Assembly (NCBI GenBank): GCA_003160115.1
Contig: PLQL01000033.1
Location: forward strand, 53,699-103,069
Origin: Acidimicrobiaceae bacterium
GTDB lineage: Bacteria > Actinomycetota > Acidimicrobiia > Acidimicrobiales > RAAP-2
DNA: 49,371 bases
Direction: 5' to 3'
How positions within the stretch are numbered: position 1 is the stretch's first letter; the number at the start of each line of letters is the position of its first letter. This document shows, piece by piece, positions 1-49,371 of this stretch. The notes under the pieces are model-generated. The model was not told the DNA's origin. It saw only the letters and a list, made by a program, of their open reading frames with translations, and did not search any database. The position numbers were made by a program, and so were the translations under genes.

Positions 1-999
1 GGCGCTGGACCACACACGTTGTCAGTGACCTTCACGCCAAACAGTTCAAATTATTCGTCAGTGACCACCACCGTGCCCTTAACGGTGACACCGGCGGTCT
101 TGACGGTGACGGCGGTAAATGCGTCACGATCTTTCGGCGCGTCGAATCCTGCCTTGAGCTATACCGTGACCGGATTCCAGAATGGTGACACCTCGTCGGT
201 GGTCCATGGCACGGCGACGTGCTCAACGACTGCAACGACTGCAAGTGGCTACGGCACGTACCCCATAACGTGCACTGCTGGCACACTGACCACGACGACG
301 AACTACACCTTCAGCTTTAAGCCCGGTGTGCTCACGGTCGGATCCGCCTGTCTCACCGGCACGTACAACGGCTACACCGTTCCCAACGGTGCAAGCGTGT
401 GCTTCGGATCAGGCGCTACCGTCAACGCCTACCTCAACGTAGGCATTGGCAGTTCACTCGATATTGAGGGCGCCAAGGTGAACGGTCCCATCACGTCACT
501 GCACTCGAACATTGTCCGTATTTGCAATGCAGCGATCTCGGGCCCGGTGACGCTCTCCTTTGACACGGGAGCTGTCGTCATTGGCGACGGAGCTGGATGT
601 TCCGCCAGCAAGATTTCGTCGGCCCTGACGTTGACGGCCGACTCTGGTGGGTCCGAAGTAGTCAATGCAACGGTCTCAGGGCCACTCACATTGTCGGGCG
701 ACAGCGGGGGTGAGACATTGAGCGGGAACACGGTCACGAATGCTCTTACCGTGCAACTCTCCTCTGGCGGGGTCACGGCCAATAGCAACACCGTTTCAGG
801 CCCATTCACCCTTGAGACGAATGCCGGTGGCGTTACCGCCAATTCAAACAGTTCGACACAGTCATTCACCATCCAATTCAACACGGGCGGCGTGACGATC
901 CTGACGAACTCGACCAAGGCGAACTTCACGGTTGAATTCAACTCTGGAACGATCCACGTTTCAGGGAACACCGCGAAGGGACCAATTTTCATTCAATAA
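1..999 (+). CDS. Secreted/surface Ig-like (Big_3_5-like) + MBG domain protein with C-terminal 20-aa-repeat solenoid; 5' end outside window
   Basis: Frame is open from base 1 (GAGPHTLSVTFTPNSSNYSS...). An MBG-like segment (LTVTAVNASRSFGASNPALSYTVTGFQNGD...GTYPITCTAG) is followed by regular T/G/S/N-rich repeats. Confidence 0.8.
   Translation, partial: GAGPHTLSVTFTPNSSNYSSVTTTVPLTVTPAVLTVTAVNASRSFGASNPALSYTVTGFQNGDTSSVVHGTATCSTTATTASGYGTYPITCTAGTLTTTTNYTFSFKPGVLTVGSACLTGTYNGYTVPNGASVCFGSGATVNAYLNVGIGSSLDIEGAKVNGPITSLHSNIVRICNAAISGPVTLSFDTGAVVIGDGAGCSASKISSALTLTADSGGSEVVNATVSGPLTLSGDSGGETLSGNTVTNALTVQLSSGGVTANSNTVSGPFTLETNAGGVTANSNSSTQSFTIQFNTGGVTILTNSTKANFTVEFNSGTIHVSGNTAKGPIFIQ
613..972 (+). 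repeat. Six tandem 60-bp (20-aa) degenerate coding repeats
   Basis: Units: ISSALTLTADSGGSEVVNAT / VSGPLTLSGDSGGETLSGNT / VTNALTVQLSSGGVTANSNT / VSGPFTLETNAGGVTANSNS / STQSFTIQFNTGGVTILTNS / TKANFTVEFNSGTIHVSGNT. Confidence 0.85.
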
Positions 1000-1004
1000 G
1001 TTAA

Positions 1005-1035
1005 GTGCCCGGGGAGCGAAACGCTCCCCGGGCAC
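1005..1035 (+). terminator. Perfect 14-bp stem hairpin (GTGCCCGGGGAGCG-AAA-CGCTCCCCGGGCAC)
   Basis: Perfect inverted repeat 5 bp after the stop codon of the first CDS. Confidence 0.8.
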
Positions 1036-1217
1036 TACTTGGTTCGAACCCAAACGCCAACCAGTTACGGCGCAATCCTGTAATGCCCCCCATGATGATG
1101 CTTTACCTTTAGCGTCACGAGCTGTCGGAGACTCGATTGATCTGCTCAACGATTCGATCGGGCAACTTCCCGACTCTTAGTGCCCACTCCGATTCGCCGT
1201 TGGCATCATTGACCCAG

Positions 1218-1841
1218 CTATTCCTTCGGCGGTTCCATGCTTTCGGCGAGCATTAAGTAAATCTGTCGACGCAACTCGAGTATGAGATGTTCGGCCCGTA
1301 CTTTTTGATCTTGGCTCCCTGCCTCGGCCACCTGGCTGACGGCAATTGACACCTGACGAAGTGCGACGCGCAGAGCAAAATCGTCTTGGTTGGCTCCGCG
1401 TACCATGGTCTCCCACGGCGCTGACTTCTTTGATTGACTCGTTAACTCCTCACGGCCCTTTTCAGTCAGCGTGAATTGGCGCCGACCATCTTCGGTCTCT
1501 GAACTCACGAGACCTTGGTCCTCTAAGAGTTGCAGTGCCGGGTAGAGCGAACCGGGGCTCGGACGCCATATGCCTTTTGTTCGATCAGCCAATTCTTGCA
1601 TCATCTCGTAGCCATGCATCGGGCGCTCGGCGAGTAAGGCCAGCACCGCCAGGCGAACGTCGCCTCGGCGGCTGCGTCCTCCGCGTCGCGGAGGGTCATT
1701 GTGATGACCCTCGTGATGTCCGCCAAAGTCATCGCCACGTTCGTGACGTCGACCAGGGCGCGGCCCAACGATGTTTCGCCCGCCTGAATCTGCGACGCGA
1801 CGCCGCCTCTGGGGCGGTTGATCCATATCTCGGTATCCCAT
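1218..1841 (-). CDS. PadR family transcriptional regulator with His/Arg/Gly-rich N-terminal extension
   Basis: GDVRLAVLALLAERPMHGYEMMQELADRTKGIWRPSPGSLYPALQLLEDQGLVSSE is a PadR winged-helix signature. Confidence 0.93.
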   Translation of the reverse strand: MGYRDMDQPPQRRRRVADSGGRNIVGPRPGRRHERGDDFGGHHEGHHNDPPRRGGRSRRGDVRLAVLALLAERPMHGYEMMQELADRTKGIWRPSPGSLYPALQLLEDQGLVSSETEDGRRQFTLTEKGREELTSQSKKSAPWETMVRGANQDDFALRVALRQVSIAVSQVAEAGSQDQKVRAEHLILELRRQIYLMLAESMEPPKE

Positions 1842-1870
1842 ACCGTATCCTTTCGATAGTTTGAATGAAC

Positions 1871-1886
1871 TAACGATATATCGTTA
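1871..1886. promoter_or_regulatory. 16-bp palindrome TAACGATATATCGTTA, candidate PadR operator
   Basis: Perfect palindrome 30 bp upstream of the padR-like start codon. Confidence 0.6.
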
Positions 1887-2013
1887 TAACTCGTTTGTCA
1901 AGTCTTTTTTTAGCAGCCGCGCTGCGGGCTATTTTTACCCGTTGATCAGCGCTTTGAAGGGCGAGAGTCCGGCCCGCGATGAGTTCGCGGCCCGCCTCTC
2001 GCGGCGTCAACGG

Positions 2014-2494
2014 CTAGAACTTGGTCCGAAGGTCTACCTCCATGAACCGATCGGAATTCGCCAAATGGCTGAATCCGATTTTCTCGTAAACTTGGTGTGC
2101 GTCGCGAGCCGCCAAAAGGAGGCGCGGCACGCCAAGTCCTCGCCAATGCTCGACCACGGCGCCCACCATCCTCGTTACGACACCTTCTCCGCGATGCGAG
2201 GCGTCAACGAAGACGTCACAAATCCATGCGAACGTCGCCTGGTCGGTAACCACTCGCGCATCCCACGGTCCCACCTTCCACGTGAAGTACTCCATAGAGG
2301 AACGAGTGATCGATAGAACGTTCGATCATTTCCCGGCTCCTTTCCTTGGACCAATATGCGTCGTCGTGCAACCACCCAGCGATGGTCTCTTCCGAGATCC
2401 GGTCCAGGTCGTCGCAGAGTTCGTAGTTCGAATAGAACGATCGAATCGCTAGTGCTTCGCGCTCTGGCGAGCAAGGTACGGCATGAAGAACCAA
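2014..2494 (-). pseudogene. GNAT family N-acetyltransferase split by an apparent frameshift
   Basis: N-terminal half (DDLDRISEETIAGWLHDDAYWSKERSREMIERSIDHSFLYGVLHVEGGTVG) and C-terminal half (ARVVTDQATFAWICDVFVDASHRGEGVVTRMVGAVVEHWRGLGVPRLLLAARDAHQVYEKIGF) lie in different frames and join at about 2261. The 5' start (TTG 2494) is uncertain. Confidence 0.7.
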
Positions 2495-2540
2495 TCGAGT
2501 TCCGTAGCGACAGGCACGGCCGCCCGCCAGCACTGCGAGG

Positions 2541-2855
2541 TCATGACGACTCCGGGTGTTCGAACTCGTGTCCCGACCGCTCCTCGCACACCCGGATGTC
2601 GTACCAGGAGTAGAACTCTTCGCGCCCACGGCGCTGCGCCTCGCGATGGCTCGGCAACTCCGCCCATCGCCTCTGGCTCTCCCAATCCCTGAAGCGGACG
2701 ATTGTAACGCGCTCACCGTCACTGGCCACGTAGAACTTCTGATCGATGAAGCCATCCATTGACGCAACAACACGTTCCATTTCTTCGGCCACGCGCTCGT
2801 ATTCGGCTTCAACGCCGGCCCGGAGCCGACTGCGGAAGACCGTGACTACGCCCAT
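2541..2855 (-). CDS. Antibiotic biosynthesis monooxygenase (ABM)-like domain protein
   Basis: MGVVTVFRSRLRAGVEAEYERVAEEMERVVASMDGFIDQKFYVASDGERVTIVRFRDWESQRRW. Confidence 0.75.
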   Translation of the reverse strand: MGVVTVFRSRLRAGVEAEYERVAEEMERVVASMDGFIDQKFYVASDGERVTIVRFRDWESQRRWAELPSHREAQRRGREEFYSWYDIRVCEERSGHEFEHPESS

Positions 2856-3044
2856 ACGCAACGGTATCGAACGAATCGCCTCTCCCGCGCCAGGCTGTGG
2901 TTGTTTCGAACGGAGTGAAGAGCGCGGAAATACTTCTGGATTTCGACGGTAGGCGGTGCCAGAATGACCACTCAAGAAGGATGCAAGGCAGGAAGCGCTG
3001 ATTTCGTCGGGCGCGACTACGACGAGCTATCCAAAGGAGTAACT

Positions 3045-3824
3045 ATGGCAACCCGCTCGAAAGCACCCTTGGGATCACCATGTTGGACAGATCTTTGGAC
3101 CTCGGACGTCGAAGGCAGCAGAAAGTTCTACAGCGAACTCTTCTCGTGGGAAGCACAAGAGCCAAGTCCCGAGTTCGGGGGCTACTTCATGTTCACCCGA
3201 GACGGCGTACCCGTGGCTGGTGGCATGGGGGACATGGGCGACATGAAGGCGGACAACACCTGGAAGATCTATCTGGACACGCCCGACATCGCCAAAACCG
3301 TCGTTGCCACCGAGGAGGCCGGTGGTCAGGTCCTCGCTCCCGTGGTGCCTGTCGCCGACCTAGGCCAGCAATTCGTGCTCCTCGATTCCAACGGCGCGCC
3401 ACTAGGAGCCTGGCAAGCGGGAACCTTCCCTGGGTTCACCGTCCTTGGCGAACACGGTAGCCCCAGCTGGTTCGAACTCCTCACTCGCGACTTCGCCCGA
3501 GCTTGTGACTTTTATGGTTCGGTCTTCTCCTGGAAGATGAACGCCATCAGTGATACCAACGAATTCCGTTACAGCGTTATGCACGATCCATCTGGCGAGG
3601 GCGATTTGGCCGGCATCGGGGACGCGACAAGCTTGCTGCCCGAGGGAGTTGGCGACCATTGGTCCGTCTACTGGCACGTCAACGACGCCGACGCGGCGGT
3701 CAAGTCGGCCAAGTCCCTTGGCGGTTCGGTCGAACAGGACGTCCACGATTCGCCGTACGGTCGTCTCGCGGCGCTACGGGACCCCTCGGGTGCCTCGTTC
3801 AAAATCCGCGCGGCGTTGGCCTAA
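3045..3824 (+). CDS. VOC family protein (two glyoxalase-like domains)
   Basis: Start MATRSKAPLGSPCWTDLWTSDVEGSRKFYSELFSWE with AAAGGAG RBS; second copy SPSWFELLTRDFARACDFYGSVFSW. Confidence 0.9.
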   Translation: MATRSKAPLGSPCWTDLWTSDVEGSRKFYSELFSWEAQEPSPEFGGYFMFTRDGVPVAGGMGDMGDMKADNTWKIYLDTPDIAKTVVATEEAGGQVLAPVVPVADLGQQFVLLDSNGAPLGAWQAGTFPGFTVLGEHGSPSWFELLTRDFARACDFYGSVFSWKMNAISDTNEFRYSVMHDPSGEGDLAGIGDATSLLPEGVGDHWSVYWHVNDADAAVKSAKSLGGSVEQDVHDSPYGRLAALRDPSGASFKIRAALA

Positions 3825-3865
3825 AGTACTACCTTGGCCCGACGAGCGACGGGCACCTCAGGTCC

Positions 3866-4648
3866 TTAACCACCGGCGGTCTCGGGAATGCCAAGGACGT
3901 GTCCACCATCGACGTGGATGACGTTTCCCGTCGACCACGAAGTGGACGGCGAGATCACGATCCATATCCATTCGGCTACTTCTTCGGGTGTGCCCATTCG
4001 GCCCATGGGAACCCTCCGCGCCAGGTCTGCGTACGTGGCGGTGAGGTCGTCACTGTAGGTCGCGTGAATCGGCGTATCGATAACACCAGGAGCGACGCAG
4101 TTCACGCGGATCCGGTCGGCCGCCAACTGATAGGCCCAGGCCCTCGTCAGATACTCCAGTGACGCCTTGGTCGATCCATAAAGCATGGTGCCGGGCATCA
4201 CCATCGAACCGAGCGATGAACCCACGTTGACGATGGAGGCGTCCGGCGATTTGCGTAAGTGATCGAGACTGGCCTTCGCCAGCAGCAGTGGTGCTCGTAC
4301 GTTGACGTCATAGTGCGCATCCACGAGTTCGGCGTTTACGTCGTCAAGAGACCCGGTTTGGATGAACGCAGCATTATTGACCAGGACGTCGAGGCGGCCA
4401 AAAGTAGCAATCGTCTCGTTGACGATCGCTTCGGCTGAACCATCGCCCACGAGATCAATTGCGACCAGATGTGCCGCACCACCTACCTTAAGAACGTCAC
4501 GTTTGACTTCTTCGAGCAACTCTCGACGTCGTCCCACGAGGACGACCGAGTAGTCGCGTGCCGCGAGCACTCTCGCCGCAGCCGCGCCAATGCCGGATCC
4601 AGCGCCGGTGATGATCGCAACCGGTTTCGACGAAGGAGTTGTACTCAT
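3866..4648 (-). CDS. SDR family oxidoreductase
   Basis: AIITGAGSGIGAAAA, NNAA, YGSTKASLE motifs. Confidence 0.95.
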   Translation of the reverse strand: MSTTPSSKPVAIITGAGSGIGAAAARVLAARDYSVVLVGRRRELLEEVKRDVLKVGGAAHLVAIDLVGDGSAEAIVNETIATFGRLDVLVNNAAFIQTGSLDDVNAELVDAHYDVNVRAPLLLAKASLDHLRKSPDASIVNVGSSLGSMVMPGTMLYGSTKASLEYLTRAWAYQLAADRIRVNCVAPGVIDTPIHATYSDDLTATYADLARRVPMGRMGTPEEVAEWIWIVISPSTSWSTGNVIHVDGGHVLGIPETAGG

Positions 4649-4690
4649 TGAGGAAAGATAGCGCCGGTCTGGATGAAATGCACCGGCATG

Positions 4691-5440
4691 TCAGCAACTG
4701 CCCGGGGGGCCGGGAACACCCGGGCCTTGCGCGTAGTCGTAAATCTGACCCACGTGGCCGGTGGCGGTGTACTGGCCCAGGTGGATGAAGTACCAGAGAC
4801 CTCGCCACGAGATCATGGACAAGACGCCCACCGAATCGACAGTGGATCCGTAGTGGTAGACAAAGCGCACTCCGGGGAGATGCCAGTAGCCAATCTTGTT
4901 GTAGCAGGCTCCCGCGGGGATCCACTGTGCATCTTGAGGACTCGTCACGACACGCAGGAGTACCGGCGAGCCTCGAGCGAGGAGAAACTGTCGATACGCG
5001 CCGATGTCGAGATTAAAGAGATACAAAAGCCGATTCACGTAATCGCTTTCCGGGTACGGGATGGCCTTCAGTTTCTCGTACGCGGCCTCGGGGAACAGCA
5101 TCACATCGGCTTGACGCGTGTTGTTCGAGAGGATGTCGGCCCAAAGATTTACCATCCGGGTATTCAGTGGACTGCCCATCTCGGTGCCGAGCGCAGGCTC
5201 TGTCGAAGTCTGTGGCAGTAGGCCAGGATCAATGGTCGTAGTCGTCGTTCTTCTCGTCTTCGTGGCCGAATTAACCGTCGTGGTCGTCGTCATCGAAGAA
5301 ATGGTCATGGTCGTCGTTGTCAAAGAAGTCGTGGTTACGTCGGCGCGAGCACCTAACGGGTACTGCGTGGTTGCAAGAACTATTGAAAGGGCGACTACGC
5401 GCCCACCGCCTCGGTGACTCCGCCAAAGCGAGTACTTCAC
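4691..5440 (-). CDS. Hypothetical secreted protein with Thr-rich linker
   Basis: Probable GTG start (VKYSLWRSHRGGGRVVALSIVLATTQYPLGARA signal-like), then TTTSLTTTTMTISSMTTTTTV low-complexity stretch and a globular domain. Confidence 0.65.
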   Translation of the reverse strand: MKYSLWRSHRGGGRVVALSIVLATTQYPLGARADVTTTSLTTTTMTISSMTTTTTVNSATKTRRTTTTTIDPGLLPQTSTEPALGTEMGSPLNTRMVNLWADILSNNTRQADVMLFPEAAYEKLKAIPYPESDYVNRLLYLFNLDIGAYRQFLLARGSPVLLRVVTSPQDAQWIPAGACYNKIGYWHLPGVRFVYHYGSTVDSVGVLSMISWRGLWYFIHLGQYTATGHVGQIYDYAQGPGVPGPPGSC

Positions 5441-5659
5441 GTTGAAACCCGCGAACTCGATGGGATCGCTGACGCCTCCCTCGGTGGGACCCCCGAGCCG
5501 CGTGCTACGCCCGCAAGTTCGCACGCGCACGCCATACGCAAACTATAACGCCGTGATTTTCGACGACTCGCCCGCCCACCCATCTCGTTACGGTCCTTAG
5601 CTGGCGACCAGGGGTCAACTGAATAGCTGGCGATGCGCACAACTGTGTAACTTTCCTTT

Positions 5660-6079
5660 ATGACCGACGTGCCTTCGCTGGCCAAGAAGCTGGGTGTCAG
5701 CCCTGGATCAAGCGTGGCCCTCTTCCATTCCCCAAGGGACTTCACGCTCGACTTGCCCGAGGGCGCCCGCATTCGACGCGGCGCGCGAAAGGATATCGAC
5801 GTCATTCTCGCGTTCTTTCACTCTGTGGACGTCCTCGAGCGAGAAATAAGTGAGTTGGCCACCGCGATATATCCCGACAGATCACTCTGGTTATCGTGGC
5901 CCAAGAAGTCTTCTGGTGTCGTCACCAGCCTCAATGACCACGTCGTGCGAGATGTCGCGCTCCCACTTGGACTCGTCGATAACAAGGTTTGTGCCATTGA
6001 CGTCACCTACACGGCCCTACGATTTGTCTGGCGGCGACCACTTCGCTCCAGTGACACCGCACCCACCGCCCTCCAGTGA
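5660..6079 (+). CDS. DUF3052-like protein
   Basis: LAKKLGVSPGSSVALF...LWLSWPKKSSGVVTSLNDHVVRDVALPLGLVDNKVCAID pattern. Confidence 0.8.
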   Translation: MTDVPSLAKKLGVSPGSSVALFHSPRDFTLDLPEGARIRRGARKDIDVILAFFHSVDVLEREISELATAIYPDRSLWLSWPKKSSGVVTSLNDHVVRDVALPLGLVDNKVCAIDVTYTALRFVWRRPLRSSDTAPTALQ

Positions 6080-6420
6080 AAATTAATCCCTTCATCGAGG
6101 GTGTGTCGTTTTCCTCTTGATCGGCACGCTGAGCCCGACCGACACGATTGTGCGGAGGAATGCTGGTCGGATTGTCCTGGTCGCGGGAGCTGTCGCCTAC
6201 GCCGTTCTTTCCATCACGTCAAGACCAAGCAGCGGACTCGACTGTCCGCTCGGCGCGAGGATCCTTCGCTAATCGACTAGGCGTCCCGTCGATTCGGACC
6301 CGTACCTCGCTACGTCTTTCGTTTTCGAAGCGAGGCACGGGCCCACTGCGACGAGGAGAGAACAGCGCTAGAGGTGGCCTTTCCACCATCAAGAGATCCG
6401 TCCAATGGCTCCTGCGAAAG

Positions 6421-7296
6421 CTATAGATGAAACCGACTGATCATCGAAGGCGCTGTCCTTGCGCCTCCGAGAAGCGGGACTCTCAGCAGCGTCTCGGTCG
6501 TGCGCAACAACGAGTAATGCGTGTAGGGCGCTGGCACCCGTTGCCCATACGGGACCGAGGGAGCGACGACAATGGTTGGAACCCGGTTCACCGCCTGGTT
6601 GTCGTTCTCGTCAAAGGTGATGAAGAGTACCAACGAGCCTGACCGGTACTGGGGGCTCTGGAGGATCAAAGGGACGTAGCGACGTAGCCATTGGTCACCT
6701 GTCGACACGGGACAACTGTGCATGTCGTCACAGATGTTCGGCACAATCATCGTGAACGCGGCAGCCATATTCATGGGTAACCCAAGTGGCACGTCGTTGC
6801 GCGCACAGGTTGCAGCGATCGGTGAATAATAGACGGCCGGATTGTGGCGGGCCGCGTAGTCACCGCTCGTAACCCGATCACAAGTTGACGGCATCGATTC
6901 GGCGTACGTGCGCCAGTTGCCGTTCAGTTCCGAGAAGATACTGGGGACCTTCAACACGTGCGTGCTCGGCTCGCCGTCGTCAGTGATTCCCTGCGTGGAA
7001 CCTGAAGTGAGCGCAATGTAGTTCGGCAGACTTGGATGCGAGATAGCAAGGTCATTGGTTGCCAGTCCGCACTCGCCTGCCAGCGCGTTTAGATACGGTG
7101 CGCTCGGCGAGCCGATCACCGAATAGCCGACATTCTCGAGCATGATCCATACCACGTGACTGTAAGTCGCTGTACTGACGCCGCCGCAAGGGCGACTTGC
7201 GGAGATTGTCGCTGCACCTCCGCCAGGAGTTGCAGTCACAACTCCAGTGAGTAATGACGCGCCCATCAGCAGCGTCATCAGACGACGACGTTTCAT
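6421..7296 (-). CDS. Secreted acid phosphatase / phosphoesterase-family (PF04185-like) protein
   Basis: Signal peptide, YSHVVWIMLENVGYSVIG...APYLNALA...SHPSLPNYIALTSGSTQGITDD...ITFDENDN. Confidence 0.88.
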   Translation of the reverse strand: MKRRRLMTLLMGASLLTGVVTATPGGGAATISASRPCGGVSTATYSHVVWIMLENVGYSVIGSPSAPYLNALAGECGLATNDLAISHPSLPNYIALTSGSTQGITDDGEPSTHVLKVPSIFSELNGNWRTYAESMPSTCDRVTSGDYAARHNPAVYYSPIAATCARNDVPLGLPMNMAAAFTMIVPNICDDMHSCPVSTGDQWLRRYVPLILQSPQYRSGSLVLFITFDENDNQAVNRVPTIVVAPSVPYGQRVPAPYTHYSLLRTTETLLRVPLLGGARTAPSMISRFHL

Positions 7297-7387
7297 AGGA
7301 CCATCATGGCAGGAACTACGTTGCGAAAAGCATCACTACCGCTGGACCTGAGGGTTCTAGCGCTGAGGAACCACGCCTACTACGAAC

Positions 7388-8059
7388 TTAAGGAACGCGC
7401 AGAAAATGCTGGGTCTTCATCCGAAGCGTCTCGTCGGCCATGCTCTCATCAAGGTCCTGAGCCAGAACTGTCGGCTTGTCCCGCTTGACAACTAAGCCGT
7501 CGAGGACAATCGTCAAATAGCGCCGCCAAAGGTCGGGCGAGACTTTATCGGTCATGCAACTGAGAGAACTGATCATCATCTCAAGTACCGCAAAATCAGC
7601 GCCAACGACGTCACCGCGCAGATAGCCGTCTCGCTGCGCACGTTCAATCAACAGAGCGATCGCTGGCGCGATTCGACACTTCACGCTCTCCATGCGTTCA
7701 CGAGCGTACGGCGTGCCAACGACGATGTCGCGCAGCCCTCGGTTCGCGCATTGGCGCTGCAGTGCCTCTTCCAAGAACCAGACCAGCCCGTCCCAGGAGT
7801 TTTCCGCTTCGTAGGCGCTCAGGGCGAGCGTCGCAATCTCGTCGACCGCATTTTCGAAAAGAGCGCCTATCAGGGTGTCTTTGTCGGGAAAACGACGATA
7901 GACGGTGCCAACCCCGACACCCGCCTCGAGGGCGACTTCGTCGAGGGTCGCGTCCAGACCTCGCCGAGCGAAAACGGTCGCCGCGGCGGCCAGTATCTTC
8001 TCGCGATTGCGGACCGCGTCAGCCCTCAGAGGGCGGCATTTCATAGCCGTCTTATTCAT
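7388..8059 (-). CDS. TetR/AcrR family transcriptional regulator
   Basis: ADAVRNREKILAAAATVFARRGLDATLDEVALEAGVGVGTVYRRFPDKDTLI. Confidence 0.95.
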   Translation of the reverse strand: MNKTAMKCRPLRADAVRNREKILAAAATVFARRGLDATLDEVALEAGVGVGTVYRRFPDKDTLIGALFENAVDEIATLALSAYEAENSWDGLVWFLEEALQRQCANRGLRDIVVGTPYARERMESVKCRIAPAIALLIERAQRDGYLRGDVVGADFAVLEMMISSLSCMTDKVSPDLWRRYLTIVLDGLVVKRDKPTVLAQDLDESMADETLRMKTQHFLRVP

Positions 8060-8182
8060 CTACATCCCTTCTTTTCCCATGATACATGCTTTTCGAAATA
8101 AATGGAACGATGCCCTCCACATATCGCTATACTAATTGACAAGTGGAGTTACCTTCTCCGTTTATCCCCCCTGGAGGTCGCA

Positions 8183-9688
8183 ATGTCAGTCGAAGAACTA
8201 CCCGTACTACTTGAGCCAACTCTCGAGAACGAATCCGCGAACGAGAAGTACCACCGGCGCAGGTGGTGGATACTCGCCGTTATTGGTATCGCCCAGCTGA
8301 TGGTGATCCTGGACGGCACGATCGTCAACATTGCCCTACCCACCGCGCAACACGCGTTGCATTTCTCCAACTCCGACCGCCAGTGGATCGTTACCGCGTA
8401 TTCACTCGCCTTCGGCAGCCTCCTTCTGCTCGGTGGACGTATTTCCGACTACATCGGTAGGAAGAATGCCCTCATTACCGGACTCGTCGGTTTCGCACTC
8501 GCTTCGGCGCTCGGCGCCGCGTCCATCAACTTCACGATGCTCGTTGTCGCACGCACCGTCCAAGGCGCATTTGGAGCGCTCCTGGCACCGGCGGTTCTCT
8601 CGCTTCTCACGACGACCTTCACGAACCCCGATGAGCGGGGCAAGGCCTTTGGCATCTACGGCGCCATCGCGGGCGCCGGTGGTGCGCTGGGGCTCCTACT
8701 CGGCGGCATCCTCACTTCGTACGCCTCGTGGCGTTGGACGCTCTTGGTGAATCTGATCTTCGCCGCCGTCGCGGTGACCGGAGCGATCGCGTTCCTTCGC
8801 CATGACCGTGGCACTGACCACGACCCGCTGGACTGGCGAGGTGTGCTTACGGCCACCACTGGTCTGTTCGCCTTGGTCTTCGGCTTCTCGCACGCCGAGA
8901 CGACATCATGGTCCAATCACTACACGATTGGCAGCTTCATCGTCGCCGTCGTGCTCCTTGGCGCTTTTGCCAGGATCCAGACGCGCGCGAAGTTCCCGCT
9001 GCTACCAACGAGAGTGGTGCTCGACCGTAACCGAGGTGGTTCACTCATCGCGATGCTCATCGCTGGATCGGGCATGTTCGGCGTCTTCCTCTTCCTGACG
9101 TACTACCTGCAAGAGACACTCGGATTCAGCGCAGTGCTGACGGGCGTCGCGTTCCTGCCAATGGTCGTGTCACTGTCAATCACGGCCCAGTTGTCAAACA
9201 TCGTGCTGCTGCCCAAGATCGGACCGCGCCCACTCATTCCCGTTGGCATGCTGATGTCGGCCGGAGCCCTATTGATGCTCACGCACTTAGGCGTCTCGAG
9301 TTCGTACCTCTCGAGTGTGTTTCCCGCCCTGGTACTCCTCGGACTCGGCATCGGCCTCGTCTTCGCGCCGGCGATCAACACCGCCACTGCGGGAGTCGAA
9401 CCACACGATGCCGGAGTCGCGTCGGCGTCGGTGAACACCTCCCAGCAGGTTGGTGGCTCAATTGGTACGGCACTCCTGAACACGCTGGCGGCGAGTGCGG
9501 CGACGTCGTTCTTGATCGGCAAAGCCCCCACGAAACTCAACGTCGAACTCGCGAACGTGCACAGTTACACGTCCGCGTTCGGTTACTCGGCGATCATCTT
9601 CCTCGTGGGCGCCGTGCTCACGGGCCTGATCCTGCGTTCTGGCGCACCCAGGATCCCCGAGTCCGCCTCACCCGCCATCGTCCACTGA
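8183..9688 (+). CDS. MFS transporter, DHA2/EmrB-QacA-like
   Basis: ATG after CTGGAGG RBS; multi-TM; AQLMVILDGTIVNIALPTAQ, LLGGRISDYIGRKN, ADxHDAGVASASVNTSQQVGGSIGTALLNT-like motifs. Confidence 0.94.
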   Translation: MSVEELPVLLEPTLENESANEKYHRRRWWILAVIGIAQLMVILDGTIVNIALPTAQHALHFSNSDRQWIVTAYSLAFGSLLLLGGRISDYIGRKNALITGLVGFALASALGAASINFTMLVVARTVQGAFGALLAPAVLSLLTTTFTNPDERGKAFGIYGAIAGAGGALGLLLGGILTSYASWRWTLLVNLIFAAVAVTGAIAFLRHDRGTDHDPLDWRGVLTATTGLFALVFGFSHAETTSWSNHYTIGSFIVAVVLLGAFARIQTRAKFPLLPTRVVLDRNRGGSLIAMLIAGSGMFGVFLFLTYYLQETLGFSAVLTGVAFLPMVVSLSITAQLSNIVLLPKIGPRPLIPVGMLMSAGALLMLTHLGVSSSYLSSVFPALVLLGLGIGLVFAPAINTATAGVEPHDAGVASASVNTSQQVGGSIGTALLNTLAASAATSFLIGKAPTKLNVELANVHSYTSAFGYSAIIFLVGAVLTGLILRSGAPRIPESASPAIVH

Positions 9689-9694
9689 GCTGGT

Positions 9695-9724
9695 CCAGGG
9701 TCGGCCCTTTGCGGCCGGCCCTGG
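9695..9724 (+). terminator. Hairpin CCAGGGTCGGCC-CTTTGC-GGCCGGCCCTGG
   Basis: 12-bp stem with one G-U pair just after the MFS stop codon. Confidence 0.7.
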
Positions 9725-9941
9725 CGTGAGCTCGCGGCCGACGGCCTGCTCGAGACCAGTTTTGTGAGGTGAAAGACCTCTTCACGGAACGATGGCGACC
9801 CATTCACCGTGAAGAAAGGTCGTGTCGGTACGATGGGGGCTCGGGATTTGGCGATCCCGGCGGTGGCTATAATTGAACCCCCAAGTAAATTCCGAGCGAG
9901 TCTGCCCGACGCGAACGCTCCCCAATCGAGAGGAACCCGCG

Positions 9942-11183
9942 GTGAACCCATTCGAAGAACTCGAGTCCAACGTGCGCTACTACTGCCGGCGCTGGCCGGC
10001 CGTCTTCTCGAGCGCCCATGGTGCGACCTTGGTCGACGAAAACGGCGTTGAGTACCTCGACTTCTTCGCGGGAGCGGGCGCCCTTTCCTACGGACACAAC
10101 AATCCGGTGCTTGTCGAGGTCGCGATCCAGCACTTGCGCGAGGGCAGGCTACTGCACAGCCTTGACACTTTCACCGTAGAGAAGCGCGCCTTCCTTGAAT
10201 CAATGCAGCGTCGTATTCTTGAGCCTCGTCAACTCGACATGGTGATCCAGACCGTGGGACCAACCGGCGCCACGGCCGTGGAGGCCGCACTCCAGTTGGC
10301 CCAGCGCATCACCGGTCACCGCGCCGTCGTCGGTTTCGAGGGCGGCTACCACGGCATGACGTACCGCGCCGCTTCGATCTCTGCTTCCATGGCGGGACGA
10401 GAGACGAGCGCCCACCTCAAGGACTTCGTCGCGTTGCCTTACGTCGCGAACGTCACTGAGGCTGACCTTGAACTCCTAGCCCAGACCTTGCGAACCAGCG
10501 TCAACGGCCAGAAGATTGGCGCACTCATCATCGAACCCACGCAAGGTGAAGGGGGAGCCCGACCGTTTGACCCCGCATACCTACGGGCGATTCGCGAGCA
10601 GTGCAGCGAACTCGGCATCCTCGTCATCGCCGACGAAGTCCAGGCGGGTGTCGGGCGCACCGGTCCGTTCTTCTCCTTTGAAGGTTCGTCACTCGATCCC
10701 GACATCATTTGCCTGTCCAAGTCCATCAGCGGCCTCGGGCTTCCAATGGCGATCAACCTGGTACGTCGTAGCCTCGACACGTGGGCACCCGGTGAATTCT
10801 CGGGCACGTTCCGCGGCAACAATCTGGCCTTTGCGACCTCCGCCGCGATGATCGAGACGTACTGGACTGATTCGGAGTTGGAAAAGGGCACCGAGCAGCG
10901 CGGTCTCATCGTTCGAGACTCGCTCCACCAGATGGCCGACACCTACGGCGAAGGCTCCTTCGTCGTTCGAGGCAACGGCCTGCTCTGTGGTCTGGACGTG
11001 GGCAACACCGAACTCGCCGACGACATCGCCCGCAATGCGTTTGACCAACACCTCATTGTTGAGACGTGTGGCGCCGGCGACACCACTGTCAAGCTTCTCA
11101 CGCCATTGATTATCGACGAGGACCAACTTAGCGAAGGCCTGGACCGACTGAGCGACGCGGTCGCACACGCTTCCTCGCGTTGA
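9942..11183 (+). CDS. dat: Diaminobutyrate--2-oxoglutarate aminotransferase (EctB/Dat-like)
   Basis: NPFEELESNVRYYCRRWPAVFSSAHGATLVDENGVEYLDFFAGAGALSYGHNNP...LHSLD...GPTGATAVEAALQLA; probable GTG start. Confidence 0.85.
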   Translation: MNPFEELESNVRYYCRRWPAVFSSAHGATLVDENGVEYLDFFAGAGALSYGHNNPVLVEVAIQHLREGRLLHSLDTFTVEKRAFLESMQRRILEPRQLDMVIQTVGPTGATAVEAALQLAQRITGHRAVVGFEGGYHGMTYRAASISASMAGRETSAHLKDFVALPYVANVTEADLELLAQTLRTSVNGQKIGALIIEPTQGEGGARPFDPAYLRAIREQCSELGILVIADEVQAGVGRTGPFFSFEGSSLDPDIICLSKSISGLGLPMAINLVRRSLDTWAPGEFSGTFRGNNLAFATSAAMIETYWTDSELEKGTEQRGLIVRDSLHQMADTYGEGSFVVRGNGLLCGLDVGNTELADDIARNAFDQHLIVETCGAGDTTVKLLTPLIIDEDQLSEGLDRLSDAVAHASSR

Positions 11184-12607
11184 ACCCGAACTGGCGAGAT
11201 TTCGTCGTCACTGTCGACGAACGAGGACTCTCAACGCTGGTCTCGGCCGCAACCTGCGCCGTCGAGAGCCTGGCGCGACCCCGCGGGCCACGTTCGAATC
11301 TGACGCCGGCAGCCCTGCATGAACTGATTTGGTCCACGGAGATCTGCCCCGAAACGGGCCGCGAACTCACTGAAGTTCTCCATGAACTCGGACAGACGGT
11401 GTGGTCACACGGGGTCGTGCCAAGTGACCCCGCTTGTGTCGCCCACCTACATCCGCCCACCCTGGTTCCCGCAGTCGTCACCGAACTCGCCATCGCGGCC
11501 TCCAACCAATCCATGGACTCCTGGGACCAGTCGCCTTCGGGCACCGAGGTCGAACTGCACCTCTTGGATTGGCTCGCCGACTTGATGGGGATGCCGGTGA
11601 GCGGCTCTGGGATCATGACTTCTGGCGGTACCGCCTCAAACGTGCTCGCCATGACCCTCGCGCGCTCCTGGGCGGCCCGTCGCCTCGGTCTTGACGTGCT
11701 GAAGACTGGACTGCCCGAGCAAGCGCGCGCGTGGCGAATCCTGTGTTCGGACCAGGCCCACTTCTCGGTTCAGCGCGCCGCCGCGCAGCTCGGCCTCGGT
11801 CGCGACGCCGTCATTGTCGTCACCTCAGAAGCCAGTGGCATCATGAGCATCGATAGTCTGGACCAGACGTTGGCGAATCTCGCGGAGCTGCATTTAGAAC
11901 CGATTGCCATCATCGCGACCGCCGGTACGACGGACTTGGGCGTGATCGACCCCCTTGAAGAGGTCGGGCGACGAGCTCGCGACCATGGAGCGTGGTTCCA
12001 CGTCGACGCCGCAGTCGCCGGCGCATTCCTCCTCTCCGAGAACTTGAGAACTCAACTCAAGGGCATCGATACAGCTGATTCGGTCACCGTTGATTTCCAC
12101 AAACTTTGGTGGCAACCCTTCAACGCCAGTGCCCTCGTGGTGCGCGACGTCGATCAATTCGAACTCTTACGGGTGAAATCCAACTACCTCGACCGTGGCG
12201 ATGAAATCGAAGGCATGATCAACCTCGTCGGTCGTTCCCTTGACACTTCACGTCGATTTGACGCGGTCAAGGTTGTCGCGACCCTTCGCACGCTGGGTCG
12301 TGAGTCCATGGCCTCGATGCTCGAACATCTCGTCGACCTGACTAACTATGCGGGCGCTCGTATCGCGGAGAGTCCACAATTCGAACTGGTGGCCCCTCCC
12401 GCCTCAGTCATGTGCGTTTTCGAGGTCCGTGGTGCCAACGGTGACGATCTGCGTGGCATTCAACAACGTCTGCTCGCCCGCGGGGAGATGGTACTTGGGC
12501 GCACCGAAATCAAGGGCCGGGCCGCGCTGAAGTTCACGTTCATGAATCCACTTGCCACTTATGACGACGTCGATCGACTCATCGCGATGGTAACCGAAGA
12601 AATATAG
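11180..12607 (+). CDS. ddc: PLP-dependent decarboxylase, probable L-2,4-diaminobutyrate decarboxylase
   Basis: Group II decarboxylase motifs (SGGTASNVLAMTLAR, HVDAAVAGAFLLS, DSVTVDFHKLWWQPFNASALVVRD). TTG start overlaps the upstream stop (TTGA). Confidence 0.82.
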   Translation: MNPNWRDFVVTVDERGLSTLVSAATCAVESLARPRGPRSNLTPAALHELIWSTEICPETGRELTEVLHELGQTVWSHGVVPSDPACVAHLHPPTLVPAVVTELAIAASNQSMDSWDQSPSGTEVELHLLDWLADLMGMPVSGSGIMTSGGTASNVLAMTLARSWAARRLGLDVLKTGLPEQARAWRILCSDQAHFSVQRAAAQLGLGRDAVIVVTSEASGIMSIDSLDQTLANLAELHLEPIAIIATAGTTDLGVIDPLEEVGRRARDHGAWFHVDAAVAGAFLLSENLRTQLKGIDTADSVTVDFHKLWWQPFNASALVVRDVDQFELLRVKSNYLDRGDEIEGMINLVGRSLDTSRRFDAVKVVATLRTLGRESMASMLEHLVDLTNYAGARIAESPQFELVAPPASVMCVFEVRGANGDDLRGIQQRLLARGEMVLGRTEIKGRAALKFTFMNPLATYDDVDRLIAMVTEEI

Positions 12608-12636
12608 CCTTGAACAGGAGTGTCACCCCTCAGACG

Positions 12637-12848
12637 TGACTCGGGGAAAGTCGAACTACGAAACGTACATTCGGATTCTGGTTCACCCTGGTGGTTATCG
12701 GGGCATTGCTGGCCATCGTCGTTACGCACGCAGAGCCAGTGACCTACACCCATACTCTCTTTCAATATCCGCAGCTACCCTTTACTCGCGGCGTGGACAA
12801 GGTCCTATCGTGCGGCACGAATGGTGATGGTTTCTCCAAGCCCTAAGT
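12637..12848 (+). pseudogene. Possible interrupted small secreted-protein ORF
   Basis: RTTKRTFGFWFTLVVIGALLAIVVTHAEPVTYTHTLFQYPQLPFTRGVDKVLSCGTNGDGFSKP* is signal-peptide-like but has no start codon in frame. GTG at 12636 is in another frame. Confidence 0.35.
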
Positions 12849-12955
12849 GTTCGGTCGCGCACCGACAGAACGATCCCGTGTTCCCAATTGCGCAGTCGTG
12901 CTGTATCAAGAGTGATCGCGTAAGTGGTTTCATCTTGAGACGGTAGTCTTTTTCC

Positions 12956-13789
12956 GTGACTCCCCTTCTCCTCGTCGTTTTCATCGCCGGCGGCGTATGC
13001 GCATTCGCGTGGATCGCGTCACTTCTCTCCGGCGACACCTCCTGGGTTGACCGAAGCTGGTCAATCGTGCCGGTGATCTACGTGTGGGTCTTCGCGGCGT
13101 ATGGTCATCTCGTGAATGCCCGCCTCGATTTGATGGCTTCATTGGTGACCATCTGGGGAGTTCGACTTACGTTCAATTTTGCTCGCCGGGGCGGCTACAC
13201 GGGACTCGAGGACTACCGCTGGCCAGTGCTGCGCGCATCGATGTCCAAATGGCGGTTCCAACTCTTCAACTTCTTCTTCATAGTGCTCTACCAGAACTTC
13301 CTGTTGGTGCTCATCGTGCTCCCCGTGCTAACGGCCTACCAGCATCGCGCTACACCGCTGCGTCCACTCGACGTACTACTCAGTGCAGCCTTCCTCGCGT
13401 GCACCCTCGCCGAGACCGTCGCCGACCAACAGCAGTGGAACTTCCAACAATGGAAAGTCGCCGAAGCCAAGGCCGGACGAGTGCCAGCTATCCGCTTCGT
13501 TCAGACGGGCCTCTTTCGATACTCACGCCACCCGAATTACTTCTACGAGCAGGCCCAATGGTGGATCCTTTTCTTCGTTGGTGCGGTCGCGGCCGGTTCG
13601 GTCCTCGAATGGACGGTCCTTGGCGCCCTCTTGCTCACCCTGCTGTTTCTGGGCTCCACCAGCTTCACCGAACGACTGACCCTCGAGCGCTACCCCGAGT
13701 ACGCGCTCTACCAAAAGTCCACTTCGGCCATTATTCCCTGGACCACCCAGGCACCTCGTTCGATCGTCCAGACCGCCCCGTCCGACTAG
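12956..13789 (+). CDS. DUF1295 / steroid 5-alpha-reductase-like membrane protein
   Basis: SGDTSWVDRSWSIVPVIYVW...FRYSRHPNYFYEQAQWWILFFVGAVAAG. Confidence 0.88.
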   Translation: MTPLLLVVFIAGGVCAFAWIASLLSGDTSWVDRSWSIVPVIYVWVFAAYGHLVNARLDLMASLVTIWGVRLTFNFARRGGYTGLEDYRWPVLRASMSKWRFQLFNFFFIVLYQNFLLVLIVLPVLTAYQHRATPLRPLDVLLSAAFLACTLAETVADQQQWNFQQWKVAEAKAGRVPAIRFVQTGLFRYSRHPNYFYEQAQWWILFFVGAVAAGSVLEWTVLGALLLTLLFLGSTSFTERLTLERYPEYALYQKSTSAIIPWTTQAPRSIVQTAPSD

Positions 13790-13793
13790 GAAA

Positions 13794-15005
13794 CTAAACC
13801 TTGGCCGCGAGCGATTCCAGGTAGTAGCGAATCTGGATCGCTACCGCCGCACCTTCGCCAACCGCCGAGGCGATCTGTTTGGTCGAACCAGCTCGAACGT
13901 CGCCCGCCGCAAACACGCCCTCGACGTTGGTTTGGAACATGTGATCAGTAGTGAGAAAGCCTCGCTCATCGACCGCGAGCGTGCCGTTGAGGAATCCAGT
14001 GTTGGGGTCAAGTCCGATGAAGACAAACGCTCCCGACGTATCGTGCGTGACCTCCTTTCCGTCACGATTGACGGTGATCGACTCGAGTTTTCCCGACGAG
14101 TTCGCGTTGAAAGATTGCACTTTGGCGTTACACCACACGGTCATATTGGCGTGATTCAAGACCTTGTCCTGTAGCAACTTGCTCGCGGTCAATTTGTCAA
14201 TCGCCTGTAGGACGGTCACGTGATCGGCAAATTGTGTAAGAAAAAGTCCTTCCTCGAGTCCGCTGTTTCCACCACCAACAATGGTCACGTTCTTTGCGCC
14301 TTTATAGAAGGGTCCGTCGCACGTGGCACAAAAATGGATACCAGCACCAATGAGGTCGGCCTCACCTTCGGCGTCGGTTCGACGGTAGGTCGACCCCGTG
14401 GCGACCAGCACCGCTCGAGCTCTGAGCGAATCCCCAGTCGAGAGGTCCACGCGCAGGAAGGGTTCATCGCGCGTGATTGCAGTCACCGCAACAGCTTGAA
14501 GGATCTCGACACCATAACGCTCGGCTTGACGGATGATGCGGTCAGCTAACTCCGCGCCCGACACTCCGTCGGGAAAGCCCGGATAGTTGTCGAACCGTTC
14601 GGTGACACCCGCTTGGCCGCCCGGCGCTGATTTCTCAACCACGAGGACCTTGGAGTTCTCTCGGGCTGCGTAGATGGACGTCGTGAGGCCCGTGGGACCG
14701 CCGCCCACCACGACAACGTCGTACTCAGTATTCGACGCGGAACGAGTAAGGCCAATGCGGTCCGCGAGTTCGTCATTCGTGGGTTCAGTCAGGAAGGAAC
14801 CATCGGGAAAGATGATCGTCGGTATGACGCGCTTACCGTCGTTACGTGACTCCACCTCGTCGATCGCCTCAGCGTGTTCTTCGAGGTCGATCCACTCGTA
14901 GGGGATTCGATGAGAGGACAGGAATTGCTTGGCCCGCCGGCAGTCGGGACACCAGCTCGCACCATAGACAATTATCGGGTCGGTAGTTTTTGAGTGATCT
15001 GACAT
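13794..15005 (-). CDS. Glutaredoxin/mycoredoxin-like domain fused to thioredoxin-reductase-like FAD oxidoreductase
   Basis: N-term YGASWCPDCRRAKQFLSSHRIPYEWIDLEE; then VVVGGGPTGLTTSIYAARE, CATCDG redox motif, VTIVGGGNSGLEE, GVFAAGDVRAGSTKQIASAVGEGA. Confidence 0.93.
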   Translation of the reverse strand: MSDHSKTTDPIIVYGASWCPDCRRAKQFLSSHRIPYEWIDLEEHAEAIDEVESRNDGKRVIPTIIFPDGSFLTEPTNDELADRIGLTRSASNTEYDVVVVGGGPTGLTTSIYAARENSKVLVVEKSAPGGQAGVTERFDNYPGFPDGVSGAELADRIIRQAERYGVEILQAVAVTAITRDEPFLRVDLSTGDSLRARAVLVATGSTYRRTDAEGEADLIGAGIHFCATCDGPFYKGAKNVTIVGGGNSGLEEGLFLTQFADHVTVLQAIDKLTASKLLQDKVLNHANMTVWCNAKVQSFNANSSGKLESITVNRDGKEVTHDTSGAFVFIGLDPNTGFLNGTLAVDERGFLTTDHMFQTNVEGVFAAGDVRAGSTKQIASAVGEGAAVAIQIRYYLESLAAKV

Positions 15006-15138
15006 CCCGCCACTTTAAGGGACGCGCCGAGCGAACGCACCTAGCAACGCTTCGAATCCAAAACGACCGCCTGAAGCAAACGCCCTAACAATCGAAGGGG
15101 TGACGGTCATTTCCCATTCTCGCCGACAGGGCCCTTTT

Positions 15139-15495
15139 CTATGACTGGTAAGTGCCGTAGCCTCGCGAGACGAGTTCTCCAGTGAACTCCAACACCTCAC
15201 AAACACGGCCGCCCAATTCGTTGACGTAGTTGATCACCACGATGCCGACGCCCTCGTATATTCCTTTCAGTTCGAAGTGAAGGTCAGGTTTCCTCCGCAG
15301 TCCTTCGGCCCAGTAGACGCGAAGCGCGGGCTTTCCTCGAACGACACCTTTGCTCGAAGGAATCAATTGGGCGGCTAATGGCGAGGCGAAAACCACGTCC
15401 TCCGTGAAATGTTCCATGATGGCGTCAAGATCGTGTTCGTTCCAGGCGCGAAGCCAGTCATCCACGAATCTTCTCGTCGGGAGGGCTTCGGTCAT
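15139..15495 (-). CDS. Nuclear transport factor 2 / SnoaL-like protein
   Basis: MTEALPTRRFVDDWLRAWNEHDLDAIMEHFTEDVVFASPLAAQ; longer upstream ORF is antisense to trhO. Confidence 0.8.
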   Translation of the reverse strand: MTEALPTRRFVDDWLRAWNEHDLDAIMEHFTEDVVFASPLAAQLIPSSKGVVRGKPALRVYWAEGLRRKPDLHFELKGIYEGVGIVVINYVNELGGRVCEVLEFTGELVSRGYGTYQS

Positions 15496-15609
15496 GAAGT
15501 AGCAATCGACCGATTCACCAGCTCGTGTGCTCCTTGTCCCATGGCCAACTGTAACCCCGGCTAAGTGCTTCCTCTTCTCGGACCACGCGGCCATCGATAA
15601 AATCAAGAT

Positions 15610-16527
15610 GTGGACCTCCAAAAAGTAATCTTGTACTACGGGTTCACGCCCCTGGAGGATCCCGAAGCTATTCGACTCTGGCAAGAAACACTCTGTCGGA
15701 CTCTTGGTCTCAAGGGTCGTATCTTGATCTCGAAGCACGGCATCAACGGCACGTTGGGTGGCGAGATGTCTGCTCTCAAGAGATACGTGCATCAGACGAA
15801 GAATTACTCCGGTTTCAAGACGATCGACTTCAAGTGGTCCGACGGCGCCGTCGATGACTTCCCGCGACTGCGGGTGCGGGTTCGCGACGAAGTGGTGTCC
15901 TTTGGAGCAGCCGATGAGATCAAGGTCGACTTGAATGGCATCGTCGGAGGTGGGACTCGCTTGACACCGACCCAAGTACACGAACTCGTCGCACAGAGAG
16001 GTGACGAGGTCGTCTTCTTCGACGCTCGAAACGCCTTCGAGGCGAGGATCGGAAGGTTTAAAAACGCCGTGGTGCCGAGCGTCGAGACGACGCGCGAGTT
16101 TGTCCATGAGATCGATAACGGGAAATTCGACCACCTGAAGTCTCGGCCCGTCGTGACGTACTGCACCGGTGGAATACGATGCGAAGTTCTTTCGTCATTG
16201 ATGAAATCGCGCGGGTTCGAGGAGGTCTACCAACTCCAAGGTGGCATCGTGCGCTACGGGCAAGAGTTTGGCGACCGAGGCCTTTGGGAAGGTTCGCTCT
16301 ACCTCTTTGACGCACGGATGAACCAGGAGTTCGGTGAAGAATCGAAGGTCCTCGGTACTTGCGAACGCTGCGACGAACCAACCAGCAAGTACTACAACTG
16401 TTCGAATCTGGCATGTCGAACCCTGATTCTGCTCTGTGCCACGTGCGCCACGGACAACCAGAGTACGGATTGCCTCGCGGACCACGCCGCCAACCATGAG
16501 CCGAAGGGCGAACTCCGAGCCCACTGA
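15610..16527 (+). CDS. trhO: Rhodanese-related tRNA uridine hydroxylase TrhO (YceA-like)
   Basis: [17 protein letters not shown]...[20 protein letters not shown]...[37 protein letters not shown]. Confidence 0.93.
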
Positions 16528-16590
16528 GTCGCGTCCGCGCCGCCGGCGCCACACGAACAGTACGAGAAGTCCGGCATGTAAGTTGGGGCG

Positions 16591-17109
16591 ATGGTGTCAT
16601 CAGATTCGTGCGAGGGCTGTGGTTTCCGCTGGAGTTCAATCACCGCATCAGAAATACCTGCCCGCACGAGTGAGGCGACTGAGCAGTTCGTCGTTGTCGT
16701 ACTCTCGTCAGCACCATTCGTCAACAACCGCCCGGCGCCCGACCGCTGGTCAATTCTCGAATATGGCGGCCATATGCGCGACGTCTTCATGTCGATTCGC
16801 GAACGAATCGTACGAGCCTCAATTGAAGATGATTCAGTGGGCTCCCCAATATACCGAGACGAACGAGTCGACCTCGGCTTCTATAAATTCGACGAACCCG
16901 AAGACGTCGCGATCGAGCTTGGCGCGATGTCACGATTGTTTGTGAAGACTTTCGAGGCCTTACCACCTGACTACGAGGAGCGACTCTTCACCTACAGCCC
17001 CATCTCGAATGCCAGGGTGACGCTTCTCTGGGCAGGGGCGCAGGCCCTTCACGAGTGCGAGCACCATCTTGGGGACGTCCGCGAGAACGAAAGGCTCCTG
17101 AATGCCTAA
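16591..17109 (+). CDS. DinB family protein
   Basis: CEGCGFRW N-term; RPAPDRWSILEYGGHMRDVFMSIRERI; ALHECEHHLGDV. Confidence 0.8.
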   Translation: MVSSDSCEGCGFRWSSITASEIPARTSEATEQFVVVVLSSAPFVNNRPAPDRWSILEYGGHMRDVFMSIRERIVRASIEDDSVGSPIYRDERVDLGFYKFDEPEDVAIELGAMSRLFVKTFEALPPDYEERLFTYSPISNARVTLLWAGAQALHECEHHLGDVRENERLLNA

Positions 17110-17163
17110 GAGCTTCTTTTTTTCTGCCGCTTCGCACGCCGGTCTGGACAGCAGACTTGACCC

Positions 17164-17880
17164 ATGAGCACTGAGCAATCACCAGGACCCATCGCCCTCG
17201 TGGGATCGGGTGAGTACCTTCCCCAGATGACGGCGATCGAGGCCTCACTTTTGAGTGGGCGACCACCCCGGTACGTGCAGCTTGCGACCGCCGCGGTGCC
17301 GGACGGTCCCAAGGTCGTCGAGCATTGGCACAATCTCGGTAAGACCCAAGCCGAACGAATTGGCGCTGAAGCAGTGATCATCCCAGTGAATGTTCGCGAC
17401 GACGCTATGAACGAGGCCTACGTTGAGCTCGTCGCGGGCGCGGGGCTGATCTACATGTCTGGTGGCAACCCTGGGTACCTTGCCGAGACCTTGCGCGAGA
17501 CACCCGTATGGGACGCCATCGTGCGAGCGTGGCGAAGTGGTGCGGCGCTCGCGGGATGCAGCGCTGGCGCTATGGCCATGACGACGTGGGTGCCTTCTCT
17601 GCGCCACCCCAAGAAGGGTGGCACGCCGGGATTGGGCCTTTTGCCCCACCTCCGCGTCATTCCCCATTTCGACATGTTCACCAAGAGAATGCCCGACGTC
17701 GCGACGCGCTTCTTGCTGCCCTTTGACGACAACGCGACGATTCTCGGAATTGACGAGGACACCGCCGTGATCGGAGGACCCGAAGAATGGACCGTGCAAG
17801 GGCGCCAATCAGCCTGGATACTGCACCCCGACTCCCGTGACGAACTGCCAACCGGAACGATATTCACCACCAAGGCGTAG
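17164..17880 (+). CDS. Type 1 glutamine amidotransferase-like / peptidase S51-like protein
   Basis: IALVGSGEYLPQM; IYMSGGNPGYLAETLRET; GCSAGAMAMTTW nucleophile elbow. Confidence 0.88.
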   Translation: MSTEQSPGPIALVGSGEYLPQMTAIEASLLSGRPPRYVQLATAAVPDGPKVVEHWHNLGKTQAERIGAEAVIIPVNVRDDAMNEAYVELVAGAGLIYMSGGNPGYLAETLRETPVWDAIVRAWRSGAALAGCSAGAMAMTTWVPSLRHPKKGGTPGLGLLPHLRVIPHFDMFTKRMPDVATRFLLPFDDNATILGIDEDTAVIGGPEEWTVQGRQSAWILHPDSRDELPTGTIFTTKA

Positions 17881-17883
17881 AGA

Positions 17884-18309
17884 GTGATGAAACGTTTCAC
17901 ATTAGTCGGCGCGCTACTAGTGACGCTGAATATCTCTGGTTTCATGCTCATCGCGAACCCAGGACCGGCCCAAGCGGCAAACTCTTCGGGTACCTCGCTC
18001 TACAATTGCACACTGCTCCAGGTGCGACCGACCAACATCGTACTGACGTGCGCCGATTCGGACCGTTACATCAAGCACATCACGTGGAGCTCGTGGACCT
18101 CGGTCAGCGCAGAAGCGACCGGTACACTGACCTGGAACGGCTGTTCTCCGGCGTGTTACGACGGTAAGTGGTATTCAAAGAAGATTCAATTCAGTGCCCG
18201 CGACCCTAAGACGGTCCTGACACACCGGATCTTCACTGAGCTCTACGGGCCATCGGGCGCGTGGGGCATGGGCTCAAGGGTGTGGTTGTTGCCGACGAAA
18301 CCTGAGTGA
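17884..18309 (+). CDS. Hypothetical secreted protein
   Basis: Signal peptide MKRFTLVGALLVTLNISGFMLIANPGPAQAA; starts 3 bp after previous stop. Confidence 0.7.
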   Translation: MMKRFTLVGALLVTLNISGFMLIANPGPAQAANSSGTSLYNCTLLQVRPTNIVLTCADSDRYIKHITWSSWTSVSAEATGTLTWNGCSPACYDGKWYSKKIQFSARDPKTVLTHRIFTELYGPSGAWGMGSRVWLLPTKPE

Positions 18310-18328
18310 CGCCGCGACCTCTAATCGT

Positions 18329-18589
18329 CTACTCGTTCGACTTGTCCTGTTGGTACTTCTCGAAAACGTCCAAAAGTCGCGACAAGGCTTCAGCCGGCAA
18401 GTCCTCGGGGCCGACTGATCCGCTGATCGCGATGGTGATTCTCATCTGTTCGAGGTAGGCCGAACAAGCCTGACAGGCTTCCAGGTGACGCTCGAGACGC
18501 CGCCGATCGCGTCCGCTGAGTGCGCCTTCCAGATAGTCACTCACGAGGGCGACCGCTTGGTGACACGTGATGTCCTTAGTCAGTGCCAT
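18329..18589 (-). CDS. Zinc-finger (zf-HC2) anti-sigma factor
   Basis: CHQAVALVSDYLEGALSGRDRRRLERHLEACQACSAYLEQMR (HxxxCxxC); overlaps the sigma gene end. Confidence 0.88.
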   Translation of the reverse strand: MALTKDITCHQAVALVSDYLEGALSGRDRRRLERHLEACQACSAYLEQMRITIAISGSVGPEDLPAEALSRLLDVFEKYQQDKSNE

Positions 18590-19176
18590 GAGTCCCCTCC
18601 TTTCAACTTTCCTTCCAGCGCCTCGCGGATCTTGGCTCGGCCTCGGTGCAACAGAACGCGTGCATTTGCCTCGGAGATTTCAAGTAACTCAGAAACCTCC
18701 CTGGTAGATAGTCCCTCGACGTCGCGAAGCGTTACAACCGATTGCTGAGGTTCGGGTAAATCCCGTATTGCGCTTCGGCACGCCTCCAAGACTTCGGCAT
18801 TGGCCAACTTGTCGTCTATTAGTTCAGTAAAGGGCACCGGAGCCTCGCGCCACATTCCGGCCTCGTTGAAACGAGCACTCGACACCGGATCTACCGGGTC
18901 CACGTTCACGACGCGGAACTCTCGTGTTCCAGTCTTGCGTGCACGATTCGCGGCAATTCGAAAGAGCCAGGTCTTGAAGGACGAGCGACCTTCAAACTTT
19001 TCGAGGCCCTTCATGACGGCGATCCAAGTGTCCTGGGCAACGTCCTCGGCGGAAGACTCGGTCTTCACGTAGTATCGCGCAAGTCGAACGAGAGAAGATT
19101 GATAGCGCTCTACGAGATCAGTGAACGCGTCGCGATCACCACCCAGTATTCGCTCGAGCAGAACTTCGTCCTCCAT
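18580..19176 (-). CDS. ECF-family RNA polymerase sigma factor
   Basis: DEVLLERILGGDRDAFTDLVERYQSSLVRLARYYV...VAQDTWIAVMKGLEKFEGRSSFKTWLFRIAANRARK...VVTLRDVEGLSTREVSELLEISEANARVLLHRGRAKIR. Confidence 0.95.
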   Translation of the reverse strand: MEDEVLLERILGGDRDAFTDLVERYQSSLVRLARYYVKTESSAEDVAQDTWIAVMKGLEKFEGRSSFKTWLFRIAANRARKTGTREFRVVNVDPVDPVSSARFNEAGMWREAPVPFTELIDDKLANAEVLEACRSAIRDLPEPQQSVVTLRDVEGLSTREVSELLEISEANARVLLHRGRAKIREALEGKLKGGDSWH

Positions 19177-19427
19177 ACACCTAGGGTAGTTCGCCCATCG
19201 GCTCGTAACATTATTTCGTTTAGCGACACTGTAGACGTGAGTTTTTGTATCTCTCGTGTGCAAGCCGCCGCAACTCACTGACGACATGATGAGTTCTTTC
19301 GTTCTGCCTAACTCGACTTGACCGATTAGTCGACACTCGTTGAGTGTGTACATCGCATCTCGCTGTAACACCTCGTAGCCAACCGAGCACTGTTACCAAG
19401 TAGCACATCCAACCCAAGGAGAACATC

Positions 19428-20576
19428 ATGCGAAGTACGAACAACCTACGCCTGCTCAGTGCACTTGCACTGTTCGGCGGACTCATCACAAGCGGCGTAG
19501 CGCTCACCACCGAAGCTGGTGCACAGTCGCTCCCCGCGTCGAACACTCACGCACTCTTCATCGAGACCGACTCGCTCGCAGGTAACTCGATCCTCAGTTA
19601 CCAGCGAGGCAGTGATGGGACCATTTCACTCGCCGGCTCGTACGCAACTGGAGGAGCCGGAGGAGCCGGTGCCAATTCCTCGGCCGCGCCTCTCGGAAGT
19701 CAGGACGGTCTGGTACTCGCAGACAACAACGGCAAGTTGATCGCCACCAACGCAGGAAGCGACACGGTTTCAGTGTTTGACGTGAGCGGCACGCACCTCA
19801 AACTCGTCCAGCAAGTTTCAAGTGGCGGACAGTTCCCCAACTCAATCGCCGTGCACAACAACCTCGTCACCGTCCTCAACGCAGGTGGCGCGGGCGCAGT
19901 CCAGGAGTTCACCTTGGACCACGACAAGCTCGTGACGCTGGCAAACGAGAACCGCTCGCTGGGACTGAGCAACACGACGCCCCCGGACTACGTACACGGT
20001 GCTGGCCAGGTGGGCTATACCCCCAATGGCCAGCACTTGGTGGTCACGACCAAAAACTCCACCAACTCCTATGACGTCTTTTCGGTGAGCCCGAGCGGCG
20101 TCCTGGGTGCGGCCCCCGTGATCAGCGCTTCGAACAATCCGGTTCCCTACGACTTCAACTTCGATGCCGCCGGCAATCTGTTTGCTATTGAAGCCGGCAC
20201 GAGTTCAGCGAGTGTCTACACGGTGAACACCGACGGGTCCTTGACGTCACGCGGTACCGTGAGTGACAACGCGAAGGCGCTGTGCTGGGTATCCTCGGCC
20301 AACGGCTACTTCTTCGGCTCGAACGCCGGGAGCAGCGACATCACGTCTTTTGACGAGACGAGTACTGGTGCACCACAGATAGTCGCCAGCGTCGCCGCGA
20401 CTACTCACGCGGGAACGACTGACTCAGTGGTGTCGCCTGATGAGAAGTTCCTGTACGTCGAGAGCGGTGGTGCTGGCACGATCGACGTCTTCGCGATCGG
20501 CCCTAACGCCGCGTTGACACCCGTCGCCACAGTCTTTGACATCCCGACCGCATCAGAGGGAATTGCCATCAGCTGA
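19428..20576 (+). CDS. Secreted lactonase/YVTN-like beta-propeller protein
   Basis: Signal peptide; repeated SVFDVSGTHLK / YTPNGQHLVVTT / SPDEKFLYVESGGAGTIDVFAI blades. Confidence 0.85.
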   Translation: MRSTNNLRLLSALALFGGLITSGVALTTEAGAQSLPASNTHALFIETDSLAGNSILSYQRGSDGTISLAGSYATGGAGGAGANSSAAPLGSQDGLVLADNNGKLIATNAGSDTVSVFDVSGTHLKLVQQVSSGGQFPNSIAVHNNLVTVLNAGGAGAVQEFTLDHDKLVTLANENRSLGLSNTTPPDYVHGAGQVGYTPNGQHLVVTTKNSTNSYDVFSVSPSGVLGAAPVISASNNPVPYDFNFDAAGNLFAIEAGTSSASVYTVNTDGSLTSRGTVSDNAKALCWVSSANGYFFGSNAGSSDITSFDETSTGAPQIVASVAATTHAGTTDSVVSPDEKFLYVESGGAGTIDVFAIGPNAALTPVATVFDIPTASEGIAIS

Positions 20577-20590
20577 CGACCTTGCAGTGA

Positions 20591-20630
20591 AGCCCAGAGC
20601 CGCGTCGTTTCCCCGGCGCGGCTCTGGGCT
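20591..20630 (+). terminator. Hairpin AGCCCAGAGCCGCG...CGCGGCTCTGGGCT
   Basis: Perfect 14-bp stem, 12-nt loop, between convergent genes. Confidence 0.8.
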
Positions 20631-20642
20631 TGGCGGGCGACG

Positions 20643-21332
20643 CTAGGTTGACGCCAACAAGGCGCGCACGTGCGCCTTGGTTGAATCGATGGCCGGAAAC
20701 GATGCAGTGGACTCATCGGCGAGCATGCCGAACTCGGTGCAGCAGAGACCCACCACCTCACCACCCCTGCGTCGACAATTCTCCGCAATCGCGAGAAACG
20801 TCGCGCGCGAACTCTCCAGAACAATTCCCTGAGTCAGCTCATCAACGATGATTCGCTGGAGCTCTCGTTGTTCTCCCTCATCGGGAACGACTACGTGCAC
20901 GCCAGCTTTCGCCAGATAGGACGTAAAGACGTCGCCTTCCATCACGTATTTCGTTCCCAACAAAGAGAACGAAGTGCCACCGCGCTCGCGAAGCTCTCCC
21001 ACGATCGCCTCGCGAATGTCAATCACGGGGAGGCCAACGTTTGCGACAACCTGGTCAACATTGACGTGCATCGTGTTGGCCGTGATGGCCAGGACCGTCG
21101 CCCCGCCTCGTTCAAGACGTTGAGCGGACGCCACCAGGATCCGACCAGTAGCTTCCCAGTCACCAGCCCTCTGCAGACCCACGATCTCGCTGAAATCCAA
21201 CGAATCTACGAGAACCAGCGGTTGGTGCCACGGGCCCAGCGACGCCGCGGTGAGTTCATTGAGCAGTGAATAATACGTCCGCGTGGATTCCCAGGACATG
21301 CCCCCGATGAGACCGATGCGCCTCTCGGTCAT
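20643..21332 (-). CDS. Aspartate/glutamate racemase family protein
   Basis: IGLIGGMSWESTRTYYSLLN; TANTMH; GLCCTEFGML. Confidence 0.92.
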   Translation of the reverse strand: MTERRIGLIGGMSWESTRTYYSLLNELTAASLGPWHQPLVLVDSLDFSEIVGLQRAGDWEATGRILVASAQRLERGGATVLAITANTMHVNVDQVVANVGLPVIDIREAIVGELRERGGTSFSLLGTKYVMEGDVFTSYLAKAGVHVVVPDEGEQRELQRIIVDELTQGIVLESSRATFLAIAENCRRRGGEVVGLCCTEFGMLADESTASFPAIDSTKAHVRALLAST

Positions 21333-21913
21333 GACGGCTGAACCTCCTGGCTCTCAATTTCGTGCGTGCCGCGCACCAGGAGAAACCCGAATCCAATGGC
21401 GATCACGGCCTGCGCGGCAAAGAGCACGTGCGCCACGTTGACTATGTCGATGACGCCGAGAACCACTCCGACGACTTCAACCCCCACCAAGGCCCGATTC
21501 CAACCTGATCTTCTCATGTGACGAAAGAGCCATAGTGACGCTGCGGGGTCGAACAACATGGCGATGAGGCCAATCGCCCCATGAGTGTCCTTGAGCGGCG
21601 CGTTGAGCGTGTAACCGTACGTACTTACCAGCAGAAGGAAGCAGAGCAGCGCGTACGAGCGGAGCACGATTGCCAGAACCCTCGTAATGTGCCCCGACGC
21701 TGGGAGATATTTGGCGGCGAGGAGTGTGAAGATAACGCAACCGAGGTACGTCAGCGTGTAGGGGACCACCGTCCTGATATGGACCCCGTAGTTGCTGAAA
21801 CCTCCTTCGTCTCGCTTGAGAACGAAACCGGGATGAATGCTGAGACACAGAAGAACGAACACGATGAGATTCCACTGGCCATAGGTGACGTACTTTGAAG
21901 ACCGGGTATTCAT
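21329..21913 (-). CDS. Hypothetical multi-pass membrane protein
   Basis: Several hydrophobic segments; 4-bp overlap with the racemase gene. Confidence 0.75.
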   Translation of the reverse strand: MNTRSSKYVTYGQWNLIVFVLLCLSIHPGFVLKRDEGGFSNYGVHIRTVVPYTLTYLGCVIFTLLAAKYLPASGHITRVLAIVLRSYALLCFLLLVSTYGYTLNAPLKDTHGAIGLIAMLFDPAASLWLFRHMRRSGWNRALVGVEVVGVVLGVIDIVNVAHVLFAAQAVIAIGFGFLLVRGTHEIESQEVQPS

Positions 21914-22068
21914 AGGTCGAGTGTACGTTTAAACGTTGCAATCTAGACCCAGACATTCTCGCGCGTATCGCAACGAGTACGACGAGTTACCTCGAGGACG
22001 AGCCACACGACAATCTCTGGACGCAAGTCACGAGCACGCGCGCCACGAATTACTTGGCCACAGCTTCT

Positions 22069-23004
22069 CTAGGGCTTTGGAATTGGAGGTTGCGGCGAGA
22101 TTGGTGCAGCGGGACCCAATCGATAAAGCTCCACTCTTCCGATGCCTACCCGTACCGTGAGGTTCAAATGTGACGGCGCAGCCTTAGACGTTCCCGACAG
22201 ATAGAACGACTGGCGGCCGTTGGGATAAACGATCGTGCTTGTTCCGCTCTGGGCATTGAGATTGACCTGTACGCCAGGTGGTACCTCGACCGTGAGCTGA
22301 CCAACCGCCACGGTCGCCACGATCGCCATCGATTCATCACGGAAACCCACGCCACGCAGGTCGATGGTCATAGAGCCGATGGCGAGTCGGTACTGACGCT
22401 GGACCTCCGCCACCGAGTTCGGCTGGTAAATCCTCTGACCAACGCCACCGGTCATCGGAACGCCGGTAGCAGCGACGTAGGCCAGAACACCACCGGACGC
22501 GAGAATCGCCAAGCTCACCACCGCAATGAGTAATCCAAGAAAGAACCGAACAAAGCGAAACCGCCCAGGGCGGCGCAAAGATCCAACGGCGAGCACCACG
22601 AGGAAGACCAGCCAGAAGAGGCCTATACCTCGACCTATGTTGTGTCCGTTGAGGGCCACCGTCAAGAAAATCAGACCGAGACAGAGGGCTCCGGCGAGCA
22701 AAACTAAGCTACGAAATCTCCAGTGGTGTCCGCCATCCGAAGTGTTCGCGACCTCGTCCCCTTCCTGAGCACCACTCTGGGGCACGCAAGCCCACATCGC
22801 GAGATAGATCGCTGCACCTAGTCCGGCTGCCAAGGTGAGTACGATGAAGACCACTCGCACGACGTTCGCGTCGATGTCAAATCTTTCGCCGATGCCCCCG
22901 GCGACACCCGCCACTTTGCGGTTGGTCGAGCTACGGTGGAGTCTCACCGGTGCTGAAGCCGGATCAGGATTGGTCGAATCGCCTAGGACGTCGTTTTCAC
23001 TCAT
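22069..23004 (-). CDS. PspC domain membrane protein with LiaF-like C-terminus
   Basis: RLHRSSTNRKVAGVAGGIGERFDIDANVVRVVFIVLTLAAGLGAAIYLAMWACVP; TM segments; C-terminal VAVGQLTVEVPPGVQVNLNAQSG. Confidence 0.88.
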   Translation of the reverse strand: MSENDVLGDSTNPDPASAPVRLHRSSTNRKVAGVAGGIGERFDIDANVVRVVFIVLTLAAGLGAAIYLAMWACVPQSGAQEGDEVANTSDGGHHWRFRSLVLLAGALCLGLIFLTVALNGHNIGRGIGLFWLVFLVVLAVGSLRRPGRFRFVRFFLGLLIAVVSLAILASGGVLAYVAATGVPMTGGVGQRIYQPNSVAEVQRQYRLAIGSMTIDLRGVGFRDESMAIVATVAVGQLTVEVPPGVQVNLNAQSGTSTIVYPNGRQSFYLSGTSKAAPSHLNLTVRVGIGRVELYRLGPAAPISPQPPIPKP

Positions 23005-23049
23005 AACTGCGATGTTAAGTAGTTGGCCGCAGACATCGATATCGGGATG

Positions 23050-24408
23050 AACCCTAAGAACCGCCCTTTTACCAAGGGTTTACCCTCATTGTTCCGAGGC
23101 GAACATCATGACAGACTCAGAAACATCGAACAGCAACCACTCATAGCATCGGGGCATCGGCTCGATACCCCCGGTCGTCCACAACGACCGCTGCGTAGGA
23201 ACTCGGACGGTGCTCTGCTCGGCGGCGTATGCAGCGGACTCGCTCGTCGTTTCGGTGTGCGAGTGCGAACCGTACGAATCATCACGGTACTGCTGGCCCT
23301 CTTTTTCGCCCTGGGCTTGGCGGCTTACATGACGATCTGGATGCTCGTGCCCCGAAGAGACGAATCATCGTCCATCTTCACCAGAACCATGAACGACCGA
23401 CGCGATAAGGAGATCCTCTTCGCGGTCTTAATTGCGGTACTCACCTTGTTCATCGCTTTCATCACGATCGGTGTTGGACCTCCGGGGGTGTCGTTGTGGT
23501 TCCTCGCGTTGTCCTGCCTGGAGGCCGTCATGGTGTGGCGAGGCGCCTCAGAAGACGAGCGAGAGAACTTGCGCCAGGTCTCCTCGAACCTGTCTAAAAC
23601 ACGAGTCGGGCGCACCGACGGTTGGCGCGCCGTCGCCTTGCGCACGGGCTTAGGCGTGATCTTCGTCATCTGGGGAATCTCGCTGATGTCTCGCGTCAGT
23701 GGAGAGCACGGCGCGGCTGCGTACGTCTTAGCTGGGGCCAGCGCTCTCGTCCTGGGTCTCTTCGCCCTGTTCGCGCCGTGGTGGATCCGTTCCATCCAAG
23801 ACCTGTCCATGGAGCGGCGAGCGCGTGTGCGCGCACAGGATCGCGCCGACATGGCGGCACACGTGCACGACTCAGTTATGCAAACACTTTCCTTAATACA
23901 AAGATCCGCCAACGACCCCGTCGAAGTGACTCGCTTGGCGAGGCAACAGGAGCGTGATCTGCGAAGTTGGTTAGCCAATCCTGAGACGTTCGGTGCGCAT
24001 TCTTCAACGGCTCGCACCCTTTCCCAAGCGATTCTTGACGTGGAAAGCGAGATCGAAGATAACTACGACATCTCGGTGGATGCCATCATGGTCGGCGACA
24101 TACCGCTCGACGATGCGACACTCGCGTTGGTCGCAGCCTGTCGCGAAGCAGCACTGAACGCAGCGAAGTGGTCGGGTGCTCGAGACGTCGCAATCTACGT
24201 CGAAGTGGAGGCCAAACAAGTCTCGCTCTTCGTGCGTGATCAGGGTTCTGGTTTCGACCCCTTGGCGGTCGCGCCCGACCGCCAAGGAATCGCCGGATCC
24301 ATCATCGAGCGAATGCGTCGCCACGGTGGCACCGCCACCGTCACAAGTTCGATCGGCGCCGGTACCGAGGTGGAACTTCGGCTTCCTCGAGCATCTAGTT
24401 CGACGTGA
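23050..24408 (+). CDS. PspC domain-sensor histidine kinase fusion (HisKA_3/NarL-type)
   Basis: LRRNSDGALLGGVCSGLARRFGVRVRTVRIITVLLALFFALGLAAYMTIWMLVP + DMAAHVHDSVMQTL H-box + DQGSGFDP ATPase motif. Start codon uncertain. Confidence 0.88.
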   Translation, partial: NPKNRPFTKGLPSLFRGEHHDRLRNIEQQPLIASGHRLDTPGRPQRPLRRNSDGALLGGVCSGLARRFGVRVRTVRIITVLLALFFALGLAAYMTIWMLVPRRDESSSIFTRTMNDRRDKEILFAVLIAVLTLFIAFITIGVGPPGVSLWFLALSCLEAVMVWRGASEDERENLRQVSSNLSKTRVGRTDGWRAVALRTGLGVIFVIWGISLMSRVSGEHGAAAYVLAGASALVLGLFALFAPWWIRSIQDLSMERRARVRAQDRADMAAHVHDSVMQTLSLIQRSANDPVEVTRLARQQERDLRSWLANPETFGAHSSTARTLSQAILDVESEIEDNYDISVDAIMVGDIPLDDATLALVAACREAALNAAKWSGARDVAIYVEVEAKQVSLFVRDQGSGFDPLAVAPDRQGIAGSIIERMRRHGGTATVTSSIGAGTEVELRLPRASSST

Positions 24409-25067
24409 CCTCGGAACGAGTACCGACGGTCTTTCTCGTCGATGACCATGCGTTAATACGCGCTGGTCTGCGGGCGGAACTCTCGGGTCACGTGAACGTC
24501 ATCGGCGAGGCGGATGAAGTAGCCGCGGCGATCGAGATAATCCTCGAACGCTCGCCTGACGTCGTCTTACTCGACGTCCACATGCCAGACGGCGGTGGGC
24601 TCGCAGTCTTGCGGGCAGTGAACAAGGAACAGCCCGGTGTGAAGTTTCTCGCACTGTCGGTATCGGATGCTGCCGAGGACGTCATTGCCGTTGTTCGCGC
24701 AGGTGCGCGTGGCTACGTCACGAAGAACATCGAGGGACCAGAACTTGTAGAGGCCATCGTGCGCACCGCGGCTGGCGACGCGGTGTTCTCGCGACGTCTC
24801 GCGGGTTTCGTGCTTGATGCTTTCACCAACCGCTCGCAGGATGGGTTGTCTGCGCCGTCGCTCGACCCCGAGCTCGATCAGCTGACCCCTCGCGAGATCG
24901 AAGTGCTGCGCCTGATTGCGAGGGGTTATTCGTACCGCGACATCGCAGAACAACTCAGTATCGCGATAAAGACCGTCGAGAGTCACGTGTCCGCGGTGCT
25001 GCGCAAGCTGCAACTCTCGAATCGCTACCAGTTGACGAACTGGGCCACCGAACGGCACCTTCTCTAG
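24405..25067 (+). CDS. LuxR/NarL-family response regulator
   Basis: VFLVDDHALIRAGLRAEL...VVLLDVHMPDGGG; C-term LTPREIEVLRLIARGYSYRDIAEQLSIAIKTVESHVSAVLRKL; overlaps HK gene. Confidence 0.96.
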   Translation: MTSERVPTVFLVDDHALIRAGLRAELSGHVNVIGEADEVAAAIEIILERSPDVVLLDVHMPDGGGLAVLRAVNKEQPGVKFLALSVSDAAEDVIAVVRAGARGYVTKNIEGPELVEAIVRTAAGDAVFSRRLAGFVLDAFTNRSQDGLSAPSLDPELDQLTPREIEVLRLIARGYSYRDIAEQLSIAIKTVESHVSAVLRKLQLSNRYQLTNWATERHLL

Positions 25068-25249
25068 TCTCGCCCGAATCCGAAGTATCCCTAGAAATAC
25101 CGATGATTCGAGTCAAATCCGACACCCTGTAACGAAACCTGGGCCGCGAGGTACTAAATGCTGGTGGCTGTTCTGGTCGACGTCAAACTAGTCACCCCTA
25201 GTCTGAAGCGACGCGTGGCGTCGTTTCTCTGCGTCAGCAAAGGGGAACA

Positions 25250-26977
25250 GTGATCGGTCTACTCTTCATCGGTTTCGTGGCGGGGATCATCGCGGGTATC
25301 TCTCCTTGCATCCTGCCCGTGCTGCCCGTGGTTCTGGTGGGCTGGACCGCTCCGGTCGAGGACGTCGAACACCCCTTTCGCGCACGTCGGCGTCGTTCGG
25401 CCACGGTCATCGCTGGACTCATCATCAGCTTCAGCCTGATCATTGCCGCCGGTTCGGCCGTTCTCAGCGCTCTCGGTCTTCCCCAGGATCTTCTGCGCGA
25501 CGTGGGTATTGGTCTACTCATCCTGTTCGGTATTGGCCTACTGGTTCCCCAGGTCGAACAACTACTGGAGCGACCTTTCGCTCGGATTCGCGCGCGCGCA
25601 CCCAGCGGCAACGGATCCGCCTTCGTATTGGGTCTCGGACTTGGCGCGGTCTTCGTCCCGTGCGCCGGCCCGGTGCTCGCCGCGATCTCGGTACTCGGCG
25701 CGCGCCACCACGTCAGTTTCTACAGCGTGCTGCTGAGCCTCTTTTTCGGTGCCGGCGCCGCGCTACCCCTTTTCGCGATAGCCCTAACTGGCGACCGGTT
25801 AATCGAAAGGAACCGTCGACTCTCGCAACGTGCAAGAAAACTGCGTCCGGTGGCGGGCGTGTTGTTGATCCTTATGGCGTTGGGCATCATCTTCAACGCC
25901 TTCAGTGGTATTCAAAAATTCGTCCCGGGCTACACGAATGCGCTTCAACAGCACCTCGAGGCCAACAAGTCCACTTACGAAGCGCTCCAGAAACTCAAAT
26001 ACGGCACGGTGGGAAGCGGCTCACTCGCTTCGTGCGAGACGGCAGCCGCGACTCAACCCGTCTCTACGATACAAAAGTGTGGCGTGGCGCCCGAATTCAC
26101 CGGCATCGTCAAATGGCTCAACACTCCCGGCGACACGCCATTGACTCTCCGCGAACTTCGCGGTCACGTGGTACTCATCGATTTCTGGACCTACTCGTGC
26201 ATCAATTGTCAACGTTCGCTCCCGCACGTCGAGGCCTGGTACGCGCGATACCACAAGTACGGACTTGACATCGTAGGCGTCCAGGCACCGGAATTCGCCT
26301 TCGAACACGTGATCAGCAACGTGAGGAGTGCCGCCAAGAGCCTGGGTGTGAAATACCCCATTGCCGTGGATAACAATCTGGCAACGTGGACTGCCTACAC
26401 GAATAACTACTGGCCGGCCGAATACTTGATCGACGCACAGGGCGTCATCCGTCACGTCGACTACGGGGAAGGCGACTACAGCGGCACCGAGTCACTGATC
26501 CGACAATTGCTCCTAGCGGCGAACCCGACTGAGAAACTTCCCCCACCCACCAGCGTCGCGAACCGCACGCCGACCCAAGAGACCAGCCCCGAGTCATACT
26601 TGGGCTACGACTACGCATCTGAGTCCTACCTAGTTGGTAGTCAACTGAGTCAGAACCAGGCCGCGGTCTACCACGCACCGTCGAACATCCCCGTGGGGAA
26701 TTTCGCCATGGCTGGCGAATGGTACTCAGGCCCTCAGCAGATCAAGGCTGTCGCCGACGCGAAGATCAACATCAACTTCCAAGCCAACGACGTCTATCTC
26801 GTCATGAGCGGTAACGGCACGATCACTGAGACCTTGAACGGAAAGGCTTACCAAACGGTCTCTGTCTCGGGTTATCCCCGTCTCTATACGTTATTCAAGA
26901 ACAAAGACGACGTGAACGGGCTTCTAGGACTCTCCTTCTCGAAGGGTCTCGAAGCCTACGACTTTACGTTCGGTTGA
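25250..26977 (+). CDS. dipZ: DipZ-like CcdA/thioredoxin (TlpA-like) fusion
   Basis: CcdA TM domain GISPCILPVLPVVLVGW, then LIDFWTYSCINCQRSLPHVEAWYARY and a C-terminal beta domain. Confidence 0.92.
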   Translation: MIGLLFIGFVAGIIAGISPCILPVLPVVLVGWTAPVEDVEHPFRARRRRSATVIAGLIISFSLIIAAGSAVLSALGLPQDLLRDVGIGLLILFGIGLLVPQVEQLLERPFARIRARAPSGNGSAFVLGLGLGAVFVPCAGPVLAAISVLGARHHVSFYSVLLSLFFGAGAALPLFAIALTGDRLIERNRRLSQRARKLRPVAGVLLILMALGIIFNAFSGIQKFVPGYTNALQQHLEANKSTYEALQKLKYGTVGSGSLASCETAAATQPVSTIQKCGVAPEFTGIVKWLNTPGDTPLTLRELRGHVVLIDFWTYSCINCQRSLPHVEAWYARYHKYGLDIVGVQAPEFAFEHVISNVRSAAKSLGVKYPIAVDNNLATWTAYTNNYWPAEYLIDAQGVIRHVDYGEGDYSGTESLIRQLLLAANPTEKLPPPTSVANRTPTQETSPESYLGYDYASESYLVGSQLSQNQAAVYHAPSNIPVGNFAMAGEWYSGPQQIKAVADAKININFQANDVYLVMSGNGTITETLNGKAYQTVSVSGYPRLYTLFKNKDDVNGLLGLSFSKGLEAYDFTFG

Positions 26978-26981
26978 TCGA

Positions 26982-26999
26982 GCGACCGTGTCCGGTCGC
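26982..26999 (+). terminator. Hairpin GCGACCG-TGTC-CGGTCGC
   Basis: Perfect 7-bp stem 5 bp after the dipZ stop. Confidence 0.45.
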
Positions 27000-27070
27000 A
27001 ATCAGTGTAAAACACCGAAGAACCACGAAGTTAGGGCCAAGACACCCTTCACTTGACTGGCTCCCGAGCA

Positions 27071-27112
27071 ACAAGACTGGGCCCCACCCTTGCGGGTGGG
27101 GCCCAGTCTTGT
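27071..27112. terminator. Perfect 19-bp-stem bidirectional terminator between dipZ and the ABC operon
   Basis: ACAAGACTGGGCCCCACCC-TTGC-GGGTGGGGCCCAGTCTTGT. Confidence 0.9.
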
Positions 27113-27125
27113 CATTTACGAGTTC

Positions 27126-28481
27126 TTACTTAAGCCAGCTCGGAATTGGAGCAATTATCCAGTTCGAAGAATTTATAGAGCTACCCGCAAACGGAGTGGT
27201 GGTGAACACCGACTTCGTGACCGTCACGCTGGTTGGCGCGAGAGTCCCGTTCGAGTTCACTGTCGCAATCGCACCACCCTGCATGCCCTGGTGGTTACCC
27301 CCAGTGAAACGCAACGGAGTAATCGCGGGCGTGGCAAGCGTCATTGAGGTCAGCGCCTTCACGAACCCGCCTCGCGTGACATTCTTGCCCTCGGCGCGAA
27401 GTGTCTCAGCGAACGCCAGCGCGTAGCCGGCACCGTAGAGCTCGTTGAACGACATGACCGACGATGAATTGAACTTCGGAAAGTCAGCGGGGTCTTCCTC
27501 GAGAACCTTGCGGAGCCAAGGAATCCAAGGATCCGCATTGTCAGTGGTTGAAGGGAAGTAACTGAGCGTTACGGCGCCCGCTTCGAGCGGCGTGTTCACC
27601 GACAGCGGGTCCGAGCCCACCGACGAGATGATCCACTGAGGCGAGTAGCCCAGTGCGTGTGCCGTAGCGAGGATTCCGTAGGTGAAACCAGGCACGGCAT
27701 CGAGCACGACGACAGGAACCTTGTTCTGCGCCAATGTGGAGACGTCGGCCGTGATGTCGCTAGTCGAACCAGAAATCGCGTCTGCCGCGTTGTACGTCAG
27801 GTTGTCCGCTGACGGGATGGTGATGCCGCCGTCTTTAAGCCCTTCGAGTCCCGTTGCACCGAAGTCATCGTTCTGGCCAATGAAACCAATGGTGTCAGTG
27901 GGGAAGTTTGCCTTGATGTACTTGGCAAAGATCTTGCCCTCGGCAACATAACTCGTCTGGTAACCGAAGAGTTCAGGGAACGAGCTTGGCTGATTCCATT
28001 CAACGGAGCCGGAATTAACAAAGAGCTGAGGCACGTTATTCTGTCTCAGGTAGCTCATGACGCTCATTTCAGCCGCAGTGCCGAGCGACCCCACGGTTGC
28101 GAAGACGTGATCTTGAGCCAACAACTCCTGATTGTTGCTCAAGGGTGTCGTGCTGGCACCAGCGGTGCAGCCAAGACCGTACGCAGCAAGGCCGTAGCAG
28201 TCATCAAGACGGATGTACTTGATCTTTCGACCATTGATGCCACCCAACTTGTCGATGTACTTAAACACCGCGTTGGCAGCCGCCGAGACCGATGCGTAGC
28301 TCGCAGCGATGCCAGAAAGCGGCACTGACGCTCCAATGGTGATGCTGGTCGCAGTCACACCCGGTGTCGAAGTCGATGCCCCGGCGCTCGCGCCGATCAG
28401 TCCCGTTGAAGCGGTCGCCAATGCCAAAGCCGAACTGCACAGCAGCGCGGCGACACGACGATTCCTCTTTCCGATTTTCAT
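27126..28481 (-). CDS. Branched-chain amino-acid-type ABC transporter substrate-binding protein
   Basis: MKIGKRNRRVAALLCSSALALATASTGLIGASAGAS signal; ITIGASVPLSGIAASYASVSAAANAVFKYIDKLGGINGRKIKY. Confidence 0.92.
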   Translation of the reverse strand: MKIGKRNRRVAALLCSSALALATASTGLIGASAGASTSTPGVTATSITIGASVPLSGIAASYASVSAAANAVFKYIDKLGGINGRKIKYIRLDDCYGLAAYGLGCTAGASTTPLSNNQELLAQDHVFATVGSLGTAAEMSVMSYLRQNNVPQLFVNSGSVEWNQPSSFPELFGYQTSYVAEGKIFAKYIKANFPTDTIGFIGQNDDFGATGLEGLKDGGITIPSADNLTYNAADAISGSTSDITADVSTLAQNKVPVVVLDAVPGFTYGILATAHALGYSPQWIISSVGSDPLSVNTPLEAGAVTLSYFPSTTDNADPWIPWLRKVLEEDPADFPKFNSSSVMSFNELYGAGYALAFAETLRAEGKNVTRGGFVKALTSMTLATPAITPLRFTGGNHQGMQGGAIATVNSNGTLAPTSVTVTKSVFTTTPFAGSSINSSNWIIAPIPSWLK

Positions 28482-28526
28482 TGTCCCCCCCATTAGTTAA
28501 TGCTTAATTTGATGCTTAGCGCAAAG

Positions 28527-29600
28527 TTACTCGCCAGTAGAAACCGACGCAACTCGACGAACAGATTTCACAAAAAAACGAAGTCGGCGCCCCAATCCAG
28601 CGATGCCGTGAGGAGCGAAGAGCATCGTCAGGATGAGAAGAACCCCGAAGATGATCCCCTGCATGTTGGCACCGAGATTGGAAGTGGGGTTGATTCCAGT
28701 TAATGAATTGAGGTGACTGATCAAATTTGTGCTGAACGCATAGATGATCCCACCTATCACCGCACCGCTCAAGGTACCTATGCCTCCCAAGACCATCAAA
28801 GTCAGCAAGGTGATTGACAACGTGAGCGGGAATGCCGAAGGATTCACTGTGGCGTTGATGAGTACGTAGACCGACCCGCCGAGGCCGGCGAACGCGGCCG
28901 AGACCACGAAGGCAACGGTCCTCGTACGAGGCAGGTTGATGCCAACCAATTCGGCCGCAACGTCATTGTCACGCACCAAGCGCATGGCCCGGCCAGTGTG
29001 ACTGTGAAAGAGGTTCGCCATAAAGAAGAAGGCTACGCCTGCCACCACCACGGCGAGGTCCGCGGTCCACTGGGCGTTCGCATTGATCGTGGCGTTCTGA
29101 CCCGAGAAGAGCCCCAGGAACCAATGGGGGGTGGTCAACGTATTGAAGAACAAGCCACCTTCGCCTCCCGTTACCGACGTGTAGTTCTGAGCAATGGGCG
29201 AGATCGCCGCTGAAAAAGCGAGGGTCATGCCAGCCAAGTAGGGCCCGCTAAGTCGAGTGGACGGAATTGCGATGATCAAGCCGCTAATGGCACCGATCAC
29301 TGTCGCCAAGAAGAAGGTAAAGATTAACGGAGTCGATCCATGATGGACCGCCCAGATTCCGGTGGCGTATGCGCCTACGGCCATGAATCCGGAATTGCCG
29401 AGCGAGATCTGGCCACTCCAGCCAACGAGCCAACTCAGTCCCAGAATGACGATAGAGATTGCGGCCCCGCCCGCCAGCTGAGAATCCGCCACGGGAGGTA
29501 GTACGAAAGTAATTGCGAGCGTGAGTATGGTAACGGCCAACACACCAGTAAGACGTGCGGTCGTTCGCTCTTGAGCAACGATTGAGCGGAACCATTTCAT
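28527..29600 (-). CDS. livM: Branched-chain amino-acid ABC transporter permease (LivM-like)
   Basis: GLSWLVGWSGQISLGNSGFMAVGAYATG; MKWFRS start overlaps the LivH-like stop. Confidence 0.92.
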   Translation of the reverse strand: MKWFRSIVAQERTTARLTGVLAVTILTLAITFVLPPVADSQLAGGAAISIVILGLSWLVGWSGQISLGNSGFMAVGAYATGIWAVHHGSTPLIFTFFLATVIGAISGLIIAIPSTRLSGPYLAGMTLAFSAAISPIAQNYTSVTGGEGGLFFNTLTTPHWFLGLFSGQNATINANAQWTADLAVVVAGVAFFFMANLFHSHTGRAMRLVRDNDVAAELVGINLPRTRTVAFVVSAAFAGLGGSVYVLINATVNPSAFPLTLSITLLTLMVLGGIGTLSGAVIGGIIYAFSTNLISHLNSLTGINPTSNLGANMQGIIFGVLLILTMLFAPHGIAGLGRRLRFFVKSVRRVASVSTGE

Positions 29601-30499
29601 CAGACTCGCCTGCCGACGCTCTTGGCGAAGATGCCCTGTGGTCTGATCATTAACGCGACGACGAGGATGATAAGTCCCCCAAGCGATGCCAGATCGGCCG
29701 ACCAATATGCCAAGACAAACTGTTCGGCGATACCGATAAGAAGTCCCCCAATGACCGCGCCCACGGGAGAATCCAAGCCCCCTACCACGGCGGCGATGAA
29801 TCCTGCGATCAAGATCCCGTCCATGTCACTGGGATAGAGCCCGAAACTCCCCGACGCGACGATCACCGCTGCGACCACGCCGACGCCCGCCGACAACATC
29901 CAACCAATCGTGAGCATTCGATTGACCCGAACACCAAGCAAGCGCGCGACTTCAGGTGCGAGTGCTGATGCGCGGAGTTTGAGTCCGAGGTTCGTAAACC
30001 GAAAGAGCACGGCGACCAGGGCCATGATTCCCAGTGCTAGGCCAAATTGGAAAAGGACGAACGGCGAAAGCAGAACGACACGACCTTGATCGTGGAAGTA
30101 GATCTGCGACAATGGCGTCGCGATATTTCGTGTGGTACTGGTCCAAATAGCCTGGGCCACCGCCTCGATGACACCCAGAAACCCGACCGTGACCACAATG
30201 GCATTGATCTCAGGCTTGCCGTAGAGGGGGCGGATGAGGATCCGCTCAGTTAGCCCTCCGAAGAGAAACCCAACAGCGAGGGACACAACGAGACAGAACC
30301 AGTAGTTCAGTCCTCGGTCTATCTCGGTCATGCCGATGTAGCTGGCGAACATCGCCATCGCGCCCTGGGCAAAATTGAGGACGTGCGTGGACTGCCAGAT
30401 GATCACGAGACTTAGTGCAACCAAAGAGTAGATAACGCCCTGCGCCAACCCAGCAAAGATATTGTGCATGATTGGTGAGGCGAGAAATGTGCTCATCAT
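29600..30499 (-). CDS. livH: Branched-chain amino-acid ABC transporter permease (LivH-like)
   Basis: GLAQGVIYSLVALSLVIIWQSTHVLNFAQGAMAMFASYIG; GLDSPVGAVIGGLLIGIAE. Confidence 0.94.
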   Translation of the reverse strand: MMSTFLASPIMHNIFAGLAQGVIYSLVALSLVIIWQSTHVLNFAQGAMAMFASYIGMTEIDRGLNYWFCLVVSLAVGFLFGGLTERILIRPLYGKPEINAIVVTVGFLGVIEAVAQAIWTSTTRNIATPLSQIYFHDQGRVVLLSPFVLFQFGLALGIMALVAVLFRFTNLGLKLRASALAPEVARLLGVRVNRMLTIGWMLSAGVGVVAAVIVASGSFGLYPSDMDGILIAGFIAAVVGGLDSPVGAVIGGLLIGIAEQFVLAYWSADLASLGGLIILVVALMIRPQGIFAKSVGRRV

Positions 30500-31203
30500 T
30501 GAACCAAGCCAAGGTAGTAATGACGGAGATTCTTGTCATTGGCGATCACGTCCGCTTCACCGCTCGCTACGACGGTCCCTAAGTGCAACACCACTGCGTC
30601 GTGGGCGATTCGCAATGCACTCTTCGCGTTCTGCTCCACCAACAAGACCGTCAAATCGCTGGCGTGACAGAGTTCAAGAATCAAGTTCATCAATTCCGAC
30701 GTCACTAGGGGCGCCAGCCCAAGTGAAGGCTCGTCTAACAGCAGCACCCGGGGATTACTTATCAGCGCTCGCGCCATAGCGAGCATCTGACGTTCGCCCC
30801 CGGACAAGGTTGCGCAATATTTCTTTCGCCGCTCGCCTAAAACCGGAAATTGCGTGTACTGCTTTTCGAGTCCCTCGCGGATATCGACTTTGCTCGCGAA
30901 GGCGCCGAGGCGCAAGTTCTCCTCGACCGTGAGCTCGTAGATGACACCTCGACCCTCCGGCACGTGCGCCACACCAAGCCGCGCGATGTTCTCGGTGGAC
31001 GTCGACAAGATCGACCGGTCGCCAAAAAAGACCCTCCCGCTCTTGGGCGCGACGAGCCCCGAAATGGTTCGAAGAAGAGTTGACTTGCCGGCGCCATTGG
31101 CCCCCAGAATGGCCGTCACCCGTCCTGGGTTGGCCTGGACGCTGACGTCGTCGAGCGCGCGAATTGCGCCATAGTTGACTGTAAGGTTTTCAACTCGAAT
31201 CAC
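30496..31203 (-). CDS. livF: ABC transporter ATP-binding protein (LivF-like)
   Basis: GANGAGKSTLLRTISG; LSGGERQMLAMARALISNPRVLLLDEPSLGLAP. Confidence 0.95.
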   Translation of the reverse strand: MIRVENLTVNYGAIRALDDVSVQANPGRVTAILGANGAGKSTLLRTISGLVAPKSGRVFFGDRSILSTSTENIARLGVAHVPEGRGVIYELTVEENLRLGAFASKVDIREGLEKQYTQFPVLGERRKKYCATLSGGERQMLAMARALISNPRVLLLDEPSLGLAPLVTSELMNLILELCHASDLTVLLVEQNAKSALRIAHDAVVLHLGTVVASGEADVIANDKNLRHYYLGLVQ

Positions 31204-31979
31204 GAGTCGACTCCGAGGTAGGCGGCCAGAACTTCGGGATCCGTGCTTATTGTTGCCGGTGCTCCGGTCGCGATCACCTTGCCGAAGTTGAGGACGACGA
31301 GTCGGTGCACCAAGGGCATAACGAAATCCATGTTGTGTTCAACCAGTAAGACACTCATTGACTCACGTAACTGGACTATCAACTCAGCCAATTCCTGAAG
31401 TTCATTCTCGTCGAGACCCGACGCTGGTTCGTCCAACATGAGTAACGACGGCCTTCCCATCAAGGCCCGAGCGATGGACACCTTCTTGGAGATGCCGTAC
31501 GGGATGCTGTAAGGCAGCGCGGAGGCGAATTTCGCGATACCGAGTCGTTCCAGTTGGGCCATCGCATCGTCGCGCAACTTCAGTTCGTGACGGAATCCTG
31601 CGGGGAAGCCGAAGAGCGACGAAGCGAAACCACGGCCAACGTGTCCCTGAGCGCCAGCCATTACGTTCTCCAAAACACTCATGTTCGTGAAGAGTCCTAC
31701 TCCCTGCAGCGTGCGAGCGACGCCCGCCGCGCACAACTGCGAGGTCGTAAGGGCGTTGTGACCCAAAGCAGGGAAACGGACGGTGCCCGAATCGGCTTTC
31801 TGGAAACCACAGATGACGTTGAACGCCGTTGTCTTGCCGGCCCCGTTAGGACCTATGAGACCAACTATCTCCATCGGCTGAACGTCGAAGGAAACCTCAT
31901 CCAGAGCGAGCAGTCCACCGAACCGGACTGTGACATCCTCCAGTTCCACCGTTGCTTCGACAATGGGCTCCCCGCTCAT
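31200..31979 (-). CDS. livG: ABC transporter ATP-binding protein (LivG-like)
   Basis: GPNGAGKTTAFNVICGF; variant signature; LLMLDEPASGLDENELQEL. Confidence 0.94.
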   Translation of the reverse strand: MSGEPIVEATVELEDVTVRFGGLLALDEVSFDVQPMEIVGLIGPNGAGKTTAFNVICGFQKADSGTVRFPALGHNALTTSQLCAAGVARTLQGVGLFTNMSVLENVMAGAQGHVGRGFASSLFGFPAGFRHELKLRDDAMAQLERLGIAKFASALPYSIPYGISKKVSIARALMGRPSLLMLDEPASGLDENELQELAELIVQLRESMSVLLVEHNMDFVMPLVHRLVVLNFGKVIATGAPATISTDPEVLAAYLGVDS

Positions 31980-32171
31980 AGTGGACCAAACTACTCTCGC
32001 CGCACACGGAGTGCGAAAGTGACGAAAGGGAGAATGACGACTCAATCTCTAGTTTCAGCCGCGTAGCCCAACGCATCTGCCGGCGACTGGCCACTTTACT
32101 TTGCATTAACGTTGAGCAACGCCGTAGTGTTCTCGCGCGCGACACGGTTCATCTCACCCTGAGGAGTTGCA

Positions 32172-33248
32172 ATGGCGACCACGATCGCAAGAGTCATCGT
32201 CTGTGACGGCGACGAAACTGGCCAGGAGCTACTTGACCAATCACTCCGGGTGATGACGGGCGATCTGCTTGGTGTAAGCCTCCAATTCGAACATTTTGAC
32301 CTTTCTCTCGAAAACCGTCGCGCGACGAACAACGAGGTCGTTCGAGAGGCTGCGGCCGCGATGGTCGAGACCGGACTCGGGCTCAAGGCAGCCACCATCA
32401 CGCCGCCCGAAATGGGCGGCGTCGGCTCGCCCAACCGGCTCCTGCGTGAAGGCATCGGCGGCTCCGTGATCGTCCGGACTGGGCGTCGCATTCCTGGCGT
32501 CTCACCCGTCGTCGCCACCAACAAGCCGATCATCGTGATTCGCATGGCGGTGGGTGACGCCTATGGTGCGGACGAAGGGCGTGAAGGAACGCCCGGGAGT
32601 TTCGACGAAGTGGCGTGGCGTACCGAACGAATCGACCGCTCGGTTTGCCGATTCGTTTCGGAATACTCGTTCAAGGCCGCCGCTCAAGCCCACGGCATTG
32701 TCTACGGAGGACCGAAGTGGACAGTGTCGCCCACCTACGAGGGCATGCTCAAAGAAGAGATGGACGCCGCGGCGAAACGATATCCCGACGTCACCTACCG
32801 CCCCATCCTCATTGACGCGACCTACGCAGGTCTGCTGACCGACGTGCACGAGCAAACCCTCGTCATCCCTTCGCTCAATCGCGACGGCGACTGCTTGAGT
32901 GACTTCGTGCTCGCTATATTCGGCTCGATCGCGGGCGCGGAGTCCGTGCTCATGGCCCTGGACGAGAATCTTCATCCTCGAGTTGCCATGGCCGAGGCAC
33001 CCCACGGCACCGCGCCAACGTTGCAGGGAAAGAACGTCGCGAACCCGATGGCGATGCTGCTCGCCCAAGCAGCGTTGCTCGACCAGGCCGCGCTCCATTT
33101 GGACGACCCGAATTTCCAGGTGGCGGGCGATCGACTACGTACGGCCACTCTCGAAGGCGCCGCCGACGGGATACGGACCTTCGACCTCGGTGGTGAGTCC
33201 ACCACGAGCGGCGTCGTCGACGACGTGATAAGTCGCCTCAACACCTAA
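32172..33248 (+). CDS. Isocitrate/isopropylmalate dehydrogenase family protein
   Basis: GDETGQELLD; FLIDATYAGLL-like region; AMAEAPHGTAPTLQGKNVANPMAMLLAQAALL. Confidence 0.9.
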   Translation: MATTIARVIVCDGDETGQELLDQSLRVMTGDLLGVSLQFEHFDLSLENRRATNNEVVREAAAAMVETGLGLKAATITPPEMGGVGSPNRLLREGIGGSVIVRTGRRIPGVSPVVATNKPIIVIRMAVGDAYGADEGREGTPGSFDEVAWRTERIDRSVCRFVSEYSFKAAAQAHGIVYGGPKWTVSPTYEGMLKEEMDAAAKRYPDVTYRPILIDATYAGLLTDVHEQTLVIPSLNRDGDCLSDFVLAIFGSIAGAESVLMALDENLHPRVAMAEAPHGTAPTLQGKNVANPMAMLLAQAALLDQAALHLDDPNFQVAGDRLRTATLEGAADGIRTFDLGGESTTSGVVDDVISRLNT

Positions 33249-33656
33249 GGCATCACGATCTCCAAGCAGAATTCGAATACGTCTTGATAGTCCACGAAGT
33301 TTGCGAGCGAGGCGATGTCGCCAACGATCTGCCATGAATCAACATTAAGCAGGTCGTCGAGCGACCTCGAGCCTGAAGAGAACTCCAAGAACGCCGCGAT
33401 GGTCGTGCGAATTTCGAACCTCGCCCGGGGATTGGTTTCCCTATGACGCGTGCACCACGCGACGGCAAACGCTAAGGATCCACGCGTCCTCGTCACGATC
33501 ACTGACCGCAAGATTCATCTCGAGTTTGGGCTCAGTCGCTCGCGGCTCAACGAGACACACGCCAATCAATTCAATTAATAGCGCCACGGTCATTGAACGA
33601 ACCTCGCGAGTCGCATTCACTCGTTTGGGTGACTGATCTGCTGCCTCGCCAGTCAC
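33245..33656 (-). pseudogene. Possible small protein split over two frames
   Basis: MTVALLIELIGVCLVEPRATEPKLEMNLAVSDRDEDAWILSVCRRVVHAS* and RFEIRTTIAAFLEFSSGSRSLDDLLNVDSWQIVGDIASLANFVDYQDVFEFCLEIVMP* look protein-like but are in adjacent frames. Confidence 0.4.
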
Positions 33657-33756
33657 GCCACGCCAAAGTAACGCGAAGGTGAAATCTGAACCAAAAGTAG
33701 GCCAAATAGGGGCTTTTACCTCTAAAAGTGCCGAGGGTGCTTGCTAAGAGTGGAGT

Positions 33757-34923
33757 GTGCATAACACTTTCGTGCTGGTGTTCGTCGTGCTCATCGCCGT
33801 CGGCTTCGACTTCACCAACGGCTTTCACGACACCGCCAACGCCGTGGCGCCCACCGTCGCCACCGGAGCCCTGAAGCCTCGCACGGCCGTCATCCTTTCG
33901 AGCGCTCTCAACCTCGTTGGCGCGTTCCTCTCACTCAAGGTCGCCGCCACTGTGGCGAGTGGGATCGTGAGCCAGGGCGACATCATCATGCCGGTCGTGA
34001 TCGGCGGACTGATTGGCGCCATTGTGTGGAACGTAACCACCTGGTATTTCGGAATTCCCTCGTCGTCGAGCCACGCACTCATCGGTGGCATCATCGGCGC
34101 GATGATCGCGCACGCGGGTTCAAGTGCCGTGCTCTGGAGTGGCATCGTCGGCAAAGTGCTCGCACCATCAATCGCGGCACCAATCTTCGCACTCGTCATC
34201 GCGGCGATAGCCACCTCGCTCGCCCGTCGCCTCACGAAGAGGTCTGACGACGCGACGAAGTCGGCCGGCATGCGCATCGGACAGATTGGTTCGACGTCGT
34301 TACTCTCGATCGCGCACGGCACGAACGACGCCCAAAAGACCATGGGAGTGGTCACCCTGGCGCTCGTCGCCAACGGAACGCTCGCTCAGAACAGCGCCAC
34401 TCCTAAGTGGGTCGTGCTGATCTGTGGTCTCGCCATCGCGGCGGGCACCATGATCGGCGGCTGGCGCATCATCCGCACTATGGGCCAAGGATTCACGAAG
34501 TTGAGTCCAACCCAAGGCTTCACGGCCCAGATCACGTCGTCGGTGGTCATTCTCACGTCGAGCCACTTCGGCATGCCCCTTTCGACCACGTACGTGGCGA
34601 CCGGCTCCATCCTCGGCGCAGGGGTCGGCACCCGCAAGCGCACCGTACGCTGGAAGTTGGCCGGTCGGGTCGCTACCGCGTGGCTCATCACCCTGCCCTG
34701 CGCCGGCGTCTGCGGCGCCCTCGCCTTCTACGGTCAGCGGGCCTTCGGTGTTTCCTTCGGTGTCGTGGTGATGACCGCGATCTTGATCGGCTACTGCTCG
34801 TTTATCTACTACCACTCGCGCAAGGACAAGATCAACGCGGATAATGTCAACGACAAGTGGGGCGAACACTCAGAGGCATTTGAGAAGCCACTCGAGCCAG
34901 TGGAGGAACCCGTCAAGGTATGA
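33757..34923 (+). CDS. PiT family inorganic phosphate transporter
   Basis: FDFTNGFHDTANAVAPTVATGALKPR; GIPSSSSHALIGGIIGA; IAHGTNDAQKTMGVVTLAL. Confidence 0.96.
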   Translation: MHNTFVLVFVVLIAVGFDFTNGFHDTANAVAPTVATGALKPRTAVILSSALNLVGAFLSLKVAATVASGIVSQGDIIMPVVIGGLIGAIVWNVTTWYFGIPSSSSHALIGGIIGAMIAHAGSSAVLWSGIVGKVLAPSIAAPIFALVIAAIATSLARRLTKRSDDATKSAGMRIGQIGSTSLLSIAHGTNDAQKTMGVVTLALVANGTLAQNSATPKWVVLICGLAIAAGTMIGGWRIIRTMGQGFTKLSPTQGFTAQITSSVVILTSSHFGMPLSTTYVATGSILGAGVGTRKRTVRWKLAGRVATAWLITLPCAGVCGALAFYGQRAFGVSFGVVVMTAILIGYCSFIYYHSRKDKINADNVNDKWGEHSEAFEKPLEPVEEPVKV

Positions 34924-35165
34924 CGGTCACTCCCGCGACACCGCTGATCGACTGGCACGCCCTTGTCCAGGTCCTCTACACGAGCGTCGCCCTGGGCATC
35001 GGACTCGTAGTCCTCTTCTCAGTCGGCGTCCACTCGTTCTCGCACTACCGCCGTGCGGACAGCTCTGTCGCGCTTCGAAGTCTAAGTGTGACCGCCATGG
35101 GTCTCGTTGCTCTGGTCATCGCGGCGACCGTCGTGTGGGGCTTCATCGTCATCATCAATAAATAG
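34920..35165 (+). CDS. Small two-TM membrane protein coupled to the PiT gene
   Basis: ATG overlaps PiT stop (ATGA); two hydrophobic segments. Confidence 0.75.
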   Translation: MTVTPATPLIDWHALVQVLYTSVALGIGLVVLFSVGVHSFSHYRRADSSVALRSLSVTAMGLVALVIAATVVWGFIVIINK

Positions 35166-35207
35166 AGCCGACGAGCAACGGCCCTGGCCAGGCTCTAGAT
35201 TCTTTCC

Positions 35208-36395
35208 ATGAGAGATCGCGAAGTCAACTTCCCCGCGTCTTTCTTGTGGGGCACGTCGACCTCCGCTTATCAGATCGAAGGCGGCGGCACGAACACCGAT
35301 TGGTGGCGTTTCGAACGCGCGCCAGATACGGTAGCGGTCGAGACGTGTGGGGATGCCTGTGATTCGTGGCACCGCTACGAGGAGGACCTGGATCTGCTGG
35401 TGCGATTCGGCTTGAACTCCTTTCGTCTTTCAATCGAATGGGCACGCATCGAGCCCGAACACGGCGTCATCTCGAGCGAGGCGCTCGACCACTACCGAGC
35501 AGTTCTCGAAGCCTGCCACGCACGCGCCATCCTGCCGGTAGTGACCCTGCACCATTTCACACTCCCGCTGTGGGTCGCTGACGCTGGAGGATTTGAAAAC
35601 CCCGAGATCGTTGGCTGGCTAGCGCACTACGCCATGGTCGTCGGCGAAGAATTCGGTGAGTTGATCGGCATTGCGTGCACCATCAATGAGCCCAACATCG
35701 TCGCGGCGATGGGTTACCTCATCGGCATGTTTCCGCCCCAAGTCGCCGATAGCGACCGATTCGTCGCCGTGAACCAGATGATGCGCCAGGCCCACGTCGC
35801 GATGCGCGAGGCGTTACGAGCGGGACCGGGTACCTACCCCATTGGTATGCCGCTGTCGATGCAAGAGTACGAGGCGTTGCCCGGTAGCGAAGAGAAGATG
35901 CATTCGATGCGAGCCGAGATGGAGGACAAGTACCTTCAATCCTCCCAGGAGGACGATTACATCGGCGTGCAGTGCTACACGAAGATGGTCGTGGGGCCCG
36001 ACGGCGTCGTCTTTGACCCGCCCGGCGAGAAGACCGAGATGGGCTATCTCTTTTGGCCCCAGTGCGTCGAGTACACGGTGCGTCGTGCGGCCGCGCTCTC
36101 GTCGCTACCCATCTTCGTCACCGAGAACGGCATCGGTACTGACGACGACGACCAGCGGATTCGTTACCTCAAGGGGGCTCTCCAGGGTCTACACAACGTG
36201 CTCGAGGAGGGCATCGACGTACGCGGCTACTTTCAGTGGTCCTTGCTCGACAACTTCGAATGGTCCTTCGGGTACCGTCCGAAGTTCGGGATCGTGGGCG
36301 TGGATCGCACCACGTTCGCGCGCACGCCCAAGCCCTCAGCCCAGTGGTACGCGGAAGCAACCAGCGATTTCCCTCGCAGCGTCATAGACGCCTAG
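35208..36395 (+). CDS. Glycoside hydrolase family 1 protein (beta-glucosidase-like)
   Basis: FLWGTSTSAYQIEGG; CTINEPN acid/base motif; PIFVTENGIGTDDD nucleophile motif. Confidence 0.96.
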   Translation: MRDREVNFPASFLWGTSTSAYQIEGGGTNTDWWRFERAPDTVAVETCGDACDSWHRYEEDLDLLVRFGLNSFRLSIEWARIEPEHGVISSEALDHYRAVLEACHARAILPVVTLHHFTLPLWVADAGGFENPEIVGWLAHYAMVVGEEFGELIGIACTINEPNIVAAMGYLIGMFPPQVADSDRFVAVNQMMRQAHVAMREALRAGPGTYPIGMPLSMQEYEALPGSEEKMHSMRAEMEDKYLQSSQEDDYIGVQCYTKMVVGPDGVVFDPPGEKTEMGYLFWPQCVEYTVRRAAALSSLPIFVTENGIGTDDDDQRIRYLKGALQGLHNVLEEGIDVRGYFQWSLLDNFEWSFGYRPKFGIVGVDRTTFARTPKPSAQWYAEATSDFPRSVIDA

Positions 36396-36416
36396 AGGGG
36401 CGATCGTTCCAGCAGG

Positions 36417-36518
36417 GCGGGAGAAGCGAGTCAGGTTCGGCGTCGTTAACTCATGGGATCCGTGGTCCCCAAGCAGGTGACGGTTGAGCGAATCAAGCGG
36501 GATCACCACCATTTTCAT
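36417..36518 (-). pseudogene. Truncated sulfatase-family N-terminus (remnant)
   Basis: MKMVVIPLDSLNRHLLGDHGSHELTTPNLTRFSR matches the sulfatase N-terminal pattern (VVxLDSLNRHxLGxYG...TPNLDRF); the similarity stops before the GH1 gene end. Confidence 0.6.
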
Positions 36519-36622
36519 CGGGCGGCCGACGTCACCGGTATCGCTTGTGGAGCCTTGGTGTCAAGGTAGAGTACGCCTCGATTTCACTTGCCGGGTCCGA
36601 ACTCGCGCACTACGTTGTGTCC

Positions 36623-37015
36623 GTGAAACCTCAACTCGAACTCACGGCTCTCGACTGCCCCGACCCGCTCGCTCTAGCCGATTTCTACTCGCGCGTTACG
36701 GGCATGGAGATTGAACCGTTGGATGACGAGGATCCCGGCGAGATCGAGTGGGTGCGTCTCTTGAACGAAGGTATGCCCACACTCGCGTTCCAACGCGTCG
36801 AGAACTACGTCGCGCCAACCTGGCCCGAGGGTCCCGTACCCCAGCAACTGCATCTCGACTTCATCGTCGATGACCTTGACGAGGGCGAGCGCCACATCCT
36901 CGAACAAGGGGCCACCAAGCACTCGTTCCAGCCCGGTGCGGATCAACCCGGTGACACCTTTCGCGTGTACCTCGACCCGGTGGGCCACCCCTTCTGTCTG
37001 GTGCTCCCCTACTGA
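36623..37015 (+). CDS. VOC family (glyoxalase-like) protein
   Basis: LELTALDCPDPLALADFYSRVTGMEIEPLDDEDPGEIEWVRL...LDPVGHPFCLVLPY; GTG start. Confidence 0.88.
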   Translation: MKPQLELTALDCPDPLALADFYSRVTGMEIEPLDDEDPGEIEWVRLLNEGMPTLAFQRVENYVAPTWPEGPVPQQLHLDFIVDDLDEGERHILEQGATKHSFQPGADQPGDTFRVYLDPVGHPFCLVLPY

Positions 37016-37025
37016 GTCGAATCGG

Positions 37026-37862
37026 TCAGCCGAGGCTGAGCAGTGCGATGCCCCCGACGACGAAAACCGCGGGCACGAGCACGCGGAGCAGTCGACCTTC
37101 GCGAAAGATGAACACCCCGATCATCCCCGCCCACAGCACGCCGGTCTCGCGAAGGGCGCTCACCACGCCCAGGGGTGCTCGAATCTGCGCCCAGAGCACC
37201 GCGACGTAACCCACCATTGACAAGACGCCACCGAGCATGCCAACGGACGCTCGGCGCGCTCCTGGCCACCAACCCCGCGGCTGGCGCGCCACCACGGCCA
37301 ACAGCCAGACGCCTGACTGAAGCGAGAAGAGCGTCAGGGCGTAGCGAAGGGCGTTGTTGCTCGAGCGCACACCGAGCCCGTCGACCACCGTATAGATAGC
37401 GATGGCCGCACCAGTCGCGAGGGCCCAGTAGACGCCCTGGCGGTTCGCAATCGCCGGATTCCTTCGAACGGCGAGGCTTACGATGCCGACCACTATCCCG
37501 ACGACACCGAACAACGCACGCAGACTTATATGCTCGCCGGCGAAGATGAGTCCCCCGAGCGAGACCAGTAACGGCGCGATTCCTCGTGCGATGGGATAGG
37601 ACTGGGAGAAATCGGTGCGCCGATAGGCACCCATGAGGAAGAGCTCGTAGCCGACGTGACACAGGACCGAGAACGCGAGATAGACCAACGCCGCCGACTT
37701 GGGCAGTCCCACGAAGGGCCAGGTGACCCAGCACACCAACGCCACACCGAGATTGAGCAGCGCGAAGCTCGCGAATTGATCGTGAAGGCTCTTGGCCATG
37801 GCGTTCCACACTGCGTGTACGAGGCCGGCTCCAAGAACGACCAATACGACGGTGTTGTTCAC
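37026..37862 (-). CDS. EamA/DMT family transporter
   Basis: About 10 hydrophobic segments; AGLVHAVWNAMAKS, YPIARGIAPLLVSLGGLIFAGE. Confidence 0.88.
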   Translation of the reverse strand: MNNTVVLVVLGAGLVHAVWNAMAKSLHDQFASFALLNLGVALVCWVTWPFVGLPKSAALVYLAFSVLCHVGYELFLMGAYRRTDFSQSYPIARGIAPLLVSLGGLIFAGEHISLRALFGVVGIVVGIVSLAVRRNPAIANRQGVYWALATGAAIAIYTVVDGLGVRSSNNALRYALTLFSLQSGVWLLAVVARQPRGWWPGARRASVGMLGGVLSMVGYVAVLWAQIRAPLGVVSALRETGVLWAGMIGVFIFREGRLLRVLVPAVFVVGGIALLSLG

Positions 37863-38021
37863 GCTCAGGCCGTCGCCACTCGCAGAGTTCGACGCACCGA
37901 GGACACGCAGACCAGTCTACGAGCCGGTCGAATTGCGACCTTTGGCCAGCCCCAATTCACACGCCCGCCAACGGATAGACTGACACTTCGCGTCTCGGAG
38001 TCTTCGCTTCGAGAACACCGA

Positions 38022-38096
38022 GGACCTGTGGTGCAGCTCGGAGTGCACGCCGCCCTGTCAAGGCGGAGGTCGCGGGTTCAAATCCCGTCAGGTCCG
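38022..38096 (+). tRNA. tRNA-Asp (GTC)
   Basis: Cloverleaf: acceptor GGACCTG/CAGGTCC, anticodon arm CCGCC-CTGTCAA-GGCGG, T-arm GCGGG-TTCAAAT-CCCGT. Confidence 0.96.
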
Positions 38097-38122
38097 CTCG
38101 ACACCCGAAAGGGTGACGAGGA

Positions 38123-38198
38123 GGTCGAGTAGCTCAGTTGGTAGAGCGCGCGCCTGAAAAGCGTGAGGTCACCGGATCGACGCCGGTCTCGACCACCA
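38123..38198 (+). tRNA. tRNA-Phe (GAA), CCA encoded
   Basis: Acceptor GGTCGAG/CTCGACC, anticodon arm CGCGC-CTGAAAA-GCGTG, T-arm ACCGG-ATCGACG-CCGGT, 3' ACCA. Confidence 0.94.
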
Positions 38199-38570
38199 AC
38201 CGGTCGTTTCCAAGAGTTTCCCTGGGAACGAACGCGTCCCTTATCGCAGTGGCCGCACCGCGACGCGAGTGTGCCGCGCGCTGCGGGTCGCTCGCCAAGG
38301 TCCCACCGACACGAGATTGCGACGTAACCCTCGTAGAGCGATCTCGTGGTCACCGATCCTCGAGTGCACGAGGCCCATCGCTTCGATCCTCGCGACCACC
38401 GACGAACCGTGACAATGCTCGACCAGGTAGACACTCACCATCGAATCGCGGTGACTAACTCGAGCGGAGCGGTAAAAGTAGCGTTCTGCGGGTTGCGGAT
38501 CACCGGACATCGACGAAACCTACCGACGAGGTGTGACGAGCCGTGCCACAATGGCTCCCAAAGGGAGACC

Positions 38571-39635
38571 ATGAACGACTTGCCACACGTCACGCCCCGC
38601 TTCGCCGTCCAACCCGCGGGCGTCGCCTGGCCCACCGAACGCTGGCCTCGAGCGAGCGCGACGCCCGCGCGTCTGGCCCAAATCGTCGACGAGGCGTTTA
38701 GCGCCGACGAACTCGCGATCACCAACGCGGTGGTCGTCATCCAGGGTGGCCGGGTCATCGCCGAGCGCTACGCGGGCGTCCAGGAGTTCTTCGACCGCTC
38801 ACCCGAGACGATCGACGCGCACTCGCAGTTGTTGTCGTGGTCCATGGCCAAGTCACATCTGCACATGATCCTGGGTACCCTCGTCGACGAGGGCCGACTC
38901 GAACCCGAGGCCCGTGCGCCGGTGCGCGAATGGTCCGATGCCACCGACCCACGCCACGCCATCAAACTGAAGGACCTGCTCGCTATGCGCGACGGTCTCG
39001 CGTTCGTCGAGAACTACGAGATCGGTCAGGTGAGCCACGTCATCGAAATGCTCTTCGGCGAAGGTAAGCACGACATGGCGGGCTACACCGCGGCGCTTCC
39101 TCTCGCCCACGAGCCCGGTACGTTCTTCAACTACTCGAGTGGCACGACCAACGTCCTCAGTCGCATCGTGGCCGACGAGGTCGGTTACGCCGACCAGTAC
39201 GACGCCTACCTTCATCGGCGTCTCTTCGACCCACTCGGGATGAAGAGTGCGGTCGCCACTTTCGACCCGACGGGCGTGTTCGTCGCGTCGAGTTACCTGC
39301 ACGCCAGCGCGCTCGACTTCGCCAAGTTCGGCCTGCTCTACCTTCGCGGCGGTGAATGGGACGGCCAACAACTGATCTCACGCGAGTGGGCCGCCACGGC
39401 CCAAGTACCGCTCAGCAAGGATCCCGACAGCGACTCGTTCTACTCCTGGCAGTGGTGGGTCACCGGCGACCGCTACGGTACCTACTGGGCGAGCGGTTAC
39501 GAGGGCCAGATGATCAGCGTGGCCCCGGACCTCGACGCCCTGGTGTTGCGTTTCGGCCACACCTCTGAGGAGCACTATCCCCAACTCGGCGAATGGCGCA
39601 CCAGGGTGTTGGATGCTCTGGCCCAAGGCGCCTAG
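38571..39635 (+). CDS. Serine hydrolase, beta-lactamase/class C-like
   Basis: LLSWSMAKSHLHMILGTLVDEGRL (SxxK context), YSSGTTNVLSRIV; ATG with AAAGGGAG RBS. Confidence 0.92.
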   Translation: MNDLPHVTPRFAVQPAGVAWPTERWPRASATPARLAQIVDEAFSADELAITNAVVVIQGGRVIAERYAGVQEFFDRSPETIDAHSQLLSWSMAKSHLHMILGTLVDEGRLEPEARAPVREWSDATDPRHAIKLKDLLAMRDGLAFVENYEIGQVSHVIEMLFGEGKHDMAGYTAALPLAHEPGTFFNYSSGTTNVLSRIVADEVGYADQYDAYLHRRLFDPLGMKSAVATFDPTGVFVASSYLHASALDFAKFGLLYLRGGEWDGQQLISREWAATAQVPLSKDPDSDSFYSWQWWVTGDRYGTYWASGYEGQMISVAPDLDALVLRFGHTSEEHYPQLGEWRTRVLDALAQGA

Positions 39636-40186
39636 GCACCTTCGTAGGAGAAGCCCAGATCTGGCGCGCTGAACAGGGCGTCGAAGTTGAGCCCTTCGTG
39701 CCTCGCCATGTCACCCACCGTGCCCCCCCGGTCCACGACCGCGAGCAAGAGTACGACGGTTGCCCCGAACTCCTGGACCACCTTCGCTGCTTCGAGCAAG
39801 CTGGTGCCTCGAGTGACGGTGTCCTCGGTGATCACCACGCGATCGCCGACCTCGAGGGCGCCCGCGATTCGTCCCCCGGCCCCGTGATCCTTGACCTCTT
39901 TACGGACGCTGAACGCCCGAAGCAGTCGACCCCTGGTCGCCGCGACGCCCGCGGTAATGAACGACGCACCGTCGGCGCCCATGGTGAGCCCACCGATGGC
40001 GGTCGCTTCTGAGGGAATTCTCTCCAAGAGCAGCGTCGCCACGTCCACCATGGTCTCGGGCGAACAGATGGTCCGCTTGGAGTCGATGAACCACGACGAC
40101 GTGCGCCCGGACTTCAAGGTGAAGTCCCCGCGGCGCACCGAATGATCCAGAAGGTGCTCGTGCACGCGAGCGCGTGCGTCGCTCAC
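39632..40186 (-). CDS. pyrE: Orotate phosphoribosyltransferase
   Basis: GDFTLKSGRTSSWFIDSKRTICSPE; VVITEDTVTRGTSLLEAA. Confidence 0.95.
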   Translation of the reverse strand: MSDARARVHEHLLDHSVRRGDFTLKSGRTSSWFIDSKRTICSPETMVDVATLLLERIPSEATAIGGLTMGADGASFITAGVAATRGRLLRAFSVRKEVKDHGAGGRIAGALEVGDRVVITEDTVTRGTSLLEAAKVVQEFGATVVLLLAVVDRGGTVGDMARHEGLNFDALFSAPDLGFSYEGA

Positions 40187-41211
40187 GTCATCACCACCGA
40201 TCCCGAACCGCTTCGAATTTTCCCGATCACTGACGCGGTGAGGCCCTCTTCACGAGCCACCTCGACCGCGGTGTCGGTGTCGTCGGCATCGACGACCACC
40301 ACCATGCCGAGTCCGCAGTTGAAGACTCGCACCATCTCGTCGGCGCTCACCTGACCACGACGTTGGATCTCGAAGAAGATCTCCGGTGTCTCGAAGGCGT
40401 CGAGGTGGATGACGGCGTCGCGGGTGGGCGGCACGATTCGCACGACGTTACCCATGATCCCCCCGCCCGTGATGTGCGCCGCCGCTCGGACGCCATCGCC
40501 CATCTTCTTGCGCATGGCCGTGATGGCCGGTGCGTAGATGACTGAAGGCAACAGGAGTTCGTCACCTAACGAGCGAGTCGCTCCCGGAAACGCCGGACGC
40601 GCCAGCGCACCGGGCTCACCCATCAACACCTTGCGAGCCAGCGAATAACCATTCGAGCGCAGTCCCGGTGACCCGAAGCCGATGAGTGCGTCACCCTTGT
40701 GCACTCGGTGCACACCCAACTCGTGGCCACGCTCGAGCACACCCAGCACGAAGCCCGCGACGTCCAGGTCGTCGGGGTGCATCACGTCACCGTGCTCAGC
40801 GGTTTCACCGCCCAACAACGAAATGCCCGCGTTGCGGCAACCGTCGGCGATTCCGGTCACCAACTCCTCGAGGCGCGCGGGGTCGAGTGAGCCCACCGCC
40901 ACGTAGTCGAGCATGAAGAGCGGTTCGGCTCCCACGCAAGCGAGATCGTCGACGAGCATCGCCACGAGATCACGGCCCACCGTGTCGTAACGGCCCATCT
41001 GGCGAGCCACTTCGAGTTTGGTCCCCACGCCATCGGCCGACGCGACGAGCACGGGGTCCTTCATCTTGGCGCGGTTAAGCGCGAACATGCCCGCGAAGCC
41101 GCCGATACTCCCGAGCACTTCAGGTCGTCTCGTGCTGTCCACGGCTCCCTTGATGCGCTGGACCACTTGATCGCCCGCTTCGATTGACACACCGGCCGAC
41201 TGATACGTCAT
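40183..41211 (-). CDS. purM: Phosphoribosylformylglycinamidine cyclo-ligase
   Basis: TYQSAGVSIEAGDQVVQRIK; VASADGVGTKLEVARQM; GGETAEHGDVM. Confidence 0.97.
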   Translation of the reverse strand: MTYQSAGVSIEAGDQVVQRIKGAVDSTRRPEVLGSIGGFAGMFALNRAKMKDPVLVASADGVGTKLEVARQMGRYDTVGRDLVAMLVDDLACVGAEPLFMLDYVAVGSLDPARLEELVTGIADGCRNAGISLLGGETAEHGDVMHPDDLDVAGFVLGVLERGHELGVHRVHKGDALIGFGSPGLRSNGYSLARKVLMGEPGALARPAFPGATRSLGDELLLPSVIYAPAITAMRKKMGDGVRAAAHITGGGIMGNVVRIVPPTRDAVIHLDAFETPEIFFEIQRRGQVSADEMVRVFNCGLGMVVVVDADDTDTAVEVAREEGLTASVIGKIRSGSGSVVMT

Positions 41212-41240
41212 GCCACCTTGGGGCTGTTCGAGCAGTCGGC

Positions 41241-42641
41241 TCACCAACGACCCCCACTCGCCCCGAGAGCTACCGGGGTGGGTGCGGGATAGTTACCGGT
41301 GAGACACGCGTCGCAACACTCGCCGTCGAGCTGTATTGCACTTCTCAGGTTCGCCAGGGTTATGAACTCGAGCGTGTCAGAGCCTATGAACGCGTTCATC
41401 TCGGCAATCGAATTGTTGGCGGCCAGCAAATCGTCACGCGTGGGCGTGTCGATGCCGAAGTAGCAGGGCCACATGAACGGCGGCGAGGAGATCCGCAGGT
41501 GCACTTCCTTGGCCCCGGCGTCACGCAACATCTTGACGAGCGCCTGGGTCGTCGTGCCGCGAACGATGGAGTCATCGACGACGATGAGACGCTGACCCTC
41601 GATGTTCTCGCGCAGGGGATTGAGCTTGCGCCGTACGCTGGCCGCTCGCTTGTTCTGGTCCGGGGCGATAAAGGTTCGTCCGATGTAGCGGTTCTTCACG
41701 AGTCCGTAGCCAAAGGGTATGCCAGACGCCTTCGCGTAGCCCTCGGCCGCGGGCACGCCCGAGTCCGGGACGCCCATGACGATGTCCGCTTCCACGCGGG
41801 ACTGGCCGGCGAGCAGCTCGCCCATACGTCGTCTGGTGGTGTGTACCTGGTGACCCATGAGATAGGTGTCGGGCCGCGCGAAGTAGACGAACTCGAAGAT
41901 GCACAGTTTCTGCTTCTCGCCGGCTGGTTCGAGGAGTTGGGTCGACGTGACGCCGGCGCTGGTGATGGTGAGCATCTCACCTGGTTGGATCTCACGGACG
42001 AAGGAGGCGCCGATCACGTCAAGCGCGGGCGACTCAGAAGCGACGACCCAGCCTTCCGCCGCGCCATCGCCCGCCAAGTGACCGAGGCACAGCGGCCGAA
42101 AACCGTAGGGATCGCGCACGGCGTGCACGGCATCCGCTTCGAGCACCACCATCGAGAAGGCACCTTCGGCAATCGAGAGTACGCCCGACAGCGCCTCGGC
42201 GAGCGTGTGGCCATTTTCCACTTCGCGAGCGAGTAGCTCGGCGACCAGGTCCGAGTCCGAGAGCATTGACGTCACCTGGATGCCCGCCTTGTCGGCCAGT
42301 TCGGAGGTGTTGGTCAGATTGCCGTTGTGCGCGATCGCAAAACCCGACGAACCAGCGGAACGAAACACCGGTTGGGCCGCCGTCCAATTCGCCGAACCCG
42401 ACGTGGAATAGCGGGTGTGCCCAATGACCAGCGATCCGGCGAGTGCGCGCAAGGTCGTGTCGGCAAAGACGTGGCTGACGAGACCGTTGTCCTTCACGAC
42501 CGTGATCTGCTGGTTGTGAAAAGTGGCCATGCCGGCCGATTCCTGCCCACGGTGTTGCAGCGCGTAGAGCGAGTCGTAGCAGAGATGTGCCACGTCGCGC
42601 CCCGGTGCAACTATCGCGACGACGCCACAAGCTTCTTTCAT
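41241..42641 (-). CDS. purF: Amidophosphoribosyltransferase
   Basis: MKEACGVVAIV; YALQHRGQESAGMAT; PDSGVPAAEGYA; IVVDDSIVRGTTTQALVKMLRDAGAKEVH. Confidence 0.98.
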   Translation of the reverse strand: MKEACGVVAIVAPGRDVAHLCYDSLYALQHRGQESAGMATFHNQQITVVKDNGLVSHVFADTTLRALAGSLVIGHTRYSTSGSANWTAAQPVFRSAGSSGFAIAHNGNLTNTSELADKAGIQVTSMLSDSDLVAELLAREVENGHTLAEALSGVLSIAEGAFSMVVLEADAVHAVRDPYGFRPLCLGHLAGDGAAEGWVVASESPALDVIGASFVREIQPGEMLTITSAGVTSTQLLEPAGEKQKLCIFEFVYFARPDTYLMGHQVHTTRRRMGELLAGQSRVEADIVMGVPDSGVPAAEGYAKASGIPFGYGLVKNRYIGRTFIAPDQNKRAASVRRKLNPLRENIEGQRLIVVDDSIVRGTTTQALVKMLRDAGAKEVHLRISSPPFMWPCYFGIDTPTRDDLLAANNSIAEMNAFIGSDTLEFITLANLRSAIQLDGECCDACLTGNYPAPTPVALGASGGRW

Positions 42642-42736
42642 GCCTTCTCCACTGTAGGGGTCAGAAGTCGAAGAGGCACTGGGACATTCTCGCACAGCCA
42701 CCCAACCCCTTGGCGCTTGGTCGATACGCTGGAGCC

Positions 42737-43660
42737 GTGATCGACCTGCACACGCACTCGAGCTTCTCGGATGGTTCGGACACGCCGACCGAGTTGGCAC
42801 AAAAGGCGTACGAGTTGGGTATTTCGGCAATTGCCCTGACCGACCACGACACGACCGCGAGCTATCCCCAGATGAGCGAAGCGTGCGAGAGGTTCGGCGT
42901 CGAGCTGGTCAGTGGCGTCGAGGTCTCCCTGCGGGACAATGAATTCCCCAAGAACCGTCCCGACGGAACCGTGGGCCCGCGCAACGTGCACGTGCTCGGC
43001 TACTTCGTGCCCCTGGACCCCGCTCACCCCCTCCAATTGAAGTTGGCCTCACTGCGCCAGGACCGCGACGTACGAAACGCGGCCCTCGTAAAGGTGCTCA
43101 ACGAGAAGGGTTTTGACAAACTGACGATCGACTACCTCGCTTTGCTCGCGGGCAACGTCCACTCGATCGGCCGACCCCACTTCGCGCGGGCCATGTTCGA
43201 ACTTCATCCCGAGATCGTGGGCGAGCGAACCGACGAGGGATGGAACGGCGTCTTCGTCGAGTGGCTGGGCTCCGAGGGTAAGGCCTACGTTCCAAAGACC
43301 AGTATGGCGATCGAGGAGTTCGTCGACGCCGCGAAGGGCTCGTCGACCGTGTTCTCCATTGCCCATCCGCTCGTGAACTACGTGGACTCCATGAACACGA
43401 CCGCGATCGTCGCCACGATGCCCAGGGTGATGGCGTCGCTGCGCGAACGCGGACTACGCGGCATCGAGGCCTACTACGGTGGCACCTCGAACGCCTTGCG
43501 TTCGTTGATGGTGAAACTCACTCGCGACGCGGGCATGATCCCCACGGGGGGTTCGGACTACCACGGCAGCTATAAGAGCGACGTCACCCTCGGCTTTGGC
43601 AAGTCGGGTGACCTTCGAGTCCCCAACGAGGTCCTCGACGAGTTGAAGGCACTTAACTAA
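42737..43660 (+). CDS. PHP domain phosphoesterase (nucleoside 3',5'-bisphosphate phosphatase-like)
   Basis: VIDLHTHSSFSDGSDTPTELAQKAYELGISAIALTDHDTTASYPQ; GGSDYHGSYK. Confidence 0.92.
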   Translation: MIDLHTHSSFSDGSDTPTELAQKAYELGISAIALTDHDTTASYPQMSEACERFGVELVSGVEVSLRDNEFPKNRPDGTVGPRNVHVLGYFVPLDPAHPLQLKLASLRQDRDVRNAALVKVLNEKGFDKLTIDYLALLAGNVHSIGRPHFARAMFELHPEIVGERTDEGWNGVFVEWLGSEGKAYVPKTSMAIEEFVDAAKGSSTVFSIAHPLVNYVDSMNTTAIVATMPRVMASLRERGLRGIEAYYGGTSNALRSLMVKLTRDAGMIPTGGSDYHGSYKSDVTLGFGKSGDLRVPNEVLDELKALN

Positions 43661-45933
43661 CCCGCGGCCTCGAGCGCTTCTTCGAGTGCTCCCCGGCGTT
43701 GACGGGCGATTTCTTGCACCTCGAGGTCAATGGCCTGGCCGATGTGCAATTTCGTGCCGCCGACGCGGCCGATCTCCTCGACGGCCACGCCCGCGCGCAC
43801 GGCACGCGCGATGAAGCGCTCCAGATTGTTCGTCGTCATGACGAAGCGACCTGGGAACTCGGCGAAGAGTTCCTGGTGACCCTCGAGTTCGAAGATATTG
43901 GCACCTAGACCAGTGACGCTCGCCATCTCCGCGAGCGCCGTGGCGAGGCCGCCAGCACCCACGTCGTGCACCGACGTCACGTCACTCGACGCGCCCGCAC
44001 AGATCTCGGCGACCTCACCGGTGACGAAGTCGAAGGTGTTCTTAAGTCCAGCACCATCGAAAGCAGCGACGTTGCCGCCTCGGCGTCCACGCCTAGTCGC
44101 CCATCGGGTACCGGCGAGCGGGAAGGGCACGGTGCCCGGGGCACGGCGCGCGCCCACGAGCACGACGGCGTCACCCTCGCGCCAGTTCCAGCCCGGCGGC
44201 GGCGCGACGAGCTTCTCGAGCACGCCGAGCAGCCCCACCACGGGCGTCGGATCGATATCGCTGCCGCCGCTCTCGTTGTAGAGCGACACGTTGCCACCAA
44301 CGACGGGAATCGCCAGGGCCACACACGCCTCGGCCATGCCGTCGATCGATTCGGAGAGTTGCCACATGACCTCGGGGTGTTCGGGGTTTCCAAAGTTCAG
44401 ACAGTTCACGAGCGCCTTGGCGCTCGCACCAACGCAAGCCAGGTTCGCCACGCTCTCGGCGACGGTCAGGGCGGTACCCAAGCGCGGATCGAGCGCGCAC
44501 CATCGGGGGTTCGAGTCAGTCGAGAGCGCGATGCCGCGCTCGGAGGCGGGCAGACCGGGCCCCGCCAGGCGCAGGAGCGACGCGTCGCGTCCCGGTCCCA
44601 CCACCGTGTTGAGAAAGAGCTGCGAGTCATATTGCCGGTAGACCCACGCCGGATCCACCAACAAAGCCAGTAGGTCATCGTTGGGCGAACCCACTGGTTC
44701 ATCAAAGGTCGGGTCGTCTTCGTGCACGGCGTCGAGCGAGGACGGCCGCTCACGCGCTCGATCGTAGAGCGGCGCTTCGTCGGCCAACGACTGGGCGGGG
44801 ACCTCCCCGAGGACTTCGCCATCGAAGCCTCGCCTGATGCGAAGCATTCCCCGCGGGTTCCCGTTCGCGTCGAGGCTCGGCTCGACGACGCGTCCCACCA
44901 CACTCGCTCGCACCTCCCACTTGGCACAAAGGCTCGCGATTTCCTCCCAATTCTCGGGCGTGATGATCGCGAGCATGCGTTCTTGGCTCTCCGAGGTCAT
45001 GATCTCGAAGGGCTGCATACCTTCTTCTCGAAGTGGCACCGCCGTGATGTCCACGTCCATCCCCACGCCGCCACGCGCGGCGGTCTCACTCGTGGCGCAC
45101 ACGAGTCCCGCGCCGCCGAGGTCCTGGATCCCGACCACCAGTCCTCGGTCGAGCAATTCGAGGCACGCCTCGATGAGGCGCTTCTCCTCGTAGGGGTCGC
45201 CCACTTGCACACTCGGGCGCTTGGCGTCATCCAGTGAAGCCGCGCCGTCATCGCCGACGAATCCGGCCGAAGCGAGCACCGAGACGCCGCCGATCCCGTC
45301 ACGACCAGTGGACGAGCCCAGCAGGACCGCGAGGTTGCCGACGCCCGAGGCGACGCCGAGTACGAGTCGGTTCGTGGGCAGGGCGCCACAGCACAGCACG
45401 TTCACGAGCGGATTCGACGAATAGCACTCGTCGAAGGTCAGTTCGCCGCCGACCGTCGGCACACCCACGGAGTTGCCGTAGCCCGAGATCCCTGAGACGA
45501 CCCCTTCGACGAGCCAGCGCTGACGAGCGTCGTCCAGATTGCCGAAGAACAACGGATCCATGACCGCGAGCGGACGCGCGCCCATGGTAAAGACGTCGCG
45601 CAGGATTCCCCCCACCCCGGTGGCGGCCCCCTGGTACGGTTCGATCGCCGAAGGGTGGTTGTGGCTCTCGATGCGGATGGCGACCGCGATGCCGTCACCG
45701 GCGTCGATCACGCCCGCGTTCTCGCCGGGGCCCACCAGCACGTGCGCGCCCTCGCTCGGGAGTCGACGCAGGTGGATTCTCGAGGACTTGTAAGAACAGT
45801 GCTCACTCCACATCACGCCGTAGAGGGCTAATTCCAAGGGATTCGGGTCTCGCCCGAGGACTACCTGGATCTGGGCCAACTCCGAATCGGTAAGGCCCAA
45901 GGCACGGTGCAGGGGCTCGGGGGCGCTACTCAC
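43657..45933 (-). CDS. purL: Phosphoribosylformylglycinamidine synthase subunit PurL
   Basis: YGVMWSEHCSYKSSRIHLRRLP; GENAGVIDAGDGIAVAIRIESHNHPSAIEPYQGAATGVGGILRDVFTMGARP. Confidence 0.98.
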   Translation of the reverse strand: MSSAPEPLHRALGLTDSELAQIQVVLGRDPNPLELALYGVMWSEHCSYKSSRIHLRRLPSEGAHVLVGPGENAGVIDAGDGIAVAIRIESHNHPSAIEPYQGAATGVGGILRDVFTMGARPLAVMDPLFFGNLDDARQRWLVEGVVSGISGYGNSVGVPTVGGELTFDECYSSNPLVNVLCCGALPTNRLVLGVASGVGNLAVLLGSSTGRDGIGGVSVLASAGFVGDDGAASLDDAKRPSVQVGDPYEEKRLIEACLELLDRGLVVGIQDLGGAGLVCATSETAARGGVGMDVDITAVPLREEGMQPFEIMTSESQERMLAIITPENWEEIASLCAKWEVRASVVGRVVEPSLDANGNPRGMLRIRRGFDGEVLGEVPAQSLADEAPLYDRARERPSSLDAVHEDDPTFDEPVGSPNDDLLALLVDPAWVYRQYDSQLFLNTVVGPGRDASLLRLAGPGLPASERGIALSTDSNPRWCALDPRLGTALTVAESVANLACVGASAKALVNCLNFGNPEHPEVMWQLSESIDGMAEACVALAIPVVGGNVSLYNESGGSDIDPTPVVGLLGVLEKLVAPPPGWNWREGDAVVLVGARRAPGTVPFPLAGTRWATRRGRRGGNVAAFDGAGLKNTFDFVTGEVAEICAGASSDVTSVHDVGAGGLATALAEMASVTGLGANIFELEGHQELFAEFPGRFVMTTNNLERFIARAVRAGVAVEEIGRVGGTKLHIGQAIDLEVQEIARQRRGALEEALEAAG

Positions 45934-45942
45934 ACTTACAAA

Positions 45943-46383
45943 CTACCCGGCGGCGTCAGAACGTTCGCCCCTCGGATCGAGTTCGCGTCGATGCGACCAC
46001 GTCCATCTCGAAAGAACGCTCGCCGCGAGCAGCGTGAGCACGTTGATGCACAACTCAACGACACCGTTGGCGCCCTTGCCCCAGATACCGTGCTCGAGGT
46101 CAAAGAGCACGTCCATGGCGCAAAGATAGAACCCCGCGCCCGTGCCGACGAGCAAGAACAACAACGCGGTCGGTGCGCGACGCTGAAGCGATATCGCGGC
46201 GAGCACCAAGCAAGCGACGATGAAACCATCGGCGAGCGGAAAGGCTTGTTCGAAGTTCACGTAGAGCTTCGAGTTCTCTGACGCCACGAGCGAACGGTGG
46301 CTGTACCAGAGCACCCAATAGAGCACGATGATGATCGCCAGCACGTAACACGTTCGTGCGACACGACGAAAAGGATCAGACAC
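45943..46383 (-). CDS. Uncharacterised four-TM-like membrane protein between purL and purQ
   Basis: Hydrophobic segments in YVLAIIIVLYWVLWYS, LADGFIVACLVLAAISL, ALLFLLVGTGAGFYLCAMDVLFD, VVELCINVLTLLAASVL. Confidence 0.75.
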   Translation of the reverse strand: MSDPFRRVARTCYVLAIIIVLYWVLWYSHRSLVASENSKLYVNFEQAFPLADGFIVACLVLAAISLQRRAPTALLFLLVGTGAGFYLCAMDVLFDLEHGIWGKGANGVVELCINVLTLLAASVLSRWTWSHRRELDPRGERSDAAG

Positions 46384-46397
46384 GTCGTGCCGTCGTG

Positions 46398-47069
46398 CTA
46401 GCGCGCACCCACCGGCGCGCCCACGAAGCTTTCGAGGAGCACGCGTCCGTCGGCGCTGCCGAGCAACGTGGACATGGCCCTCTCGGGATGGGGCATCAAG
46501 CCGACGACGTTACCCTCGACGTTCGACACGCCCGCAATGTCATCACGTGAGCCGTTGGGGTTCTCCTTGTAGCGAAGCACGATCTGATCATGGGCGACGA
46601 GCGACGCCCACGTCTCGTCGTCACACGTGTAGGAGCCCGAAAAGTGGTTTATGGGAATGACCAACTCCTGGCCCCGAAAGGCGTCTCTGGTGAGTACCGA
46701 CGCGGTGGATTCGACGGTCAGCGTCGTTGGTTGACACAGGAAGGTGAGCCCGCGATTCTTCTGCAGAGCCCCGGGCAGAAGTCCCGCCTCGGTCAGGACC
46801 TGGAAACCATTGCATATACCGAGCACCGCGCCGCCCGCGCGGGCGAATTCGGCGACCGCCTCCATGACCGGCGAAAAGCGGGCGAGCGCCCCCGGGCGCA
46901 GATAGTCGCCGTGGGCGAAACCTCCGGGGAGGATCACGCCGTCAAAACCGTCCAGGTGGGTCGCCGAGTGCCAGACGAACTCGGCCTCGGCGCCCAGGGC
47001 ACTCACCGCACCAAGGGCGTCGTACTCGCAGTTCGAACCCGGGAACACCACCACGCCAATTCGGGTCAC
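46398..47069 (-). CDS. purQ: Phosphoribosylformylglycinamidine synthase subunit PurQ
   Basis: RIGVVVFPGSNCEYDA; VLGICNGFQVLTEAGLLPGAL; GLMPHPERAM. Confidence 0.98.
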   Translation of the reverse strand: MTRIGVVVFPGSNCEYDALGAVSALGAEAEFVWHSATHLDGFDGVILPGGFAHGDYLRPGALARFSPVMEAVAEFARAGGAVLGICNGFQVLTEAGLLPGALQKNRGLTFLCQPTTLTVESTASVLTRDAFRGQELVIPINHFSGSYTCDDETWASLVAHDQIVLRYKENPNGSRDDIAGVSNVEGNVVGLMPHPERAMSTLLGSADGRVLLESFVGAPVGAR

Positions 47070-47072
47070 CGG

Positions 47073-47327
47073 CTAACCCTTCGCGGCGCTTCGCGCCGTC
47101 GCGTTCTCAATCACCGGATTCGACAGGAGTCGCTGCGCGAGAGCCGCGGCGATGGCGAGCGCCGACGACTCATCCTCGGCGTCGATGTTCATGCGAAACG
47201 ACTTGCCGGCTCGCACGTGAGAGATCCCGTTGAAGCCGAGTGCGGGCAACGCTCGTTCGATGGTCGCGCCTTCTGGATCAGCAATGCCTTCGCGTAAAGT
47301 GACGTCAACGATGATTGGATAGTTCAC
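47073..47327 (-). CDS. purS: Phosphoribosylformylglycinamidine synthase subunit PurS
   Basis: DVTLREGIADPEGATIERALPALGFNGISHVRAGKSFRM; position next to purQ. Confidence 0.95.
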   Translation of the reverse strand: MNYPIIVDVTLREGIADPEGATIERALPALGFNGISHVRAGKSFRMNIDAEDESSALAIAAALAQRLLSNPVIENATARSAAKG

Positions 47328-47329
47328 TT

Positions 47330-48229
47330 CTATTCACCGTACCATTGGCGAAGCGAATGTCCGGTCACTCGTTCGTAGCACGCAACGTAACGCTCCGACG
47401 TTACCTTCACGATGTCGTCGGGCACCGCCGGCGGTGGCGGCGTACGATCCCACGCTTGTGCCGTGAGCCAGTCACGAAAGGGCTGCTTGTCGAACGACGG
47501 GGGTGTCTCGCCCGATCGAACGTGATCGGCGGACCAGAAGCGCGACGAATCGGGCGTAAGCACCTCGTCGCACACGACCAATTCGCCTTCGACGTAGCCG
47601 AGTTCGAACTTGGTGTCGGCCAGGACGATCCCAACTTTCGCGAGCGACGCGACCGCGCGCGAGAACAGATCCAAACAGAGTGTCATGGCCCGGTCCAGGG
47701 CGTCCTCGCCCACGAGACTGGCGGCGGTGGTCAGGTCGATGTTGATATCGTGACCCGAGTCGGCCTTGGTCGAGGGCGTGAACAACGGCGTCTCGAAGGG
47801 ATCGGTGAGCTTCATCCCTGATGGGAGGTCCATTCCAGGGACCGTTCCCTGGGCGGCGTATTCGGCGTAAAACGAACCGGCGAGCCGCCCGCGCACGATG
47901 CACTCAAGCGGCAACATCTGAGCGCGGCGTACCAGCATCGTTCGACCGTGCCACGCCTTTTCCTCGAGGAATCCGGGTACGAACGGCTCGATCTCCCGCG
48001 GGTCGCACGACACCAACGACGCCGGCACCTGCCCGGCGAATTCGCGGGTCCAGTAGTTCGTCAGTCCCGTGAGCACGCGTCCCTTCTCGGGAATCGGCTC
48101 GTTCATCACGACGTCAAAGGCACTCAACCGGTCAGACGCCACCATGAGTAGGTGCTCGTCGTCGACCTCGTACAGATCGCGAACCTTACCGGAGTAGACA
48201 TGGTGCAGGTCGAGACTCACGGAGCCCAC
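47330..48229 (-). CDS. purC: Phosphoribosylaminoimidazole-succinocarboxamide synthase
   Basis: YSGKVRDLYEVDDEHLLMVASDRLSAFDVVM; ECIVRGRLAGS. Confidence 0.98.
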   Translation of the reverse strand: MGSVSLDLHHVYSGKVRDLYEVDDEHLLMVASDRLSAFDVVMNEPIPEKGRVLTGLTNYWTREFAGQVPASLVSCDPREIEPFVPGFLEEKAWHGRTMLVRRAQMLPLECIVRGRLAGSFYAEYAAQGTVPGMDLPSGMKLTDPFETPLFTPSTKADSGHDINIDLTTAASLVGEDALDRAMTLCLDLFSRAVASLAKVGIVLADTKFELGYVEGELVVCDEVLTPDSSRFWSADHVRSGETPPSFDKQPFRDWLTAQAWDRTPPPPAVPDDIVKVTSERYVACYERVTGHSLRQWYGE

Positions 48230-49371
48230 GTCAATGCGTCGAGGAAACGCCGTCGATGAAGCAGCAGGCGTTGTGCGTCGAAGGCTTTGTCGAGCGCGTC
48301 ATTGCTCAACGTGACGGCGTCGTCTCCAGCGACGACCTCACGAAAGTTACGCCGCTCCTCGATCGCCTCGCGTGCGCAACGTTGTACGATTCGGTACGCG
48401 TCGTCGCGTGACATACCCGACTCGACCAGAGCCAGTAGCACGGACTGTGAGAAGACCAGTCCCAAGGAAGTCACCGTCAGGTTCTCCAACGCGCGCTCGG
48501 GGTGCAGCACCAGACCGTTCGCGAGACCGGTCGCCTTTCGAAGCATGTAGACCGTCAGCTGAAGCGCGTCGGGCAGGACCACCCGCTCGACGCTCGAGTG
48601 CGAGATGTCGCGCTCGTGCCAGAGGGCGACGTCCTCGAGGCCCGCTTGCAGGTAACCACGAAGGACGCGACTAAGCCCGCAGAGTCGCTCAGACAGCACG
48701 GGATTACGCTTGTGGGGCATCGCAGAAGAACCCTTCTGACCAGGTGAGAACGGTTCTTCCGCCTCGCCGACCTCACTGCGCGCCAAGAGCCGCACCTCAA
48801 GAGCGAACTGCTCGATCGACGTGCCCAACGACGCGCAGGCGTAGAGCACCTCGGCGTGTCGATCCCGGGCGATCACCTGCGTGGCGGGCACGGGCACGAG
48901 CCCGAGCGCGGCGCAGACGTACTCTTCTACGGCGGGATCGATGTTCGAGTAAGTTCCGACGGCTCCCGAGAGCTTGCCCACCGCGATCGCCTTGCGCGCT
49001 CGCTGCGCACGCTCCACGTCGCGCTGGACTTGGAGAGCGAACAACGAGAACTTTGCGCCGAAGGTGGTCGGTTCGGCGTGCATACCGTGGGTGCGCCCAG
49101 TGATCGGCCAATCGATGGTCTCGATGGCTCGTTTGGTGAGCGCGTCACGAAGTGCCACCGCTTCGTCGACGACGATGTCCATCGCGCGCGTCAAGGTGTG
49201 ACAAAGTGCGGTGTCGACCACGTCCGAAGACGTCAGACCGTAGTGGATCCAGGCGCCCTCGGGCATTCCGATCTTGGACTGGACGACGTCGACGAACGCC
49301 GCGGTGTCGTGATTGGTGACCAGCTCACGTTCGTCCACTTCGGCGACGAACGCCTCATCGATGACGGGGCG
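48217..49371 (-). CDS. purB: Adenylosuccinate lyase, 5' end beyond the window
   Basis: GSSAMPHKRNPVLSERLCGL signature; frame open to the window edge (RPVIDEAFVAEVDERELVTNHDTAAFV). Confidence 0.96.
   Translation of the reverse strand, partial: RPVIDEAFVAEVDERELVTNHDTAAFVDVVQSKIGMPEGAWIHYGLTSSDVVDTALCHTLTRAMDIVVDEAVALRDALTKRAIETIDWPITGRTHGMHAEPTTFGAKFSLFALQVQRDVERAQRARKAIAVGKLSGAVGTYSNIDPAVEEYVCAALGLVPVPATQVIARDRHAEVLYACASLGTSIEQFALEVRLLARSEVGEAEEPFSPGQKGSSAMPHKRNPVLSERLCGLSRVLRGYLQAGLEDVALWHERDISHSSVERVVLPDALQLTVYMLRKATGLANGLVLHPERALENLTVTSLGLVFSQSVLLALVESGMSRDDAYRIVQRCAREAIEERRNFREVVAGDDAVTLSNDALDKAFDAQRLLLHRRRFLDALTWAP

Follow-up and report, generated by a model that had tools for sequence, protein, structure and literature searches.

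A glutaredoxin-thioredoxin reductase fusion that looks like a compact relative of AhpF from a soil or bog actinobacterium

Gene layout and domain anatomy

The window, which is the whole 49,371-nucleotide stretch of DNA analysed here, carries on its minus strand a gene that joins a glutaredoxin (Grx)/mycoredoxin domain to a thioredoxin reductase (TrxR)-like flavoprotein. The product, from a soil or bog actinobacterium, looks like a compact relative of AhpF that probably uses NADH; it ties a small disulfide-reducing protein permanently to the flavin enzyme predicted to recharge it. The gene has the following features:

13794..15005, minus strand: glutaredoxin/mycoredoxin-thioredoxin reductase-like fusion, 403 residues, ATG start at 15005
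14757..14975, minus strand: N-terminal glutaredoxin/mycoredoxin domain, residues 11-83 (PF00462; TIGR02200; PDB 2lqo)
14940..14951, minus strand: CPDC redox pair (WCPDC), residues 19-22 (from the sequence; both cysteines in 80/80 members)
13806..14732, minus strand: FAD/NAD(P)-disulfide reductase domain, residues 92-400 (PF07992; TIGR01292; fold search)
14319..14330, minus strand: CATC redox pair beside FAD, residues 226-229 (from the sequence; kept in 80/80)
14259..14276, minus strand: intact GGGNSG dinucleotide-binding loop, residues 244-249 (sequence, alignment)
14187..14207, minus strand: QAIDKLT at the site of HRRDGFR in E. coli TrxB, residues 267-273 (alignment)
13848..13889, minus strand: GSTKQIASAVGEGA segment, residues 373-386 (STKQ and GEG invariant across the family)

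Profile search called both domains within the single reading frame, namely Glutaredoxin (PF00462) at residues 11-66 (E 8e-13) and Pyr_redox_2 (PF07992) at residues 95-385 (E 2e-47), confirming the one-frame fusion of a CPDC glutaredoxin/mycoredoxin with a CATC TrxR-like protein that the preliminary description had reported. No NCBIfam equivalog reached its cut-off for this protein: TRX_reduct (TIGR01292), the best-scoring of the family profiles, gave 280.7 bits against 343.45, AhpF (TIGR03140) 244.5 against 502.9, and mycoredoxin (TIGR02200) 75.3 against 89.5. The N-terminal domain matches Rv3198.1 (PDB 2lqo, E 3.5e-14), and the C-terminal domain matches bacterial TrxRs at ~36% identity. By PF00462 search, the fusion holds the sole glutaredoxin domain of its own MAG (86% complete), which encodes, apart from the fusion, an ordinary TrxB whose HRRDSLR motif is intact (locus L111).

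An AlphaFold2 model of the fusion, built with 63 family sequences, has a pLDDT of 90.9 and a pTM of 0.84. Foldseek search against the PDB revealed the intact E. coli AhpF as the first and second matches (4o5q and 4xvg), with 410-413 aligned columns that span the redoxin plus the reductase, followed by stand-alone TrxRs with ~310 aligned columns. These full-length top matches of the model point to an AhpF-like architecture with one redoxin fold, at a full-length identity to AhpF of only ~29%.

Family, gene neighbourhood and cysteine-less relatives

A search for related loci gave 80, and 80 distinct sequences of the family were compared. The carriers come mainly from Actinomycetota MAGs, Acidimicrobiales-type and others, together with Chloroflexota; dozens of genomes encode the protein over its full length, with identities of about 50-83%. 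The fusion was present in 20-odd of 61 relatives, with a patchy distribution inside the genus. Both CxxC pairs are intact in all 80 sequences, the interdomain linker is always 10 residues long (80/80), and GGGNS, CATCDGPFY, R371, STKQ and GEG show little or no variation. A fusion made by chance or by misassembly was rejected because of the full-length recurrence, the co-conserved pairs and the constant linker. The Grx-TrxR fusion is a widespread family, and the tests that define AphF-type enzymes, TrxB and FFTR leave it outside all three groups. A search of the open-access literature, with subscription journals outside its scope, found no paper that had described a Grx-TrxR fusion of the low-Mr kind from bacteria.

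Some individual loci deserve mention. The fusion at L002 is 82% identical and has the same sigma and anti-sigma genes around it; its public record is titled Candidatus Saccharibacteria, but it is probably a mislabelled Acidimicrobiales-type MAG. Variant motifs occur at L107 (CPDS) and L109 (CPEC). The divergent relative L108 (G213:C96) has two tandem CPDC glutaredoxin domains ahead of the reductase, a layout that resembles the double redoxin of AhpF, reached by a different route.

Upstream of the fusion in the window, and on its strand, are a SnoaL-like gene at a distance of ~130 bp and an ECF sigma/anti-sigma pair at 3.3-3.6 kb:

18329..18589, minus strand: zf-HC2 anti-sigma factor, RsrA-like below cut-off (PF13490; TIGR03988 28.7 bits against 62.5; synteny)
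18580..19371, minus strand: ECF sigma factor, partner of this anti-sigma factor (profile search, synteny)

At L005, L007, L009 and L011, the homologous pair immediately precedes the fusion, with an anti-sigma gap of 4 bp, and at the more distant L046, L053, L052 and L065 a homologue lies nearby in opposite orientation. No SigR-type promoter (GGAAT-N16-20-GTT) was found upstream of the fusion; the pattern occurs 6 times window-wide, against 5.3 by chance. Methionine sulfoxide reductase genes, named from reading the sequences rather than from HMMs, adjoin the fusion on the same strand in several relatives, with MsrB directly upstream (L028, L031, L037 and L038) or MsrA downstream (L032). At L029 and L059, a homologue of CcdA-TlpA-type transmembrane reductases follows directly downstream on the same strand. 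All of these neighbours in relatives would suit a role in the repair of disulfides and of oxidised proteins. No ahpC-type neighbour or operon partner was seen in the fusion loci read; the window's own genome encodes PrxQ-type and Prx6-like peroxiredoxins, typed from their motifs.

Elsewhere in the window, 25250-26977 encodes a CcdA/DsbD transmembrane domain fused to a TlpA-like thioredoxin and a Thioredoxin_10 domain, and is homologous to the downstream neighbours at L029 and L059. A TrhO-type oxygen-dependent tRNA uridine hydroxylase (rhodanese) at 15610-16527 is divergent to the fusion and overlaps a longer antisense reading frame. An MFS efflux-like gene (8102-9688) lies upstream of a diaminobutyrate transaminase gene and the L-2,4-diaminobutyrate decarboxylase-like gene that follows it (9873-12607; 335 bits against a cut-off of 900 for the latter), a set that possibly serves 1,3-diaminopropane synthesis.

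The Grx-like/TrxR-like core also occurs, at 33-37% identity to the fusion, behind a response-regulator domain (L101-L106 and L114; 557-594 residues) or a cNMP domain (L118), these N-terminal domains being named by reading the sequence. The NCBI annotation names them response-regulator/glutaredoxin-like/thioredoxin-reductase fusions and cNMP-domain thioredoxin reductases. They share with the Grx-TrxR fusion the GSxK(R/Q)xASAVGEG segment, but differ in the additional N-terminal regulatory domain and in the loss of both redox pairs, which are missing from both halves in 8/8 proteins examined (for example, CPDC to SPSS and CATC to GAAQTEA). In a reductase-domain tree, they are nested in the fusion group, with SH-aLRT values of 91 for the enclosing branch and 100 for their own clade, and weak deep support. 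Judged from these sequences, they look like descendants that lost both cysteine pairs. This coupled loss, though a single event, suggests that the two pairs form one functional unit. Having neither pair, these proteins probably do not act as ordinary disulfide reductases, whatever their usual annotation says.

Coenzyme site, predicted relay and candidate thiol partners

Alignment with TrxB places the H-R-R...R residues of the E. coli enzyme on Q267-A268-I269...T273 of the fusion, within the stretch VLQAIDKLTASKLL (residues ~265-278). The NADPH 2'-phosphate motif is therefore missing, as the preliminary description had claimed, and no HRRxxxR lies elsewhere in the protein in any of the 80 distinct members. 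Set side by side with AhpF and TrxB, the fusion reads GGGNSGLEEGLFLTQFADHVTVLQAIDKLTASKLLQDKV; the strand ends with LIHRRDGFR in TrxB, LLEFAPEMK in AhpF and VLQAIDKLT in the fusion, so that Q267 aligns with the glutamate of LLEFAP. The segments flanking this site (GGGNSG before, LLQDK after) are AhpF-like. Across the family, position 267 is Glu in 44 members, Gln in 27 (the window protein included), Ala in 6, Val in 2 and Cys in 1, and is thus acidic or amide in 71 of 80. Positions 268, 269 and 273 carry no basic residue in 48 members, one in 14 and two in 18.

In Rossmann folds, the classical NADH pattern is an acidic or amide residue that ends the second β-strand, with no arginines. The arrangement GGGNSG...(E/Q)...LLQDK matches AhpF and not TrxB, and on this ground NADH is favoured as the donor. 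As E. coli AhpF also lacks HRRxxxR, the absence of the motif has a known precedent and is not odd in itself. AhpF depends on NADH and relays electrons to AhpC through its N-terminal redoxin (PMC12288474, PMC8945050).

Two other donors have to be weighed. The fusion could be a variant of the NADPH-dependent TrxR, with NADPH bound by other basic residues and the glutaredoxin acting as a tethered thioredoxin, in line with TRX_reduct being the nearest profile by score and with the 18 doubly basic members. We regard this as unlikely, given that 48 members, the window protein among them, lack basic residues at positions 268, 269 and 273 and that residue 267 is so commonly acidic or amide. Nevertheless, because the window protein has Gln rather than Glu at 267 and because of the doubly basic members, some of the family, such as those with R268 and R/K273, may use NADPH. 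A ferredoxin- or F420-dependent reductase of the FFTR/DFTR type with a tethered redoxin is highly improbable: in the structure-sequence search, 6gna-6gnd, which we take to be FFTR/DFTR-type chains, matched far more weakly (E ~1e-24 to 1e-26) than NTRs (1e-64). FFTRs likewise lack HRRxxxR, but non-NTRs are defined by the absence of NAD(P)H motifs (PMC10880999), and we rejected this identity because the dinucleotide-binding GGGNSG loop is intact and (nearly) invariant. Of the suggestion in the preliminary description that NADH or another donor replaces NADPH, the NADH part thus gains indirect support from the AhpF-like segment, tempered by the Gln and the doubly basic members, whereas ferredoxin or F420 does not.

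We propose, with reasonable though not full confidence, that the fusion is a single-chain AhpF-like disulfide reductase relay. NADH, or less likely NADPH, would reduce FAD, which in turn would reduce the adjacent CATC pair; a domain rotation would then carry the electrons from CATC to CPDC in the attached glutaredoxin/mycoredoxin domain, and the reduced CPDC would act on protein disulfides or on mixed disulfides with low-molecular-weight thiols. As a predicted activity, the self-contained flavin-to-glutaredoxin relay envisaged earlier has good support: the domain anatomy fits it, no family member has lost either CxxC pair, and the fold resembles that of AhpF. From sequence we infer the preference for NADH, the direction of the electrons between the pairs and the substrates, for which methionine sulfoxide reductase B, peroxiredoxins, the CcdA-type membrane reductase and, in hosts that make mycothiol (MSH), mycothiolated proteins are candidates.

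Mycothiol had already been named as a possible target. Genus members have MshC homologues, in most at ~400-433 bits, below the curated cut-off (CysS-like matches score ~260), and MshA homologues that score ~350-380 bits over the full length, the one in the window's MAG reaching 304; these too fall below the curated cut-off, and other glycosyltransferases score no more than 112. No mycothione reductase (Mtr) was found in the sampled genus members, the best score being 257 bits against a cut-off of 635. MshC was counted only where the score was well above ~330 bits; all control genomes gave matches, most of them being CysS paralogues. The window's own MshC homologue (G000:C25:13351-14326) is split over two frames with one stop, in pieces covering 10-104 and 138-385, the result of misassembly or else a pseudogene. 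Among 247 genomes of the class, the fusion occurs in 14, an Mtr-like gene in 58 and MshC in 127 (128 with this fragmented copy). MshC accompanies the fusion in 14/14 carriers, again counting the fragmented copy, and is present in 114/233 others (Fisher p 9e-5, uncorrected for relatedness).

It is possible, if somewhat doubtful, that the fusion is a bacterial counterpart, for mycothiol, of thioredoxin-glutathione reductase (TGR), in which the fused mycoredoxin would directly reduce mycothiol disulfide and mycothiolated proteins and replace the missing Mtr. The MshA- and MshC-like homologues in a genus without Mtr, the constant presence of MshC in the class carriers, 13 of 14 of which lack an Mtr-like gene, and a glutaredoxin domain nearest to mycoredoxins are all consistent with such a role. 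However, 78 MshC-positive genomes of the class have neither Mtr nor the fusion, and the Mtr contrast within MshC-positive genomes is weak (p 0.066); it falls short of what the genus level suggested, genus members without the fusion being likewise without Mtr. The MshA, MshC and TIGR02200 scores all lie below their cut-offs. Outside the class, moreover, the Actinomycetota G071, G145, G167, G291, G294 and G297 and most Chloroflexota carriers show only CysS-like MshC scores, and Mtr-like genes (470-535 bits) occur in 3 of 28 carriers checked, namely G213 of this class, G279 and G282. With so many carriers lacking MshC, we rejected mycothiol as the general substrate of the family and kept it for this class; the earlier suggestion fits the genus, where mycothiol is a plausible partner and not the defining substrate.

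Joined together, these ideas would make the fusion a bacterial low-Mr analogue of TGR, an NADH-driven mycoredoxin reductase that keeps mycothiol reduced in Acidimicrobiia-type actinobacteria without Mtr and whose redox switch would be an ECF sigma/zinc anti-sigma pair. The cysteine-less response-regulator/TrxR and cNMP/TrxR fusions would then descend from it as their catalytic ancestor; that the whole combination holds is rather unlikely. If true, a one-protein relay would feed NADH into the thiol redox of these uncultured actinobacteria and of many Chloroflexota, parallel to NADPH-TrxB, provide one answer to mycothiol recycling in mycothiol makers without Mtr, and suggest an origin for the cysteine-less fusions.

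Comparison with known systems

The fusion shares with AhpF an N-terminal redoxin followed by a TrxR-like reductase, with CxxC in both, as well as GGGNSG, the absence of HRRxxxR and a KQ...GEGA C-terminal segment. The latter had been described as not of the E. coli type, which stands against TrxB but not against AhpF, which, like the response-regulator/TrxR fusions, has the K(Q/R)...A.GEG type. The two differ in that the fusion has one Grx/mycoredoxin fold (CPDC) compared to two tandem Trx folds (CHNC) in AhpF, and in the reductase pair, CATC against CPHC. In the reductase-domain tree, the deep branches that place the fusion relative to TrxB and AhpF are weakly supported, and the branch leading to AhpF is very long.

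With TrxB (TIGR01292), the fusion has in common the reductase fold, CATC and the FAD and dinucleotide motifs, GGGNSG corresponding to the GxGxxA/G loop, and its reductase part is 36% identical to D. radiodurans TrxR (2q7v). It differs in the attached redoxin, the lack of HRRxxxR, a score below the equivalog cut-off and the presence of a separate TrxB in the genome. Compared to FFTR/DFTR, where both NAD(P)H motifs are lost, the fusion keeps the glycine-rich loop.

The TGR enzymes have a high-Mr TrxR fold, a C-terminal selenocysteine pair and a different reductase mechanism. Despite these differences, they resemble the fusion in layout, since TGR of animals and flatworms carries an N-terminal Grx fused to thioredoxin reductase (PMC3530482). 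The CPDC motif is also that of TRP14-like redoxins, and the human TRP14-type protein reduces L-cystine (PMC8945050). Finally, the N-terminal domain of the fusion aligns over nearly its full length with the mycoredoxin of M. tuberculosis (Rv3198.1/Mrx1), but it scores below the TIGR02200 cut-off, has a CPDC active site and is tethered rather than free.
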